From positions 2,480,001 through 2,544,000 of the forward strand of contig NZ_CP030082.1 of NCBI RefSeq assembly GCF_006874645.1: 64,000 bases of DNA, written 5' to 3'. Each line of letters begins with the position of its first letter. Within the stretch, counting starts at the first letter, position 1. The notes under the pieces were generated by a model that did no database searches, had not been told where the DNA came from, and was given only the letters and a program-made list of their open reading frames with translations. Position numbers and translations under genes: made by a program. Source of the DNA: Bdellovibrio sp. ZAP7 (GTDB lineage Bacteria > Bdellovibrionota > Bdellovibrionia > Bdellovibrionales > Bdellovibrionaceae). Below are positions 1-64,000 of the stretch, one piece after another.

Positions 1-1966
1 TGACTCCACGGGCTTTGATCGCCACCAAGAAGGCCATAGCAAAGCTTACCGTCACGTTAAAGAAACCAATACAAAGAACACCGATCACCGCACGCCAGAA
101 AATCCAAGTCTTTAAAAAGGACGCACCCATGACCGGCAGGGCCGCCCCCATGGTCCCCGACGAAAGAGTCACATGGCGCACATCCAATGGAATCCCGATA
201 AAGCGCATGATCTCTGGAGTAAAGCCCAAGAGAATACCCAAGGACGCATTTCCCAAAAGACCGGAAATGTTTTTCTCAAAGAATGAAGCAATTCTTCTCG
301 CTCCGACTCGTCCAAATATAGTTGTCAGTGTAGGACTGCGCGCCAAAGTTGTGCGTAATGAATTCAGGGCAAACCAGTTGTCCCCCCATCCAGCAAATAA
401 ACTTGAGAACCACAAGAGTATACCGGTGAATGCAGCATAGAATATCGCAGGCCCAAAAATGTCGACCGAAGTGAAGGCTTTAATCGCCGTTGCATCTGAC
501 ATAATATGACGCCCAGAAACCAGAAAAAAAATCGTATCAATAACGAGTGTTGTTGGAACCACCATCAAGATGTTTCCACCCACTGCTGCCACTTGCGAGC
601 GGATAATATGCGCAATCTGATCCACCATGCGCTCCATGCCCTCTTCAGTATCTACGTCGCGCATTTGCTCTGCAAGTGCTGGCGCTGTCATTGCAGGCTG
701 CTTAGTTCCTAAAGTAAAACCCGCAAGATGGATCACGATGAAACTGATCGCATAGTTTGTCGATGCCAGAACACCGATCATAAATTCAGAAGGACCCAAT
801 GCCAGAATTCCTGTCTTAATATAGACAGTGAATGCAGTGACAAAACCGCCACCCGCGGCAGCTTGGACCATGCGACGGTATTCTTCTTTGGTGCGAGTAA
901 TATAGTGCTCGCCGGTTTCTGCTGCACGCTCGACCATTTTCTTAGCGAGCAAATTGATGTTTTGTGAAAGGAGTGCACCCACACTTTGCAAATCATGATT
1001 TTCTTCAATTAGATTTGCTAGAAATGACGTCACCTTTTTTGCATCTGGAACATCTGTGATAAGAATGTCCACCAGACTGTCCATGCGCTGCAGATAAATT
1101 CTTAAGCGAGTCATCTGGAAAACCAGATTCACGCTGACACCGTACTCGTCCAAGTGACGATACACTTGCGTCAGTTCCCGACGACACTCCCAAACCAACA
1201 AGCGTAAGCGCGACGCCTTTTCATAGAACAGCTCCGGCTTACCGGATTGATGAGCCGATAGGAAGTCTTCCAGAACGCGCACCAAATTAAAGAAAGCAGA
1301 GTCACGGAAGTTGGGTTTATCCAGGCGATGACGAATCCCTGGTGAAAGACCGATGGCGCGAACTTGAATGCCCAGATAAATCAAAGCATCTTCCATGTCG
1401 CGATCCAGACGATTCCAATCTGATTCGAGCGGTGAAACGTCGTAGTTAAAAAGCTCCACTAATTTATCGAATAAAACGTGATCAATCGAAGCGATCCACA
1501 TCGGATCCTTGGCACTTGGGAACAACTCCCAAAACAGATAACCCAGTTCGTGATCCAACGGAGGACTCGGCAGGATTTTCATCATCATGCGATCAAAGAA
1601 CTCCCCGATCACCCCTACTTCATGTGGGAGACCCGTCTCTGTATAGAGCTCAAGACCGCTGACGTTCTTAATCACCGAACGCAAGATCACAGCCACATCG
1701 CGCTTCCAGCCGGGATTGCGATCTAACACCATCAATACATAACGAAGACGTGCAATGGGAACATGCCCAGAAGAGTTATCCAACCCCTCCACCGCAGTAC
1801 CTTCATAGCGCACCCAACGTAATAAATTCACCAACCAATGAAGCTGGTCTTCTAGATTCTTTTGATCTGAAGCAAAGCTTAACAGGGCATCCAAATCACT
1901 GTGCACGTTACTGCGTTGGCGATGAAGTTTAAATCGGTGAAAGTACTTGCGAAGTTGATCAAACAT
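1..1966 (-). CDS. Gcr/COG4389 'site-specific recombinase' family membrane protein (3' end cut by window edge)
   Basis: The minus strand is open from an ATG at 1966 to the left edge (655 codons), so the C-terminus is missing. The first ~420 residues are soluble and helical (starts MFDQLRKYFHRFK). The rest is hydrophobic, with several membrane segments and the family signature around AAGGGFVTAFTVYIK and TKQPAMTAPALAEQM. From family knowledge these are the COG4389/PF10136 proteins named after neisserial Gcr. The recombinase label is old, and the multi-pass membrane architecture does not resemble a tyrosine or serine recombinase. Family members are roughly 650-700 residues, so little is lost. It is divergent from the redoxin operon at 2076. 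Family assignment is good; function is open. Confidence 0.75.
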   Translation of the reverse strand, partial: MFDQLRKYFHRFKLHRQRSNVHSDLDALLSFASDQKNLEDQLHWLVNLLRWVRYEGTAVEGLDNSSGHVPIARLRYVLMVLDRNPGWKRDVAVILRSVIKNVSGLELYTETGLPHEVGVIGEFFDRMMMKILPSPPLDHELGYLFWELFPSAKDPMWIASIDHVLFDKLVELFNYDVSPLESDWNRLDRDMEDALIYLGIQVRAIGLSPGIRHRLDKPNFRDSAFFNLVRVLEDFLSAHQSGKPELFYEKASRLRLLVWECRRELTQVYRHLDEYGVSVNLVFQMTRLRIYLQRMDSLVDILITDVPDAKKVTSFLANLIEENHDLQSVGALLSQNINLLAKKMVERAAETGEHYITRTKEEYRRMVQAAAGGGFVTAFTVYIKTGILALGPSEFMIGVLASTNYAISFIVIHLAGFTLGTKQPAMTAPALAEQMRDVDTEEGMERMVDQIAHIIRSQVAAVGGNILMVVPTTLVIDTIFFLVSGRHIMSDATAIKAFTSVDIFGPAIFYAAFTGILLWFSSLFAGWGDNWFALNSLRTTLARSPTLTTIFGRVGARRIASFFEKNISGLLGNASLGILLGFTPEIMRFIGIPLDVRHVTLSSGTMGAALPVMGASFLKTWIFWRAVIGVLCIGFFNVTVSFAMAFLVAIKARGV

Positions 1967-2075
1967 GGGGAAATTTTGCCCGAACACATCCCTTCCTGCA
2001 AGCAAGGCGCGTCAAAAACTTAGGTGCAACAATTTGCCATCTTGCCTCTAAGACCCTCTGTGTTAGAACCACCCC

Positions 2076-2630
2076 ATGAAACGATTCATTCTTCTTATAT
2101 CATTCTTGGGGTCAGTAAATACTTGGGCCGCCAAACAAGTCTCTTCGATCGATGGAACGAATGTGTTGAATGACAAATTCGTCCATCTAGAAACGAAGGC
2201 TGCAGCAAAAGGCACTGTCGTTATTTTCATGTCAGCAAAATGCCCTTGTTCTGCCAGCCACGAAAGCTTGCTAAAAGATATGTCTGCTGAATTTAAAGAT
2301 TTCAATTTCGTCGCGGTTCACTCCAATTCTGACGAACAATCGGCGATGACCAAAGAACATTTCGAAAAAGCAGCTTTGCCATTTCCCGTCATTCAAGATT
2401 CCAAGTCACGGTTAGCGAACGACTTCGGTGCTTTGAAAACTCCCCATGCCTTTGTCGTAAATCCGGCGGGAGAAATTGTGTATCAAGGCGGCGTGACCGA
2501 CAGTCACGTGGGTCCTTCGGCGAAAAAACAATTCTTAAAAGATGCACTGGAAGATATTCAAGCTGGCAAAACCGTGCGCATGAAAGAAGGCCGAGCTTTA
2601 GGTTGCTTCATTCAACGCGAGGACAGCTAG
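2076..2630 (+). CDS. Exported thioredoxin-fold redoxin (AhpC/TSA-like)
   Basis: 184 residues with a signal peptide (MKRFILLISFLGSVNTWAA). The thioredoxin-like body has the active-site region VVIFMSAKCPCSASHESL near residues 49-66, a later cis-Pro type segment (LKTPHAFVVNP) and a C-terminal Cys (GRALGCFIQ). Members of this family act in the periplasm as thiol oxidoreductases or peroxidases, often beside metal-handling genes. The stop codon is followed immediately by the ATG of the next gene, so it heads a three-gene operon (2076-3970). The CPC motif at the active site is unlike classical CxxC thioredoxins; a metal-chaperone-like role is possible but only inferred. Confidence 0.72.
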   Translation: MKRFILLISFLGSVNTWAAKQVSSIDGTNVLNDKFVHLETKAAAKGTVVIFMSAKCPCSASHESLLKDMSAEFKDFNFVAVHSNSDEQSAMTKEHFEKAALPFPVIQDSKSRLANDFGALKTPHAFVVNPAGEIVYQGGVTDSHVGPSAKKQFLKDALEDIQAGKTVRMKEGRALGCFIQREDS

Positions 2631-3074
2631 ATGAAAAAACTTTTGCTGGGATTGTTATTTCTGACTGCCTGTGCCCGTCCTGACTATATCAATCCGGCGG
2701 CAAAAAATAATGCCCAGTCACCACCAGCTGCGGAGTGCACCTTAAAACTTGCACAATCCCAGCTGTGTGCTTCTATTCAGTGGGTGTCGGGACCTCAATC
2801 TCCTGACGAGTCAGAATTCATTTTAAAATTCTGGAATGAATCCACTGCCACGATAAATGGTCCTTATACAGACCCGACAACGGCTTTAAGTGTGATTTTG
2901 TGGATGCCTTCGATGGGGCATGGTTCCTCACCTGTAAAGATCGATAAAATTGAAACCGGCGTGTACCGTGTTCATCGCGTGTTCTTTATTATGCCTGGTG
3001 ACTGGGAAGTTCGTATCTTCTTAAAAGATGGCGCGACGACGGTTGATCATGTGATTGAAAGTCTTCAGCTGTGA
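2631..3074 (+). CDS. Lipoprotein with YtkA/FixH-like domain
   Basis: 147 residues. The N-terminus MKKLLLGLLFLTACARPD is a lipoprotein signal with a LTAC lipobox. The C-terminal half (LWMPSMGHGSSPVKI, then VYRVHRVFFIMPGDWEVRI) resembles the YtkA/FixH Ig-like fold, in which a His/Met-containing strand precedes a G-x-W-E-V strand. The Met and His residues suggest metal binding, possibly copper, but this is inference. It begins directly after the stop of the redoxin gene and overlaps the next gene by 4 bases, so it is co-transcribed. The cbb3 operon in this window lacks a ccoH/fixH, but this secreted lipoprotein is not an obvious replacement. Confidence 0.62.
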   Translation: MKKLLLGLLFLTACARPDYINPAAKNNAQSPPAAECTLKLAQSQLCASIQWVSGPQSPDESEFILKFWNESTATINGPYTDPTTALSVILWMPSMGHGSSPVKIDKIETGVYRVHRVFFIMPGDWEVRIFLKDGATTVDHVIESLQL

Positions 3075-3970
3075 AGCATTTCATCCTGGCTTTCTTATTC
3101 CTTGCTTTAAGTTCGCGAGCATTCGCTGCCAGCTGTTGCGGTGGCGGTTTTGCATTTCCGGCTTTAATTATGGGTGACGATAAAGCCCAGATCACAAGTT
3201 CTTTAAGTTACGGCCAAGTAACTGATGAGGTTTTACCCAATCAGAAATGGATCAAGCGCGGTGATGACAACCACAGCCAGACATTTAAAATTGAAGCAGC
3301 CACGCTACTGACTGACTCCCTTCAAAGCGGTATTTCTATTCCCGTCGTCAGCCGCCAAGTTGCGAATGAAGATAGCACAGGAATGGGCGATATCTCTTTG
3401 AACCTGGGTCATGAAACTTTCCCGGAGCTTAGCTACTCTCGCTGAAAACCCAAAGGCATCACGTTCTTACAAGTCACTCTGCCGACATCCCCTTCCGTGT
3501 ATGATGCTACCAATGTCTTAGCTGCAGATTCCCGCGGTCGTGGATTTTTCACCGTTGGCGGAGGGGTAGCTTTTATCAAAACCATGGGCACATGGGATCT
3601 AAATTCCAGCGTGGAGCTGCATAAGTCCTTTGCCCGTGATTTTACCAGCGAATCTTCTGGTGGTACGATCACGGCCAATCCTGATTTGGGTCACAGCTGG
3701 ACTGTGGGTGGTGGTTGGAATAAAGGCGACTTCAGAGTCGGCACAAGCTTTACCGGTATGTATGAAGATGCGGTTGCGATTTCAGGCGCGCAGACATCGT
3801 CAGGTGCTGTTCAAAAAAATGTCACGTGGTCTGCGATGGTAAATTATATGATGGGTCTTGAGAATGCTTGGACGTTTTCTTACGCCGACCAAACTTTGTT
3901 CGGCACGCCCGAAAACTCAAGCCTTTCCAAAACTGTGACATTGAGTTTCCAGACGCGCTGGCAGCGTTAA
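3071..3970 (+). pseudogene. Outer-membrane-type protein interrupted by an in-frame TGA
   Basis: The reading frame starts with GTG at 3071 (overlapping the previous stop) and runs to TAA at 3970, broken only by TGA at 3443-3445. The first part (124 residues) has a signal peptide followed by SCCGGGFAFPALIMGDD. The second part continues in the same frame with Gly/aromatic beta-strand sequence (FFTVGGGVAFIKTMGTWDL) and ends SLSKTVTLSFQTRWQR. The stop falls in SYSR*KPKG, where a Trp (TGG) would read naturally. Without the stop the product would be a ~299-residue beta-barrel-like exported protein. A nonsense mutation, a sequencing error or readthrough are the alternatives; no frame change is involved. 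It is third in the redoxin/lipoprotein operon and converges 2 bases from the RND gene. Confidence 0.65.
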
Positions 3971-3972
3971 TT

Positions 3973-6900
3973 TCAATGATCGCGATCGCGGTCCCGATCC
4001 GGATGCTGACTTAACATTGAGCGATTGGCTTTACGTTTCTCTTCGCGAATCATACGGCGTTCTTCCCTTTCACGATCCCGGCGGTCTTTATTTGCTTCTG
4101 ACATAGAGCGGACTTCTGCCACATGAGGCATTCCTCGATCAAAATCACCTTCGATATCTTCAGCGCGTGGCGGTCGCGATGGCACTGTTGGTGACGGATG
4201 CACATCTTCGGCGTGGGCGTTTTGATCCGGCGAAAGTACTTTCGAGGGTTTCTTTTCGGTTTTGGGTTGGTACTTTCTTTTTAGAAAGTCAAAAAAGCCT
4301 CGTTTCGGTTTTTCATGATTAGTCTGTGACATAGCGGGCTCCTTTCGCGGTTCATTCTGATCATTATCTTCTGAAAATTCCGGCATGGTTTGATCTTGCT
4401 TAAAGTAATCTTGCGACGCGGTCGTTGCCTCCTGATCTGCAGGCTGTGGACCTTCACCATTATTTAAGACTGGTACACCATCGGCATTGATGGAAGTCGC
4501 ATCTCCGACTTTTAGGAATGCTTCACGCACATCTTTTTGTCTGGCGTCACGCTTGCGGAATCGATCTGATAGCGAATAAACGACAGGAACCACATACAAA
4601 GTCAGTAACGTTGAAACCAAAACCCCGCCGATCAACGTGATCGCCATGGGTTTAAATGTTTCAGAACCCGCCCCTTGTGCGAGGGCCGATGGCAAGGCCG
4701 CAGTGATCGTCGCCACACTGGTCATAATGATCGGACGTAAACGCACCGGGCAGGCTTCCTTCAACGCCGCATCTGCAGTGACGTCAGTTCCTCCCGCGCG
4801 ATCACGAACGGCATTGGTAAAGTCGATCAAAAGAATCGAGTTCTTTTTCACAATCCCCATCAACAGCAAAATACCAATCATCGAATACATGTTGATGCTT
4901 TGCCCAGTGAGATTGAGGGCAAAGAAAGCGCCGGAAAAGCTAAACGGCAAAGCCATCAAGATCGTCAGCGGATCCAAGAACGAATTGAACTGACTGGCTA
5001 AAACCATGTAGGCGACGATCACGCCCAATGCCAACGCAAATATCAAACTATTAAATGACTCACTGAAAGATTTTGCGGCTCCAGATTGATCGATATGATA
5101 ACCCTCGGGAAGCTCCTTACTTTTATTAAATATAAACTCCAACGCTTTTTGTTGTGAAACTCCCGGAGCTAAATTCGCATACATCGTAATCGCGCGTTGA
5201 CGATTCACCCGAGTCACCTGCTGCAGACTAGCCCGTTGCTCAACCTCGGCCACCTGAGTGATGGGAATCAGGTTGTTACGATCATTGGCAATTAATAATT
5301 TACTAAATTCATCGCGAGGATCGGGAGTTTTCTTTAACTGCACATAAACGTCGTAGCGATGCCCGTCTTTGGTGTACTGACCATTCTTAACCCCACCAAT
5401 CATCGCCTGCACGGTGATCCCGATATCTTCAGCACTGACCCCACGGCGAGCGGCCTTATCCCGCGCCGGAGTCACTTGAATTTCCGGCATACCCGCAAGG
5501 TAATCAGAATCGACGTCGACCATCAGTTTTGAATTACGCATGTCTTCTTTAAATTTATTATTCAACTCTTCAAGCTTGGCCCAATCCGGACCTTGCAAGA
5601 TAAATTCTATCGGATAACCTTTCCCTGTCGAAAATCCCCGACTGGAGGGATCCATCATAAAGACCATCACGCCTTGAATATTTTTAGTAAGCTCACTGCG
5701 CGCATAGGACATGAATTCTTGTTGCGAGCGTTCTTTAACCTGACCAGGTGCTATGCCCCGATTACCTTTGTCTTTTAAGGTGATGAACATCATCCCCGTA
5801 TTGGCGTCACTGCCCCCACCTGACCCCAAGCCCCCGACGCTCGCATAAACATGAGCAACTTCTTGCTGAGAGCGCATCCATTTCTCAATCTCTTTTGCTT
5901 TTTGATCCGAGGTCGCCAGCGAAGTTCCAATGGGTAAAAATAAACGCATGATGAAAAGACTTTGATCCATGGTCGGTGTCATTTCTTTATTCAAGGATTT
6001 AACTGAAACGAAAGAAACCGCCACGAACACGATTGAAACTGCCAGAACCGACCAACGATGCGCCAGGGTCCAATTTAAAGACTTCCCATAAAACTCTTTC
6101 CACTTGGCCATAAACCATTCAAAGGACTTCCCGATGCGTGTTGTACGCTCGCCAGTGTGAACAAACGAAGAGCAACGCATCGGCGTGATGGTCAATGATT
6201 CAAGAAGCGACAACATCACGGCCAGTGAAATTGTGATCCCATATTGCAAAAAGAATTTTCCGATCACACCTTTCATGAAGGCCACGGGTAAAAAAATCGC
6301 AATGATCGCGATACTGGCCGCCAATGCCGCAAAGGTGATTTCCCGCGCGCCAACGATGGCAGATTCAATCGGCCTCAGTCCCCGCTCGTTATACCGGAAT
6401 ATATTTTCAAGAACCATGATGGCATCATCAACAACGATACCAATGGCGAGAGTCAATCCAAGCAAAGTGAACGTATTTAAAGTAAAACCAAAGAAATATA
6501 GACCAATGAAGGCGCCCATAATGGAGGTCGGAATCGCCAGCAACACATTCAAGGTCGCAGTGAAACTTCCCAAGAACACCCAGCACACGATGGACGTCAA
6601 AATTACTGCCAAGATCAAATGCTTGATCATTTCATGAATACTTTGTTCGATATAGCGAGAGGAGTCGAAATTGATGGCCAGACGCATGCCTTCAGGCAGA
6701 TCTTTTTGGATCTCTTTCATTTGCTCTTTGACGGCATTAGCGACCGCCACGGCATTTGACCCCAGTTGTTTTTTTATTCCCAGCCCCAAAGCCATCACAC
6801 CATCAAAGCGCGAGATACGATACATTTCCGCAAGGGACTCTTTGGCGAACCCAACATCTTTCAAACGAATTGTATTAAAGGGATCCTGGATCACCATACC

Positions 6901-7647
6901 CGCACGCTTATTGATGATCATGTTATCAAACCCTTTGGCGTCCTTAAACTCCCCGAGGGTTCTGACGTTAAAGGCATTTTTGGGATTCTGAATAAATCCA
7001 CCAGGGACTTCTGTATGCTGACTGGTGATCGATGCCATTACGTCGTTGACAGCGATATTGTGTTTACGAAGTTTATCTGCATCCACCCATACCCGCATGG
7101 CAGGATCAGTATAACCCCCAAGGATGATATCCCCCACCCCTGACACCATGGTAAAGCGGTCTTTCAGATAATCCTTGGCATAGGTCATTAAAAAATACGG
7201 ATCATTTTTTTCATACACCAAAGCCAGCCACAAAATCGGCTGATCATCGGGATTGGTCTTGGTTATGCTGGGCGGATCCACAGCCGGTGGTAACAGACGC
7301 TGGGCTTGCGCAACCTTGGTTTGCACCTCTTGCAAGGCCACATCAATATTGCGGTCCAGTTCAAATTCGATGGTGATATTGGCAATACCGGTTTTACTGA
7401 CGGAGCTGATGCGCTCCACTCCCTGCACGGAGGACAGCGCGTCCTCGATCGGATCGACGACGGAGGTTTCCATAATTTCTGGTGCGGCTCCCAAAAGAGT
7501 AATGGAAACATTCACGACTGGAAAGTCGACGTCAGGAAGCTGACTCACACCCAAACGCATAAATGAGATAAAGCCGAAAATGATGAATGCAGCAAACAGC
7601 ATCCACGAGAACACAGCATTGCGAATGGAGACGTCAGAAATACGCAT
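3973..7647 (-). CDS. RND (HAE1/AcrB-family) efflux pump inner-membrane protein with charged C-terminal tail
   Basis: 1224 residues. It opens with the RND first helix (MRISDVSIRNAVFSWMLFAA) and PxVDFPVVNVS. TM4 carries the proton-relay Asp pair in GIVVDDAIMVLENIF near residue 405, and TM10-12 include GIVKKNSILLIDF. The pump body ends near residue 1030 (YVVPVVYSLSDRFRKRD). Roughly 190 further residues are hydrophilic, rich in Glu/Lys/Arg/Pro, ending in Asp-Arg repeats; typical family members stop near 1020-1060. RND pumps export drugs, dyes, lipids or metals with a periplasmic adaptor and TolC-like channel, but neither partner is adjacent. The substrate cannot be read from sequence. Confidence 0.93.
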   Translation of the reverse strand: MRISDVSIRNAVFSWMLFAAFIIFGFISFMRLGVSQLPDVDFPVVNVSITLLGAAPEIMETSVVDPIEDALSSVQGVERISSVSKTGIANITIEFELDRNIDVALQEVQTKVAQAQRLLPPAVDPPSITKTNPDDQPILWLALVYEKNDPYFLMTYAKDYLKDRFTMVSGVGDIILGGYTDPAMRVWVDADKLRKHNIAVNDVMASITSQHTEVPGGFIQNPKNAFNVRTLGEFKDAKGFDNMIINKRAGMVIQDPFNTIRLKDVGFAKESLAEMYRISRFDGVMALGLGIKKQLGSNAVAVANAVKEQMKEIQKDLPEGMRLAINFDSSRYIEQSIHEMIKHLILAVILTSIVCWVFLGSFTATLNVLLAIPTSIMGAFIGLYFFGFTLNTFTLLGLTLAIGIVVDDAIMVLENIFRYNERGLRPIESAIVGAREITFAALAASIAIIAIFLPVAFMKGVIGKFFLQYGITISLAVMLSLLESLTITPMRCSSFVHTGERTTRIGKSFEWFMAKWKEFYGKSLNWTLAHRWSVLAVSIVFVAVSFVSVKSLNKEMTPTMDQSLFIMRLFLPIGTSLATSDQKAKEIEKWMRSQQEVAHVYASVGGLGSGGGSDANTGMMFITLKDKGNRGIAPGQVKERSQQEFMSYARSELTKNIQGVMVFMMDPSSRGFSTGKGYPIEFILQGPDWAKLEELNNKFKEDMRNSKLMVDVDSDYLAGMPEIQVTPARDKAARRGVSAEDIGITVQAMIGGVKNGQYTKDGHRYDVYVQLKKTPDPRDEFSKLLIANDRNNLIPITQVAEVEQRASLQQVTRVNRQRAITMYANLAPGVSQQKALEFIFNKSKELPEGYHIDQSGAAKSFSESFNSLIFALALGVIVAYMVLASQFNSFLDPLTILMALPFSFSGAFFALNLTGQSINMYSMIGILLLMGIVKKNSILLIDFTNAVRDRAGGTDVTADAALKEACPVRLRPIIMTSVATITAALPSALAQGAGSETFKPMAITLIGGVLVSTLLTLYVVPVVYSLSDRFRKRDARQKDVREAFLKVGDATSINADGVPVLNNGEGPQPADQEATTASQDYFKQDQTMPEFSEDNDQNEPRKEPAMSQTNHEKPKRGFFDFLKRKYQPKTEKKPSKVLSPDQNAHAEDVHPSPTVPSRPPRAEDIEGDFDRGMPHVAEVRSMSEANKDRRDREREERRMIREEKRKANRSMLSQHPDRDRDRDH

Positions 7648-7743
7648 GATCGACCTCCCCTCGATTGTAGAGGCAAATCCCAGCGCGCGGAATTTGTGGA
7701 GGCAATCATGACAAAGGACAACTTATTATTTGCGTAAGAGCAT

Positions 7744-7775
7744 AAAAAAAGGAGATCCAGTGGATCTCCTTTTTA
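7744..7775 (-). terminator. Intrinsic terminator after the S1 protease gene
   Basis: An 8-bp perfect stem, GGAGATCC (7751-7758) with GGATCTCC (7762-7769), is flanked by a run of seven A on the left and five T on the right. Read on the minus strand it ends the trypsin-like gene, with the seven-T run as release tract; it could work weakly both ways. Confidence 0.85.
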
Positions 7776-7803
7776 GTCTTAAACAAATTCTATGATCGAA
7801 TAA

Positions 7804-8613
7804 TTATTTAGATTTAAGATCTGCCATGTTGTCAGCAATCCATTTCGCGTAGATGTCTGCACGAGTGTAGATAGACATCAAGAAGCAGTCAGGAGTAAGA
7901 CGCGTTGGCAAAGCGTCGGAACGGCTCGCAACACCCCATACTTGCAACTCACCATCAACCTCTAGGTAAGCGGGGCCACCCGAGTCACCAGAGCAAACGC
8001 CACGGTTGATAGTTTGCGCCAAAGATGTTTCAGTCGCTGTCATATTTGGATCTGCAATTTTAAGCGTTGTCGTTCTAAGAACGCCCGCGCCTGATTTAAT
8101 AACCCATGAACGATTCAAGCCGTAACCCGCCACGATTGTTGTTGTGCCTTCACGAAGAGCGCCTGAGTTTTTAAGGATTTTTGCAGGACCGTAAGAAGCT
8201 GGAAGGTTGCCTACGAAACGCACAAGAGCGATGTCAGCTGTGTTTTCTTTACGGGATGTGCTGTAGTCTTTGTTCACAATCGCAGCATCCACGACACGAA
8301 CTTGTTCTTTTTTGGCTTTTTCAACTTCATTGGTAAAGAACACCATCATCTTTTTAGGATTTGGTCCCACGCAGTGGGCCGCAGTTAAAACGATGTTTTC
8401 AGAAATCAAAGTGCCTGAGCACAAAGCGCCCACTTTCGAGTCATAAAGAGCTACTGTAGAGCGGATGATACGAGAACCTGGCAATACTTTATCGCCACCG
8501 ATAATTTGCCCCTCATTTTGAGCCGTCATTGTCCCGTTTTGATTGCCTGGAGAACATGCTGTCAATGCTGTGGCTGCCAACAAACCTGATACTAGTACTT
8601 TAAAAGATTTCAT
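7804..8613 (-). CDS. Trypsin-like serine protease (S1), probable lipoprotein
   Basis: 269 residues. The N-terminus MKSFKVLVSGLLAATALTAC is a lipoprotein signal with LTAC lipobox. The mature part begins near IIGGDKVLPGSRIIRSTVAL, the usual S1 activation-site motif. The catalytic triad is visible: His in VLTAAHCVG, Asp in NTADIALVRF, Ser in GVCSGDSGGPAYL. Bdellovibrio-type genomes carry many such exported proteases, thought to digest prey proteins; that role is inferred here. It is monocistronic, with a terminator downstream and a 186-base gap to the divergent antiporter gene. Confidence 0.92.
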   Translation of the reverse strand: MKSFKVLVSGLLAATALTACSPGNQNGTMTAQNEGQIIGGDKVLPGSRIIRSTVALYDSKVGALCSGTLISENIVLTAAHCVGPNPKKMMVFFTNEVEKAKKEQVRVVDAAIVNKDYSTSRKENTADIALVRFVGNLPASYGPAKILKNSGALREGTTTIVAGYGLNRSWVIKSGAGVLRTTTLKIADPNMTATETSLAQTINRGVCSGDSGGPAYLEVDGELQVWGVASRSDALPTRLTPDCFLMSIYTRADIYAKWIADNMADLKSK

Positions 8614-8799
8614 TCGAAAAACTCCTGATTAAGATACGATTTCGAGAAGGGTTCTACACCCCTTCTTGTGAAACCCAAAATGAAATTTTCCTAATCGGGA
8701 CACTCTTTAAATCGGGACAGTCGCTGACTATGAACTCAGACGCGCACCTTGTACTTTTTTTAACTTGGCGACCTAAGGAGCAATTGTTACGCTCTCTTC

Positions 8800-10641
8800 A
8801 TGTTAGAACATCCGCATTTACTTCAAGCTCTCGCATTTTTAGGATCTTCCGTCCTTCTTGTTCCCGTATTTCAAAGATTAGGTCTCGGCAGTATCTTAGG
8901 ATACCTTGCGGCAGGCATTCTGATTGGTCCTCAGGGAGCAAAACTGATCATCGACGTGAAGGCGGTTCAAAATCTCTCCGAGTTCGGTGTGGTCTTTCTG
9001 TTATTCCTGATTGGTCTTGAACTTCAACCCAAGAAACTTTTGGCCATGAAGCGAACGCTGGCGGGTTTTGGTGGCTTACAGATCATCACTTGCTGCTTAG
9101 CCTTAGGAGCTCTGGTTAAGCTTTTAGGAGCCTCCTGGCAAAGTGCTATGGTGGCGGGATTTGCGTTGAGTCTTTCGTCAACGGCGTTCGCCCTCCAAGC
9201 CATGGCAGAAAAGAAAGTTCTAAACACTGAATTTGGCAGATCTTCGTTCGCAATCTTACTGATGCAAGACGTGGCCGCAATTCCTGCCTTGGCCATCATC
9301 CCCACACTGGGATTGGCCCAAGCTACTTCAGGCCATGAAGTAAACTGGTTGGGAGTTTTGGGAATATTCCTGGGGCTTCTACTTTTCAATTATACTTTGA
9401 TGGGACCCTTTCTGCGTCAGGTGGCAGCACTCCGCAGTCGCGAGCTGTTCACGGGTGTCACTTTGACGATCGTGATCGGTGTTGCGTACCTGATGGAGCA
9501 CATGGGGATCTCGATGGCCTTGGGGGCATTTTTAGCGGGCGTTCTTTTATCTGAATCTGAATATCGCCACGAGCTTGAAGCCGACCTAGAACCGTTCAAA
9601 GGTTTGTTGATGGGTCTGTTTTTTATCTCGGTGGGTATGTCAGTGAATATCACTCTGCTGATGAAAAACCCAGCCTTCGTGTTATTCGCGACAGCTCTTT
9701 ATATGATGGTCAAAGGCTTCATGCTTTACGGTGTGGGCCGCACATTGAAACTTCATTCGACGGCCTCCAGAAACATGGCAGCTTACCTCGCTCAAGGGGG
9801 TGAGTTCGCCTTCGTGATCTTCGGTGTAGGCCAAAACTCAAATGTTTTAAGTCAGGAACTTTCAGACACGCTGACGTTGATCGTAACTTTGTCGATGATC
9901 ATAAGTCCGTTCGTCATCGTCGCGAATGCAAAATTCGAAAGCTGGGTGGCCACTCACAAACCAAAACAAGAATGGGACAGCTTTGAAGGAGTTGACAGCG
10001 AAATCATTATCGCGGGCTTTGGTCGCTTCGGTCAGATCTTTGGCCGTATCTTACGTGCCCAGGATATTAAATTCACCGCGATCGATCACGATCCCGAACA
10101 AATCGAGTTACTAAGACGCTTCGGCAACAAGGTCTATTATGGAGATGCCTCCCGTCACGAAATTATGGAAGCTGCCGGAGCTGGCAAAGCGAAGTACCTG
10201 ATCATCGCCGTCGATGATGTCGAGACCTCCAAAAAACTCGCGCAAATGGCGAAAGAGCATTTTAAAAACTTAAAAATCTATGCCCGCGCCAGAAACCGTG
10301 CCCACGTTTTTGACTTGCTAGACATCGGTATCGAGATGACTCACATTCGCAGAGAAACTTTCGAATCAAGTTTGCTGCTGACCAGAGAACTCTTATTGGA
10401 TCTGGGCTTCCCAAGTGATCGCGCTCGCGCAGTTATCGAAAGATTCCACCGCCATGACGAATTGATGATGGCCGAACAATACAAAGTCCGCCACGATCAA
10501 AAACTTTTCCTGGATACATCCCGCCAGGGCATGCAGCAATTGTCTGAAGTTTTACGTGAAGACCAAATCAGAACTTATATCGACGCCAAAGATCTACAAA
10601 AACCGGAAGACCCAGCCCCGGAATCGGAGACTCGCGCATGA
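8800..10641 (+). CDS. kefC: KefB/KefC-type monovalent cation:proton antiporter with RCK domain
   Basis: 613 residues. About 380 residues form a CPA2 exchanger with 12 or so membrane segments (e.g. GSILGYLAAGILIGPQGAK, SMALGAFLAGVLLSESEY). A TrkA-N/RCK nucleotide-binding domain starts near residue 398, with IIIAGFGRFGQIFGRIL and VYYGDASRHEIMEAAGAGKA. This closely matches the enterobacterial glutathione-gated K+ efflux proteins KefB and KefC, which acidify the cytoplasm on electrophile attack. Which of the two it equals cannot be told, and no KefF/KefG partner is adjacent. It overlaps ybaK by 4 bases (ATGA). Confidence 0.9.
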   Translation: MLEHPHLLQALAFLGSSVLLVPVFQRLGLGSILGYLAAGILIGPQGAKLIIDVKAVQNLSEFGVVFLLFLIGLELQPKKLLAMKRTLAGFGGLQIITCCLALGALVKLLGASWQSAMVAGFALSLSSTAFALQAMAEKKVLNTEFGRSSFAILLMQDVAAIPALAIIPTLGLAQATSGHEVNWLGVLGIFLGLLLFNYTLMGPFLRQVAALRSRELFTGVTLTIVIGVAYLMEHMGISMALGAFLAGVLLSESEYRHELEADLEPFKGLLMGLFFISVGMSVNITLLMKNPAFVLFATALYMMVKGFMLYGVGRTLKLHSTASRNMAAYLAQGGEFAFVIFGVGQNSNVLSQELSDTLTLIVTLSMIISPFVIVANAKFESWVATHKPKQEWDSFEGVDSEIIIAGFGRFGQIFGRILRAQDIKFTAIDHDPEQIELLRRFGNKVYYGDASRHEIMEAAGAGKAKYLIIAVDDVETSKKLAQMAKEHFKNLKIYARARNRAHVFDLLDIGIEMTHIRRETFESSLLLTRELLLDLGFPSDRARAVIERFHRHDELMMAEQYKVRHDQKLFLDTSRQGMQQLSEVLREDQIRTYIDAKDLQKPEDPAPESETRA

Positions 10642-11129
10642 GCCAACAAGAAAAACCGCCAATGACTTTGGCTTTGCGTGAACTAGAAAAACACGGCGTC
10701 GAATTAACCTACCACCTATTCACATACCAAGAAAAAGGCGGCACCGCTCATTCATCGAAAGAAATGGGCGTCGACGAACACGCCGTCATCAAAACCCTGA
10801 TCATGGAAGACGAAGACAAAGCCCCACTCATCGTCCTCATGCACGGAGACATGCAAGTCTCCACCAAAAACCTTGCAAGAACCTTAGGCAAAAAATCCAT
10901 CACCCCTTGCAAACCCGAAGTAGCCGACCGCCACTCCGGATACCAAGTCGGCGGCACCTCCCCTTTCGGAACAAAAAAGAAAATGCCCATCTACATGGAA
11001 GAATCAATCCTAACGCTCCCAAAAATCTACATCAACGGCGGCAAAAGAGGTTTCCTAGTAGGCATGGATCCCAAACAGGCCGAAAAAATCCTAACCCCCA
11101 CCCTAGTAAACGTAGGAATCAAAGGCTAA
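10638..11129 (+). CDS. ybaK: YbaK/EbsC-family Cys-tRNA(Pro) deacylase
   Basis: 163 residues, the usual length for YbaK. The substrate-pocket motifs are present: VQ/TLI-type strand (HAVIKTLIM), YQVGGTSPFGTKKKMP and IYINGGKRGF. YbaK hydrolyses Cys-tRNA(Pro) made by mistake by prolyl-tRNA synthetase. The start overlaps the antiporter stop, implying translational coupling. The plus strand here is noticeably poor in G, with many C-ending and CTA codons compared with neighbours. It ends 15 bases before a long inverted repeat. Confidence 0.9.
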   Translation: MSQQEKPPMTLALRELEKHGVELTYHLFTYQEKGGTAHSSKEMGVDEHAVIKTLIMEDEDKAPLIVLMHGDMQVSTKNLARTLGKKSITPCKPEVADRHSGYQVGGTSPFGTKKKMPIYMEESILTLPKIYINGGKRGFLVGMDPKQAEKILTPTLVNVGIKG

Positions 11130-11144
11130 AATCCCTTTTCTCTA

Positions 11145-11382
11145 ATAACCAGCCTGTTAAATAAATAAACTGCGTATGGCAGAGAGATTCAGACTCGGGC
11201 AAGGCAGACGAATGCCTGCACGCAGTCGACCTCCGTCGGCGCACGATGCGCGAACCGGCGCAGCCGGCGACGGTGAGCCTGGATGGCGTGTCGACGGAGC
11301 TGCAGGCAGGCGACTGACTTGACCGAGGCTGAAGCGCTCGGCCATTCGTTGATCTAACTTATTTATTTAAGAGGCTGGTTAT
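11145..11382. repeat. 238-bp imperfect inverted repeat with GC-rich core
   Basis: The outer arms are ATAACCAGCCTGTTAAATAA at 11145 and the mirror image ending at 11382; the right arm includes the last codons of the 3D-domain gene. Inside, 11176-11220 pairs with 11301-11345: 36 of 45 positions match, and all nine mismatches oppose purine to purine. The centre has smaller hairpins (GCGCA/TGCGC at 11239-11251, CCGGC/GCCGG at 11255-11267). Each inner arm carries an ATG followed by the same reading (MAERFRLGQ on plus, MAERFSLGQ on minus), giving short open frames 11176-11322 (+, 48 residues) and 11157-11345 (-, 62 residues). The block is GC-rich against AT-richer flanks and lies between convergent genes. 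It may act as a bidirectional terminator or belong to a dispersed repeat family. Confidence 0.85.
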
Positions 11383-12361
11383 CAGCAGGAATGCGAGGGT
11401 AAGCACGACGAGCTTGAATCTCTTTAGCTTTAGCGCCAGTGATTCTGAGATAAGGAACTGCCGTATTCTTGTCGGCAAGCCCAATACGATTGAAAGGGTT
11501 CGTTTTTTCATACCATGGGACGAAGCCCGAGTAGAAGTCAAAGCGACCACGGCCATTGATGCCTGATCCCTTGTCGCGGATGATGAAATAACCATCGTGC
11601 AAAGTACCATCTGGCAAGATCAGGCCAATAACTGATGGGATGTAAATCACCTCACCCAATTTATAAACCGTCAAATCCGCTGCCAATGTGTGGAAAGGAT
11701 CCAAGCAAACCGTACGATCGCCGTAACCGTATTTGCATTCTTCACGATTGATTTCGAAATAGCGGTTTTGGCCTTTGATACGCGCCAAGATATTTAGCAT
11801 GCGAATCTTGCCTTTTTGTTTGATGGAGCAAGAACCTTGCAGACCACACGCCATCGAATTCTTTTTGCACACACGGATCAAAGCTTTTCCACCTTGACCA
11901 TGCAAAGTGACTTTTTCAGAATCAGGGCAAGATTTTTTATCTTCATCAAATACTGGGAAGAAATAAACTGTCGGTGTGAGTTTCGCAGTCCCCTTCACGT
12001 CAGCTGCTGCAGGACGATCTTTATTGATCTGCTCCTCAGAGACCGTGCCATGCGTGGGTGTCGTCTCGGCTTCGAAAGTCGCTGGCTGTGTTGGCAGCGT
12101 CGAAGTGTTTTCTTCCACTGCGGGTGGATTTGTGGGAGCTGGAAAATCCTCGGGTTTGCCGACGGTCGCGTGCTCCGTAGGAAGGGTTGTTCTCCAGTCA
12201 TCGGAATTATCATCAGTCTGGATTCTTTGGTGATTCAATGCGATTCGACCGCTGTCATCAGACTGCGTATTATATGAGGCAAATTGGTCGGCAGATCCAC
12301 AAGCGGATAAAGCCATGGTTCCCACGACTCCCAACAAGGTAAAAATCCGTCTCAATTGCAT
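11363..12361 (-). CDS. Lipoprotein with C-terminal 3D (Asp-Asp-Asp) domain
   Basis: 332 residues. The signal MQLRRIFTLLGVVGTMALSAC has a lipobox. Residues ~25-130 are a Thr/Pro/Glu-rich spacer. The C-terminal part has the 3D-domain pattern: AADLTVYKLGEVIYIP, then LHDGYFIIRDKGSGINGRGR and FDFYSG, with the conserved Asp residues. This double-psi barrel fold is shared with MltA-type lytic transglycosylases, so a cell-wall cleavage role in the periplasm is likely. Its last codons form part of the right arm of the inverted repeat at 11145-11382. The upstream gap of 240 bases is shared with the divergent cbb3 operon. Confidence 0.78.
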   Translation of the reverse strand: MQLRRIFTLLGVVGTMALSACGSADQFASYNTQSDDSGRIALNHQRIQTDDNSDDWRTTLPTEHATVGKPEDFPAPTNPPAVEENTSTLPTQPATFEAETTPTHGTVSEEQINKDRPAAADVKGTAKLTPTVYFFPVFDEDKKSCPDSEKVTLHGQGGKALIRVCKKNSMACGLQGSCSIKQKGKIRMLNILARIKGQNRYFEINREECKYGYGDRTVCLDPFHTLAADLTVYKLGEVIYIPSVIGLILPDGTLHDGYFIIRDKGSGINGRGRFDFYSGFVPWYEKTNPFNRIGLADKNTAVPYLRITGAKAKEIQARRAYPRIPADNQPLK

Positions 12362-12495
12362 GCGACCTCCAAAGATGAACAGGGCTTAAAAGTACCAGAC
12401 ATATGACAAAGAAACGAAGCCTTTTTTATGACTGAAAACAAGTGAAATGCTGTGCCGAAAAATGGTACTTTTTGTCTCTATCATGCCAGCAATTA

Positions 12496-12525
12496 TTGAC
12501 CTCCACCCGGTGTTGATTTTATGGT
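12496..12525 (+). promoter_or_regulatory. Candidate sigma-70 promoter of the cbb3 oxidase operon
   Basis: TTGACC (12496-12501) and TATGGT (12520-12525) are separated by 18 bases, about 75 bases before the ccoI ATG. A TTGAT half-site overlaps the spacer, but no matching ATCAA follows, so FNR-type control is not supported. This is the best plus-strand match in the divergent gap 12362-12601, which otherwise shows nothing definite. Confidence 0.35.
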
Positions 12526-12601
12526 CATCGTGACGGCGATCATTGCTAATTCCGCATATTTACCCGATAACGTTCTCAGCACATGTTAGGAGTCTGTACA
12601 C

Positions 12602-14869
12602 ATGGAGCTCGATCGGCAAATCACTTGTAAATACTGTCAAAGCCCCTCAAATGGAGCTGAGTACTGCTGTGAAGCCTGCAAGGTCCTAGATACCCAGGTT
12701 GGGCCCCTCAAATTGGCCCCCAAAAACCCCTTTGCTCACCTGGATCAACCACAATTTAAAGCGCTTTATAAACAAGATGAATGCAAAGATTACGACTACC
12801 TTATTTTCGCCGAGGGCATGCACTGCTCATCTTGTGTGCATCTTTTAGAAAAGCTACCTGAATTTTGCCCTGGAATTTTGGAAGCTCGCGCTAATTTTGG
12901 TCAATCAACAATTGCCGTGAAGTTAAGTGAGACAGGTTCTTTGGCAAAAGCGGTGCAAAGTATCGCTGAACTTGGTTACGATCCCAAAATCTTGAGTCCT
13001 GAGGACAACCTTCAGGAGAAATACAAAGAAGAAAATCGCACTTTCTTAAAACGAATTGCTGTAGCTGGCTTCTGTGCAGGGAACATCATGCTTTTCACAA
13101 TTCCGATTTATGCGGGCTTGGAAAGCTCTTGGGCGTATGTTTTTAACGGCATTTCTTTGGCACTGTTCTTACCGATTCTATGCTATAGCGCGGTTCCTTT
13201 TTATCAAGGCACATTGAATGCTTTAAAATTCCGCATGATGAATGTGGATCTGCCAATCACAATCGCCATGCTCAGTGGATTTGCCTTTTCCACTTGGAAT
13301 TTATTCCACAAACGAGATGGTATTTATTATGACAGCACTGCGAGCTTTTTATTCTTAATTCTGAGTGCCCGTTATCTACTCAAAAGAGTGCAACAGAACT
13401 ATCTAGCGCCGGCACGCATGCAGACTTACTTTAAGGATCAGACCTATGAGCGTCTAACTCGCGATCACACGGATCTGATCCCGTGGAATCATATCCGCCT
13501 GAATGACACCCTGGTGATTAAACAAAATCAAACTCTGCCAACAGACTGCGTGCTCTTAAGCGACAGAGCTACCGTGGACTTGTCTTTGTTCAATGGCGAG
13601 TCTTTGCCGCAAATTTACTCTTGTGGCATGACTTTATTGGGTGGAACCAAACTTTTAAGTGAAAATGTAAAAGTTCAAGCGAGCTCCACTTTCGAAAACA
13701 GTCAAATTGGAAAGCTCTTTAATGATCTGGATCAAAAGAGTTACCAAAAAAGCAACTTTGTGAGTTTGACGGATCGCCTGGCGCAACGTTTGATCGCCAT
13801 CGTATTTGGATTAGCCGCCCTGTTTTTGGTTTTGTATTCTTTCGTGGATCCGATGGCGGCCTTTCAACGCTCCCTGGCGCTGATTGTGATCGCCTGCCCG
13901 TGTGCTTTGGCGTTCGGTTCACCTTTGACTTTGGGACTCGCGATTAAAAAAGCGCAGCGCTTGGGCATCTTAATGAAAAGCGCCAATACGTTTGAAAAAA
14001 TCCTGGATTTGAAAAATATTTTTTTCGATAAAACCGGAACACTCAGCGAAGGCAGTTTGACTTTGGTTCATTCCGCTCCGGAATCGCTGCCCGTAAGCCT
14101 GCAGCAAATCGTCCTTGCTCTGGAATCCCACTCTCACCATCCGGTGGCCTTTGCCCTTCGTAAAGCTTGGGGCCATATCCCGGCGGCTAAAAATGTAACC
14201 AATGCGCAGGAAATCCTGGGTCAAGGTGTTCGCGGTTACGTCGGCGAAGACCTTTACGAAATCTTCCCTTACACTACGGCATTGCCAGGCAGTCAGATTG
14301 CCGTGGAGGTTCTAAAAAACCATCGCAGTATTTGTCAGCTGTATTTCGCGGATCGTTTGCGTGAAGACTCGGCTCGCATCGTAAATGAGCTGCAAAAACG
14401 CGGTCTTCATACTTTCCTGATTTCCGGAGATAAATCCGTGCGCGCGAAAGAAGCGGCCCTTCACTGCAATATTCCTTCGCAAAATGCTTATGGAGATTTG
14501 AATCCACAAGCCAAGTACGAACTGATTAAAAACTATCCGGGCAGCTGCATGATTGGTGATGGCGCCAATGATTCCCTGTCGTTGCAAAACGCCACTGTTG
14601 GCATCGCTGTTAAAGGCAGCGTCGATCTAAGTTTGCAACATGCGGATATCTATTTCACTCGTGGAGGCCTGCAACCTTTGATGGATCTGTTTGCCCTCAC
14701 AGAAACGACTCGCAACGTTATGGCGAGAACACTGACGGTTTCCCTGGTATACAATTGCCTGGGTGGAGCCGCCGCACTTTTAGGTCTTATTAATCCGATG
14801 ATGGCAGCGATCTTAATGCCGATCAGCTCCGTGTTGATTGTACTCACTTCACTTTGGGGTATGCGATGA
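12602..14869 (+). CDS. ccoI: Copper-translocating P1B-type ATPase CcoI/FixI for cbb3 oxidase assembly
   Basis: 755 residues. The N-terminus has a Cys-rich stretch (CKYCQSP, EYCCEACK) and a heavy-metal domain with GMHCSSCVHLLEK. The membrane domain contains the CPC metal motif near residue 430 (VIACPCALAFGSP). The catalytic domain has DKTGT near 476, SHHP and GDGAND near 653. This arrangement is typical of CcoI/FixI, which supplies copper to the CuB centre of CcoN. It is the first gene of the operon, and its TGA overlaps the ccoS ATG. A general CopA exporter is less likely given the context. Confidence 0.93.
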   Translation: MELDRQITCKYCQSPSNGAEYCCEACKVLDTQVGPLKLAPKNPFAHLDQPQFKALYKQDECKDYDYLIFAEGMHCSSCVHLLEKLPEFCPGILEARANFGQSTIAVKLSETGSLAKAVQSIAELGYDPKILSPEDNLQEKYKEENRTFLKRIAVAGFCAGNIMLFTIPIYAGLESSWAYVFNGISLALFLPILCYSAVPFYQGTLNALKFRMMNVDLPITIAMLSGFAFSTWNLFHKRDGIYYDSTASFLFLILSARYLLKRVQQNYLAPARMQTYFKDQTYERLTRDHTDLIPWNHIRLNDTLVIKQNQTLPTDCVLLSDRATVDLSLFNGESLPQIYSCGMTLLGGTKLLSENVKVQASSTFENSQIGKLFNDLDQKSYQKSNFVSLTDRLAQRLIAIVFGLAALFLVLYSFVDPMAAFQRSLALIVIACPCALAFGSPLTLGLAIKKAQRLGILMKSANTFEKILDLKNIFFDKTGTLSEGSLTLVHSAPESLPVSLQQIVLALESHSHHPVAFALRKAWGHIPAAKNVTNAQEILGQGVRGYVGEDLYEIFPYTTALPGSQIAVEVLKNHRSICQLYFADRLREDSARIVNELQKRGLHTFLISGDKSVRAKEAALHCNIPSQNAYGDLNPQAKYELIKNYPGSCMIGDGANDSLSLQNATVGIAVKGSVDLSLQHADIYFTRGGLQPLMDLFALTETTRNVMARTLTVSLVYNCLGGAAALLGLINPMMAAILMPISSVLIVLTSLWGMR

Positions 14870-15030
14870 ACATTGTCATACTGATGATACCCATGGCGTT
14901 ACTTCTCGGTGTTGGATTCTTGTATGCCTTTTTCTGGGCCAACAAGAGGGGTCAGTTTGATGACCTGGAAACACCTGCTCACCGTATGCTTTTAGATGAA
15001 AACGAAAGGACTGAACGTGAACACACATAG
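14866..15030 (+). CDS. ccoS: cbb3 oxidase maturation protein CcoS
   Basis: A 54-residue frame starting at the ATG that overlaps the ccoI stop. It has one N-terminal membrane helix (MNIVILMIPMALLLGVGFLY) followed by AFFWANKRGQFDDLETPAHR. The W-x(4-6)-GQFDDLE-P motif is the hallmark of CcoS/FixS, a small membrane protein needed to insert cofactors into cbb3 oxidase. Its 3' end overlaps the preferred ccoNO start by 14 bases. Confidence 0.93.
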   Translation: MNIVILMIPMALLLGVGFLYAFFWANKRGQFDDLETPAHRMLLDENERTEREHT

Positions 15031-17140
15031 TAATGTCGTAGAAAGAATTACCTACGACGACGATATAGTAAAGAAATTCGCAATCGCTACCATGATTTGG
15101 GCGGCGGCTGCATTTCTTTTTGGCGTTGTCGCTGCTATCCAAATCCCATGGTGGCCAGCCAATTTGAATTTAGAATGGATTACCTTTGGCCGACTGAGAC
15201 CGCTGCACACGAACGCTGCGATCTTTGCCTTCGGTGGTAATGCGATCTTTGCGGGGATCTATCACTCTTCTCAACGCCTGCTTAAAGCTCGCATGTTCTC
15301 GGATCTTTTGTCCCGCATGCATTTCTGGGGTTGGCAATTAATCATCGTGGCGGCTGCGATCACTTTGCCATTGGGTTACTCCCAAGCCAAAGAATACGCC
15401 GAATTGGAATGGCCTATTGATATCGCCATTGCTGTGGTGTGGGTTATCTTTGCCGTGAATTTCTTTATGACGATCCATCGTCGTCGTGAAAAACATCTTT
15501 ATGTGGCCTTGTGGTTCTATATTTCCACAATCATCACAGTGGCAGTTTTGCACATCGTGAACTCGATTGAGATTCCGGTGTCTTTCATGAAATCTTTCCC
15601 GGTTTATGCCGGAATTCAAGATGCCATGGTTCAATGGTGGTACGGCCATAATGCCGTGGCCTTTTTCCTGACAACGCCGTTTTTGGGTTTGATGTACTAC
15701 TATGTTCCAAAAGCTGCGAACCGCCCGGTTTATTCATACCGCCTGTCGATCGTGCATTTCTGGTCATTGGTTTTCATCTATATCTGGGCCGGCCCACATC
15801 ACTTGCTGTACACTTCCATGCCGGAGTGGGCGCAAACCTTGGGCATGATTTTCTCGGTCATGCTATGGGCTCCATCTTGGGGTGGTATGATCAATGGTCT
15901 TTTGACGTTGAAAGGCTCTTGGAACCTACTTCGCACGCAACCGTTGCTTAAATTCTTCGTAGCCGCGCTAACCTTCTATGGTATGGCGACTTTCGAGGGG
16001 CCACTTCTTTCCATCAAATCCGTCAGCGCGCTGGGACACTACACGGACTGGATCATCGGTCACGTTCATGCGGGTACCTTGGGGTGGAACGGCTTCTTAA
16101 CGTTTGGTATTTTGTATTACATGATTCCGCGCTTGTGGAAGACAGAACTTTACTCCAATAAACTTCTGGAAAACCATTTCTGGATGGGGCTACTTGGCGT
16201 CATTATGTACTACGTGTCCATGGTGGTTGCAGGTATCACTCAAGGTTTGATGTGGAGAGCTGTGAATAAAGACGGCACTCTGGTTTACCCTGACTTTATC
16301 GAAACAGTGGTTCGTATCATTCCACTTTATTGGGTGCGTGCTTTAGGTGGAATGCTCTTCCTGATTGGTTTCTTGTTGATGTGCTACAACATCTACATGA
16401 CGATCAAACTGGCTCCGAAACAAGTCAAAGAAGAAGCTGTTGAAGTGACTCGCACGGGTTACAACGAAGTTCCAGGTACGGGTCACCGTAAATTGGAAGG
16501 CATGGGCTTTGTATTCTCGGTCTTGGCATTCCTGGCAATCGCGGTGGGATCTTTTATTGAAATCTATCCCACACTGTCTTTGCATAAATACATCACTCCG
16601 ACAAATGTGACGGAGCCCTACACGGCTTTGGAAATCGCCGGTCGCAGTATTTATCAAAAAGAAGGTTGCTACGTTTGTCACTCGCAACAAATTCGTCCGA
16701 TTGTATCTGAAGTTCTTCGTTACGGAAATGCTTCGACAATTGAAGAATCCATGTGGGATCACCCTTTCCAATGGGGTTCAAAACGTACCGGTCCTGACTT
16801 GGCCCGTGTTGGTAAGAAATATCCAAACTTGTGGCACTTCAGTCACATGATGGATCCTCGCACGGTCACTCCAGCGAGTATCATGCCCAACTATCCTTGG
16901 CTTGCGGATAAAGACACAGACTTCCTGCGCCTGCGCAAAGAATTATCTGTGCTAAGAAGATTAGGTGTGCCGTATGACGACGACACTGTGGTTAATGCCG
17001 ACGGTATCGCTCAAAAACAGGCAAAAGAAATCGCAGCCGATATTGAGGCCAACGGCGGTCCAAAAGGTATGGAGAAAAAAGAAATCATCGCCCTGATCGC
17101 TTACCTTCAAGCCCTAGGTCAGAAAGGAAAAGCCCAATGA
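15017..17140 (+). CDS. ccoNO: Fused cbb3-type cytochrome c oxidase subunits I and II (CcoN-CcoO)
   Basis: 707 residues from the GTG at 15017, preferred because AAAGGA lies 6 bases upstream; an in-frame ATG at 14996 lacks a ribosome site. Residues 1-~480 are CcoN: a multi-pass haem-copper oxidase core with the His-bearing helices RPLHTNAAIFAFGGNA and WWYGHNAVAFFLTT. After a linker (VTRTGYNEVPGTGHRK) comes CcoO: one membrane anchor, then the haem c motif CYVCHSQQI and the CcoO pattern GPDLARVGKKYPNLWH. The protein is the catalytic core reducing O2 to water with proton pumping. Such fusions are known in Bdellovibrio-type and some other bacteria. Confidence 0.94.
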   Translation: MNTHSNVVERITYDDDIVKKFAIATMIWAAAAFLFGVVAAIQIPWWPANLNLEWITFGRLRPLHTNAAIFAFGGNAIFAGIYHSSQRLLKARMFSDLLSRMHFWGWQLIIVAAAITLPLGYSQAKEYAELEWPIDIAIAVVWVIFAVNFFMTIHRRREKHLYVALWFYISTIITVAVLHIVNSIEIPVSFMKSFPVYAGIQDAMVQWWYGHNAVAFFLTTPFLGLMYYYVPKAANRPVYSYRLSIVHFWSLVFIYIWAGPHHLLYTSMPEWAQTLGMIFSVMLWAPSWGGMINGLLTLKGSWNLLRTQPLLKFFVAALTFYGMATFEGPLLSIKSVSALGHYTDWIIGHVHAGTLGWNGFLTFGILYYMIPRLWKTELYSNKLLENHFWMGLLGVIMYYVSMVVAGITQGLMWRAVNKDGTLVYPDFIETVVRIIPLYWVRALGGMLFLIGFLLMCYNIYMTIKLAPKQVKEEAVEVTRTGYNEVPGTGHRKLEGMGFVFSVLAFLAIAVGSFIEIYPTLSLHKYITPTNVTEPYTALEIAGRSIYQKEGCYVCHSQQIRPIVSEVLRYGNASTIEESMWDHPFQWGSKRTGPDLARVGKKYPNLWHFSHMMDPRTVTPASIMPNYPWLADKDTDFLRLRKELSVLRRLGVPYDDDTVVNADGIAQKQAKEIAADIEANGGPKGMEKKEIIALIAYLQALGQKGKAQ

Positions 17141-17319
17141 AACAAGAAGGATTAAAATACTTCACAGATCTTCATTTAACTTCTATCGGTCTGATGATTT
17201 TTTTCGTGTTCTTTATTTGTGTATTGGTTTGGGTATTTCGCAAAAACAGCAAGTACTTCTACAATGAAATGCAGAATATGCCTTTGAAAGATCAGGAGTT
17301 CACAGATGCAAGACAATAA
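17137..17319 (+). CDS. ccoQ: cbb3 oxidase small subunit CcoQ
   Basis: 60 residues, overlapping the ccoNO stop by 4 bases. One membrane helix (TSIGLMIFFVFFICVLVWVF) is followed by RKNSKYFYNEMQNMPL, the polar tail seen in CcoQ/FixQ, which stabilises the oxidase complex. Its last codons overlap ccoP by 14 bases. Confidence 0.88.
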   Translation: MKQEGLKYFTDLHLTSIGLMIFFVFFICVLVWVFRKNSKYFYNEMQNMPLKDQEFTDARQ

Positions 17320-17884
17320 CAACGGTAAACCAGAAGGCTATAAGCAGCTCTTCCATGAGTATGACGGCATCATTGAACACGACAATCCACTACCAACGTG
17401 GTGGTTGTGGACATTCTTTCTGACGATCATCTTTGCTTCTCTTTACTTCCTGCACTATCAGTTTGGTGGTGGCATCACATTGCAAGACGAACTGGCGATT
17501 CATATGACGGCCTTGGAAAAAGAAAAAGCGACTCAGCAGGCTTCGGCCCCGGCTGAAACAGAGGACTCTTTAAAAGAAGCCTTTGAAAAGATCGATGCGA
17601 ACGCTGGTGCCGCAGTTTTCGCTGGCAAATGCGCCGCTTGCCACGGTCAGGAATTGCAAGGTTTGATCGGTCCTAACTTGACCGATCACTTCTGGATTCA
17701 CGGAAAAGGCACTCGCATGGATATCGTCAAAGTTATTCGTGAAGGTGCCGCTGACAAAGGGATGCCACCCTGGGGCCCAGTCCTGAAACGCGAGGAGCTT
17801 TATTCCGTCGCAAAGTATATAATGGCGAAACTAGATTCCAAACCTGCTGGAGCTAAGCCTCCACAAGGAGAAGAAGTGAAATGA
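17306..17884 (+). CDS. ccoP: cbb3 oxidase subunit III CcoP, single-haem form
   Basis: 192 residues. The N-terminus (HEYDGIIEHDNPLPTWWLWTF) is diagnostic for CcoP and runs into a membrane helix. One cytochrome c domain follows, with CAACHGQELQGLIGPNLTD and the axial Met region KGMPPWGPVL. Classical CcoP is near 290-300 residues with two CxxCH motifs; only one is present here. There is no sign of a frameshift in the coding sequence. The C-terminus is Pro/Lys rich and overlaps ccoG by 4 bases. Confidence 0.92.
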   Translation: MQDNNNGKPEGYKQLFHEYDGIIEHDNPLPTWWLWTFFLTIIFASLYFLHYQFGGGITLQDELAIHMTALEKEKATQQASAPAETEDSLKEAFEKIDANAGAAVFAGKCAACHGQELQGLIGPNLTDHFWIHGKGTRMDIVKVIREGAADKGMPPWGPVLKREELYSVAKYIMAKLDSKPAGAKPPQGEEVK

Positions 17885-19287
17885 GCTTAGACCCGAACCT
17901 CCTTACCTCTGTTGATGAGCACGGCGATCACATCGCCATAATTCCTGCTGAAGTAAAGGGGTTCTATAAAAAGCACCGCACCTGGGTGCATGCTGTCTTG
18001 CTTGTAGTTTTTCTAGCACTGCCGTGGACTTCGATCCGCGGCGTGCAAACGATTTTGATCAATATTCCTGATCGCGAATTTTCTTTCTTTGGTCTTTTAT
18101 TCCACGCCCACGATGCTCCTTTATTATTCTTTATTATCGGCACCCTGGTGATAGGCCTCGCCTTCGTCACTGCCGTGTGGGGCCGTGTCTGGTGTGGTTG
18201 GGCTTGCCCACAAACCGTCTTTATTGAATCTGTTTTCCGTCGAATCGAGCAATGGACGGAAGGTAACTACATTGAACGTCGCAAACTTCGCGAAGAAGCT
18301 ATGACGTTTAATAAAATTAAAAAAAGCGGAACCAAGTGGGTGTTATTCGCTTTGGTGTCTTCGCTGATTGCGCATAGTTTGATTGCTTATTTTGTCGGAG
18401 CAAAGGACCTGTTGCATATGATGGAGCAACCTCCGGGCGACAATTGGACCTATTTTATTTTAGTCTCTCTGGTGACTGCGGCTGTTCTTTTTGACTTTGG
18501 CTGGTTTCGCGAACAGTTCTGCGTGATCATGTGCCCTTACGGTCGCTTTCAATCTCTTTTAATCGATAATAAATCTTTGGCGGTTATTTACGACGTGAAA
18601 CGCGGCGAACCTCGCCGCGGTCGCAATCAGCCCGGAGAAGCGCAAGGTGACTGCGTGGCCTGCAATCGCTGCGTGAACGCCTGCCCTACCGGTATTGATA
18701 TTCGTAATGGTCTGCAAATGGAATGTATTGCCTGTACGGCTTGCGTGGATGCCTGTGACGAAATCATGGAGAAAGTTAAAAAACCAAAAGGTCTGATTCG
18801 TTATGACACTTTGGATTTTAGCAAAATCAAACTGACTCGCCCGCGTCCCTTGGTTTACATGGGGGCTTTGCTGATTTTAGTTTCCGGTCTTTCCTACGCC
18901 ATTGCGACTCGTGATCCTTTCCATTGGACCTTGTTACGTGGTCAGGGCTTGCCTTATTCCTATGTACAAGACGGCGATACGAAAGATGTGATTCAGAATC
19001 AATTCAAGATTCACATCCAAAATCAGGAGCGCGAAGAGACCTCATACACGCTGTCGATTGATCCTGAATTGATTAAATCAGGTGCCAAGCTAACGATTGG
19101 AGAAAATCCAAAAGTTCTGAAACCTCAAGGCACGCACGAATGGTATTTCTTTGTGCGCCTGCCTGAAAGCAGCTTCAAAGGAACTCACGGTAAGATTTTA
19201 TCCCGAGTGACCATCGAAAGCCGCCATGGGGATGTGGTAAATCGCAGTGACAAAGAACTTATCATCGTGGGACCTCAAGGATTATGA
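17881..19287 (+). CDS. ccoG: cbb3 oxidase accessory ferredoxin CcoG/FixG
   Basis: 468 residues. Membrane helices frame the motif GRVWCGWACPQTVFIE. A di-cluster ferredoxin segment follows: CVACNRCVNACPTGIDIR and CIACTACVDACDEIM. The C-terminal third is an Ig-like periplasmic domain (IDPELIKSGAKLTI). CcoG is proposed to reduce Cu(II) for cbb3 assembly. It overlaps both neighbours by 4 bases in the ccoI-ccoS-ccoNO-ccoQ-ccoP-ccoG run. Confidence 0.94.
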   Translation: MSLDPNLLTSVDEHGDHIAIIPAEVKGFYKKHRTWVHAVLLVVFLALPWTSIRGVQTILINIPDREFSFFGLLFHAHDAPLLFFIIGTLVIGLAFVTAVWGRVWCGWACPQTVFIESVFRRIEQWTEGNYIERRKLREEAMTFNKIKKSGTKWVLFALVSSLIAHSLIAYFVGAKDLLHMMEQPPGDNWTYFILVSLVTAAVLFDFGWFREQFCVIMCPYGRFQSLLIDNKSLAVIYDVKRGEPRRGRNQPGEAQGDCVACNRCVNACPTGIDIRNGLQMECIACTACVDACDEIMEKVKKPKGLIRYDTLDFSKIKLTRPRPLVYMGALLILVSGLSYAIATRDPFHWTLLRGQGLPYSYVQDGDTKDVIQNQFKIHIQNQEREETSYTLSIDPELIKSGAKLTIGENPKVLKPQGTHEWYFFVRLPESSFKGTHGKILSRVTIESRHGDVVNRSDKELIIVGPQGL

Positions 19288-19928
19288 ACTCGGGAATGCT
19301 GCTCGCACTAGGAATTCTCAGCACCAGCTTTTTCGGAAGCTGGCATTGTGCTGCGATGTGCGGGCCGATCTCCTGCTTGATGGGAGAACGTAAATCCCTG
19401 CTTTCCTATCACTTCGGCAGATTGATTGCCTATGTCTCCCTGGGTGCTCTAGCAGGAGGCCTCGGGCAATTTCTGCTCGATTCCCAATACGCATGGCTTA
19501 GAACAGCTTCGGCAGTTTTATTTGCCGTGGTTTTACTGAGCATGGGGCTGCGCCTGCTCGCTCCTTCATTCACTCAGAAATTAATTCCCAAAGTGGATCC
19601 GCACGGCTTGATGAAAGTCTTTCGTCAGCTTAGAAAATTTCACTTAAACCAATCTGGAATTGTGGTTGGATTCTTAACCGGACTTCTTCCCTGCGGCTGG
19701 CTTTATACCTATGTCACTGCTGCAATCGCGATGCAAAATCCATTGATGGGGGGAGCATTGATGTTTTTATTCTGGGTTGGTGGTTTGCCTGCGCTTAGCA
19801 TCCTGCCCTCAATGGTTCAAAAAGGTTTAAGCCAAATCCCGATGCGCCAACAGCGTATCGCTGGCGTCATTCTGATTGTCGCCTCCATTTACTCCGTGTG
19901 GAGTTTCGTTTACTTCACCCACGCTTAA
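19284..19928 (+). CDS. SafE/TauE (DsbD_2-type) membrane protein of the cbb3 cluster
   Basis: 214 residues with about six membrane helices. The N-terminal motif GSWHCAAMCGPISC and the second-half motif GFLTGLLPCGWLYTYV carry the Cys pairs characteristic of the DsbD_2/SafE group, commonly the last gene in cco clusters. The likely role is copper or redox supply to the oxidase, inferred from position and family. It overlaps ccoG by 4 bases. No ccoH gene occurs between or after these genes. Confidence 0.8.
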   Translation: MNSGMLLALGILSTSFFGSWHCAAMCGPISCLMGERKSLLSYHFGRLIAYVSLGALAGGLGQFLLDSQYAWLRTASAVLFAVVLLSMGLRLLAPSFTQKLIPKVDPHGLMKVFRQLRKFHLNQSGIVVGFLTGLLPCGWLYTYVTAAIAMQNPLMGGALMFLFWVGGLPALSILPSMVQKGLSQIPMRQQRIAGVILIVASIYSVWSFVYFTHA

Positions 19929-20006
19929 AGTCGATATTGATTCTCCGCAGCTCGAAAAGCAGAGTGTGACTTGCTCTAAAATCGGTTTTATCGCTACCAT
20001 AGGACT

Positions 20007-20519
20007 ATGAGTTCTTACGTTTTTTTGACGGAAGTCGCAGATTTTCCACAGGCACAGGTTGTGAAATCCTTTTTGGTGGCCCAGGGATTTCACCCACGTT
20101 TGCGTGATGAACAAACCCGTGCTGTTGCGCCTCACTTGGAACAATTCTTAGGAAAATTGATTATCGATATTCCTGAAGAAGAATTTCTGCAGGCTTCACA
20201 AACTTTGGAAGAACTGCAGGACTCTCATCGACTGAAAGTCGCAGGCCAGGAAGAAGAAGAACTTGCTAAGGATCAAGCCCTGTCAGAGAGCCAAGCGATG
20301 GCCAAGCAATGTCTGGTGAATGCGGTGTTGGGCTGCGTTTTGATCCCCGTCGTGTGCAATCTTTATTCAATGCTTTTGGGATTCAGAGTTCTTGGCAAAG
20401 AAATGCCACTTTCCCGTTTGTCCCGAACTCGTTTAGTCATGGCCTTTTTCTTTAACTGTGCGGGTTTTTATATCTGGCTTACATTCGGCGGAAGAATTCT
20501 ACGCAACATGTTCATGTAA
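20007..20519 (+). CDS. DUF2007-like protein with C-terminal membrane segments
   Basis: 170 residues. The first ~70 residues (VADFPQAQVVKSFLVAQGFH, then LIIDIPEEEFLQASQTLEEL) follow the DUF2007 pattern of a small alpha/beta domain sometimes called a putative signal-transducing domain. A charged stretch follows, then two membrane helices (QCLVNAVLGCVLIPVVCNLY and LVMAFFFNCAGFYIWLTF). Function unknown. It lies 78 bases after the cbb3 cluster on the same strand but is probably a separate unit. Confidence 0.65.
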   Translation: MSSYVFLTEVADFPQAQVVKSFLVAQGFHPRLRDEQTRAVAPHLEQFLGKLIIDIPEEEFLQASQTLEELQDSHRLKVAGQEEEELAKDQALSESQAMAKQCLVNAVLGCVLIPVVCNLYSMLLGFRVLGKEMPLSRLSRTRLVMAFFFNCAGFYIWLTFGGRILRNMFM

Positions 20520-20661
20520 GTTGATTTGTAGACTGAATTAGTTTTTACACTAACTGCGGCGCATCATTCGCAAATGCTTACTCATGTCGCAATTTGATTG
20601 ATTGCCGACCTTTTTCTCATTACCCCCTTCATATCTATAACTTTTCAATGAAGGGATTGTT

Positions 20662-20955
20662 ATGCGTTTTCTATTAGCGACTGTAGCTTCTTTGTTCATC
20701 TCCACAGCGGCTTTCGCGTGGGTGCCTCAATGGAATTATCAAATCAATGGTTACCAAGCGGCTGTTACTATGTACAACCCGACTGGTTTCACAGTTTACT
20801 GCCAAGGTTACGTGACTGGCCAAGTTCAGAATGGATTTGTGGTAAATGCTTGGTTTGCTGACTGGGTCGGTCCATTCCAATACCGCACGGCTTGGGTTTA
20901 TGCGACTCCACCGTATTTCTTTGTCAATGCTTGGGCTAACGTAAACTGCCAGTAA
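20662..20955 (+). CDS. Small secreted aromatic-rich protein of unknown function
   Basis: 97 residues with a clear signal peptide (MRFLLATVASLFISTAAFA). The ~78-residue mature part is strikingly rich in Trp, Tyr, Phe, Asn and Gly (WVPQWNYQINGYQAAVTMY; FVVNAWFADWVGPFQYRTAW) with two Cys (one in the middle, one near the end), which could form a disulfide. A beta-sandwich is likely from the alternating pattern. No family recognised. AAGGGA precedes the ATG. Its last 20 bases overlap the convergent yheU. Confidence 0.7.
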   Translation: MRFLLATVASLFISTAAFAWVPQWNYQINGYQAAVTMYNPTGFTVYCQGYVTGQVQNGFVVNAWFADWVGPFQYRTAWVYATPPYFFVNAWANVNCQ

Positions 20956-21220
20956 GCTTTTTCCAGTCAGAGTCGGTCATCATCGTGACTGACTCTGTAT
21001 TGAAATCGTAAACAATGCGGATATCATTTTTCTGCAGCTGTTTACGAACTTGTTCTTTCTTTTTATCTAAAGAAATTTCGATCACACCGTAATCGGTACC
21101 TTCACGCAAAATAAACGCTTCAATCACCGCATCCACCACTTCTGCCGACAGCTGATCCATGGGGATCACCATTGGTGGCTGAGGATTCTTTTCCAATTCA
21201 TTGTCGTTTTCGAAATTCAT
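20936..21220 (-). CDS. YheU family (UPF0270) protein
   Basis: 94 residues. VIPMDQLSAEVVDAVIEAFI and LREGTDYGVIEISLDKK match the UPF0270/YheU pattern (small acidic proteins of unknown function; enterobacterial members are about 72 residues). An extra N-terminal ~18 residues precede the domain. It lies 3 bases after rnhA and is likely co-transcribed with it. Confidence 0.8.
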   Translation of the reverse strand: MNFENDNELEKNPQPPMVIPMDQLSAEVVDAVIEAFILREGTDYGVIEISLDKKKEQVRKQLQKNDIRIVYDFNTESVTMMTDSDWKKLTGSLR

Positions 21221-21223
21221 AAA

Positions 21224-21733
21224 TCAGATCTCCAGATCCTTGCTTCTAGCACGAATACAAAGTTCGTCACATCTTTCATTAAATTCGATGCCAGAGTGCG
21301 CCTTCACCCAGCGCCATTCGATACGATGCTGACACTGAAGCGTATAGAGTTCACGAATCAGGTCCACCTCAGGAATCGGCTGTCCCTGATTTTTAACCCA
21401 GCCATTGGCACTCCACCGCGGGCTTTTTTCCAAGGCCTCAAGCATCACTCGCGAGTCGGTATAAAGCTTCGCGCGACTGTTTTCAGGTAAAGCCTTTAAA
21501 GCCTCGATAGCTGCTTGAAACTCCATACGGTTGCTGGAGGTTTTCTTTTGTCCTGCAGAGTCTTCACTGAGGATCTTGCCACGACGGCTGATCACGTAAG
21601 CCCATGCACCCTTACCATGCTTAAGACTGCCATCTGTGTAGATCTCAAACACATTACCAGAAAATAAACGAAGCACTCTTTGCCAGAATCGATACATACT
21701 ACAAAGCATTCCATAAACATTTGATAAGCGCAT
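21224..21733 (-). CDS. rnhA: Ribonuclease HI
   Basis: 169 residues. The four acidic catalytic positions are seen: YTDGSLKHGKGAW (Asp), NRMEFQAAIEAL (Glu), LYTDSRVMLEAL (Asp) and NERCDELC (Asp). A His in VKAHSGIEFNE matches the loop His. It cuts RNA in RNA-DNA hybrids. The core begins near residue 28 (VFEIYTDGS), so a later in-frame start (ATG at 21697) would also give a full domain. No strong ribosome site decides the start. Confidence 0.9.
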   Translation of the reverse strand: MRLSNVYGMLCSMYRFWQRVLRLFSGNVFEIYTDGSLKHGKGAWAYVISRRGKILSEDSAGQKKTSSNRMEFQAAIEALKALPENSRAKLYTDSRVMLEALEKSPRWSANGWVKNQGQPIPEVDLIRELYTLQCQHRIEWRWVKAHSGIEFNERCDELCIRARSKDLEI

Positions 21734-21819
21734 TAAATTGTTGCGGAATTAACGCGGAGATTTTGGATGCGCGGGCTGAAACTTCAAGTTATCCCTCTCG
21801 AGATCAAACGAGGTGATAT

Positions 21820-22107
21820 ATGGTTCAAGCATTCAGAATATTGGGCTGGCTCGAAGGAGCTTCTTTTCTAATTCTACTTTTCATTGCGATGCCAGTTAAG
21901 TACATGGCTCACAATCCTGCGATGGTCAAAGCTATGGGACCTATCCATGGTTTCTTGTTCGTGGCCTATGTGCTTTTCGCAAACTTTTTGGCTGGTGAAT
22001 TGAACTGGTCCGGAAAAACTCGCATCAAAGCATTCCTTGCGGCGGTTCTTCCTTTTGGAACTTTCTGGTTCGAGAAAAAATATTTGGTAGTAACTGAAAA
22101 AGTTTAA
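21820..22107 (+). CDS. DUF3817 small membrane protein
   Basis: 95 residues with three membrane helices and the DUF3817 pattern: FRILGWLEGASFLILLFIAM, MAHNPAMVKAMGPIHGFLFV and AFLAAVLPFGTFWFEKKY. The conserved E in the first helix and the GPIHG turn are visible. Function unknown; the domain is common as a stand-alone gene in many bacteria. It overlaps the next, convergent gene by 4 bases. Confidence 0.82.
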   Translation: MVQAFRILGWLEGASFLILLFIAMPVKYMAHNPAMVKAMGPIHGFLFVAYVLFANFLAGELNWSGKTRIKAFLAAVLPFGTFWFEKKYLVVTEKV

Positions 22108-22850
22108 CGCTTTTTCTTAGGTTGCGTCGTGCCCTTCTCCGGAGGGGCCGTCTCATCCGCTTTGTTTTCAGGCGCGGTTTTTATCTCCGCCGGCTTTTCT
22201 TGAATCGGCGCCAGCGCCTTCGGTTTTTCCACGCGGCTTTGAATGAAATAGCGAAGCCCGATCATAAACGCATACTGATCAGAATATTCATTGGGCTGCT
22301 TTGACACGGCATAAGTGTATCGGGCATCAGCCATCACGGCCCACAATCCCGCATTCCAAATTTCGCCTTCAAGGGCCAGGTTCGCACCACTTTCTGAAGA
22401 TGACCAAGCAGAGGTTTGAATTCCCTCCGCCGGAGTGAAATCCGTGTGGACTGTTTTAACTCCGCCCATAGGATAAGTAGTATAAACACCCAACGAAGTT
22501 GAAAAAGAAGGCGCCCAGTAACGGCGATAAGCAATGGTCACCTGCATCGCTTGAGTTTTCTCGATAACCGAGCGACCCGCCGCCTCGTCGCGGAAATAAT
22601 ATTTATTAAAATAAACTGCTGCCATCTCCAGCGCGCCATGATCACTTACATCACCAGATGCGACCAAAGCAAGCCCGGGCATGGTCTCATTTAAGTCCGA
22701 ATAGTCACCGTCGTAAATTGTGCGAGAGAAATAAGGACCGACATAGGCCATGACATTTCCCCGCTGAGGTACGTAGGCTTCAGCAAAATCTGCACACAGA
22801 ATAAAGATACTCAGAGACAGAATGGAAAGTGTCCGTTTAAGATAGACCAT
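22104..22850 (-). CDS. Small outer-membrane beta-barrel protein with Lys/Pro-rich tail
   Basis: 248 residues. A signal peptide ends near ADFAEAYVP. Residues ~30-205 have alternating amphipathic strands with Gly/Tyr/Ser turns (GNVMAYVGPYFSRTIYDGDY; WAVMADARYTYAVSKQ; YAFMIGLRYFIQS), typical of a small barrel. The final ~40 residues are a Lys/Pro/Glu-rich tail (KPAEIKTAPENKADETAPPE). The tail follows the last strand and would probably lie in the periplasm. Family not recognised. Confidence 0.6.
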   Translation of the reverse strand: MVYLKRTLSILSLSIFILCADFAEAYVPQRGNVMAYVGPYFSRTIYDGDYSDLNETMPGLALVASGDVSDHGALEMAAVYFNKYYFRDEAAGRSVIEKTQAMQVTIAYRRYWAPSFSTSLGVYTTYPMGGVKTVHTDFTPAEGIQTSAWSSSESGANLALEGEIWNAGLWAVMADARYTYAVSKQPNEYSDQYAFMIGLRYFIQSRVEKPKALAPIQEKPAEIKTAPENKADETAPPEKGTTQPKKKR

Positions 22851-22869
22851 AACTGGAGCCTAATGGTTG

Positions 22870-23838
22870 ATGAGTAAAAAATCATTATCTTTATACATAA
22901 AAAAATTTGCATTGTTGGCGTCAACAATGACCGCCTTTTTATGGCTCATGCCCACTCAGGCTGCAAAGAATGAAACTCCTCCGGAAGATAAAACCACGCT
23001 GGAAGAAGACTTCATCAACAGCAACATCTATGTCTCCCGCTTCTTCGACAACATGGCGGACAGTATGGATTTGTTTTTAGCGGGGCAACAGTACACGGAA
23101 AGACCCAACACCACATCGGCGGTTTTTGAAACAGCGTCGTACTATAACTCCCTCGAGGGGTTAAGAAACGATCTGAGCTTTGACTTCTATTTACGTCTTC
23201 CGAATGTGGAAGAATACTGGCAAGTGACATTTACATCCTATGACGAAACAGCTGAACGCGGCGTGAGTCAAGAATACCTCAGAAATCAACCCCGTCAGCG
23301 TAATGCCGGGGCGACCTTCGGGTTTTTCAGACAATTGGGAAATGTCAGAACATCCTATCAACCCCGTATCTCATTTTCTTTGCCTCTTAAGATTTCTCAC
23401 ACTTTGACGTTTGAAAGCATTGTGGAAAAATCAAAATCCTATCGAATCAATCCCAAATTGCAATTTTACGCGGATGCCGACAAGGGAACCGGGATGTTCC
23501 AGGCTCTGAATTTTAACTTCACGCTTTCCCGCCGCTTCAGCTTAACCTTCGTCAACGAGGGGGATTATGAAGACAGGATTGCTACTTATACGGTGACGAA
23601 CGGTGTGGCCTTGGGGCAGTGGTTTAGCAAGATGTCGAGCATCTCTTATAATATTTTCTTTACGTCGAAAAATCGGCCGAATTACCACCTGTACTCGTAC
23701 AATTTTTCAGCGGCATTTAGTCAGATTTTATATAAGAATATTTTAGATTATCAGGTTCAGCCCAATATCGATTTTTCTGAAGAGCATGACTTTGTCAGAA
23801 ACCCAGGCGTCAATTTTCACTTGTATATCAGATTTTAA
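22870..23838 (+). CDS. Exported outer-membrane-type protein of unknown function
   Basis: 322 residues from the ATG at 22870 (a TTG one codon earlier is less likely). The signal segment (KKFALLASTMTAFLWLMPTQAA) is followed by an acidic region (ETPPEDKTTLEEDFINSN). Many amphipathic beta strands follow, ending in VNFHLYIRF, the aromatic C-terminus expected for Bam-inserted barrels. It is divergent from the gene at 22104-22850, 19 bases away, and converges with a 4-base overlap on the histidine kinase. Function unknown. Confidence 0.6.
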   Translation: MSKKSLSLYIKKFALLASTMTAFLWLMPTQAAKNETPPEDKTTLEEDFINSNIYVSRFFDNMADSMDLFLAGQQYTERPNTTSAVFETASYYNSLEGLRNDLSFDFYLRLPNVEEYWQVTFTSYDETAERGVSQEYLRNQPRQRNAGATFGFFRQLGNVRTSYQPRISFSLPLKISHTLTFESIVEKSKSYRINPKLQFYADADKGTGMFQALNFNFTLSRRFSLTFVNEGDYEDRIATYTVTNGVALGQWFSKMSSISYNIFFTSKNRPNYHLYSYNFSAAFSQILYKNILDYQVQPNIDFSEEHDFVRNPGVNFHLYIRF

Positions 23839-25895
23839 ACCGAGGGCGTTATTTCGCCCTGGCGTTTTTCAAACTGCCCCAAAAAACCCATGAGCCGTTG
23901 AATCAAATCATGACGACGGATGGGCTTGCTTAAATGCGCATCAAAGCCTGCGGCTAAACAGCGATCACGCTCTTCCTTCATAGCATTTGCCGTCAATGCA
24001 ACGATCAAGTTGGAGTAACCCTCTGAACGAAGCTCCATAGTGGCTTGGCAACCATCTTTGATTGGCATTTGGACGTCCATCAAGATCACGTCATAGCTCT
24101 TAAGACGCGCAGCCCGCACACCATCTTCACCGTTGTTTGCGATAGAAATCTTTGCACCAGCGCCTTCCAGAAAGCGCTGAAGCAACGCCTGGATGTCAGA
24201 AGAGTCTTCAACCAACAAAATCTCGCGCCCCTGCAACGCTGTCGCAAAATCCAAGGACGTGACATCCATGATCTTGATTTTGTGTTCGTTATCTTGCTCC
24301 GACAGGTTGGTAAACATCGGACCATTTTCAGGACAAATGCAATCCACAGTCACCAGGAAGGAACTTCCTTTACCCAGTTCAGAATCCATCAGTACCAGGT
24401 CTCCGCCTAAACGACGAGCCAAAGTCCGTGACAAAGCCAAGCCCAGGCCTGTGCCACCAAACTGGCGGGTATGAGAAGCATCTGCTTGCGTAAATGGCTG
24501 AAACAAAATACCGGCTTGTGCAGGACTGATCCCGATACCGGAATCCGTAATTTCAAAACTTAGAGACTGATGAGTCTCGGATTTACTGACGCTTAAACGT
24601 ACAAAGCCTGAACTTGTAAACTTAATGGCATTGCCAATCAGATTAGATAAAATCTGCGACAAACGAGTCGCATCGGATTTAATAAACCGAGGCATGGCCG
24701 TTTCAATGACAACTTCAAAATGCACATCTTTACTGGCTGTACGGGAATCTGCGAACAGAGTCAGTTCACGCAAAAGTTCGCGCAAATCCACCTCACTGAT
24801 TTCCAGCTCCACTTTACCTGCTTCGACTTTGGAAATATCCAGAATGTCATCGATGATTCTTAGTAAGTAAGTGCTGTTGGTACGAACTTTCGCAGCCCAA
24901 TCCTGACGCTCAGACACCGTCGAGGTCGAATTTGTCAAAAGATCCGAGAAGCCTACGATAGCGCCCAAAGGGGTGCGAATTTCATGACTGACATTCGCGA
25001 TAAAATTGGTTTTCGCGCGGTTGGCGGCCTCGGCCGCATTTTTCATTTCAGCAAGATTTTTATAGAGCAAAGCTCTTTCGATATTTACCGCAAGCTTGTT
25101 GGCAAATTCTTCCGCCATCATTGCATCGACGGCATCGAAGTTTGCTGAGCCGGGAGCGCGCGCCAAAGTCACGCAACCAATCGTGTCGCCGTTTTGTTTG
25201 ATTGGCATGCAGATGTAAGAGCGCAGCCCCACTTTTGTAAACAACGCAAAAGTGCGAGGTGAAATGGAAAGCATGCGAAACATTTCTGGCAAAATGTCTT
25301 CATGAAAAACAGAAGCGCCCGAGCGCAGAACTTTCAGAGGACTTAGAACATCATCAGGATTTTCAAAGCCAATATCTTGAAGCTCTTTTAAAAACGGTAC
25401 AAGTGCGGTGTGCTTATGAGCCACAGTGCCCGGCCCGACTCCTAAGTCTTCACGCAAATCTATACGGCACCAGTCCGCCATATTTTCAATGGCCACTTCA
25501 GCGGCGGCAGTGATTACGGAGTTGCAACAGGCCGTTAAATCAAAATTCCTATCCAATGATTTCAGTGTTGTTGCATAAAACGTCAAAAGACGTTCGGCAT
25601 AATAGTTTTCGCGTGTATCGTGAAGATAAATCAAAAGGTGTTCATTGTAAGGAGCCGGTGCTAAGACTTTTTGAATACGAATCATTTGGCGCAAGGAAGG
25701 ATTTAAACGCGCAAGCAGCTTATCCAGTTTGTGATCAGTGATCTCGCCATCAAAACCCAAAAGGTCACGGGCTGAATCGTTCAATTGCAGCACACACTCA
25801 TCGAGAGTCGTGATAAGAATCGGTAGATGCGTAGCAAAGAAGATGTGCTTCCACATCTCTGCTTCAATCTCCGAAAGCTGAATTTGACCGGCCAT
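23835..25895 (-). CDS. Hybrid sensor histidine kinase (PAS-GAF-HisKA-HATPase-receiver)
   Basis: 686 residues from the ATG at 25895, which has GAGGGG just upstream; a GTG 4 codons earlier is less likely. The N-terminus looks like a PAS fold (HLPILITTLDECVLQLNDSA), followed by a GAF domain (VGLRSYICMPIKQNGDTIGC). HisKA has FIANVSHEIRTPLGAIVGFS with the phospho-His near residue 303. HATPase motifs are NLIGNAIKFT, ITDSGIGIS and GTGLGLALS. A receiver domain (REILLVEDSSDIQ, VILMDVQMP, Asp near 606, and LSKPI) closes the protein. No membrane segment is seen, so sensing is probably cytoplasmic. No partner regulator is adjacent. Confidence 0.92.
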   Translation of the reverse strand: MAGQIQLSEIEAEMWKHIFFATHLPILITTLDECVLQLNDSARDLLGFDGEITDHKLDKLLARLNPSLRQMIRIQKVLAPAPYNEHLLIYLHDTRENYYAERLLTFYATTLKSLDRNFDLTACCNSVITAAAEVAIENMADWCRIDLREDLGVGPGTVAHKHTALVPFLKELQDIGFENPDDVLSPLKVLRSGASVFHEDILPEMFRMLSISPRTFALFTKVGLRSYICMPIKQNGDTIGCVTLARAPGSANFDAVDAMMAEEFANKLAVNIERALLYKNLAEMKNAAEAANRAKTNFIANVSHEIRTPLGAIVGFSDLLTNSTSTVSERQDWAAKVRTNSTYLLRIIDDILDISKVEAGKVELEISEVDLRELLRELTLFADSRTASKDVHFEVVIETAMPRFIKSDATRLSQILSNLIGNAIKFTSSGFVRLSVSKSETHQSLSFEITDSGIGISPAQAGILFQPFTQADASHTRQFGGTGLGLALSRTLARRLGGDLVLMDSELGKGSSFLVTVDCICPENGPMFTNLSEQDNEHKIKIMDVTSLDFATALQGREILLVEDSSDIQALLQRFLEGAGAKISIANNGEDGVRAARLKSYDVILMDVQMPIKDGCQATMELRSEGYSNLIVALTANAMKEERDRCLAAGFDAHLSKPIRRHDLIQRLMGFLGQFEKRQGEITPSV

Positions 25896-25911
25896 TTCGC
25901 CCCTCACATGA

Positions 25912-25935
25912 AATAAGGTTTAGTTTTACCTTATT
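25912..25935 (-). promoter_or_regulatory. Hairpin or operator upstream of the histidine kinase
   Basis: AATAAGGT (25912-25919) and ACCTTATT (25928-25935) form a perfect 8-bp inverted repeat with an 8-base spacer, 17 bases upstream of the kinase ATG. It lacks a T-run in the minus direction, so it is more likely an operator or leader hairpin than a terminator. Confidence 0.35.
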
Positions 25936-26065
25936 GAGTAGAGCGCCTCTAAAACTTATCTTTTGTATTATATTTTTTATACCGAATAGTACGCATTTGC
26001 TTACGCTCCGAGCAGTTACATTGCTAACCAGCAAGGGATCTAAACAAGTCTTTGAAAAGATTAAA

Positions 26066-26890
26066 CTAAACACGTTTTAGAGAAGCCCCTAAAGCAAAGA
26101 TGTTCTGCTGACTTTTTCCGTGCAAAAAATGCTGAACTCCCGCCAAAACCAGCTTAAACGAAGACCCGACACTCACCATGCCGGCGTCGGTTTTTATGAC
26201 ATCCGCAACTAGCATTTGTTCCTTTGAAACCAAAACTCGCTGATTGAAATCCTGGGGGCCCAGCTCATCGCGCTCGCCATAACGATTCAGTTCAATGTTG
26301 CGCACTCCCGACACTGCCAATCCTGCTTGAGGCTCCGTGCTGACCACCCATTGCGCCTTTGCTCCCTCGGCAGTTCCCAGCAGGGAGTGACCGGTACCCA
26401 CAGCACCAATCAGGGCTGAAACGGGACCGCCAATGTGCGCGGCCGCCTGCTGACCCAAGAAATGATAGTGACGGCGTTTTTGAAAATCAAAGAGCTGATC
26501 AAATCGCACGCTTCCCGGCTGGTCGAGCAAAAACTTTTCGTAGTTGGGATAGATATTGCTCATGTCCTCTTGAAAAACTTCAGCACCTTGGGAGGTCAAG
26601 GACTCCACCAGAGAAGGCATAACAGTTTTCGGCACGAACAAGGTGCAGCGAAGCCCCCTCTCTTTGCAGTAGTGAGCCAAAGAAACCGCCGTACTCCCTG
26701 CACTGACTTCAGAAATAATGGAACCTTTTACCACCCGTCCAGATTCAAAAAGATAAGAGATCTCCCCTTCGACCATATGATCCTTCATAGAGCCGCCGGG
26801 GTTTTCACCCTCCAAAGAAGTAAAGACGCGGTTGCCGTCCCGAAGGTTTAATTCGGGAGCGACGATTTCAACAATACGCGACCGAGGCAT
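26066..26890 (-). CDS. PLP-dependent enzyme of the cysteine-synthase (fold type II) family
   Basis: 274 residues, short against about 300-320 for O-acetylserine sulfhydrylases. The PLP Lys is in GENPGGSMKDHM near residue 37, followed by a substrate loop SEVSAGSTAVSLA and the phosphate-binding stretch GAVGTGHSLLGTA. The final part VSVGSSFKLVLAGVQ resembles the usual C-terminal Ser region. The start ATG overlaps the stop of the ThiF-like gene by one base (TAATG), so both are translated together. The partner suggests PLP chemistry on an adenylated or sulfur-carrier substrate rather than ordinary cysteine synthesis; this is inference. Confidence 0.82.
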   Translation of the reverse strand: MPRSRIVEIVAPELNLRDGNRVFTSLEGENPGGSMKDHMVEGEISYLFESGRVVKGSIISEVSAGSTAVSLAHYCKERGLRCTLFVPKTVMPSLVESLTSQGAEVFQEDMSNIYPNYEKFLLDQPGSVRFDQLFDFQKRRHYHFLGQQAAAHIGGPVSALIGAVGTGHSLLGTAEGAKAQWVVSTEPQAGLAVSGVRNIELNRYGERDELGPQDFNQRVLVSKEQMLVADVIKTDAGMVSVGSSFKLVLAGVQHFLHGKSQQNIFALGASLKRV

Positions 26891-27741
26891 TAGGCAACAA
26901 TCGGCTTATCAGCGTGCTTCAAGTTTTCAGGAATGTTCAAAGCGCGCGCTTTGTAAGACGCTTCAAAGATCGTCGTTTTAACTTGTGCTACGTCCACGAA
27001 AATTCCATTGGGTGAGTGCACAGTTTTACCCATACCCACAACATTTTTTGCAATTTCCGAAGCTGCCACCGCAGCCGAAGTTTCCCCACCTGGAGTCACA
27101 AACGGAATATATGATGAACGATCCATTGCATGAATCAACTGGCCCCATAGGTAAGTTGGAACTTCAGGACAGATGAAACGCAGGAAGCGAGACAGATTTT
27201 CTTCGTAAGGAAGTTTATCTGAAATCCCTGTTTGCTCAGCAAAAGAAGGCGTATTCTTATTAAAGACAACCACCGAACCGGAAAAACCCAAAGTCGCGCA
27301 GGATGCCACAGGAATACCGCGTTTATGAGCTTCGACATTAAGTGCAAGTTTGTCTTCCATGGCAAATAGATCCACCACGTCCACCACCCAGTCGACTCCT
27401 TTTAGGAATTCATCCAGGTTTGCTTTCTTAACGCCTTCAGGAAAAACTTTGATTTTCACAGCAGGATTAATCGCGCGAGCTTCCGCCAAAGAGCATTCGT
27501 CTTTGCGCATACCAATAGTCGTTTCTTTCGCCATACGCTGACGATTAATGTTCGTTCTTTCGAAAGTATCCGGGTCCGCAATATGGAAATTTTCAAATCC
27601 CATACGAACCAGGTTGATAAATATTGAACCACCTAAACCCAAACCGCCGACAGCGATTTTTGTGTTTTTCATTTTCTCAAGTTGGCCTTCTGTGAAGATA
27701 CCAATGCTGCGAAGAAATCTTTCTTTGTAATGTTGATCCAT
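26890..27741 (-). CDS. ThiF/MoeB/E1-like adenylyltransferase
   Basis: 283 residues from the ATG at 27741, preceded by AAGGAG. The Rossmann motif is IAVGGLGLGGSIFINLVRMG. The ATP-site motifs are DPDTFERTNINRQRM and GMRKDE. The Asp of VDVVDLFAMEDK sits where E1 enzymes keep the Mg-binding Asp. The paired CxxC zinc motifs of MoeB/ThiF are absent and no clear thioester Cys is evident. These enzymes adenylate a carboxyl end of a ubiquitin-like or small substrate. It is operonic with the PLP enzyme and divergent from a GNAT-like gene. Confidence 0.88.
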   Translation of the reverse strand: MDQHYKERFLRSIGIFTEGQLEKMKNTKIAVGGLGLGGSIFINLVRMGFENFHIADPDTFERTNINRQRMAKETTIGMRKDECSLAEARAINPAVKIKVFPEGVKKANLDEFLKGVDWVVDVVDLFAMEDKLALNVEAHKRGIPVASCATLGFSGSVVVFNKNTPSFAEQTGISDKLPYEENLSRFLRFICPEVPTYLWGQLIHAMDRSSYIPFVTPGGETSAAVAASEIAKNVVGMGKTVHSPNGIFVDVAQVKTTIFEASYKARALNIPENLKHADKPIVA

Positions 27742-27770
27742 GATGAGCTCCTTCAAATTATTTTTGAACG

Positions 27771-27842
27771 AAATAAAATTTTGTGTGCAACAACAATTTA
27801 TTTATGCAGATAATCTGAAAGAAGACTAATAAAATTTTATTT
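27771..27842. promoter_or_regulatory. Paired AT palindromes in the divergent ThiF / GNAT-like promoter region
   Basis: AAATAAAATTTT (27771-27782) recurs as its exact inverse AAAATTTTATTT (27831-27842), and the second lies inside a perfect 14-bp palindrome AATAAAATTTTATT (27828-27841). The 48-base interval is AT-rich. Two matched palindromes between divergent genes are what a dimeric regulator would use to control both sides; this is inferred from symmetry only. Confidence 0.45.
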
Positions 27843-27856
27843 AGTTTTAACTCGAT

Positions 27857-28627
27857 ATGATAAAAGCGGAGCCCATCTTGAAAAACCTCAAAGATTTATT
27901 TCAGCTTGTGATTTTAGATTCTCCCATCGAAAACTGGGAAAACAGTGACACTCAAAATGTCTTCGCAAAAATGGTCACCTTAAAAAAGAAAGGTTATGAA
28001 AGCTGCTACCAGCAAGGCGTTCTGCCCGTGGACACTTCTGATTTTTTTGCGACGCACGTGATGCTTTTCGCAAAAGAAGACAACCAAGAATTAACTCCGG
28101 TCATGGGATATAAAACAATATCTCTTAACAAGTGCCGTGAATTCAATCAGACATTCCCAGGCCTGGCCTTAGTGACCAACGCGAAGATGCCCGAGCATAT
28201 TGAAGTCATAAACAACATCATCTCTCGCTGTGAAAAAGAAAATCGCCATCTCGCATATCTAGGATCGTGGACAAAAAATCCCCACTACGACGTCCCCGCA
28301 AATATCAATTTAAAAGATGCCTTTCGCGCCTTTTACCGCCAAGTCTATCGCGAGCAAAATGTCCAGGAGGTCGTGATCGGCGGCACTCTTCGCTTTCGTA
28401 CAGAAAAATTATTCTTCGAATTAGGTCACAGACCACTCGAAGCGAACGGCGCTCCACTATCCCACATCAACGTTGCTCACTTGGTAAAGGAACCGGTGTT
28501 GGTGATGCACTCGATGAAATTTAATGACGAAGCCACGGTGGCGGCTGAAAAAATGTGGGCTGAGGTTTGGAACAACCGCCTTGAAATTGGTGCGGCTGAA
28601 ATTAAGAAAATGCCTTTGGCTGTTTAG
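27857..28627 (+). CDS. GNAT-like protein, possibly FeeM/acyl-homoserine-lactone-synthase-related
   Basis: 256 residues, soluble. The central part (MLFAKEDNQELTPVMGYKTI) followed by VVIGGTLRFRTEKLFFELGH looks like the acetyl-donor fold, in which a Y/F-ELGH-R-P strand closes the N-acyltransferase domain. N-acyl amino acid synthases (FeeM) and autoinducer synthases share this arrangement. No ribosome site of note precedes the ATG; a TTG at 27878 with GGAG upstream is an alternative. It is divergent from the ThiF-PLP pair. Assignment is tentative. Confidence 0.5.
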   Translation: MIKAEPILKNLKDLFQLVILDSPIENWENSDTQNVFAKMVTLKKKGYESCYQQGVLPVDTSDFFATHVMLFAKEDNQELTPVMGYKTISLNKCREFNQTFPGLALVTNAKMPEHIEVINNIISRCEKENRHLAYLGSWTKNPHYDVPANINLKDAFRAFYRQVYREQNVQEVVIGGTLRFRTEKLFFELGHRPLEANGAPLSHINVAHLVKEPVLVMHSMKFNDEATVAAEKMWAEVWNNRLEIGAAEIKKMPLAV

Positions 28628-29508
28628 TGTTTCTGACTGTCAAAAGTGATTTCGAAAACGCAGGCTTGCGCTCCTTTGTGGGCGCAGCACTTTTCGACAA
28701 CACGGGCCTGAGCTTGTCCTAAATATAAAGGTGCAGACGCCATCATGCCTGCCTTCAGGTGGCAGACATGCTCATTGCCCAGATGTTTTACGCGCATTTC
28801 ATCTGCGACGTCTCTTTCCGAGGTCACTTCTAACAAAGCCCCCTGCTCATCAAGACTCAAGAAGCGATAGCGGCAGTTCTTTTCATAAAATTTAAGGCAA
28901 TCACTCCACATGTGCTCGATGATTTCTCGAGCGCTGGCCATCTGCCCATAGTGATCACCCAAGATCGTGGTGGCATTACCGACATAGGTGTAAAGCCCCA
29001 TCGCAAAAAAGTCTTTGGGTTGAAAGTGACGTTTCGCCAAGTAGTTGAGCGTATCAGAAATCACGCGCATGCTGATCGTCGCAAAGGGATCCTGCAAAAC
29101 GGACTCGCTTAAGCCCAAATGCTTTAGAATATCAAAGCGCAACTTCCAGCCGTGATATCTTTCGATATATTCAAACGTGGTAATCGTCGTGCGACGACGG
29201 CCATAATTTGCATAGTTATATGGTTGAGGCAAAGCCCAGGATGACTTTTGATCCGCGCGAATTTGTAAACCGTGATAGTCGACTTCGCCTAAAAGAATCT
29301 GCTCGGGGGAATAAAGAATTTGATCGGAAATACGAATCAACGAATGCTCAGATAGCTTGCGCTGACCAGTGCGGATAAGGGTGTAATCCCACCAGCTCAG
29401 GTCCAAAATATCCTGCCATTGATTCTCTGAAAACTGAGAAACTTGGCGGATACGCTCTAATGTGTCGAAGGACAAGACCTTGCCCGTTCGTGCAACCGTT
29501 GTATTCAT
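28624..29508 (-). CDS. V4R-like small-molecule-binding sensor with N-terminal helical domain
   Basis: 294 residues from the ATG at 29508, chosen for GGAG upstream. Residues 1-~80 are helical with an HTH-like run (TLERIRQVSQFSENQWQDIL, then LSEHSLIRISDQIL). The C-terminal ~150 residues match the V4R/4-vinyl-reductase type pattern, ending VVEKCCAHKGAQACVFEITF with the conserved Cys-Cys, H-x-G and Cys. V4R domains bind aromatic or other small ligands and often regulate degradation genes. It converges with the GNAT-like gene by a 4-base overlap. Ligand unknown. Confidence 0.6.
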   Translation of the reverse strand: MNTTVARTGKVLSFDTLERIRQVSQFSENQWQDILDLSWWDYTLIRTGQRKLSEHSLIRISDQILYSPEQILLGEVDYHGLQIRADQKSSWALPQPYNYANYGRRRTTITTFEYIERYHGWKLRFDILKHLGLSESVLQDPFATISMRVISDTLNYLAKRHFQPKDFFAMGLYTYVGNATTILGDHYGQMASAREIIEHMWSDCLKFYEKNCRYRFLSLDEQGALLEVTSERDVADEMRVKHLGNEHVCHLKAGMMASAPLYLGQAQARVVEKCCAHKGAQACVFEITFDSQKH

Positions 29509-29682
29509 GATGCTCCAAATGACGCTGTGGGTTCTACATGGAATCCAGGCCACCTAAAAGCACTTTCTGTACTCACCTTTGTTTATTTAGGGTTCTAAGG
29601 GACCACCCGTGCGGTTTTTACAGGGGTCCGAGAGCGGGTTTTCACCTGACATGGCACCATTCGATCATTTAAGGTGGGGACA

Positions 29683-30021
29683 ATGTCACCTTCAGAAGTT
29701 CAAATTACAGATCAAATCACGGGGAGCGGCCAAGTTGCCAGCAAAGGCGCTTTGGTTTTCATTCATTATACGGGCACCTTAAACGACGGAACCGTTTTTG
29801 ATTCCTCCTACACCCATGGTCGACCGTTCGAATTCGTCGTGGGCTCTAAGAAAGTCATTCAAGGGATGAGCCAGGGAATCCTTGGTATGAAAGTCGGTGG
29901 CAAGCGCACGATACACATTCCTGCAGACCTAGCCTATGGCGAACGCACCGTGGGTAAAATTCCTGCCCATTCTGATTTGACCTTCGAAGTAGAGTTGCTG
30001 GAATCGCGCCCTCGTGAATAA
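29683..30021 (+). CDS. FKBP-type peptidyl-prolyl cis-trans isomerase
   Basis: 112 residues from the ATG at 29683; a GTG at 29674 is also in frame. The whole protein is one FKBP domain: FIHYTGTLNDGTVFDSSY, PFEFVVGSKKVIQGMSQGIL, GMKVGGKRTIHIPADLAYG. It lacks a signal peptide, so it acts on prolyl bonds in the cytoplasm. It is not obviously tied to neighbours. Confidence 0.93.
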   Translation: MSPSEVQITDQITGSGQVASKGALVFIHYTGTLNDGTVFDSSYTHGRPFEFVVGSKKVIQGMSQGILGMKVGGKRTIHIPADLAYGERTVGKIPAHSDLTFEVELLESRPRE

Positions 30022-30074
30022 TCCTCAAGATACAGCGTCTGGTCACCAAGGCATTGCTATGCTACACTCTGTGT

Positions 30075-30680
30075 ATGTTGAAATCATTTTTCCCGAATCA
30101 CGATTTTAAAGCCTTGCTCTTTGACTTTGACGGCACTGTTGCCGATACGATGCCCGCTCACTTGGGCGCCTGGAATAAGGCACTGGCAAAGTATTCTTTG
30201 TCTTTAAGCCGCGAACAACACCAAGCCTGGGCTGGCCGCCCCACTCATCGCATCGTTGAAATGATGAATGAGCTTCATAAGTCGACCATTGATCCACAGC
30301 AGTTCTTGGCGGAAAAAGAAGTTCACTATCTATCCTCCCTGCATGAAGTAAAAACCATCACTTCTGTGATGGACGTGATCACTCACTATCATGGCCAAGT
30401 TCCTATGGCGATCGTAACTGGCAGTCGTCGTAAGATCGTGGATCTGACAATGAAACAACTGAATCTGCATTCCTATTTTGATCTGTTGGTTTGCGCGGAA
30501 GACTACACCCAAGGCAAACCCGCACCGGATTGTTTCCTGATGGCAGCTTCAAAACTTAATATAGCTCCCCAAGAGTGTTTGGTTTTTGAAGATGCGGTTT
30601 TGGGTATGCAAGCAGCCCACTCCGCAGGAATGAAATGCCTGATGGTGGATGAGAAATACAGCCTGACCCACACACGATAA
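30075..30680 (+). CDS. HAD-superfamily phosphatase (YqaB/beta-phosphoglucomutase type)
   Basis: 201 residues from the ATG at 30075 (a TTG at 30054 would add 7 residues). HAD motifs in order: LLFDFDGTVADT, the Ser/Thr of AIVTGSRRK, the Lys of GKPAPDCFLMA and the acidic pair VFEDAVLGMQAA. A helical cap lies between motifs 1 and 2. It resembles the sugar-phosphatase YqaB; the substrate is not readable from sequence. A terminator follows. Confidence 0.88.
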   Translation: MLKSFFPNHDFKALLFDFDGTVADTMPAHLGAWNKALAKYSLSLSREQHQAWAGRPTHRIVEMMNELHKSTIDPQQFLAEKEVHYLSSLHEVKTITSVMDVITHYHGQVPMAIVTGSRRKIVDLTMKQLNLHSYFDLLVCAEDYTQGKPAPDCFLMAASKLNIAPQECLVFEDAVLGMQAAHSAGMKCLMVDEKYSLTHTR

Positions 30681-30690
30681 GATAGACTTT

Positions 30691-30720
30691 AAAGCCCGCA
30701 GAATTTGAGGGCTTTTTTTT
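30691..30720 (+). terminator. Intrinsic terminator after the HAD gene
   Basis: AAAGCCC (30691-30697) pairs with GGGCTTT (30709-30715) and an eight-T run follows from 30713. It lies 10 bases after the HAD stop and just before the 3' end of the convergent MFS gene. Confidence 0.88.
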
Positions 30721-30721
30721 A

Positions 30722-31993
30722 TCAGGATATACCTTCAAAGTGCGGACGATTTCTTCTGCGATAAACTGTGGCTACAACTCCAAAAACGGCCGCCACCACC
30801 AACGCATACGCTATTCCCCCGTACATGGAACCGTAGTTTTGATAAATATAGAAACTGACCAGATAAGCCGTGCCGCCCACCGCCCCTGTGGCAATATTAT
30901 AACATAAACCATACAGCGTGCAGCGGTGCTCATGGTGAACCAATCCGCAGACCAACATCACAAATGGCCCAAAGCAAGCCGTGGCAATCGTGCTGACCGC
31001 AATGGAAATCAGGAAAGTATAAAACCATGAGAGCGAGAAGGCCTGAATATAGCCATCTGCCACTGCAACTTCAAAAAGTTTAAACAGAGGTAGCATCAGA
31101 ACCACACCCGCAATCAAACCTGCCTTCGAAACCTTTCTGGGCCCAATACGATCTGCCAAAGAACCCCACAACGCATAAGTGGGAGCATAAAATATCGTCG
31201 AGTAAGCAATCACGTGATTTGCGGTAAGGGAATCGAGTTGCAACATCGATTTTAAAAAAAATCCCTTAATATTGACACCCATGATAGCTATGCACCCGAG
31301 GGCGGTAGCCATCAATAAGGCATAGACAGCGCATTTTTTTTCTTGTGGGGTCCAATCCTTGAGTCTGATAAATTCCCAACGGGAAATTTCGGGATGATCA
31401 TAAAATTCAACATTTTTTAAGATGCGATTTAGTTGCCACCAGATCGGAAACATCATGGCACTATAGACAAAGGCCGTACGCCACCCGTGCTGTAAGAATT
31501 GATCTTCGCCGATCAAAAGTTTCGAGACGATCGTCACCGCCAGCGCAAAGAGATACCCTGCTGGAACAGAGGTTTGAAAAAGTCCGGTATATACTCCCCG
31601 ATGTGTCGAAGGAGACGCTTCGTAGACAATCACGCTGAGGATCGGGTAACAACCTCCCAAAGCGAATCCTTGAATCACACGTAAGACATAGTACGACCAA
31701 TGATTGCTATCTGGGACCAGACAAATCAGACAGGATGAAATACCAATCAAAAAAACACTGACCCGAAGACCTTCGATACGACTTTTGCGATCAGCAATAA
31801 CTCCCAAAAAAAGAGAACCAACGGGCCTCACGATGAATCCGATTAGAAATGACGACATAGAAAATGCGAAGGACGAAGGCAGAGCCTTCGCAAACTCGGT
31901 CATCAGCATTCCCGGCAGATAGAACGAGTAAAAGCTGAAAAGATTGAGAAGGCACGCATAACCCAGAACATCTTGTATTCTTCTATGAGGCAT
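30722..31993 (-). CDS. Major facilitator superfamily transporter (metabolite:H+ symporter type)
   Basis: 423 residues from the ATG at 31993, with GGAG upstream. Twelve membrane segments are apparent. The loop GVIADRKSRIEGLRVSVFLI is the MFS signature between helices 2 and 3; a second copy is GSLADRIGPRKVSKAGLI. The helix RVIQGFALGGCYPILSVIV and following STHRGVYTG are typical of the MHS/ProP group that imports carboxylates or osmolytes. Substrate unknown. No adjacent regulator. Confidence 0.86.
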   Translation of the reverse strand: MPHRRIQDVLGYACLLNLFSFYSFYLPGMLMTEFAKALPSSFAFSMSSFLIGFIVRPVGSLFLGVIADRKSRIEGLRVSVFLIGISSCLICLVPDSNHWSYYVLRVIQGFALGGCYPILSVIVYEASPSTHRGVYTGLFQTSVPAGYLFALAVTIVSKLLIGEDQFLQHGWRTAFVYSAMMFPIWWQLNRILKNVEFYDHPEISRWEFIRLKDWTPQEKKCAVYALLMATALGCIAIMGVNIKGFFLKSMLQLDSLTANHVIAYSTIFYAPTYALWGSLADRIGPRKVSKAGLIAGVVLMLPLFKLFEVAVADGYIQAFSLSWFYTFLISIAVSTIATACFGPFVMLVCGLVHHEHRCTLYGLCYNIATGAVGGTAYLVSFYIYQNYGSMYGGIAYALVVAAVFGVVATVYRRRNRPHFEGIS

Positions 31994-32038
31994 TCTCACT
32001 CCGATAATTCCAAGTGATCAGCAGCCGTGCAATCCAAC

Positions 32039-32067
32039 AAAAAAGGGAGCTGGCGCTCCCCTTTTTT
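32039..32067 (-). terminator. Bidirectional-looking terminator after the glycine-zipper stress gene
   Basis: GGGAGC (32045-32050), a TGGC loop and GCTCCC (32055-32060) form a perfect stem with six A on the left and six T on the right. On the minus strand it ends the gene at 32072. Confidence 0.85.
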
Positions 32068-32071
32068 ATCT

Positions 32072-32638
32072 TTACGGATGAATGTCTTTACGTTGTTCCG
32101 TTTTTCTTGAAGGACCTTTTTCGTTGGATTTCGAAATGTCCCTTGCTCCACATTGTTTCAATATTCTTTCAGCCTTATCTTGCCAGTCGCTGTCATCGAC
32201 ATGAACTGACAACAGAATGCCCCCATCTTTCACCATCGTCTCGTAACGTTTGGCTTCGTATTCAGGAATTCCCATTCCCACCAAGGCTCCAGCCAAGCCA
32301 CCGACAGCGGCCCCAGCACCAGCTCCCGCAAGAGCTGCCATGATAGGCCCTGCTGCCACCAAAGGTCCCAACACGGGCAAAGTCGCTATTGCACCTGCAC
32401 CGACCAGCCAACCTAAAGTGCCTCCCAGGAGGGCCCCCGTGCCTCCACCGATTGTTGCACCTTCTGGCGCCTTCGTGTCTTTCTCGTGAGCAAATTTTGC
32501 GGTATCACCTTTGTCAGGCATCAACACAGAAACGTCTTCATTACGGAAGCTCTCTGTGCGCAGTTGCTCAACACATTTTTCCACTTGTGAACGAGTTTGA
32601 AAAATCCCAAATACGACTTTATCTCCACGTTGTCCCAT
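32072..32638 (-). CDS. General stress protein 17M/YflT-like with glycine-zipper core
   Basis: 188 residues. The N-terminal ~50 residues (VVFGIFQTRSQVEKCVEQLR) resemble the YflT/GSP17M domain. A Gly/Ala-rich hydrophobic stretch follows (GGLAGALVGMGIPEYEAKRY and repeated GAGAGAAVGG), typical of glycine zippers that insert in or lie on membranes. The C-terminus is charged. AAGGAG lies upstream of the start. It is co-oriented with the BON-domain gene 12 bases upstream, so a stress operon is likely. Confidence 0.8.
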   Translation of the reverse strand: MGQRGDKVVFGIFQTRSQVEKCVEQLRTESFRNEDVSVLMPDKGDTAKFAHEKDTKAPEGATIGGGTGALLGGTLGWLVGAGAIATLPVLGPLVAAGPIMAALAGAGAGAAVGGLAGALVGMGIPEYEAKRYETMVKDGGILLSVHVDDSDWQDKAERILKQCGARDISKSNEKGPSRKTEQRKDIHP

Positions 32639-32650
32639 GGCTGTACTCCT

Positions 32651-32986
32651 TTATTTTGTAACTACGGTCTTATTGATTACTTGGGTATCGCCGGCGACGC
32701 TTTTCGCGATACGTTCGACTTTTGCTTTTTCATCGGCAGAGCTGACGTTGCCTTTCAAAATCACACGCTTGTTATTATCAGTGATGATTTGAATATTGTG
32801 TGCCTTCATGGACAGTGAATCATCGGCAACGATTTTTTCACGAATCATCCGCGTGATATCCGTCGCACGCTGAGTGGTCATCGCCTGATCATCAGCTTTC
32901 CCTACCGAATGACCTTGATTCGTAGTCCCTGCAAGAGCTGCACTCGCAGACAGACTTAAGACGATTAATGAAACAATCATTTTCAT
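32651..32986 (-). CDS. Periplasmic BON-domain (OsmY-like) protein
   Basis: 111 residues from the ATG at 32986, which has GGGAGG upstream. A signal peptide ends at SAALAG. The single BON domain has the pattern IREKIVADDSLSMKAHNIQI and NKRVILKGNVSSADEKAKVE, ending VAGDTQVINKTVV. OsmY-type proteins bind membranes and are induced by osmotic or envelope stress. It is the first gene of a pair with the glycine-zipper protein. The following 250 bases to the tRNA hold a terminator only. Confidence 0.88.
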   Translation of the reverse strand: MKMIVSLIVLSLSASAALAGTTNQGHSVGKADDQAMTTQRATDITRMIREKIVADDSLSMKAHNIQIITDNNKRVILKGNVSSADEKAKVERIAKSVAGDTQVINKTVVTK

Positions 32987-33181
32987 AAAGCCTCCCTTTA
33001 CTCCCACCCACGATAATGGTGGCACGAAGTATTTCCAGCTTTCTGAAACGAAATTGTGAACTGTCATGCGAAAAAGAACGTATATGACTTAAAAACAAGA
33101 TTTATAAATCAAGATGAGTGGACTTTTCTCGACATTGGTGTGACCGCTTGAAGTCAGACGAGAGGTCGGAGAAGAGCAAAA

Positions 33182-33209
33182 AAAAATCCCGAACAGTGTC
33201 GGGATTTTT
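33182..33209 (-). terminator. Terminator after tRNA-Cys
   Basis: AAAAATCCCGA (33182-33192) pairs fully with TCGGGATTTTT (33199-33209) across a 6-base loop. It lies 28 bases downstream of the 3' end of the tRNA on the minus strand. Confidence 0.88.
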
Positions 33210-33237
33210 GGAGGCGCGAAATTTAGACAGAAAAAAT

Positions 33238-33311
33238 TGGAGGTGACGAGCGGACTTGAACCGCTGTAGCAGCTTTTGCAGAGCTGAGCCTAGCCACTCG
33301 GCCACATCACC
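33238..33311 (-). tRNA. tRNA-Cys (anticodon GCA)
   Basis: 74 bases including an encoded CCA. On the minus strand the acceptor arm GGTGATG pairs with CGTCACC (one T-G pair), followed by T and CCA. The anticodon arm CAGCT/AGCTG encloses the loop CTGCAAA, so the anticodon is GCA. The D arm (GTGGCCGAGTGGCTAGGC) and T arm (AGCGGTTCAAGTCCGCT) are regular. It is a single gene with its own terminator. Confidence 0.96.
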
Positions 33312-33369
33312 CCAGAGTGATTTCGAAGGTCTAATCTATGCTAAGTCGGTGATTTTAGTCAATCGAATC

Positions 33370-34818
33370 CTAGCAACCGAGTCTTTTGAGGGCTTCTACG
33401 GGCTCGAAGGTCATTTTTAAGGCAGTCTCTACATGGTGGGGTTGCAGCTTTTCAGTTTGTTCGAGGTCCGCAAGGGTTCTTGCGACTCGGAGCGTTGCGA
33501 GCTCACGACGGCGGCTGGAGATCTCCTTAGGAAAGAGTTCTTTCATATAAAAACTCGGAAGATCGGCTACCAGTTCCTCATAATTCCAGCGGCTGGATAG
33601 CTTTTTAAAACGCTTATCCACTACCGACTGCTTCGCTCTAAATATCCGGCTGGCTTCAAGCTTCGCCAGGATCTCCGCACCTGATACGGACTCACCTTCT
33701 TCTCTTTTTTGCGTAAAAAACGTAATATGAAAGCGATCCACCAAGGGACCTGAGAGTCTTTCCATATAGGACTGACATTTTTTTAAAGATCTGCCGCAGA
33801 CGACTTTGGATTTGGGAACCCAATCGCCACAGGGACAAAGATTCGTGGTCGCAATCATCAAAGACTCCGCCGGGAATTCTTCGACGAAACGCCCCCGACG
33901 AATGCGGATCATGGATTCCTCCATGGGTTCTCGCAAAGATTCCTGTGCGCGCACGTTGAACTCGAGCAGCTCGTCTAAAATCATTACGCCTTTATGGGCG
34001 CGGGTGATTTCCCCTTTAAAGGGTGGCACACCCCCACCTATCAACCCAAGAGCGGTGGTTGAATGATGGGGATGAACCACGGGACGCCAGCGAAGAGGGG
34101 CTTCACTGCCACCCCGGTTGTTTTTAGAAATTGTATGCATGTCTTCCTGAGTGGGAGCGGCAAGCAGCGCTGACAAAGTCCGGGCAATCGTACTTTTCCC
34201 CGAGCCAGCGGGACCTGCGAGCAACACAGAGTGTTCACCTAAAGCGATAATCTCTAAAAGCCGCGCCTGCCTTTGCGGAAATAGAAGATTTAAATCACTT
34301 TCAGGTCTACGCACTTCGTATTGCCTAGGTACCGCCGTTACCACCACCGGCTCACGAACATCCTGCAAACAACTCATCACCCGTCGATCAAATACCGCCA
34401 CTGTGTTTTGCGACTGCCCTGTCCATACCGGAACATTTTCGTCAGGCTCAAAATCCGTAGCGAGATCTTCGGGTTCATAGACTTCACCAAGTAATCCCAA
34501 CTCCCCATACACCATCACATTATCAGCGGGTTTCGAAAGCTGTTCAGATTCCCACAAAATTCCCAACGCCACGGCTAGTTCCAAACCACGCGAGGATTTT
34601 TTCAAATGATTGGGACGAAGATTTACCAACACCTGCTGCGCTTTCGGAAATTCAAACCCTTGGGCGCGGATAGCACTTTTGATACGATGGATACTTTCGC
34701 GGATTCCCTGATCCGGGAGTCCTAGGAATTGAATTTGCGGCAGTCCCGCGGTGAAATTGATTTCGACCTCGACAGGAACCAGAGCTTCATTTTCGCGAAT
34801 CAGAGATTTGATTTTCAT
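33370..34818 (-). CDS. comM: ComM/YifB Mg-chelatase-like AAA+ helicase
   Basis: 482 residues. An N-terminal Lon-like domain (VEINFTAGLPQIQFLGLPDQ, SIHRIKSAIRAQGFEFP) leads to the AAA+ module with Walker A LLAGPAGSGKSTIARTL and Walker B-like KGVMILDELLEF. A Cys-bearing zinc-like segment follows (CPCGDWVPKSKVVC). ComM is the branch-migration helicase that helps integrate DNA during transformation. It is preceded by a terminator from the Xer gene and read alone. Confidence 0.92.
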   Translation of the reverse strand: MKIKSLIRENEALVPVEVEINFTAGLPQIQFLGLPDQGIRESIHRIKSAIRAQGFEFPKAQQVLVNLRPNHLKKSSRGLELAVALGILWESEQLSKPADNVMVYGELGLLGEVYEPEDLATDFEPDENVPVWTGQSQNTVAVFDRRVMSCLQDVREPVVVTAVPRQYEVRRPESDLNLLFPQRQARLLEIIALGEHSVLLAGPAGSGKSTIARTLSALLAAPTQEDMHTISKNNRGGSEAPLRWRPVVHPHHSTTALGLIGGGVPPFKGEITRAHKGVMILDELLEFNVRAQESLREPMEESMIRIRRGRFVEEFPAESLMIATTNLCPCGDWVPKSKVVCGRSLKKCQSYMERLSGPLVDRFHITFFTQKREEGESVSGAEILAKLEASRIFRAKQSVVDKRFKKLSSRWNYEELVADLPSFYMKELFPKEISSRRRELATLRVARTLADLEQTEKLQPHHVETALKMTFEPVEALKRLGC

Positions 34819-34836
34819 GAATCAAACTAAAAGCAA

Positions 34837-34867
34837 AAAAAAGCCCACAACTGGGGTGGGCTTTTTT
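34837..34867 (-). terminator. Terminator after the Xer recombinase gene
   Basis: AAAAAAGCCCAC (34837-34848) is fully complementary to GTGGGCTTTTTT (34856-34867), giving a 12-bp stem with U-run ends in both directions. It lies between the xer gene and comM, both on the minus strand. Confidence 0.9.
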
Positions 34868-34902
34868 CGTAAAATCACTGAAATTTGAAACCGAAGACCG
34901 GA

Positions 34903-35781
34903 CTACTTCTCTACTTCAGCCATTTGCGAAAGCGGATGATGCTCCTCGATTGTACGAGTCATCGTGTTCGTCGTTACATTCGTGTAGATCTGAGTTGTCT
35001 GGATACTTGCGTGACCCAACAACATTTGAATCGAACGAAGATCCGCTCCACTTTCCAGCAAAGCAGTCGCGCAACCATGTCGGAAACGATGCGGATTTAC
35101 CGGTTCAGCAAAGCCCGCACGTGTCGACCAGCTCGCAAGCCATCTCCACACGTCCACACGAGACGGACGGTGACCACGGTCATTGATCAAAATCGAAGGA
35201 CTGTTTTCTTTCATCAACACCGAACGATGCTCACGAAGATAAGTCGTCAACGTCTCTGCCAGCTTTTCAGTCAAAGGAACCAGGCGCTCCTTGCTGCCTT
35301 TACCCAAAACCTTGATCCAACGATCTGTTTGGTTAAAGTCAGTCACATTCAAACCAATCAATTCAGAAACACGGCAACCCAGGCCGTATAGGAACAACAA
35401 CGTCAATTGATTGCGTGCTGTCTTAACGGGATCTGTCACCTCAGCGGCATCGAAAAGCTGCTGGAACTCTTGCGGAGTAAGAACTTTCGGAAGACCTACT
35501 TTGACTTTCGGTGGGCGCAGCTCACGCAGCTCAGGGCTGTTATGACCGCGAGTTTCGCAGAACTTAAAGTACGTGCGCAATGACGAGATCACACGCGCCT
35601 GAGAGCGAGTGGAAAGCTTATGCTTTTTCATAAACTCGTAAAATCCAGTCACGTTGTTATGGGTTTTGCGATACTCGATATAGAGTTCCAGATCACGACG
35701 ATAAGCCATCACCGTATTTTGGGAACGTCCACGCACATTTTGTAGTTCATCAAAGAAGTCGATCCAAAGAGGTAGTTCCAT
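34903..35781 (-). CDS. XerC/XerD-like tyrosine recombinase
   Basis: 292 residues from the ATG at 35781 (a TTG at 35817 is in frame). N-terminal SAM-like domain: WIDFFDELQNVRGRSQNTVMAY. Catalytic residues: Arg in GLGCRVSEL, Lys in LGKGSKERLVPL, HxxR in NPHRFRHGCATAL, His in MLLGHASIQTTQIYT, and Tyr in the same motif. These enzymes resolve chromosome dimers at dif, or act on mobile elements. No integron or phage genes lie nearby, so the chromosomal role is more likely, but XerC and XerD cannot be told apart here. Confidence 0.88.
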   Translation of the reverse strand: MELPLWIDFFDELQNVRGRSQNTVMAYRRDLELYIEYRKTHNNVTGFYEFMKKHKLSTRSQARVISSLRTYFKFCETRGHNSPELRELRPPKVKVGLPKVLTPQEFQQLFDAAEVTDPVKTARNQLTLLFLYGLGCRVSELIGLNVTDFNQTDRWIKVLGKGSKERLVPLTEKLAETLTTYLREHRSVLMKENSPSILINDRGHRPSRVDVWRWLASWSTRAGFAEPVNPHRFRHGCATALLESGADLRSIQMLLGHASIQTTQIYTNVTTNTMTRTIEEHHPLSQMAEVEK

Positions 35782-35843
35782 AGCTAATATTAGAACCAGA
35801 CTTTGGACCAAGCGCAAGAAATATTATGTCACCGTTAGAAAAT

Positions 35844-35882
35844 AAAAAACGCCCTTCACTGCGAGGTCAGTGAAAGGCGTTT
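35844..35882 (-). terminator. Terminator after the lipoprotein gene at 35907
   Basis: AAACGCCCTTCACTG (35847-35861) pairs with CAGTGAAAGGCGTTT (35868-35882) with one mismatch and a 6-base loop. The minus strand continues into TTTTTT, as expected for release. Confidence 0.87.
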
Positions 35883-35906
35883 GCGATTTGAAATCTATTT
35901 TTCGTC

Positions 35907-36539
35907 TTAGTTGAAAGTTCCACCGAAGACAGGGCTGCAATTGATACCGTTTGCTTGCGCCACATGGATACCACCTGGAGGAATTGCTACCAAGCGATTG
36001 CCATTGATCATACCACCATTCACTTCCATGATAATATTACCTGGGTTCGCAACCAATCTTACTGTCGACATCATGCCCGCGTAAGCCATCGTACCCGGAG
36101 TCACTGTATCAACAGTGTATGTGCCCGGAGCTACCTGACAGCCTGAACCGTAAAGATCGAACCAGTTCACACCCACAGTCATCGTTCCTTGGAACGCCAC
36201 GGGGCCCGAGTACTGATTCAAGTTTGTACCAATATTAGAGTAACCTGGATAACCATACGGATAACCGTTGGTATATGCTCCGTTGTAAGCTGTCGCACCA
36301 TTATCCACGATCACATTCAAAGCCAAAGAAACCGAATTCATCGGATTCACACTTTGAACTGAACCGAATTGCTGGGCATTTGCGAAACCCACACCGTTTG
36401 TCCAAACAGTTCCTGCTGGGACTCCGCCGCCTCCGTCATTGCCCTGGCAGGCTGCCATGAATGCTGAAATAGCCAGCATCGCAATAAGCTGCATGATCAA
36501 TGTCGGAAAACTTACTTTGCGTAAATTAAGTTTATCCAT
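35907..36539 (-). CDS. Exported lipoprotein rich in Gly/Asn/Tyr, unknown function
   Basis: 210 residues. The signal ends in MAAC (IAMLAISAFMAACQG), a lipobox. A glycine run (GNDGGGG) and an Asn/Tyr/Gly-rich segment (AYNGAYTNGYPYGYPGYSN) follow, then beta-rich sequence with two Cys. No family recognised. The upstream neighbour at 36606 is also a predicted lipoprotein on the same strand, 66 bases away. Confidence 0.68.
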   Translation of the reverse strand: MDKLNLRKVSFPTLIMQLIAMLAISAFMAACQGNDGGGGVPAGTVWTNGVGFANAQQFGSVQSVNPMNSVSLALNVIVDNGATAYNGAYTNGYPYGYPGYSNIGTNLNQYSGPVAFQGTMTVGVNWFDLYGSGCQVAPGTYTVDTVTPGTMAYAGMMSTVRLVANPGNIIMEVNGGMINGNRLVAIPPGGIHVAQANGINCSPVFGGTFN

Positions 36540-36605
36540 ATTTTACTCCTCGTTTAAAAATCGTTCTCAAAATTCACACTCCGACAAAAGCCGGAGCGTT
36601 TAAAG

Positions 36606-37382
36606 TTATTGGAAAGCTGCTGCTTTAGAAATCCCAGAGAATGTACCAAGCTTTCTGTAACCGTCGTTTGGAATCACAGCTGATTTGTTGATCACTGAAC
36701 CCGAGCGGCAGTTGTAAGGACCGTCATAAATGAACCAGCATTTTCTGTAGGGAGACTGAGTCGCGTAAGATTGTGCGAAGTTCTTGTAGTAAAGAGAACC
36801 CGTCACGATCGTGCCACCTTGAGCGTCACCTTGGCTGATAACATTATCAACAACCAGAACCACACCGCCCCACTGATCTTGGAAGAAACCAGTGAACACA
36901 GTTTTGCCACCAGAAGTGAAGAATCTATTGTATTCAGCTTCCAACGTATTGTTGTCTTTCAAACCAGAGTAGCTCGCATTTTTACCCGTGCCCGCTGTAA
37001 AGGAACCTGTGTATGTCACACCTGAATCTGTATAAGACATGCTCACAGTTCCTGCGTAACGACCGTTACCCACATCGCTCAATTGAACCTTCAATTTAAA
37101 GTTCTTAGGGTCATTGACCGGGCGAGTACCAATGTAATTATTTAACTCTGTGATAGAGACCGGTGTGAAAGTGCCTTCATTAGAATAGCTTGTAGTCGTG
37201 CCACCTGTGTTGGTGCCAGAGCCATCTGGTGAAGTTGGGATCGTGCCCGTTCCACTATTATTAGAATCAACAACAACTGCAGTAGACTCTGCAACGGCCA
37301 TCTTATTATTGCCACACCCAACACCTGCTAGTGCGATTGCGGCCACCAAGATCATCATTGGAGCGTTGAATTTGTTGTTCAT
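36606..37382 (-). CDS. Exported lipoprotein with Ser/Thr/Gly linker, unknown function
   Basis: 258 residues. The signal MILVAAIALAGVGCGNN has a GVGC lipobox. Residues ~35-75 form a Ser/Thr/Gly-rich linker (SGTGTIPTSPDGSGTNTGG). The rest is a beta-rich domain (GRYAGTVSMSYTDSGVTYTG, FTGFFQDQWGGVVLVVDNV) with two Cys near the end. No family recognised. It may be transcribed together with the lipoprotein at 35907. Confidence 0.68.
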   Translation of the reverse strand: MNNKFNAPMMILVAAIALAGVGCGNNKMAVAESTAVVVDSNNSGTGTIPTSPDGSGTNTGGTTTSYSNEGTFTPVSITELNNYIGTRPVNDPKNFKLKVQLSDVGNGRYAGTVSMSYTDSGVTYTGSFTAGTGKNASYSGLKDNNTLEAEYNRFFTSGGKTVFTGFFQDQWGGVVLVVDNVISQGDAQGGTIVTGSLYYKNFAQSYATQSPYRKCWFIYDGPYNCRSGSVINKSAVIPNDGYRKLGTFSGISKAAAFQ

Positions 37383-37810
37383 ACCTTGCCTCTTTCAAGA
37401 ACCCGTTTTCAATGGTGGGTCCTCACGGTTCTGTAATGCTATGCCTGTGCCAACATCCAGAAAGTGGCCTAAGTTATCGATAAAAGGACGCATTTCTAGC
37501 GTTTCTCAAGGTGATACAAACAACCGTTCTGTGACTAAGACCCAAGGGGTAAGCGCAAATGCGGCACTTATTCTAAAAATAAGACATGTCGAAGATATGT
37601 ACGCAAAAATATTATTTAAGATTTTCCCTAACATTACCGAAATGGGATGTATCACGTACAAAAAGGACGCAAAAATGACTGTCACTGCAACGAATGTTTT
37701 GATCCTCGGCGCTGTATTCATGTTCGCAGCACGAGTGTTCATGGGGTTCTAGGAACCACATTACACACAAGTAAGATGATCCCTGGTGTTACGCCTGTTA
37801 AACAGCAGTA
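37383..37810. other. 428-base gap between divergent genes
   Basis: No tRNA, terminator or family match was seen. An 11-base sequence AAAAGGACGCA occurs twice (37482-37492 and 37661-37671). The plus strand is open from 37441 to 37752 (103 residues if started there), but only its last 25 residues have a good ribosome site; see the separate entry. Promoters for the lipoprotein and binding-protein genes should lie here, but no strong match to consensus was found. Confidence 0.5.
37675..37752 (+). CDS. Possible 25-residue membrane miniprotein
   Basis: ATG at 37675 is preceded by AAAAGGACGC, a reasonable ribosome site, and encodes MTVTATNVLILGAVFMFAAR followed by VFMGF. This is one hydrophobic helix with a short polar start, typical of tiny membrane proteins. 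Nothing else supports it, and chance cannot be ruled out. Confidence 0.3.
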   Translation: MTVTATNVLILGAVFMFAARVFMGF

Positions 37811-38617
37811 ATGCTTTTTCTGTTTAAACGATTTTTACCGATCTTTGTGCTCCTTGCAAGCGTCCCCGCTTTTGCAAAGCCTATCAAAATCCTCGTTGAG
37901 GACTCCTGGCCTCCCTTTGCTTTTAAAAAAGAAAATCGTGCTGTTGGAATGTCGATTGATATCGTTCGTGCTGCATTTAAAAACGTCGGTGAAAACATTG
38001 AGCTCGTCCAAGTCCCTTACACCCGCTGCAAAGCGCAAACGGCAACAGGTCGTTATGTGGCCTGTTTTAACTCCGCTCATTCCAAAGAAATGGATGCCGA
38101 TTTCCTCTTTCCCAAAGAGCCTCTTTTTAAAAGCAAAGGCTTGATCATCGCCAATAAGATCACGGTTCGCAGCAAACCCGCAAAAGTGAAAGATCTTGAA
38201 GGAAAATCCGTGGCTTTGCCGGCGGAGTTTCCCTTCGGCAAAGAATTCGATGAAAACACGCAAATCAATAAGATCTTCACCTCCAGCGATCAGACGTCGC
38301 TGATGATGCTAAAATCAAATCGCGTGTCCTATGTCGCAATTGATGAATTCGTTTACTACTATTATTTGAAAACCAATCCTGATTTCAAAAATCAGTTTTA
38401 TGTGGTTTTGGAACTTTCCGAAGAGCCGATCTTTGTGCACTTTTCCAAAAAACACCGGGACACCGCAGACCTGATTAAAAAGTACGACATGGGACTTGCG
38501 ATGCTCAAGGTTTCCAATCGCTATAACGAAATTCTGGAAGACTGGGTGGGAGTAAAGGGTCAAAAGCGTGTGCAGATCTTTTCAGTTCTGCCTAAGACTC
38601 ACGCCTATGACTATTAG
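37811..38617 (+). CDS. Periplasmic amino-acid-type solute-binding protein (SBP family 3)
   Basis: 268 residues. A signal peptide (LPIFVLLASVPAFA) leads to the SBP_bac_3 pattern: KPIKILVEDSWPPFAF, GMSIDIVRAAFKNVG and VKDLEGKSVALPAEF, then SLMMLKSNRVSYVAIDEF. Such proteins capture amino acids for ABC importers, but no permease or ATPase is next to it; orphan members also serve as sensors or in other roles. It converges with the SpoIID gene by a 4-base overlap. Confidence 0.82.
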   Translation: MLFLFKRFLPIFVLLASVPAFAKPIKILVEDSWPPFAFKKENRAVGMSIDIVRAAFKNVGENIELVQVPYTRCKAQTATGRYVACFNSAHSKEMDADFLFPKEPLFKSKGLIIANKITVRSKPAKVKDLEGKSVALPAEFPFGKEFDENTQINKIFTSSDQTSLMMLKSNRVSYVAIDEFVYYYYLKTNPDFKNQFYVVLELSEEPIFVHFSKKHRDTADLIKKYDMGLAMLKVSNRYNEILEDWVGVKGQKRVQIFSVLPKTHAYDY

Positions 38618-39822
38618 TTTTGCGCGACGCGAGCTGCAGGATAGTAGTGCTTAAGAATCTGCACAAAGTTTTGACCTTTAAGTCCCAGGGCACGACTGCC
38701 CCACTGACAAAGACCTACACCGTGACCAAATCCGCGACCGGTGAAAGTGTAAAGATCACCATCTTGTTTCATTTCAAATAAAGTACTGCGAAGTTCTGAA
38801 AAGCCCAAGGCCTGACGAAACTCGTTGGCATTCACGTACTTTTGCTCCCCCTCGTTCATTGCGACTTTCACACCGCGCACGCGTGTGTCGTTGCTAGCGC
38901 GATCCAAAGTGAGCTTTGTCACGTCATCCATGCGAAGTTTTCGAGCCAACTCTGTGCGAGTGATTTTAACAGTCCAATTTGCTTTGGGATTTGTAGGGCA
39001 GGAATTATCAACGGCCACGCCACTGTTCACGCCCCCACTCCACACATTCTTCGCCAGAGTTGTGTGACCACCGCAATCGGCGTGATAATAGGCTTTTAGA
39101 ACATTGTGATTACCAGCAAAGAGTTTTACTCCCGCTGTATCGCGCACGGCTTTCAAAGCTTTTTGCAGTTTGGGATCGCTTTCATCACCATCTGCAACGT
39201 GACGGAAGACTTGATCCAAAACAGAACTTTCCAGGTGATACGGTTTATCGGCGCGCTCTTCCATCACAGACAGAGCATAAGATCTTGCTGCAACCGCTTG
39301 GGCCTTTAAAGTTTCGATCGGCCAGTTGGTTGGCATTTCGCTGGAGAGAACTCCCGCAAGATATTCATCCAAGGGCAGAACACCCACCACGTCCACTTGC
39401 TCGCCGGGGCCTGCTGAAAGCAAGACTCGGGACGGAAGACTTTGCGCTCCCACGCGCAGGTTTTCACCTTGGATCATCAGATATTTATCTTTGAACAGAT
39501 GCTCGTTATCGCGATTATTTAAACGCAAAGCCCAGATGTGCTTGCCGTTTTTTTTCATCACGCGAACTTCAGCGGAACCACTGTCAGGAATTGCAACGTT
39601 ACGATATGGCTGAGAAAGAATTTGAAAACGCAGAGCTTGCCCCGCCACTTGCACACGTTTGGAATTCGTCAGCAAACGAACTCGAACAAGTTCTTTATCG
39701 AATGGGAGTTTTGCAGGAACTTGAGATGGTGCCTGCGGTTGCAGTTGAGTTTGGGCTTGCGCTTCAGAGATGGAGTATGTCAGAGCTGCTAAAAAGCACA
39801 CCAGGGCCCAGAATAATCTCAC
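38614..39822 (-). CDS. SpoIID/LytB-domain protein
   Basis: 402 residues with a signal peptide (LFWALVCFLAALTYSISEA). A Gln/Pro-rich linker follows. The SpoIID core includes LPLDEYLAGVLSSEMPTNWP and LKAQAVAARSYALSVMEERA, then HADCGGHTTLAKNVW and RGFGHGVGLCQWGSRALGLK. SpoIID proteins cleave denuded glycan strands in peptidoglycan, and in non-sporulating bacteria they act in wall remodelling. In a predatory bacterium this could concern prey or self wall, which is inferred. Confidence 0.88.
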   Translation of the reverse strand: MRLFWALVCFLAALTYSISEAQAQTQLQPQAPSQVPAKLPFDKELVRVRLLTNSKRVQVAGQALRFQILSQPYRNVAIPDSGSAEVRVMKKNGKHIWALRLNNRDNEHLFKDKYLMIQGENLRVGAQSLPSRVLLSAGPGEQVDVVGVLPLDEYLAGVLSSEMPTNWPIETLKAQAVAARSYALSVMEERADKPYHLESSVLDQVFRHVADGDESDPKLQKALKAVRDTAGVKLFAGNHNVLKAYYHADCGGHTTLAKNVWSGGVNSGVAVDNSCPTNPKANWTVKITRTELARKLRMDDVTKLTLDRASNDTRVRGVKVAMNEGEQKYVNANEFRQALGFSELRSTLFEMKQDGDLYTFTGRGFGHGVGLCQWGSRALGLKGQNFVQILKHYYPAARVAQN

Positions 39823-39844
39823 GCGCAGTTCTCCATCCTAGAGT

Positions 39845-39876
39845 TAAAAAAAGAGGCCCATTCCGTAGGCCTCTTA
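39845..39876 (-). terminator. Terminator after the slipin-NfeD operon
   Basis: AAGAGGCC (39851-39858) pairs with GGCCTCTT (39868-39875) over a 9-base loop, with a seven-A run on the left that becomes the U tract in the minus direction. Confidence 0.85.
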
Positions 39877-39920
39877 TAGCTATGCTTCTATTTAACCAAC
39901 ATCCGCGAAGGGATGAAAGT

Positions 39921-40670
39921 CTAGTTTTGATTGCCAGAGTTCAAGAACGGTCTAACCATATCTAGCGGCAGCGGGAAGATCACCGTGTTCGACTTATCAC
40001 CAGCGATTTCTGTTAAGGTCTGCAAATAAGCCAGCTGAAGGGCTGACGGAGAACTTGCCAACATCTGCGAAGCCGCTGCCAGCTTTTCGGATCGTTGCAC
40101 CTCGCCATCGGCGCTGATGACCTTGGCGCGGCGTTCACGCTCGGCTTCCGCTTCGCGAGCCATGGCTCTTTGCATTTCTTTTGGCAAATCGATTTGTTTT
40201 ACTTCCACCATCGTTACTTTGATACCCCACGCTTCCGTGTGTTTATCAAGGATGCCTTGAAGCGCGCCATTGATTTTATCACGGTGCTCAAGCACGTCAT
40301 CCAACGGATATTGCCCCATTACCGAGCGCAATGTCGTTTGTGACAACTGGCTGGTCGCAAAATAAAAATCTTCGATTTTCGTGATCGCTTCCATCGGAGA
40401 AATCACTTTAAAGTAAACGACCGCATTCACTTGCATGCTGACGTTGTCTTTCGTGATCACGTCTTGAGGTTTCACGTCCATGGCAATGGTACGCGTGTCG
40501 ACTTTGATCATACGCTCAATAAAAGGAATCAAAACAATCAAACCCGGGCCACGCACGCCGACAGCTTTCCCCAGGCGCAAGACCACGCCGCGATCCCATT
40601 CGTTCAGGATCTTGATCATCGAACTTAGAATGATGGCGCCAACCACCAGCAGAATAATAATAAATTCCAT
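39921..40670 (-). CDS. Slipin/stomatin-like SPFH protein
   Basis: 249 residues. One N-terminal membrane helix ([20 protein letters not shown]) precedes the SPFH domain: [40 protein letters not shown] and [20 protein letters not shown], ending with a coiled-coil [19 protein letters not shown]. It is paired with NfeD 5 bases upstream, the standard partner, and organises membrane domains. Confidence 0.92.
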
Positions 40671-40675
40671 CGCAC

Positions 40676-41956
40676 TTACTCCTTATTTTTTTTTACATTC
40701 AACGTAAGCCCCTGGCGTGCCGTCACATTCACCGGCTCTCCAGGTTTCAGGGAATCCTCAGAAACAAAATTCCAGGTTTCACCCATAATCTGCATCTGAC
40801 CACGATGACCATTTTCATCAGTGCTCACCACGACTCCGACATTATCTTTTAAATCTTGATCCGCATCACGGGACCTTAAACGCAACGTTTTAAGCGCGAG
40901 ATATCCCACTCCGAAAAACACGGCACCAATCGCCAGCACCACGGGCAGGATCACTGTATATGGCAAAGTGTAACCCGTACTTTGATCAAACAGGAAAACG
41001 CTTCCGACAAAAAGAGAAACCAACCCCCCGACACCAAGGATACCAAAACTTGGAATAAAGATTTCCGCAATCAGAAAGCCGATACCCAAAAGGATCAAAG
41101 CGAGTCCACCCCATGCCACTTCCAATTTATGGAAAGCAATCATTGAGAACACCAAGCCAATGCCGCCAATCACACCCGGCGCAATGAGGCCTGGATGAGT
41201 CAGCTCCACATACAAAAGCCCCAGGCTTCCCATAAATAACAGGTAAGCAAATTCGGGGTCGGCGATAAAACTTAAAATCTGATAGCGAGTATCGGGAGTG
41301 AATTCGCGCAAGTCGCCAACGACCACTTGGATGGGAGCTTTGTCTTGCATCAAAACTTTACGGCCTTCTGCTTTCTTTAAGAAGTCAGCTTCATCCTCCG
41401 CCAAAATATCCAAAGCTTTGGATTCCACCGCTTTGGCCGAGCTAACAGATTTTGCTTCCGTCACGATGTCTTTGGAAAATTTCAAATCACGTCCACGCAA
41501 AGTGGTGACACCTTCAAGCCAGCTGACTATATCGTTGATCATCTTGTTGCGAAGATCGTCGGGCATTTTTTCGCCAGTTCCCAGGATCGGCGTGGCTGCG
41601 CCCACATTGGTGGCAATCACTCCCCCGTTCACATGGCAAGCTTGCAGAATGATCGCCCCCGCACTGCCGGCATGGCCGCCGCGTGGAGTGATCAAGCACA
41701 GATAAGGAACTTTAGACGCCAACATGCGCTCGACAATTCGGCGCGTGCTCATCAAGCTTCCACCGGGAGTATTCATTCTGACAAATATGGAATCGCATTT
41801 ATTTTCAAGGGCCCGCTTTTCAGCGCGTTCCAGATAATCTGTAGTTGAAGCTGTGATAGCTTCGTTGATGGTGATCGCAAGCGTGCAAGTCGCTGCTGAC
41901 GAAACTTTAGTCCCCAGCAACAACATCAGCAGCACAGGAACAAAGAGCTTCATCAT
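40676..41956 (-). CDS. NfeD-type membrane-bound ClpP-class serine protease
   Basis: 426 residues. Signal peptide, then a ClpP/crotonase-like protease domain with [20 protein letters not shown] and the catalytic Ser region [16 protein letters not shown]. Several membrane helices ([20 protein letters not shown] to [12 protein letters not shown]) and a C-terminal OB-fold NfeD domain ([20 protein letters not shown]) follow. It cleaves hydrophobic peptides such as stomatin tails. Its gene overlaps the UDG-like gene by 4 bases and precedes the slipin. Confidence 0.9.
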
Positions 41957-42474
41957 AAATTCAACTCCTTCATCACTTTTTGAAGATCATTCCAGACGAC
42001 CTTTTTCGCCGCCGCATCCTCCAGCAGATACGCAGGACTGTAGGTTTCAATCCACTTGCCCGGGCCTTTGTAAATCATCTCTCCCAGATCTTTCGGGAAA
42101 GAACTAAAGACCACAACCACTTTGCTTTCACAAAACTGTGCAAGCTCCGATGGCAACAAAGAACGATCTTCCACCGTGCAATCCAATTCCAAAACTTGAA
42201 TATTGCGAATTTTCATCGCTGATTTCATTTTATCAAATAGATCGCGTGTTTCGGGCAGAAAGAAACTTTCTTTGGCTTGAGTCAGAATATTCAGGAACAC
42301 CAGTTCACGATGAACCATTTCTGCAGGAGCGTAAGGACCTTTTTGGGTGAAAAATTGGATTTTTGCAGCTGTTGGAGTTGCGTCGGACGCAACTCCCACG
42401 GGTGCTGTCGTGTCATTCAGCATGACCTTTTGCAAACCCAAAACTTCTTCCAAATATTGAACGTAATCCTTCAT
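41953..42474 (-). CDS. Degenerate uracil-DNA-glycosylase-fold protein
   Basis: 173 residues. The C-terminal end (WIETYSPAYLLEDAAAKKVV followed by WNDLQKVMKEL) aligns in pattern with the family-4/5 UDG motif HPSYLLR...K...W.DL..V. The usual motif-B His-Pro-Ser becomes Ser-Pro-Ala, and the motif-A Gly-Glu-Ala-Pro-Gly loop is not evident in the N-terminal half. VVVVFSSFPKDLGEMI occupies the place of the usual VALGxxA strand. Catalysis is therefore doubtful. It is the first gene of the operon with nfeD and slipin, with a 4-base overlap. The fold call is from pattern only. Confidence 0.5.
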   Translation of the reverse strand: MKDYVQYLEEVLGLQKVMLNDTTAPVGVASDATPTAAKIQFFTQKGPYAPAEMVHRELVFLNILTQAKESFFLPETRDLFDKMKSAMKIRNIQVLELDCTVEDRSLLPSELAQFCESKVVVVFSSFPKDLGEMIYKGPGKWIETYSPAYLLEDAAAKKVVWNDLQKVMKELNL

Positions 42475-42638
42475 GGGCAGGAGCTTACTCCGCCCCCCGT
42501 TTCTAGACTATAAAAACCGCAGTTAATGCGCTGCTTTGTGTGGTTTGATTCCTAGCAAGAAGGCTCAAATTTATTCCCAGAGCATGAAAGCCCTGTGACA
42601 TTCTAGAAAAGCTGATCGAAAGACCCTAAGGAGGGCCC

Positions 42639-43133
42639 ATGAACGCACGTTCTTTAGTGTTTGCCTTTACATTTGTGACTTTTGGATCACTCCAAGCCAT
42701 GGCTTATCCCAGTGTGGGAGATAAAGTCACATGGTCAGGAGATTTTAAAACGGCGGACGGCATTGCCTCTGAAGTTCAAATCATCAAAGAAGTTGTCGCC
42801 TACAATAAAGACACCAAAGTTTGGTCTGTGAAAATAGACACTCGAGTGGGTTCTGAAACCTCCACTCAAACAATCGAAACTGCAGATCTGTACACTCCCG
42901 CAAATTACAGTTCGATGCTGACTCAATGTAAGGATAAAGGTGGAGTTCTAGAAACGTTGGAAACGAATCCAGGAAAATATAAAACCTGCAAAATCACGAC
43001 AACTGAAAATGGCGTGGTGATTGAAAAATGGTGGGGCGATATTCCGTTTGGAATCGTCAGTAAAGCAACTCGCGCTCCCACAGGTGTCAATGGCAATGAC
43101 TCCCCTTTGAACGTGGCCACCCGAGGTCTTTAA
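42639..43133 (+). CDS. Small secreted protein of unknown function
   Basis: 164 residues. A signal peptide (SLVFAFTFVTFGSLQAMA) leads to a soluble beta-rich body (YPSVGDKVTWSGDFKTADGI, YNKDTKVWSVKIDTRVGS) with two Cys 23 residues apart and a Trp-Trp pair (VIEKWWGDIPFG). GGAGG lies upstream of the ATG. No family recognised. It converges with the MFS gene 6 bases away. Confidence 0.7.
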   Translation: MNARSLVFAFTFVTFGSLQAMAYPSVGDKVTWSGDFKTADGIASEVQIIKEVVAYNKDTKVWSVKIDTRVGSETSTQTIETADLYTPANYSSMLTQCKDKGGVLETLETNPGKYKTCKITTTENGVVIEKWWGDIPFGIVSKATRAPTGVNGNDSPLNVATRGL

Positions 43134-43139
43134 TTTCCC

Positions 43140-44351
43140 TTACAAAGATTTTACGACTTTGGAATTCAGAAATTTATAAAGAGCAATAACCGTTAACCCG
43201 GCAGATGACGTGATCAAGGCCATAGTTGTTGATCCCATGCGTGCCATGGCACCCCAGCTGACAGAACCCATGGCCATCCCAGCATAGAACACCGCTAAGA
43301 AAACACCGAGCATCGTCGCTTTTAGATGCGACTTTCCTGTAAGCTGGCGGGAACTCATGTTCATCAACGTCGCCAGGATCAACCAACCAATCCCCGCAAA
43401 GAACATCCCCTGACACATAAAAATATAGCTGGGCGCCACGCCAATAAAAAATAATCCCACGGCATAGACAAAGTAAGCACCCGCCAAGGACTGGCCGGTT
43501 CTTTCTGGCAGCATGATTTTGTTAGAATAAATCGTCGCAAAGCATGCACCTAAACCAAGAAATCCAAGCAGTGAACCATATTGCCAGCTATTCAAACCCA
43601 ACTCCAAACGACCGCGCGTTGGATAAAGAGCCCACAAGCTGGAAGCAAAGAAAGTGACAATGAAAATCTCCGCCCACAATTTCATATTGTGGAAGGAAAA
43701 CAGAAATTCGAATTCTTTTTGTGTGAATTTGATTTCCTTTTTTTCTTCGTGCTGAGGAGCCGCTTCTTTCACCGGCCATTTCCAGAAAAATAAAATCAGC
43801 CCCAGGAATGAAAGACTGTTTAAGCAAAAAGCGGCAGCAGGCCCGACTCCCCCAAGGATCACACCGCCCAAGGTGGGACCCAAAACGCGCGTGATGTTGA
43901 TGCCAATATAATAAACCAACACAGCCTGAGCTTGACGCTCACTGGGCACCAGATCTGTCAGCACACTTTGAAAGGGTGGGTTAGACAATGCAAAGCCCAC
44001 TCCCATCACCAAGGATAGTAAAAGCAAAGTCCCTTCAGTGATTTTTTCCTGCCAAACCAAATACGCCAAAATGGCTGCGGAGATAAACATCATGCTTTCC
44101 GAAGCCAGCAAGATGCGACGACGGTGTCCTTGATCCGCAAAATATCCCGCAGCAATACTTAAAAATACCACGGGTAAATTACTGGTGAATGAAAGCAAAG
44201 AAACGATCAACGGAGAGGTTGAAAGATGCGTCATCACCCAGCTTGCTGCCACATCCTGAATCCACGTTCCCAGGTTTGACAAAAAAGCACAGATCCAAAA
44301 GTTACGGTAAACTGAAATTTTGAGCGGTGACCACATAGATGAATCATTCAT
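43140..44351 (-). CDS. MFS_3 (EntS-type) transporter
   Basis: 403 residues from the ATG at 44351. Twelve membrane segments and the MFS_3/DUF894 pattern NFWICAFLSNLGTWIQDVAA then SWVMTHLSTSPLIVSLL are clear; AGYFADQGHRRRILLASESM is the MFS loop motif, and VPSERQAQAVLVYYIGINI fits this subfamily. Relatives export enterobactin or drugs. Substrate unknown. Confidence 0.85.
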   Translation of the reverse strand: MNDSSMWSPLKISVYRNFWICAFLSNLGTWIQDVAASWVMTHLSTSPLIVSLLSFTSNLPVVFLSIAAGYFADQGHRRRILLASESMMFISAAILAYLVWQEKITEGTLLLLSLVMGVGFALSNPPFQSVLTDLVPSERQAQAVLVYYIGINITRVLGPTLGGVILGGVGPAAAFCLNSLSFLGLILFFWKWPVKEAAPQHEEKKEIKFTQKEFEFLFSFHNMKLWAEIFIVTFFASSLWALYPTRGRLELGLNSWQYGSLLGFLGLGACFATIYSNKIMLPERTGQSLAGAYFVYAVGLFFIGVAPSYIFMCQGMFFAGIGWLILATLMNMSSRQLTGKSHLKATMLGVFLAVFYAGMAMGSVSWGAMARMGSTTMALITSSAGLTVIALYKFLNSKVVKSL

Positions 44352-44386
44352 GACGAACAAATCTTACTATGGTTTAAAGGCACCGA

Positions 44387-45952
44387 CTAGCGTTTCAAGC
44401 GGCGCAAGACTTTTTCCAAGAAACCTTGTGCTTGCTCAATCTTGAACATATATCCCAATCCAAAGTAAAGGACGCCATAGATGACCACGGCAACCAATGC
44501 TCTGATGATGACATGCAGATCCTGAGACAATACAAAGCGAGCGACAACGGCACCCATCGCGGCACTGACTGCAGCGATAGACCAAACCTTGGCTTGGAAT
44601 TTAAGGGGCAACCCCGTCTCGCCAATCTTACGATTTAAAGCACGGCGCAGGTAATAGAACTCAATCCAACCGGCGATTCCCGCCGACGCCGTCAAACCTG
44701 GCGTCCCCCACTGGGCATCAAGATGCAACCAACCAGGAAGGTAAAATGCGAACAGTATACCTAGACCTGTGGTTGAAATCACACGAATCACCGCATACTT
44801 CAAGGGCGTGCGCGTGTCTTTTAAAGAATAAAATGTCGAGGAATACAACCGACCCAAGGTGGAGGCCAGCAGACCTACCGTTGAACCGATCAACACCATC
44901 CATACTGTCTGCGTGCTGCTGGCATCAAATTGCCCCGTTTGAAAAACGGCACCTACGATCAGATCGCCCATAAGCAAAAAGGCCACGACGCTTGGAATGA
45001 CAAAGAAAGCAATCTGCTGCAAGCCGCGATTCAAACGACCTTTAAGGTAAGTCCGAATCTCTTCGTCGCTGCCCACCGCCTGGGACATACTGGGAAGTTC
45101 CGCTGCAGAAACACTCATTCCGAATAAACTTACCGGCAACAGGTACAACGTTTGTGCATACGCCAAGGAGGAAACCGCACCCGTCGGTAACAGACTGGCC
45201 AGCATACTGTCGATATAGGCACTGACTTGCACAACACCACGAGAAACGACGACGGGAACAAAATTTCTCATGACCGTCGTGACACTGGAAATTTTCAGAT
45301 TAAGCGAAGGTTTGATTTTTTTGCCCAGGCGAAGCGCTGATGGCAATTGCACGAAAAATTGCAAGAAGCTGCCGGCAACCAACCCCCAGGCCACCGTGAT
45401 GGCCAATTCAAATTGCATCTGCTTGGAACCCCAGATCACCAAGGTCGCGATGATCGTCAAATTCCAAATGACGGGCGCAATGTAAGACAAGAAAAACTTT
45501 TTATGAGAATTCAAAATCCCCAAACACCAAGCAGACATGACCAGAAAGCCTGTCCCGGGGAACAGGATCTGCACGATTTGAATTGTCAGTTCGCGTTTTT
45601 CACCCGTGAAACCGGGCGCAATCAAATCAATCAGAAAGGGTGTGGCAAAAACCCCGCTGATCACCAACAACGAAGTCAGAAGGAACATCAAGCTGCCAAT
45701 AACAGAAGCGACTTTGGCGGCCTCTTCGTCATGCTTTTTTGCTAAAAGTTGAGCATAAACGGGAATGAAACTCGCCGAGAGAACGCCCTCGCCGAAAAGA
45801 TTCTGTAGGAAGTTTGGAATTTTAAGCGCGGCCTTGAAAGCATCCCCGGCAGCTGAGTTACCAAAGAAGTGGGCAAACACACGCTCGCGCACAAGTCCCG
45901 CGATACGACTAAAGAAAATGGCAATTCCCACTAAAAAGGCATGATTCTTCAT
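44387..45952 (-). CDS. murJ: Lipid II flippase MurJ
   Basis: 521 residues from the ATG at 45952. Fourteen membrane segments are apparent. The N-terminus FFSRIAGLVRERVFAHFFG and GAGDAFKAALKIPNFLQNLF-like run, then FGEGVLSASFIPVYAQ, are hallmark MurJ motifs. It moves lipid II across the inner membrane for peptidoglycan synthesis. It is read in the same direction as uvrC, 24 bases downstream of it. Confidence 0.93.
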   Translation of the reverse strand: MKNHAFLVGIAIFFSRIAGLVRERVFAHFFGNSAAGDAFKAALKIPNFLQNLFGEGVLSASFIPVYAQLLAKKHDEEAAKVASVIGSLMFLLTSLLVISGVFATPFLIDLIAPGFTGEKRELTIQIVQILFPGTGFLVMSAWCLGILNSHKKFFLSYIAPVIWNLTIIATLVIWGSKQMQFELAITVAWGLVAGSFLQFFVQLPSALRLGKKIKPSLNLKISSVTTVMRNFVPVVVSRGVVQVSAYIDSMLASLLPTGAVSSLAYAQTLYLLPVSLFGMSVSAAELPSMSQAVGSDEEIRTYLKGRLNRGLQQIAFFVIPSVVAFLLMGDLIVGAVFQTGQFDASSTQTVWMVLIGSTVGLLASTLGRLYSSTFYSLKDTRTPLKYAVIRVISTTGLGILFAFYLPGWLHLDAQWGTPGLTASAGIAGWIEFYYLRRALNRKIGETGLPLKFQAKVWSIAAVSAAMGAVVARFVLSQDLHVIIRALVAVVIYGVLYFGLGYMFKIEQAQGFLEKVLRRLKR

Positions 45953-45981
45953 GTGCACTCTATTCGGCTATAAGCCGGGCA

Positions 45982-47857
45982 TTATTCTGCTTCGACTTCT
46001 ACTTCTTCCGATTCATTCAATTGCAAAATAATTCGCTCAGCCAAAACGCGGTTAAAGCTTTTTAGTTTCGCAATCTCACTGGGATCGGCCATTCTGATTT
46101 CATCAATAGAGTTAAACTGAGTCAAAAGAGTTTTCTTTCTTTTTTCGCCTAAGCCCACAACGTAATCCAATTCGCTCTCTAAAGACGTTCCTTCGCGTAA
46201 CTTACGGTGATAAGTGATGGCAAAACGATGGGCCTCGTCACGAATGCCCACTAAAATGTGCTGAGCTTCGGAGTTGTTCTTGAAAATCACCGGATTTGCA
46301 CGGCCCGGCAGAAAGAAACGTTCATCCGTGGACTCAACTTCCGCCTTTTGGAAGTCACTTTCAGTACGAGCCTTGGCTAAACCTACTACCGGAATGTCAT
46401 TTCGCCCGATTTCAGTTAAAATCTTGATGGCTTGGGACAACTGCCCTTTACCACCGTCGATAACGATCAACTGCGGGTCTTCGTATTCCGTGTGCTTAAA
46501 TCTGCGACTTAAAACCTCGTACATGGAGGCAAAGTCATTGATGCCTTCAACTGTTCTGATTTTATAGCGGCGATAGTGATCCTTAGCAGGAACACCTTCT
46601 TCAAAAACCACTTGGGAGGCGACAGTCTCCGCACCCTGGAAGGTCGAAATATCATAACACTCGATACGACGAGGCATTTCCGGAAGATTGAATTTCTCTT
46701 TAATCTCCTGCAGACCACGGAGTTTCTCTTCGGATTTTGAAACATATTTTAAGAAATGAGCTTTGGCGTTTTCATTGGCCATTTCCACCAAATTTCGACC
46801 GCGCTCATCCGTAGCAAAACGGACTGTGGATTTCGTTTCAGAACGCGATTCCAAAACCTGCTCCATCAGCTTATTCAAGTCACTGCCAATATCCAACGGC
46901 AATAAGACGTCATCCGGGATGAAGTTGTCTTCGTAATACTGATTCAGGAAGTCCACCATCCACTCGCGCGGATCTTCCACTGGATCATTCGGATCAAAAT
47001 GCGGCAAGAAGTGAGGACGTGTTCCGATCACACGACCTGCGCGCACGTGAACTGTTTCAATCAAGCAGCCACGTTCATCTCCGTAATAGCCCACGGCATC
47101 CTGATCTTTTTCAGTGGTATCATTGATGACTGATTGTTTTTCAAGAATCGTTTTGATGGCTTCGATCGAATCACGCAGGCGCGCGGCCACTTCGAATTTT
47201 TCTTCGTCGGCTGCACCCATCATTTTTTCTTTTAAGGCTTTAATGACCTTTTTGTTCTGGCCTTTCAGGAATAGCTTCGCGCCTTCAACTTCACCTTTAT
47301 ACTCTTCTTGAGAGATATATTCCACGCACGGAGCCGTACAACGACCAATCTGGTACGTCATACAAGGGCGTTTGCGGGTGTTGAACATAGCATCTGTACA
47401 ATCACGAATTTTAAAAGTGCGGTTCAAGAAACGAATGGTCCCCTGCACAGCCAATCCCGACGTATAAGGCCCAAAATAAAGACTGCCATCGCGCTTCACT
47501 TTACGAGCAACAAACAGACGAGGAAATTTCTCGGACCAACTGAGGCGAATGTAAGGATAGGCCTTATCGTCACGCAGTCGGATATTGTATTTGGGACGAT
47601 GCTTTTTAATCAGCGAGGCTTCCAGCAAAAATGCTTCAACCTCGGTTTTGGTTAAAATGTATTCGACTTCCAGAATATTGGAAACCAGAAGTCTGGTTTT
47701 TGGAGAGTGATCTTTGCTGTCCGTAAAGTAACTTCGAACGCGATTGCGCAAGGACTTGGCTTTCCCGATATAGATAATCTTATCGCCAGGTCCTTTCATC
47801 AGGTACACGCCACTTTGCGTGGGGAATTCGCGCACCTTATCGCGTATTTCTTCGAAC

Positions 47858-47871
<14 letters not shown>
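45982..47871 (-). CDS. uvrC: Excinuclease ABC subunit C
   Basis: 629 residues, full length for UvrC. GIY-YIG domain: [20 protein letters not shown]. The Cys-bearing segment [20 protein letters not shown], the UVR motif ([17 protein letters not shown]), and the RNase-H-like nuclease with [20 protein letters not shown] and [12 protein letters not shown] follow, and the C-terminus has helix-hairpin-helix motifs ([20 protein letters not shown]). It makes both cuts in nucleotide excision repair. It overlaps uvrB by 14 bases. Confidence 0.96.
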
Positions 47872-49936
<2,065 letters not shown>

Positions 49937-50043
49937 CCCTCTGATCCTAGCATAAGTGAAAGCCAATTCGCTAGAGGTCCCTGCGGTGCATGATAACATC
50001 TCGGAGGCTTGCCTGAAGAGCTGGTCTTTGTGACAGTGAGAGC

Positions 50044-52338
50044 ATGAGAAAACTCAAAATCTCCCTGTTGATTCTTGCAGTAATAGTCGCAGTCGCCGGT
50101 ATTGGAACTTATGCCTTCATGCGACGTTCCTTGGCGCCTCTTGATGGTGAAATTTCGCTCACAAACATGCAATCTCCCGCCAAAATCCAACGTGACTCCT
50201 TTGGCATCCCTCATATCTTTGCTCAAAACAAAACTGATGCTTTTAGAGCCCTGGGATACGTCATGGCCAGCGAACGACTTTTCCAAATGGAAATGGCTCG
50301 CCGCCAAACTCAAGGATTACTTTCAGAAGTGATCGGCGAAAAAACCATCAAATCCGATATGCTATATCGCAGTCTTGCCCTGAAACAGACCTCAGAAAAA
50401 ATGCTGGAGAAAAAGCGTCAAGACGGAACCCTTGATCCCGAGATGTGGGCCTTGATGGAAGCTTACAGCGACGGCATCAATCAATACGTCGCAACTCGTC
50501 CCGTTCCATATGATCTGGCAATCCTGGGAATCAAACCAAAGCCTTTCTCCCCGATTGATTCTTACGTGATGACAGGACAGATTGCTTACAGTTTCGGAAT
50601 TGCTTTGCGAGTGGATCCGACGATGACTTCTTTGTCTCAGAAGTTTTCTCCTGAACTTTTTAACGAACTTCGTAACGACCAGCTGAAGACGCCTTATAAA
50701 ACAGCTGGCAACATCGATTTAACTCCCCTGTACTCTGTGGCGGATCATTCTTTTGCGACGGTTTTTGATAGTAGCAACTCGTGGCTTTTAGCACCTAAAC
50801 GCTCTGCCAGCGGCAAAAGTATTTTTGCCAACGACCCGCACATTGCTTATTCGCATCCTTCCGTGTGGTTCGAAGCTCACATTCACACTCCGGACTTTGA
50901 AATTTACGGGCATTATCTGCCGCTGGTTCCTTTTGCGATCTTGGGGCACACGCCTCATCATGCTTGGGGCTTTACGATGTCACAAACTGACGACATGGAT
51001 CTTTATACTGAAAAGATTGATCGCACGAAAAAAACTTTAATATTTAATGGCAAGGAGCAGCCTTACAGCGTTCGAAAAGAAACGATACTAGTGAAAAAGC
51101 AGGCACCTATTGATCTTGAGATTATTGAAACTCCCCATGGTCCCTTGATGAATAATGTGATCGATGCCGATCTGTCTATGAAGTGGGCTTATCACAAAGT
51201 CGAAAATGATCCTTTGTATGCACTTTACATCATGGGCAAGGCAAAGGACATGAAGACCTTTGAAAACTCGTTGAAACCGGGAACTGCTCCGGGATTGAAT
51301 GTGATGTACGCTGACGCGGAAAATATCGCATGGTGGATGTTTGGTGACGTGGAGGTTAAAAACAATCCCAATTCAGATTTGATTTTAGATGGTGCGAGCG
51401 GCAAAGACGAATACAAACGCCTGTTGTCATGGCAGGAAAAACCTCACACGGTTAATCCTGAATCTGGAGTGATTGTGACAGCGAATACTCGCCCAGCTGC
51501 AGTGGATTCAGAAATTCGTGGCGACTGGCAAAGTGCGGATCGCCAGAACACTATCCTGACGGAACTCAGTCATAAAGAAAAATGGAACAGCGAAGAGATG
51601 CGCGCCCTGCAAGTGAAAAACTACAACATGGCGAACGCCATCTTGCTGCAAAAAATGCTGGGTTATTTGAAACTTACCGGCGAAGAGCAAACCAAATATC
51701 GACCCTGGTTAAATCGCCTGAAGAATTGGAATTACATTTCTAATCCTGACTCCCAGGAAGCAAGCCTTTACTATGAATGGGTTAATCAAAGTCTTTTGCT
51801 GATGCTGGCACCGTTGGATGAGTTGCGCGCGACGTATCTTTCAACTCCCCACGCGTGGATGTTTTTTGAGCGTGTTGTGAAAAATGAAAACTCGCCGTGG
51901 TGGACGATCGTGAAACCTTCCGAGGTCTTTACGGATGGATGGCGTGCGACTTTTTCCAAATGGGCACAACCTCCACCATGGGGCAAGCTTCATTCGATTG
52001 AATACATTCATCCCCTGGGCCGCGACAAGCCTTTGAGTTACATTTTCAATCTAGGCCCTTATCCGATGGGTGGTGCTTACAATGAAATCACCAACAATAA
52101 AGCTCGCTCCTTGGGTGGAGATTTCAATGTGACTGCCGGTGCCTCCACTCGCCGAGTTGTTGATATGGCAGATGTTGCGCACAGCTGGGGAATCAATCCA
52201 ATTGGTATCAGCGGGCACATGCTGTCGCCATTTTACCAAGATCAGGTGGAACTTTTCTTACAGGGAAAACATCGTCCTCAACTGATGAATCCTGACGAGA
52301 TTGAAAAGAATAAATCCCACGAGTTGATTTTAAAATAA
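50044..52338 (+). CDS. Penicillin-acylase family (Ntn) hydrolase, membrane-anchored
   Basis: 764 residues. An N-terminal helix ([19 protein letters not shown]) anchors or exports it. The family start [20 protein letters not shown] and [20 protein letters not shown] are typical of the alpha chain. The nucleophile is Ser244 in [18 protein letters not shown], which becomes the free N-terminus after self-cleavage; [13 protein letters not shown] follows as expected. Members hydrolyse amide bonds of penicillins, acyl-homoserine lactones or similar compounds. The substrate is unknown. It lies opposite uvrB with a ~107-base gap. Confidence 0.9.
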
Positions 52339-52365
52339 TGACCAGTTAGTAACTTGCCGCAAATC

Positions 52366-54303
52366 ATGACCGAGGCTACAGCTTCGGCCATGGAATTTGC
52401 ACGAACACGCCTGTTTTGGTTCAGTTTATTTATGGGGATCCTTTGCCTGAATTGGTTTCAATTGCTGACACCAAAAATGCAAAACATCCAAATCGTGCGT
52501 CCGAATCTAGAGACTGACGCAAACTCACCCATTCCCTTAGTCATCAAAGATCACAATCCGGCCGAGGGAGGACTTTTTTGGGTGCAGTTCAATACTCGCG
52601 CCTCGCTTTTGCCATCGTGGATGAATTTAAAACAGCTTCGCTTGCGAACTTTGAGTTGTATTAACTCCATGAGTACCAATGGACAGGATTGGACTTTGCC
52701 TGCTTCTCCGGAACTTCGTTGCAATAACGAACGAGGCCTTCCGATTTATTCTCACTTGGATGTGATGGGGAAAGCCACTTCTTGGAATCTTACTGGAGAT
52801 TCCTTTGGTGGGAGTTTTGGTTTTTACCTGGACAAAGATTGGAGCGCCCCCCAGTTGCTCGGCGGATTGATCGTCTTGTGTTTGGCTTTGTGCGGAATGC
52901 TGTATGCGAAACTGCCTTTGTCTTCTGATCGCTGGAAAACTCCCGTTATCGCGATTTTCCTGGTGGGATTTCTTTTGCGCTTTTGGACCACGCAAGTGGC
53001 GATGCCTCCGGAAATGTTTTTGTTTTCTGATATGGCGGGATACTTTCAGCGCGGCATTCAGATGCTTCGGGGATCTTTCAATTTAGGTCAGACATTTCAA
53101 CCGATCGGTTACACGATTTACGGTCTGGCTTTGCGCCTGCTTGGTGATTGGGAACTCCATAAGTGGGTGAGTATTTTGGTATCGATGGGCACGGTCTTGC
53201 TGGGATATCTTTTAGTCTTGAAATATTTTGGAAAAACGGCGGCTTTGTTCACGCTTTTGTTTTTGTCGTTGGATGTTCCGCAAATTGGCTTCACGGCCCG
53301 CTATATGGCGGAATCTCCTTACAGCTTTTTGATCATGCTGACGTTGTGGGGAATCTCCCGGGCTTTGGAATCTGCTAAGTTTCGCGACTATTTCTTGGTC
53401 GGCGTTTTACTGATGGTATCGTTTTATTTTAAGGGCAATCACGCGTTCTTTATACCCGCATTCAGCTTGTGGCTTTTGTATCGCGAGCGCGCGCAGATGC
53501 GTTTGGCTTTCCGCAAAGTCGCTATGATGGCCCTGGGTTGCTTGATTGTGATGGCTCCCCACTTGGCCTTTACAAAATGGGCCTATAGCCAGTGGCAATG
53601 GGGTCCAACAGCGGGAGCTTTAAATTTCGTCGAAGGAAAATGTCCCTCCAAAAACAATTCCGATTCCGCAGGCGCAGGCTGGATGTCTCCGCTGTTTGTA
53701 ACCTTAAAAGAAACTGCCGCGAAAAAATGGGACCGTCCCTTCACCGACCAAGCTTACTTCTGGAAGGCTGGCGCAAATTGCATAAAAGAAAACCCGTGGG
53801 TCATGGTGGAAAGCCTTCGCTATATAAATTACCTATTTTATGGAAACAGCACCTGGCCCGTCGCGGGCTCCGACATCGACTTCCTATACAAAATCTGGGC
53901 ACCGATTCTCGAATGGATTCTGCTACCATTGGCATTGATAGGCGCATGGACCTTCAGCCGCCGACGCAATTCTTTTGCACAGAATTTGGATCCCCGCCTT
54001 GGCTCAAGAAACCAGCATCTGAGAAATTCGAGCCCACATCAAAACATTTCAATCTCCGACGACGAGCAATCTTCAGCTGAAAGAAGTAATTCCTTCAATG
54101 AAGTCTGTGCACTATTAATCTCAACGATTTTCTTTACCGTTTATATTTTCAAATCCGAGAATCGTTTCCGAGTTCCATTCGATGGAATCCTCCTAATGTG
54201 GAGCAGTCTCGGAGTGATTTATTGCGGAAGCTTCGTGCGAGCAACATTGCGGCTCGTAGTTCCACACAAAAAACCACTTTCAGAAACCACCACGGCGGGA
54301 TAA
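52366..54303 (+). CDS. GT39/PMT-like multi-pass membrane glycosyltransferase with odd hydrophilic insert
   Basis: 645 residues from the ATG at 52366. About ten membrane helices alternate with loops; the loop SDMAGYFQRGIQMLRGSFNL with its acidic residue, and the region GFTARYMAESPYSFLIMLTL, fit GT-C (PMT_2) enzymes that use lipid-linked sugars. Between residues ~530 and 580 lies a polar Ser/Asn/Arg stretch (RRRNSFAQNLDPRLGSRNQ and SSPHQNISISDDEQSSAERS) between helices, unusual for this fold. Target unknown. It follows the acylase gene on the same strand. Confidence 0.72.
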   Translation: MTEATASAMEFARTRLFWFSLFMGILCLNWFQLLTPKMQNIQIVRPNLETDANSPIPLVIKDHNPAEGGLFWVQFNTRASLLPSWMNLKQLRLRTLSCINSMSTNGQDWTLPASPELRCNNERGLPIYSHLDVMGKATSWNLTGDSFGGSFGFYLDKDWSAPQLLGGLIVLCLALCGMLYAKLPLSSDRWKTPVIAIFLVGFLLRFWTTQVAMPPEMFLFSDMAGYFQRGIQMLRGSFNLGQTFQPIGYTIYGLALRLLGDWELHKWVSILVSMGTVLLGYLLVLKYFGKTAALFTLLFLSLDVPQIGFTARYMAESPYSFLIMLTLWGISRALESAKFRDYFLVGVLLMVSFYFKGNHAFFIPAFSLWLLYRERAQMRLAFRKVAMMALGCLIVMAPHLAFTKWAYSQWQWGPTAGALNFVEGKCPSKNNSDSAGAGWMSPLFVTLKETAAKKWDRPFTDQAYFWKAGANCIKENPWVMVESLRYINYLFYGNSTWPVAGSDIDFLYKIWAPILEWILLPLALIGAWTFSRRRNSFAQNLDPRLGSRNQHLRNSSPHQNISISDDEQSSAERSNSFNEVCALLISTIFFTVYIFKSENRFRVPFDGILLMWSSLGVIYCGSFVRATLRLVVPHKKPLSETTTAG

Positions 54304-54622
54304 CTGCGTTCATTCATGACAGTTTCATCTTCGCTTCGGTAACTGATTGCAGTAATTCACCCGGTTCGAACCATTTCTCTTTGCCAACATGACAGCGATG
54401 CAATTTCCACTGCCGGAGCGGTTGCTGTGCGCGTCACTGACACAACAATTTACCAATATACTCATGGAAACGTGAACAAACCACGATAAGAACTTGCGGT
54501 TATCCGTCGCTTGAGAGACAAAAAAAAAGGCTTCATACGAAGCCCTTTAAGTTAATTTCTAATCATCCGAAATCCATTTTCTATTTTTTGGAAACGAATC
54601 TCTTCCGAATATAAATCGCCCT
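54304..54622. other. 319-base gap between convergent genes
   Basis: Apart from the terminator at 54521-54548 this stretch holds no open frame with good coding character. A 10-base palindrome GGTTCGAACC lies at 54363-54372, resembling a tRNA T-arm, but no tRNA surrounds it. Nothing else is seen. Confidence 0.6.
54521..54548 (-). terminator. Terminator after cysS
   Basis: GGCTTC (54529-54534), an ATAC loop and GAAGCC (54539-54544) form the stem; the eight A at 54521-54528 become the U run on the minus strand, and TTTAA follows on the other side. Confidence 0.86.
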
Positions 54623-56074
54623 CTATTTCGTAACTTCCCAGAAGGAACCTTCTGGAGTGTCACTCACAGAAATATTCATCGCCACCAGTTTATTACGAAG
54701 CTCATCCGATTTTGCGAAATCTTTATTCGCACGAGCAGCGGATCTCTCTGCCACCACTGCATCGACGTCAGCGCGTTTGATGTTTGCTTTATCCAAAAGC
54801 ATGTTATCTAGCTTTATCAAGAAATCATGTGCTGGCTCTTGGAACAATGCCAATACTGCACCCATCTTTTTGATGAACTGACTGAATGCCAAAGCTTTTC
54901 CCTGAATTGCAGGATTTGCCTTCATACCTCGGCGAACCTGGTTATTGAATTGGCGAACCACTTCAAACATCGTAGCGAACACTTCCGGCGTTCCGAAGTC
55001 GTCATTCATTGCCGCTTCAACTTTTTTCCAAGCGTCTTCTGTGATTTTCGCAAAACCCGCATCCACTTGAGTTACCTCCGGAGTCAGATAGCTTTCCGCC
55101 ATCGCCATCGCAGAATACACACGCGCAAGGCCAGAGATCGCGCGATCCACAGCTGCGTCACCGAACTCACTCATCGTGCGGTAATGAACGGACTGAATCA
55201 TCCACTTATAGATCTCGGCATTGTACATCGTAACAAACTCACGAAGCGAAACGATATTACCCAAAGACTTCGACATTTTTTGACCGCCGAAGTTTAGCAT
55301 ATTGTTGTGCATCCAGTATTTTACGAAATGCTTACCCGTGCAGCCTTCTGACTGTGCGATTTCATTTTCATGATGCGGGAAAATCAAATCCATCCCACCA
55401 CCGTGGATGTCGATTTGATCACCAAAAATATTCTTAATCATCGCCGAGCATTCGATGTGCCATCCGGGACGACCCGGACCCCATGGAGACGGCCAAGAGA
55501 TTTCTCCGGGTTTAGCAGCCTTCCACAAAGCAAAGTCCATTGGAGAACGCTTTTTCTCATCCACTTCTACACGGGCACCCGCCAGCAATTCATCCGTGTG
55601 ACGACCGCTCAGCTTGCCGTAGTCTTTGAAAGTTTCGATCGAGTAAAGTACGTCGCCTTGAGCTTCGTAAGCCACCTTCTTGTCGATGAGTGTACCCACC
55701 ATCGAAAGAATGTCTTCCATATGTTCAGTTACTTTTGGATTCATGTCGTGAGGACGAAGCCCCAAGCTTGCAAAGTCAGTCTTGTATTCAGCAATGTACT
55801 TTTCAGAAAGCTCGCCCGGAGCCATCCCCAATTCATTCGCTTTCGCGATGATTTTGTCGTCCACGTCTGTAAAGTTCAAAGCGTAAGACACTTTGTACCC
55901 CAGATACTCCAACCAATTACGAACCATGTTGAAAACAACAGGTCCACGGAAGTTACCCACATGAAGGAAGTTATAAACCGTCGGCCCACACACATACATT
56001 TTCACGTGCTTGGGATCGTAAGGAACAAATTCCTCGGACTGACGGGATTGAGAGTTGTAAATCTTCAAAGACAT
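54623..56074 (-). CDS. cysS: Cysteinyl-tRNA synthetase
   Basis: 483 residues from the ATG at 56074 (MSLKIYNSQ), with GAGGAA upstream; an in-frame start at 56110 is unlikely. Class I features: YVCGPTVYNFLHVGNFRGPV with the HVGN form of the HIGH motif, zinc ligands Cys29-type and GWHIECSAM then HHENEIAQSEG, and KMSKS in NFGGQKMSKSLGN. It charges tRNA-Cys, whose gene is also in this window (33238). It follows gltX; a structured leader lies between them. Confidence 0.96.
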   Translation of the reverse strand: MSLKIYNSQSRQSEEFVPYDPKHVKMYVCGPTVYNFLHVGNFRGPVVFNMVRNWLEYLGYKVSYALNFTDVDDKIIAKANELGMAPGELSEKYIAEYKTDFASLGLRPHDMNPKVTEHMEDILSMVGTLIDKKVAYEAQGDVLYSIETFKDYGKLSGRHTDELLAGARVEVDEKKRSPMDFALWKAAKPGEISWPSPWGPGRPGWHIECSAMIKNIFGDQIDIHGGGMDLIFPHHENEIAQSEGCTGKHFVKYWMHNNMLNFGGQKMSKSLGNIVSLREFVTMYNAEIYKWMIQSVHYRTMSEFGDAAVDRAISGLARVYSAMAMAESYLTPEVTQVDAGFAKITEDAWKKVEAAMNDDFGTPEVFATMFEVVRQFNNQVRRGMKANPAIQGKALAFSQFIKKMGAVLALFQEPAHDFLIKLDNMLLDKANIKRADVDAVVAERSAARANKDFAKSDELRNKLVAMNISVSDTPEGSFWEVTK

Positions 56075-56083
56075 AATTTCCTC

Positions 56084-56208
56084 AAAAAGGTACGGACAAA
56101 CTTTGTCCATTCCACTTCATAAAAAGGTACGGCCTTACTTAGCCGAACACTTGATCAATATTAAAACACCCAGTAAGACCCCACCCTTTTTAGGTAAGAA
56201 CGTACCTT
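56084..56208 (-). promoter_or_regulatory. Structured leader between gltX and cysS with alternative pairings
   Basis: Read in the cysS direction: AAGGTACGTTCTTACC (56208-56193) can pair with GTAAGGCCGTACCTT (56138-56124, imperfect), followed by TTTTT. A second CCGTACCTTTTT (56095-56084) follows the short hairpin GGACAAA/TTTGTCC (56107-56093) just before the ribosome site. The first segment can match either CGTACCTT copy, giving mutually exclusive folds. This looks like an attenuator or transcript-processing region; no T-box motif is visible. Confidence 0.4.
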
Positions 56209-56222
56209 CAGGCGGTGCGAGC

Positions 56223-57710
56223 TTAAGCGATTGTCGCCAGGGCTTTTTCAGCGCGCGTAACCAAGGATTGCTTTTTCATCAACGGAACCAGAATTTTAAG
56301 CTCGGCCCCGTGGGGCTGACCGATCACGGCCACACGAATCGGCTGGAACAAGTTCTTACCTTTAGCACCCGTTTTGTTTTTAACTTCGTCTTGGATTTTC
56401 AGGAATTCCTCTTCGGTCATGTATTCAGCACCGTGTGCCTGAACCAATTCTTTCCAGGTCGTCAATACAGCTTTCGTCGTTTCAAGTTTCATCACTTCTT
56501 CAGCATCTGGTTGAATCACGTAAGAGTTGTCATTCAATGGACGATACAAAGTGATCGCATCAGCCAAAACTTCCATATACGGCTTAAACAAGTTCAAGGA
56601 CTTATCCTGCCATACCGGATCGCTAGGCAATTCCATTTTCTCGCGAGCCAGGAACGGCTGAATCGCTTTCCATAACTCTGCATTCGGCAAAGCACGCAAG
56701 TGCTGCGCATTCATCCATTTGAATTTCACGCGGTCAAAGATCGCGCCCGAAGGATTCAAACGAGAGATATCAAACGCTGCAACCATATCGTCTACAGACA
56801 TGATCTCTTTACCTTCAGGATGTGACCAACCAAGAAGCGCGATGAAGTTCAATACAGCCGATGCCAGGTAGCCTTCGTCTTTCAACTGACCACAAGCGAC
56901 AGCACCTTTACGTTTAGAAAGTTTTTGACGGTCTTCATCCAAGATCAAAGCCATGTGGCCGAACTCAGGCGCTTTCCAACCCATCGCTTCGTAAATCATC
57001 AACTGACGAAGAGTGTTGGGAAGATGTTCTTCCGCACGGAAAACGTGGGTCATCTTCATCAAATGATCATCCACCACACAACAGAAGTTATAAACCGGCA
57101 TACCGCCGCCACGAAGAAGAACGAAATCACCAACCATGTCGGATGGGAACTTCACTTCACCGCGAACGATGTCGTGAAAGATGTAGTCTTTTTTAAGGTG
57201 CTTTGTTTTAAAACGGACAACCGGTGGAGTTCCACCTTCAGCCATTTTCGCTTTGGCTTTATCCAAAGTCCAATCTGCATACGGAGATTGAATGTGCGGC
57301 TGACCACCCGCCTTCATCTGAGCTTCACGTTGCATTTCAATTTCAGCGTCAGTCAAAAAGCAGTAGTAAGCTTTGCCGTCAGCCAAAAGCTGCTCAGCAA
57401 TTTTCTTATAAATGTCCATGCGTTCACTTTGTTTGTAAGGACCGTTGGGACCTTGGTCTTTCAAAGTAACTGGGTCAACGCCTTCGGCCCATAACAGGTT
57501 CAACCAAACCAAGTCATCAACCACACCACGCAAAGATTCTTGAGTGGAACGTGCTTCGTCGGTGTCTTCAATACGAAGGATGAACTCACCACCGTTTTTC
57601 TTAGCAAAAAGGTAGTTGTATAAAGCAGTTCTCGCGCCACCAACATGCAAATAGCCAGTTGGAGAAGGTGCAAAACGAACGCGAACTTTGGGAGAGATTT
57701 GTGAAGACAT
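56223..57710 (-). CDS. gltX: Glutamyl-tRNA synthetase
   Basis: 495 residues, typical for GluRS. FAPSPTGYLHVGGARTALYN contains the HIGH-type motif, and LSKRKGAVACGQ the KMSKS-type motif (KLSKR). The connecting LRIEDTDEARSTQESLRG is characteristic, and the C-terminal ~150 residues form the anticodon-binding helices (NLFQPIRVAVIGQPHGAEL). Absence of a second copy in view does not tell whether it also serves tRNA-Gln. It is upstream of cysS on the same strand. Confidence 0.96.
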   Translation of the reverse strand: MSSQISPKVRVRFAPSPTGYLHVGGARTALYNYLFAKKNGGEFILRIEDTDEARSTQESLRGVVDDLVWLNLLWAEGVDPVTLKDQGPNGPYKQSERMDIYKKIAEQLLADGKAYYCFLTDAEIEMQREAQMKAGGQPHIQSPYADWTLDKAKAKMAEGGTPPVVRFKTKHLKKDYIFHDIVRGEVKFPSDMVGDFVLLRGGGMPVYNFCCVVDDHLMKMTHVFRAEEHLPNTLRQLMIYEAMGWKAPEFGHMALILDEDRQKLSKRKGAVACGQLKDEGYLASAVLNFIALLGWSHPEGKEIMSVDDMVAAFDISRLNPSGAIFDRVKFKWMNAQHLRALPNAELWKAIQPFLAREKMELPSDPVWQDKSLNLFKPYMEVLADAITLYRPLNDNSYVIQPDAEEVMKLETTKAVLTTWKELVQAHGAEYMTEEEFLKIQDEVKNKTGAKGKNLFQPIRVAVIGQPHGAELKILVPLMKKQSLVTRAEKALATIA

Positions 57711-57730
57711 CGAGTCGGCTCCAAAAAATA

Positions 57731-57757
57731 AAAAAGGCCCGGAAAATCCAGGCCTTA
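57731..57757 (-). terminator. Terminator after the CarD/CdnL gene
   Basis: AAGGCC (57734-57739) pairs with GGCCTT (57751-57756), extended by CGGA/TCC-like inner pairs; the A-rich left flank from 57723 gives the U run in the minus direction. Confidence 0.75.
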
Positions 57758-57789
57758 AAACTAATATGAATTTTTAGAATCGTCCAGAA

Positions 57790-58284
57790 TTAACCAGTGA
57801 TGCCGAAGATCGCTTTCACTTCTTCTTCGTTGAACAATTCAGCTTCGCTAGTAGCCAAAGTCAGTTCTTTCAACAAAAGGGAACGAGCTGAATCAAGCAT
57901 CTTGCGTTCGCCGAAAGAAAGCTCTTTATCTGCTTTCAAAAGGAACAAATCGCGTAAAACTTCAGCGATTTCGAATACTGATCCTGTTTTGATCTTTTCC
58001 ATGTACTCGCGGTAACGGCGATTCCATGTTTGATTGTCGATTTTAACGTCTTTTTCTTTAAGAATACTAACAACGCGAGCTGCTTCATCTTTAGAGATGA
58101 TCGGGCGAAGACCCGCAGACTTAACGTTTGTTGTAGGAATCATGATTTTAAGGCCCGTATCTACCAACTGCATGTTGTAGAAAGAGATCTTTGCGCCGAG
58201 CATTTCTTTTGTCTCGATCGCGACGACCTTTACCACACCATAGCCGGGATAAACTGCATTATCGCCGATATTGAACGTCAGCAT
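57790..58284 (-). CDS. CarD/CdnL-family RNA-polymerase-binding regulator
   Basis: 164 residues from the ATG at 58284, preceded by GGAGG; this equals the length of CdnL from Myxococcus. The N-terminal RID domain has FNIGDNAVYPGYGVVKVVAI and MIPTTNVKSAGLRPIIS; the C-terminal helical domain has WNRRYREYMEKIKTGSVFEI and LSFGERKMLDSARSLLL. These proteins bind RNA polymerase beta and stabilise open complexes at housekeeping promoters. It stands alone between the subtilase and gltX with terminators on both sides. Confidence 0.92.
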   Translation of the reverse strand: MLTFNIGDNAVYPGYGVVKVVAIETKEMLGAKISFYNMQLVDTGLKIMIPTTNVKSAGLRPIISKDEAARVVSILKEKDVKIDNQTWNRRYREYMEKIKTGSVFEIAEVLRDLFLLKADKELSFGERKMLDSARSLLLKELTLATSEAELFNEEEVKAIFGITG

Positions 58285-58394
58285 CAGGAAACCTCCACTT
58301 ATAGCCACTTATAACCGTGCTAGTTCTATCAAATTTGACACGAGTTATCAAATCTGAGCGGCGCATTGGAAAAGTTTTCCAAGGTTTTCAAATG

Positions 58395-58421
58395 AAAAAG
58401 CCCCATCATAAATGGGGCTTT
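58395..58421 (-). terminator. Terminator after the subtilase gene
   Basis: AAAAGCCCCAT (58396-58406) pairs with ATGGGGCTTTT (58411-58421) over a 4-base loop, about 55 bases past the subtilase stop on the minus strand. Confidence 0.85.
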
Positions 58422-58474
58422 TATTCAATTATTTCAATTACTTAATCAATAATCGATTAATTACTAAACAGTCA

Positions 58475-60583
58475 CTACTGAACGCTGAAAACAAGGGCGT
58501 ATGGCTGACGGCCACCGTTTTTGCCCGCAGGAACGTTGTTACCTTTAACAGTTAGCTTGTAAGAGCCCGCTGGCAAAGACGTTTCGATCATCTCGGCATT
58601 GTTCACGTGATCATTCATAGATACTGTTCCGTTTGGACCAGTCAAAATCAAATCAAGGTCATTTACCAATGCTTTAGATGCATTCGCAGACCCCGGAGCA
58701 TCTGTCCAAACCAAGTTTGCATACAGTTTGCCTGGAGCATTTAGATTGAACTCATAAGTTTCAGATTGGTTCGTCGCGACACCGTCACGGTCATCAGCAA
58801 CGATCGTGTTGCTCATCATTTTAACCATGTTATCCATGTTCACGCGGCCGTAACCTTCGTCCGAATTTGGTCTACGAGTCAAAAGCTCTTGGCCGCGAGA
58901 GGCACCGACCTCACCGAACTGACCTGGGTACAAATCATCCGCAGAGTGCATGATCATTGCTTTTAGCACAGCTGCAGAAGGATTTTGCACGCCCCATTTT
59001 TCAACCAACATTTGGCGAGTAACAGTTACCGCCCCTGCTGTTAGAGGAGTCGCCATAGAAGTACCACCCGACCAAGCGTAGTCATCATTGTATGCGCCCC
59101 AAAGTGGAGAAGCATTTTTGATGTGAGAACGGTTAGAAAGGATGTTTGTACCTGGAGCCACGATTTCTGGTTTCACACGGCCATCCAAAGTAGGACCACG
59201 GGAAGAGAACATCGCGATACCATCATCACGGTCAGACAACATAGACGAGAAGATCGGCTCTGCAGACCAAGCTTCAGCAGCTGCACGAAGCTTGCTGACT
59301 GGAACCTGGATACCACCTGTTGAGGTTTTATTTTTAGAAGCACCAACAGTCAGAACGTTTTTCGCAGTCCCTGGAGTTCCGATAGAACCGCCATCAATGC
59401 GACCGTCTTTATTCATGTCCACACCACTGTTACCAGCTGCGAAGATCACAAGCATATCTTGGTTGTTGTTCATCCACTCGTCGACTTGAACAGCCATAGA
59501 GTCGTAAGCACCGAAGTTCTTAACTGCGCCCCAAGAATTGGAGTGAACACGCGCACCGTCTGCGTTTGCTTTTTCAAACAAATCTGCAAGCTTAGAAGGA
59601 ACACTTAAACCGTTAAGCATTGGAGACCACATACCTTCAGCAACAAACTGAGCATCATAGGCGCCACCTTTAAGTCTGCCACCTGAAGCAGTTCCACGGC
59701 TCAAGATAGAACCCGCTACGTGAGTTCCGTGACCCATTGGATCTTCCCAAGTTTTAGCCCACAAACCGAAAGCGTAACCGGATTTAACTGCGCCCGAAAA
59801 ATCAGATGCGATTTGGTTGATGTTACCAGAATCCAAACCTGTATCTGCCATAGCCGCGATTTGACCACGACCTGTTAGACCCAAGGACCAAACAGAATCA
59901 AACTTCATAGTTTTAGTTCCTGTTTCGTCACCTTTGATGTCTGAGTAATCGCCAGCACCTTTAACGATCGGATCCATTTTTTGATCCAATGGGAAATCCA
60001 TAGTTGTGATTTCCGGCGTGTTTTGAACGTGCTCTACACCCGTTAGGTTCGCAATATTATAGATTTGGCCACGAGCAACCAAGGCTACGATAGATTTACC
60101 ATTTACAACTTGAAGGCTGGCATTCATTTTTTTCAATGAAGCAACAACCGCTTTTGCATCAGAAGCTTTGAAAAGCTGGATCAAAAGACTTTGAGATTGA
60201 TCTTTATTAAATACGCTTACAGGAGCGATATCATTGCTGATTTTGTATTGAGCTTGGTATTTTACGATCGCGTAAACACCCGGGTGCGATTGACGGAATG
60301 AATTCAAATCCGACAATGTCCCACGCACAACCAAAGCGTCGTCTGGCAAATAGCCAAACACTTCAAAGCGCGCTTGAAGAGCAGAGCGATCCTTCGCTGT
60401 GATCTTGTTAGAAAATTGAACGATATAGTCTGAAGCGACTTTATCAGAGAAAGTAAGAGCTTGAGCTTGCAAACCAGGATTTACTGTTCCTGAATTGAAT
60501 CTCAATAGGCTTCCTGCGTATGCAGGACTAGCAGTCGTAACCGCAAGTGCTGACGTAATAAATAGACGAGTCCATTTTTGCAT
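58475..60583 (-). CDS. Secreted subtilisin-like serine protease (S8) with C-terminal domain
   Basis: 702 residues from the ATG at 60583 with GGAGGG upstream. A signal peptide (LFITSALAVTTASPAYA) and an inhibitor-type propeptide precede the catalytic domain. Triad: Asp in GQIAAMADTGLDSGNIN, His in DPMGHGTHVAGSILSRG, Ser in WSGGTSMATPLTAGAV; the oxyanion Asn is in VIFAAGNSGVDMN. After residue ~600 a beta-sandwich domain (LYANLVWTDAPGSANASKAL, VNDLDLILTGPNG) follows, as in kumamolisin/KP-43-like subtilases. Probably a secreted digestive enzyme. Confidence 0.93.
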   Translation of the reverse strand: MQKWTRLFITSALAVTTASPAYAGSLLRFNSGTVNPGLQAQALTFSDKVASDYIVQFSNKITAKDRSALQARFEVFGYLPDDALVVRGTLSDLNSFRQSHPGVYAIVKYQAQYKISNDIAPVSVFNKDQSQSLLIQLFKASDAKAVVASLKKMNASLQVVNGKSIVALVARGQIYNIANLTGVEHVQNTPEITTMDFPLDQKMDPIVKGAGDYSDIKGDETGTKTMKFDSVWSLGLTGRGQIAAMADTGLDSGNINQIASDFSGAVKSGYAFGLWAKTWEDPMGHGTHVAGSILSRGTASGGRLKGGAYDAQFVAEGMWSPMLNGLSVPSKLADLFEKANADGARVHSNSWGAVKNFGAYDSMAVQVDEWMNNNQDMLVIFAAGNSGVDMNKDGRIDGGSIGTPGTAKNVLTVGASKNKTSTGGIQVPVSKLRAAAEAWSAEPIFSSMLSDRDDGIAMFSSRGPTLDGRVKPEIVAPGTNILSNRSHIKNASPLWGAYNDDYAWSGGTSMATPLTAGAVTVTRQMLVEKWGVQNPSAAVLKAMIMHSADDLYPGQFGEVGASRGQELLTRRPNSDEGYGRVNMDNMVKMMSNTIVADDRDGVATNQSETYEFNLNAPGKLYANLVWTDAPGSANASKALVNDLDLILTGPNGTVSMNDHVNNAEMIETSLPAGSYKLTVKGNNVPAGKNGGRQPYALVFSVQ

Positions 60584-60652
60584 AATTCCCTCCATGCGAG
60601 AAAAATTGCAACATGATGAACCCACCAAAGCAAAGGAACTTCACAATTTTTA

Positions 60653-61060
60653 TTAAAGTTGATGCGCCATGACGGCAAGCGAAAGATTGCCAGCCATCTT
60701 TCCTTTACCACTCACACCGTACTCAGTTTCCTGATTTTCCGGAGCGAAAACCTGTGTGCGCTCTGAGATTTTCTTCTGCCCACGAACACGTTTTGTGACA
60801 GTCACATCCATAAATAATCCCGCTCTGTTATTTTGCTGGGATTTGCGCGCCATCACTTCCACGATCAACTCATTTTGTCCATCGTCAGAGAATTCGCTGA
60901 TGTAAGCTTTTTTGCCGGATTTAGTAACTGTGTTAATCGAAATAGGAGCAGAACCTTTAAGGCCCACGCGCATATTCACTTTGTATTGGGGAACCGCTGC
61001 GAAAGCAGAGGTAGAAAATAAAATAGAAGCGGCTGCCATGCCGACTAGAAACTTATTCAT
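60653..61060 (-). CDS. Small secreted beta-rich protein of unknown function
   Basis: 135 residues from the ATG at 61060 (MNKFLVGMAAASILFSTSAF), with AAGGA upstream; longer in-frame starts would bury the signal peptide. The mature part is beta-rich and basic (YKVNMRVGLKGSAPISINTV, LFMDVTVTKRVRGQKKISER), and ends GNLSLAVMAHQL. No family recognised. It lies 69 bases upstream of the subtilase on the same strand. Confidence 0.65.
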   Translation of the reverse strand: MNKFLVGMAAASILFSTSAFAAVPQYKVNMRVGLKGSAPISINTVTKSGKKAYISEFSDDGQNELIVEVMARKSQQNNRAGLFMDVTVTKRVRGQKKISERTQVFAPENQETEYGVSGKGKMAGNLSLAVMAHQL

Positions 61061-61170
61061 GAAGAACACATCCTTGTGTACATAGAAGCCACTATCCAAG
61101 CGACTCCTAACGAAAGCATGAGGGAGTTTGTTTCCTAAGGCAAGTTCCAAAAAATATTTTTTCAAAAATA

Positions 61171-61200
61171 AAAACGCCGATCTTTTCGGGATCGGCGTTT
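61171..61200 (-). terminator. Terminator between the 61236 gene and the small secreted gene
   Basis: AAACGCCGATC (61172-61182) pairs with GATCGGCGTTT (61190-61200) over a 7-base loop; the upstream A-rich stretch supplies the U tract in the minus direction. It ends the gene at 61236-62681. Confidence 0.87.
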
Positions 61201-61235
61201 GACGCTGGACGGAGATGGAAATTTGAAATTGGAGA

Positions 61236-62681
61236 TTAGAAATTAGAAACGGTAACGGGAGCTGACAAAACCACTCCTTCTTGCGGGTCCCCATTTTCAC
61301 CTTGAGTATACCCATAAACTTTTACCGTCCCCGTGGCTGTGTAAGGCTTGTCCATATCGAACCCGCCACAGGTAACTGGGCAGTCCGTACCGAACGCGGT
61401 AGCGCCCATGGGAATTACGGCTTCTTTATTTGTACTACTCCACCACTGATCACTTAATGATGCTAATTGTTCTCCGGCGTATGTGCACGTCGTCTCACGA
61501 CCATCCACACCAGAGACTGATACTTTGACTGCGCTTACGAATAGATCACGGTTGGGATTAGTTTGCTTAAAAAGCAGCTTAGGAATTTGCGTGTATGCAC
61601 CCTCAACATCAAGCTCTGGCACGGTCCCATTGGCTGCCGCAGTTTTCCGCGCATAGCAACTGCTAGTCTGAGCAGGAATAACATAACGTGTAGATTTAGT
61701 TACTTCCAACTGCACCACATTGTCATCGGAACCAGGATAGCAGTTCAATGTATGCTTGCCGACGGCGTCTTCAAGATAAAACATCTCACGATTGTACGGC
61801 CCATCTTTGAAAACCCCACGAGAAACCTGAACCGAACCTACACCTTCAAATTTAGAAGCCACGACTCCTTCTGTAACTTTGCATTCAGGATTTCCATTGC
61901 AGCGACTTGGTAGACTGCTAAGCCAAGGCAATGCGATTGGAAATGTCGCCGTTTTCTTGGTAAAAACAGGCTTCCCGTCAAACCATTCAAATTGCATGAC
62001 TGTATTTTTGCCATCTGTGGATGGATAATAGTTAAATTGGTAGGTCATGCGCCCGTTAAGCGAAGCGGTACAACTTTTCGCCCCCTTAGGGATCCCGCCA
62101 TTGACTTCTTCAAAAGCAAAGTCAGAAAATAGATGGGCAACAATACGGCGAGCTCTGCGAGAGTCTTTTGCACCGAAGGCACGATCCACGCGATAAACAG
62201 CTTCATGAGAAATCAATGCGGCTTTTTCTGTATTGGAAAGATGATTCCAAATTTCCTGACTCACCAGCAGCGTCTCGTCATCCACATAGTGCGCCAGCTG
62301 TTCAAGTTGACAGTTTTTTGGCAAAACCACTTCTGCCGCATCATCAATCGGTTTAATCACAGCGCTGGCTGGGACGAATTTCATGATTCTATTCACGCGC
62401 ACATAGAATGGATTATAATCGTATCCTGATCCGATCGAATCCTTAAGCTTACCTTGAACTTTGGCTGAGATTTCTTCAGAAGTTCCGGCAAAGGATGTCA
62501 GTTTCAAATTATAGACGTTCTTGGCTTCAAACAAATCCAATGTTTGAGCGGAAGTGATTTGACCTTTGGAATTGCGGCAAACAACACTCTTGCCTCCGCC
62601 GCCATCCACTCCACCTTGCGGCTTCGCGTGACTTTGAAAAGACAAAACTAGCAATCCTGCTGTGATCCATGCTGACTTCAT
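61236..62681 (-). CDS. Large secreted protein of unknown function
   Basis: 481 residues from the ATG at 62681 with GGAGG upstream. A signal peptide (ITAGLLVLSFQSHA) is followed by a Gly-rich start (KPQGGVDGGGGKSVVCRNSK). Residues ~150-190 hold a helical HE motif (EKAALISHEAVYRVDRAFGA) followed by an Arg-rich run (KDSRRARRIVAHLFSD). HEAVY is not a complete HExxH zinc motif, so protease activity is not claimed. The rest is beta-rich with several Cys. The GGVDGGGGKSVVCRN opening appears typical of Bdellovibrio secreted proteins; the family is not otherwise known to me. Confidence 0.6.
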   Translation of the reverse strand: MKSAWITAGLLVLSFQSHAKPQGGVDGGGGKSVVCRNSKGQITSAQTLDLFEAKNVYNLKLTSFAGTSEEISAKVQGKLKDSIGSGYDYNPFYVRVNRIMKFVPASAVIKPIDDAAEVVLPKNCQLEQLAHYVDDETLLVSQEIWNHLSNTEKAALISHEAVYRVDRAFGAKDSRRARRIVAHLFSDFAFEEVNGGIPKGAKSCTASLNGRMTYQFNYYPSTDGKNTVMQFEWFDGKPVFTKKTATFPIALPWLSSLPSRCNGNPECKVTEGVVASKFEGVGSVQVSRGVFKDGPYNREMFYLEDAVGKHTLNCYPGSDDNVVQLEVTKSTRYVIPAQTSSCYARKTAAANGTVPELDVEGAYTQIPKLLFKQTNPNRDLFVSAVKVSVSGVDGRETTCTYAGEQLASLSDQWWSSTNKEAVIPMGATAFGTDCPVTCGGFDMDKPYTATGTVKVYGYTQGENGDPQEGVVLSAPVTVSNF

Positions 62682-62822
62682 TAAACCTCCGTGTTTATTC
62701 AATCGTTGAACAAACTCAGTATCGCCTTGTCGAAATTTGAATTCTACATCTATTAATTTAATTGTTATCTATAAACTTAACATTTACGCTAACTTTAAAT
62801 CCAGGCCTAAAGGAAGCATTCC

Positions 62823-63635
62823 ATGAACATTTTTGACTTTCACGACTATAAACACTGCATCAACGAATGGATCGCAAGCCAGCCGCGCAACGGCCATGGA
62901 CAACTTCGTCAGATGGCTTTGCATTTAAACGTGAACTCGGTGGTGATGAGTCAGATTTTTCGCGGTGACCGGGATTTAACTGCGGAGCAAGGTCTCGCTA
63001 TTTCTTCTTTCATTGGCTTTACAGATTTAGAGCGCGATTACTTTATGTTGCTGATTCAAAAAAGCCGCGCTGGGAACAGGGATTTAGAAGCTTACTTTGA
63101 TAAGCAGTTAGAGCAAATTCGCACGGCCGCTACTGCTTTAAAAAACCGTGTGAAACACCAAAAGTTCACCGACGAGGATAAAGCGACATTTTATTCCCAG
63201 TGGTATTTCAGTGCGGTTCGCCTGGGGGTATCTATTCCTCATCTCGATAGCGCCACTGCCGTTGCCCAGTATTTGAATTTAGACCGCGCCCTCGTCAGCA
63301 AGGTTATGGACTTTTTAAAAAGCCACGAATTGATCGTCGAAAAAAAGGGCCGTTTAGATATCGGCCCGCAGGTAACTCACGTGGGACACGACTCCCCGTT
63401 CGTCAATCGCCATCATTCCAATTGGCGTTTAAAGGGCCTGCAAGCGATGGAGAGTGCTTCGGAGAAAAATTTGTTTTACTCCGGTCCTATGGCATTATCC
63501 CAAGATGCGGCGAATGAAATCAGAAAAATTCTGGTGGAGACTGTCGAGAAGGCAACAAAAAAAGCTGCGCCTTCCGATTCGGAAGTTTTGCGCTGTTTGA
63601 ACATCGATTGGTTCGAAGTGGGATCAAAAAAGTAA
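62823..63635 (+). CDS. TIGR02147/DUF4423-type regulator-like protein
   Basis: 270 residues, the family length. The N-terminus NIFDFHDYKHCINEWIASQP and the HTH-like region LRQMALHLNVNSVVMSQIFR then GDRDLTAEQGLAIS are typical of TIGR02147, a group of presumed DNA-binding proteins expanded in Fibrobacter and Bdellovibrio. The second half (RLGVSIPHLDSATAVAQYLN, LVSKVMDFLKSHELIVEKKG) contains a winged-helix DUF4423 domain. AAAGGAAGC lies before the ATG. It is followed by a second member of the same family. Confidence 0.82.
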   Translation: MNIFDFHDYKHCINEWIASQPRNGHGQLRQMALHLNVNSVVMSQIFRGDRDLTAEQGLAISSFIGFTDLERDYFMLLIQKSRAGNRDLEAYFDKQLEQIRTAATALKNRVKHQKFTDEDKATFYSQWYFSAVRLGVSIPHLDSATAVAQYLNLDRALVSKVMDFLKSHELIVEKKGRLDIGPQVTHVGHDSPFVNRHHSNWRLKGLQAMESASEKNLFYSGPMALSQDAANEIRKILVETVEKATKKAAPSDSEVLRCLNIDWFEVGSKK

Positions 63636-63770
63636 ATCCCAATCGCAGACAAAATGGTAAATTTCATTTCCGCTGCAGTTCCGCAAGATGTCATAAAGTC
63701 AGCGCAATAGAAGACTCTCTTTGCCTGAAAAACATTTCTTTTCTGGTCGTTGCACATGTAAAGCACGGAT

Positions 63771-63797
63771 GTGGCAAATAAATTTGCCACATATAAT
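63771..63797 (+). promoter_or_regulatory. 20-bp perfect palindrome directly before a TATAAT box
   Basis: GTGGCAAATAAATTTGCCAC (63771-63790) is a perfect inverted repeat (9+2+9), one base before TATAAT (63792-63797), upstream of the last gene. No good -35 box lies 17 bases upstream, which suggests activator-dependent or operator-controlled expression. Palindrome and box are seen directly; regulation is inferred. Confidence 0.6.
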
Positions 63798-63843
63798 GGC
63801 AAAAACTCTTGCGTTGGCCCGCAGGTGCGACTATTCAATTCGC

Positions 63844-64000
63844 ATGGATAAGTTGACTAAAGAAAATTCAAAACCATTTGCAAGGGTCGATTTCAGAATT
63901 TGGCTGCAGCAACAGTTTATGGCGCGTATTAAGCGCAATCCAAGATATTCTCTCCGGGCTTTTGCAAAGCTGCTGGATATGGATCCATCAAGTGTTTCTC
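63844..64000 (+). CDS. TIGR02147/DUF4423-type protein, N-terminus only
   Basis: The ATG at 63844 opens a frame to the right edge: FARVDFRIWLQQQFMARIKR, then RNPRYSLRAFAKLLDMDPSS. The SLRAFAKLLDMDPSSVS part is the same HTH pattern as in the gene at 62823. An in-frame ATG at 63796 overlaps the TATAAT box and is unlikely as a start. The remainder is outside the window. Confidence 0.72.
   Translation, partial: MDKLTKENSKPFARVDFRIWLQQQFMARIKRNPRYSLRAFAKLLDMDPSSVS

Follow-up and report, generated by a model that had tools for sequence, protein, structure and literature searches.

In Bdellovibrio sp. ZAP7, a short PLP enzyme, an E1-like adenylating enzyme and a GNAT-fold protein are encoded together between a hybrid histidine kinase and a helix-turn-helix regulator (Table 1) in the window, i.e., the whole stretch of 64,000 nucleotides analyzed here. 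The ORFs for the PLP, E1, and GNAT-like proteins lie where an earlier note on this DNA had placed them. Its description of a three-gene unit holds in that all three genes are real, but it is too narrow, as the regulator and the kinase were missed, the PLP gene is optional (6 of 69 loci), and the regulator, which combines an HTH with a V4R-type domain, is the steadiest partner of the GNAT.

Table 1. Coordinates of the locus within the window, with the basis of each assignment.
Feature	Position	Strand	Basis
Hybrid histidine kinase (GAF - HisKA - HATPase_c - receiver)	23835..25907	-	Pfam
Short fold-II PLP enzyme, divergent cysteine-synthase-like	26066..26890	-	PF00291 1e-22
E1-like ThiF-family adenylating enzyme	26890..27741	-	PF00899 1.7e-34
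Divergent intergenic region, E1/GNAT	27742..27856		sequence
GNAT, LuxI/FeeM-like fold	27857..28627	+	AlphaFold, Foldseek
Regulator: XRE-type helix-turn-helix + V4R/H-NOX-fold domain	28624..29553	-	weak PF02830, AlphaFold, Foldseek

The one-base stop-start overlap previously described between the E1 and PLP genes is present (TAATG, 26890), but the two are separate ORFs that overlap and not a fusion, as the wording had implied. In its longest form the E1 ORF spans 26890-27756, beginning at a TTG at 27756; the ATG at 27741, located behind AAGGAG, is the likelier start, and with it the E1 and GNAT genes are separated by 115 bp, matching the distance of about 115 bases reported before. The regulator ORF, which likely starts at ATG 29508, overlaps the 3′ end of the GNAT gene by 4 bp in a tail-to-tail (convergent) arrangement. 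The E1/GNAT intergenic region contains a palindrome, AATAAAATTTTATT, at about 27828-27841. This was considered as the operator of a shared promoter and rejected, since it is present only in the window and in the near-identical G022; promoter-like sites in the same region were not above chance expectation.

For the GNAT-like protein, Pfam gave no match, and all NCBIfam scores were too low to be meaningful. Its AlphaFold model (ACYLTRANSFERASE; pLDDT 91.6) is that of a GNAT, as had been guessed from the raw sequence, and lies near LasI, BjaI, and FeeM; the best solved match in Foldseek was LasI, and BjaI and FeeM likewise ranked high (TM by target of about 0.6). Because ordinary GNATs are also among the matches, the likeness to LuxI and FeeM is a fold-level statement. 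D62 is present in all 33 of the aligned homologues and D59 in 28 of them, while H67 and P101 are nearly invariant; D59-x-x-D62 recalls the D-x-x-D motif of LuxI enzymes, and no EISR/ELSR-type motif was seen in the GNAT alignment. Profile-profile comparisons returned weak scores for exosort_acyl (8%) and for a second acyltransferase cluster (42%), and in the hhalign alignment with the latter a Glu conserved in that family faces a Tyr in the GNAT. Judged by its sequence, the protein is neither an AHL synthase nor FeeM, and belongs to a separate acyltransferase family that cannot be linked by sequence to any known one. The same observations (no family match, weak profile scores, the Glu-to-Tyr replacement, and the matches to ordinary GNATs) weaken the case for acyl transfer.

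The best NCBIfam profiles for the E1-like enzyme are PRK08223 (177 bits) and PRK14851 (137 bits), and other E1s sampled from these loci also score best with PRK08223. Invariant in 22 homologues are R16, GxGxG, N69-x-N71-R72-Q73, K85, and D129, which the alignment would place in the MoeB/ThiF active site. The absence of the MoeB zinc motifs noted earlier is borne out (three Cys, no CxxC), as is that of an adjacent carrier or protease: no Ub-like carrier, JAB, E2, or rhodanese was found beside the E1. A role in thiamine or molybdopterin synthesis was considered and rejected, as the genome has no convincing ThiS/MoaD; the sole match of this type is a marginal PF02597 hit inside a 738-aa frame. 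Membership of the E1 in a known thiamine or cofactor pathway, named in the earlier note as a refuting outcome, was not borne out. OxzB, TyzBC, and TrzS form oxazolones by ring closure of N-acyl amino acids (PMC10404671, PMC12856293), and at the level of the PRK08223 and PRK14851 profiles the E1 groups with these acyl-oxazolone cyclases. Among 72 loci of E1 kin in other phyla, 27 carry a nitroreductase or a ThiF-nitroreductase fusion. Up to 37 of the 72 adjoin a member of three clusters initially counted as acyltransferases, a figure that is an overcount, as the third cluster (14) looks patatin-type by sequence and some cluster-7 members are doubtful acyltransferases; one cluster-1 acyltransferase neighbor scores as exosort_acyl (1.8e-78). 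OxzB, TyzBC, and TrzS show this same architecture. Near the locus itself (about 2507000 in the genome) there is no nitroreductase, the two PF00881 matches of the genome being at 148521 and 2972650.

In the PLP enzyme, the Lys lies in NPGGSMKD, the glycine loop is GAVGTGHS, and the substrate loop is SAGSTA, not TSGNTG. It is distinct from the housekeeping cysteine synthase: its best NCBIfam score, 59 bits, falls far short of the cut-off (387), the substrate loop is altered, close copies (E<1e-40) were found in only 5 of 100 relatives and only in this cluster, and a separate CysK-like gene is present at C1:4019346. The PLP genes found beside a second variant of the locus (G028, G074, G080) were rejected as homologues, being 407-411 aa long and threonine dehydratase-like; the E1s of this variant share only about 24% identity with the window E1.

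The regulator matches V4R (PF02830) with 23.3 bits (E = 7e-5), below the Pfam gathering cut-off of 31, and its N terminus, in a profile built from 28 relatives, hits XRE helix-turn-helix structures (2e-7). In Foldseek, its AlphaFold model (pLDDT 89.8) is closest to H-NOX domains (TM 0.72-0.76), with Bet3-palmitate and the phenol sensor PoxR also matched. The autoinducer-binding and HTH domains of LuxR are absent, the protein having an XRE HTH and an H-NOX/V4R fold instead. Heme sensing was considered and rejected, as the 28 aligned regulators share no invariant His and no YxSxR-like motif. Hydrophobic ligands have been proposed for V4R domains (PMC2253512).

The search for a conserved neighborhood in other Bdellovibrionota, suggested in the earlier note, showed that the homologues do co-occur. 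The block of PLP, E1, divergent GNAT, and convergent regulator recurs in G022, G005, G014, and G025, with the hybrid histidine kinase adjoining the PLP gene in the first three and not in G025; the outer flanks are common to the window and G022 only, and those of G005, G014, and G025 differ. The full order (kinase, PLP, E1, divergent GNAT, convergent regulator) is thus repeated with differing flanks, and the block therefore stays together or moves together. All five genes are also found, again with unrelated flanks, in G231 and in G224, the latter from another family (f12), making the kinase a conserved neighbor in the PLP-containing variant (G022, G005, G014, G231, G224); G024 has the E1, GNAT, regulator, and kinase without the PLP gene. 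On a wider scale, the GNAT-family profile matches 91 of 369 genomes of the phylum, in 50 of 182 genera, and the family is present in 5 of 24 genomes of the genus. The regulator profile matches 163 of the 369 genomes, and a regulator gene lies within 3 kb of the GNAT in 81 of 92 GNAT copies, 69 of these being convergent. Regulator matches are rare (1-5 per genome), and by this measure the adjacency greatly exceeds what chance would give. In many relatives the regulator gene occurs as a tandem duplicate or is joined by a separate short HTH gene. A contig scan covered 80 loci, and the GNAT and regulator were labeled only in those of Bdellovibrionota, in a scan that was seeded by the E1 and may therefore miss GNAT-regulator pairs lacking such an E1 in other phyla.

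The remaining enzymes are less constant. Across 69 loci, an E1 is found in 27 and a SAM methyltransferase (Methyltransf_25) in 36, with both in 1 and neither in 7 (Fisher 2e-11). The E1/methyltransferase label switches at least 5 times on the GNAT tree, and loci of both types occur within f12 and within f26; the independent tree pairs number only 5, with 0 same and about 3 opposite, a trend in the same direction that does not reach significance with so few pairs (sign test p = 0.25), and the exclusion is partly lineage-linked. Similarly, the PLP gene (6 loci) and an alpha/beta hydrolase gene (45 loci) never occur together in the 69 loci (p = 0.001). These patterns identify the acyltransferase and the regulator as the core and the other enzymes as exchangeable. 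The near-exclusion of E1 and methyltransferase is as would be expected if they performed equivalent tailoring steps, both on a carboxylate, and we infer a role in precursor supply or in the head group for the PLP enzyme.

The GNATs also share a C-terminal feature. An -AA end is found in 44 of 73 GNATs (60%) vs. 2% of neighboring ORFs, with p = 7e-39, a value that overstates independence, as the GNAT sequences are related to each other; two small residues are present at the C-terminal end in 93%. The family consensus is -AA, the window GNAT ends in LAV and the window E1 in IVA, and E1s are enriched as well (6 of 31 end in AA). The GNAT tail is disordered in the AlphaFold model, and the host tmRNA tag is GNDYALAA. 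The -AA-type tail is probably a ClpX-type degron like the host tmRNA tag, and suggests that the synthase is turned over via ClpX-type proteolysis.

Several known systems resemble the locus in part. Acyl-oxazolones are made by the same enzyme types in OxzAB of Pseudoalteromonas rubra and in TyzABC and TrzAS of Mycobacterium (PMC10404671, PMC12856293). As in these and in the stieleriacine-type (N-acyl dehydrotyrosine) clusters, a putative GNAT-fold acyltransferase and a carrier-free ThiF-like enzyme are encoded at one locus; as in M. tuberculosis tyz, the genes for acyltransferase and ThiF lie on opposite strands; and as in Oxz, Tyz, and Trz, the ThiF belongs to the PRK14851/Rv1355c/PRK08223 kin. 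Unlike those systems, however, the locus has a PLP enzyme or a hydrolase and no flavin oxidase (nitroreductase), its acyltransferase forms a family of its own that no sequence search connects to theirs, it includes a histidine kinase as well as a dedicated HTH-V4R regulator, and a methyltransferase takes the place of ThiF in many relatives. With LuxI/LuxR it shares a putative LuxI-fold synthase that is genetically locked to a ligand-binding-type transcription regulator, and a D-x-x-D in this protein recalls that of LuxI, but the synthase has no autoinducer-synthase family match and no EISR/ELSR-type motif in the alignment, the XRE and V4R receptor is unrelated to LuxR, and there are extra carboxylate-acting enzymes. 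MsvR and the PoxR/DmpR-type regulators likewise join a V4R-fold sensor to DNA-binding control; the regulator of the locus differs in its N-terminal XRE-type HTH, in being convergent with an acyltransferase gene, and in being only marginally alike in sequence. No prior description of the gene pair was found in open-licence literature, a scope that leaves novelty unproven; within that literature the locus is undescribed, and may represent a signaling system across Bdellovibrionota.

Taken as a whole, the locus is best explained, with a little more than even confidence in the full account, by the synthesis and sensing of a small molecule. The GNAT, whose fold is observed, would transfer a fatty acyl group from acyl-ACP or acyl-CoA to an amino acid. 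The E1, which retains the residues described above, would then adenylate the free carboxylate of the N-acyl amino acid, by analogy with OxzB, TyzB, and TrzS, and the activated product could close into an oxazolone-type ring or be captured by another nucleophile. In related loci, the SAM methyltransferase present instead of the E1 would most simply form a methyl ester on the same carboxylate. The PLP enzyme may supply or alter the amino-acid head group, with an alpha/beta hydrolase in its stead in most relatives. The HTH-V4R protein would bind the lipophilic product and control transcription, the hybrid histidine kinase would provide a second input, and the -AA-type tail would make the synthase short-lived, such that production ends when transcription ends. 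Overall, this would constitute a LuxI/LuxR-like circuit with a non-homologous receptor. The parts of this account differ in strength: acyl small-molecule synthesis with a dedicated regulator is reasonably probable, and that the product is a self-sensed signal falls just short of an even chance, the argument being that the regulator is constant while the tailoring enzymes vary; no sign of export or of action outside the cell was seen. An oxazolone in particular, suggested by analogy with the known cyclases, is a rather unlikely product: the locus has no nitroreductase close by, and oxazolones that are saturated are reactive.

The main rival to signaling is a regulated metabolite without it, i.e., a secondary-metabolite cluster (for an antibiotic, a membrane lipid, or a siderophore-like compound) acting on prey or on the envelope, in which the regulator only controls production. 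The chemistry is that of the oxazolone and stieleriacine clusters, for which no signaling role is established, and both the patchy presence in the genus and the exchangeable tailoring genes would fit. However, a regulator that is the steadiest partner (81 of 92) and often present in two tandem copies while the tailoring enzymes vary, a synthase with a degron-like tail, and the lack of an obvious transporter family recurring among the largest shared neighbor clusters argue against this reading, and we regard it as somewhat unlikely. Lower still is the probability that the H-NOX-like domain of the regulator responds to a gas or to redox state and tunes an acyl-lipid pathway accordingly, with no self-made ligand. 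H-NOX proteins are the best fold matches, and the V4R-containing regulator MsvR is reported to be redox-sensitive (PMC3729527), but the 28 aligned regulators lack the heme features of H-NOX, and Bet3-palmitate and PoxR-phenol are also fold matches; we consider this improbable.

The earlier note had proposed, from the combination of adenylation, PLP chemistry, and acyl transfer, either an acylated amino-acid-type product or a conjugation reaction. The GNAT fold, the E1 group, and the genetic linkage support the former, and the latter is not supported, as no Ub-like carrier, JAB, or E2 was seen. Conjugation or sulfur transfer would have the E1 activate a Ub-like carrier whose thiocarboxylate is used by the PLP enzyme, as might be read from the E1 fold, the intact adenylation residues, and the cysteine-synthase-like partner; operons of E1, JAB, and cysteine synthase have been described (Iyer et al., 2006; PMC1779556), in which an E1-like gene also lies beside a cysteine-synthase-like gene. 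Here, in contrast, Ub-like protein, JAB, and rhodanese are missing and an acyltransferase and a regulator are present instead, the E1 has no zinc Cys, the genome offers only the marginal ThiS/MoaD match, PADLOC yields only generic E1 matches, and the steady partner is an acyltransferase and no carrier, making this highly improbable. Scarcely probable at all is a toxin-antitoxin or defense pair made up of a GNAT toxin and an XRE-type antitoxin. GNAT toxins are commonly paired with small DNA-binding antitoxins, and the patchy distribution would suit such a pair. Yet 69 of the 81 GNAT-regulator pairs are convergent and form no operon, the GNAT fold is nearest LasI, PADLOC is silent on both proteins, and the E1, PLP enzyme, hydrolase, and methyltransferase would be left without a role.

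Extended to the phylum, synthesis and sensing of an acyl small molecule would amount to a predator signaling system in which degron-bearing LuxI-fold acyltransferases are coupled to HTH-V4R receptors and the head group is varied both by an optional PLP enzyme and by exchangeable carboxylate-acting enzymes, with an E1 for ring closure or condensation and a methyltransferase for a methyl-ester cap; we put this forward tentatively, at rather less than even confidence. Were signaling confirmed, a quarter of the sampled Bdellovibrionota genomes (91 of 369) would possess a synthase-receptor circuit that escapes standard family searches, since Pfam has no family for the synthase and scores the V4R domain of the regulator below its cut-off. 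E1 enzymes acting on free small molecules would join the enzymes that may make signals. If it is only a metabolite cluster, the locus would still represent an unnamed acyltransferase family with testable products; as a circuit, it would give a handle on whether predators signal to each other, for example when attacking, choosing prey, or switching to growth.

An exosort_acyl-type acyltransferase adjoins an E1 gene or a ThiF-nitroreductase fusion in loci of Colwellia/Alteromonas type (L127, L137, L138, L140, L150, L157 and further ones); acyltransferases are widespread associates of this E1 family. Nitroreductase-like frames also lie close to additional E1 genes in three relatives, at sites that are possibly classical oxazolone-type loci.

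Additional E1 genes with a nitroreductase-like frame close by in relatives
Genome	Position	Locus	PRK14851 match
G005	C1:3385898-3387240		both halves
G037	C5:99751-103167	L042	both halves
G010	C190		both halves

Two tandem V4R regulator genes, perhaps a receptor pair, often stand beside the GNAT (L101, L102, L104, L108, L205-L208, L214-L216 and others). Three GNAT loci, L058 (G097), L059 (G062) and L060 (G081), have neither the V4R regulator nor E1, and share two further unnamed partner families of about 215-252 and 235-250 aa. A same-genus genome with no GNAT match keeps a strong regulator homologue (G021:C1:2426725-2427555; 2.6e-101), possibly a receptor without its synthase.

Conservation within the block is uneven. 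Identity to the window is 99% for E1 (26890-27741) and 89% for the PLP enzyme (26066-26890) in the near-identical relative G022, and 84% and 52%, respectively, in G005, which has different flanks. The sequences read as if the E1 reaction were fixed and the PLP reaction diverging.
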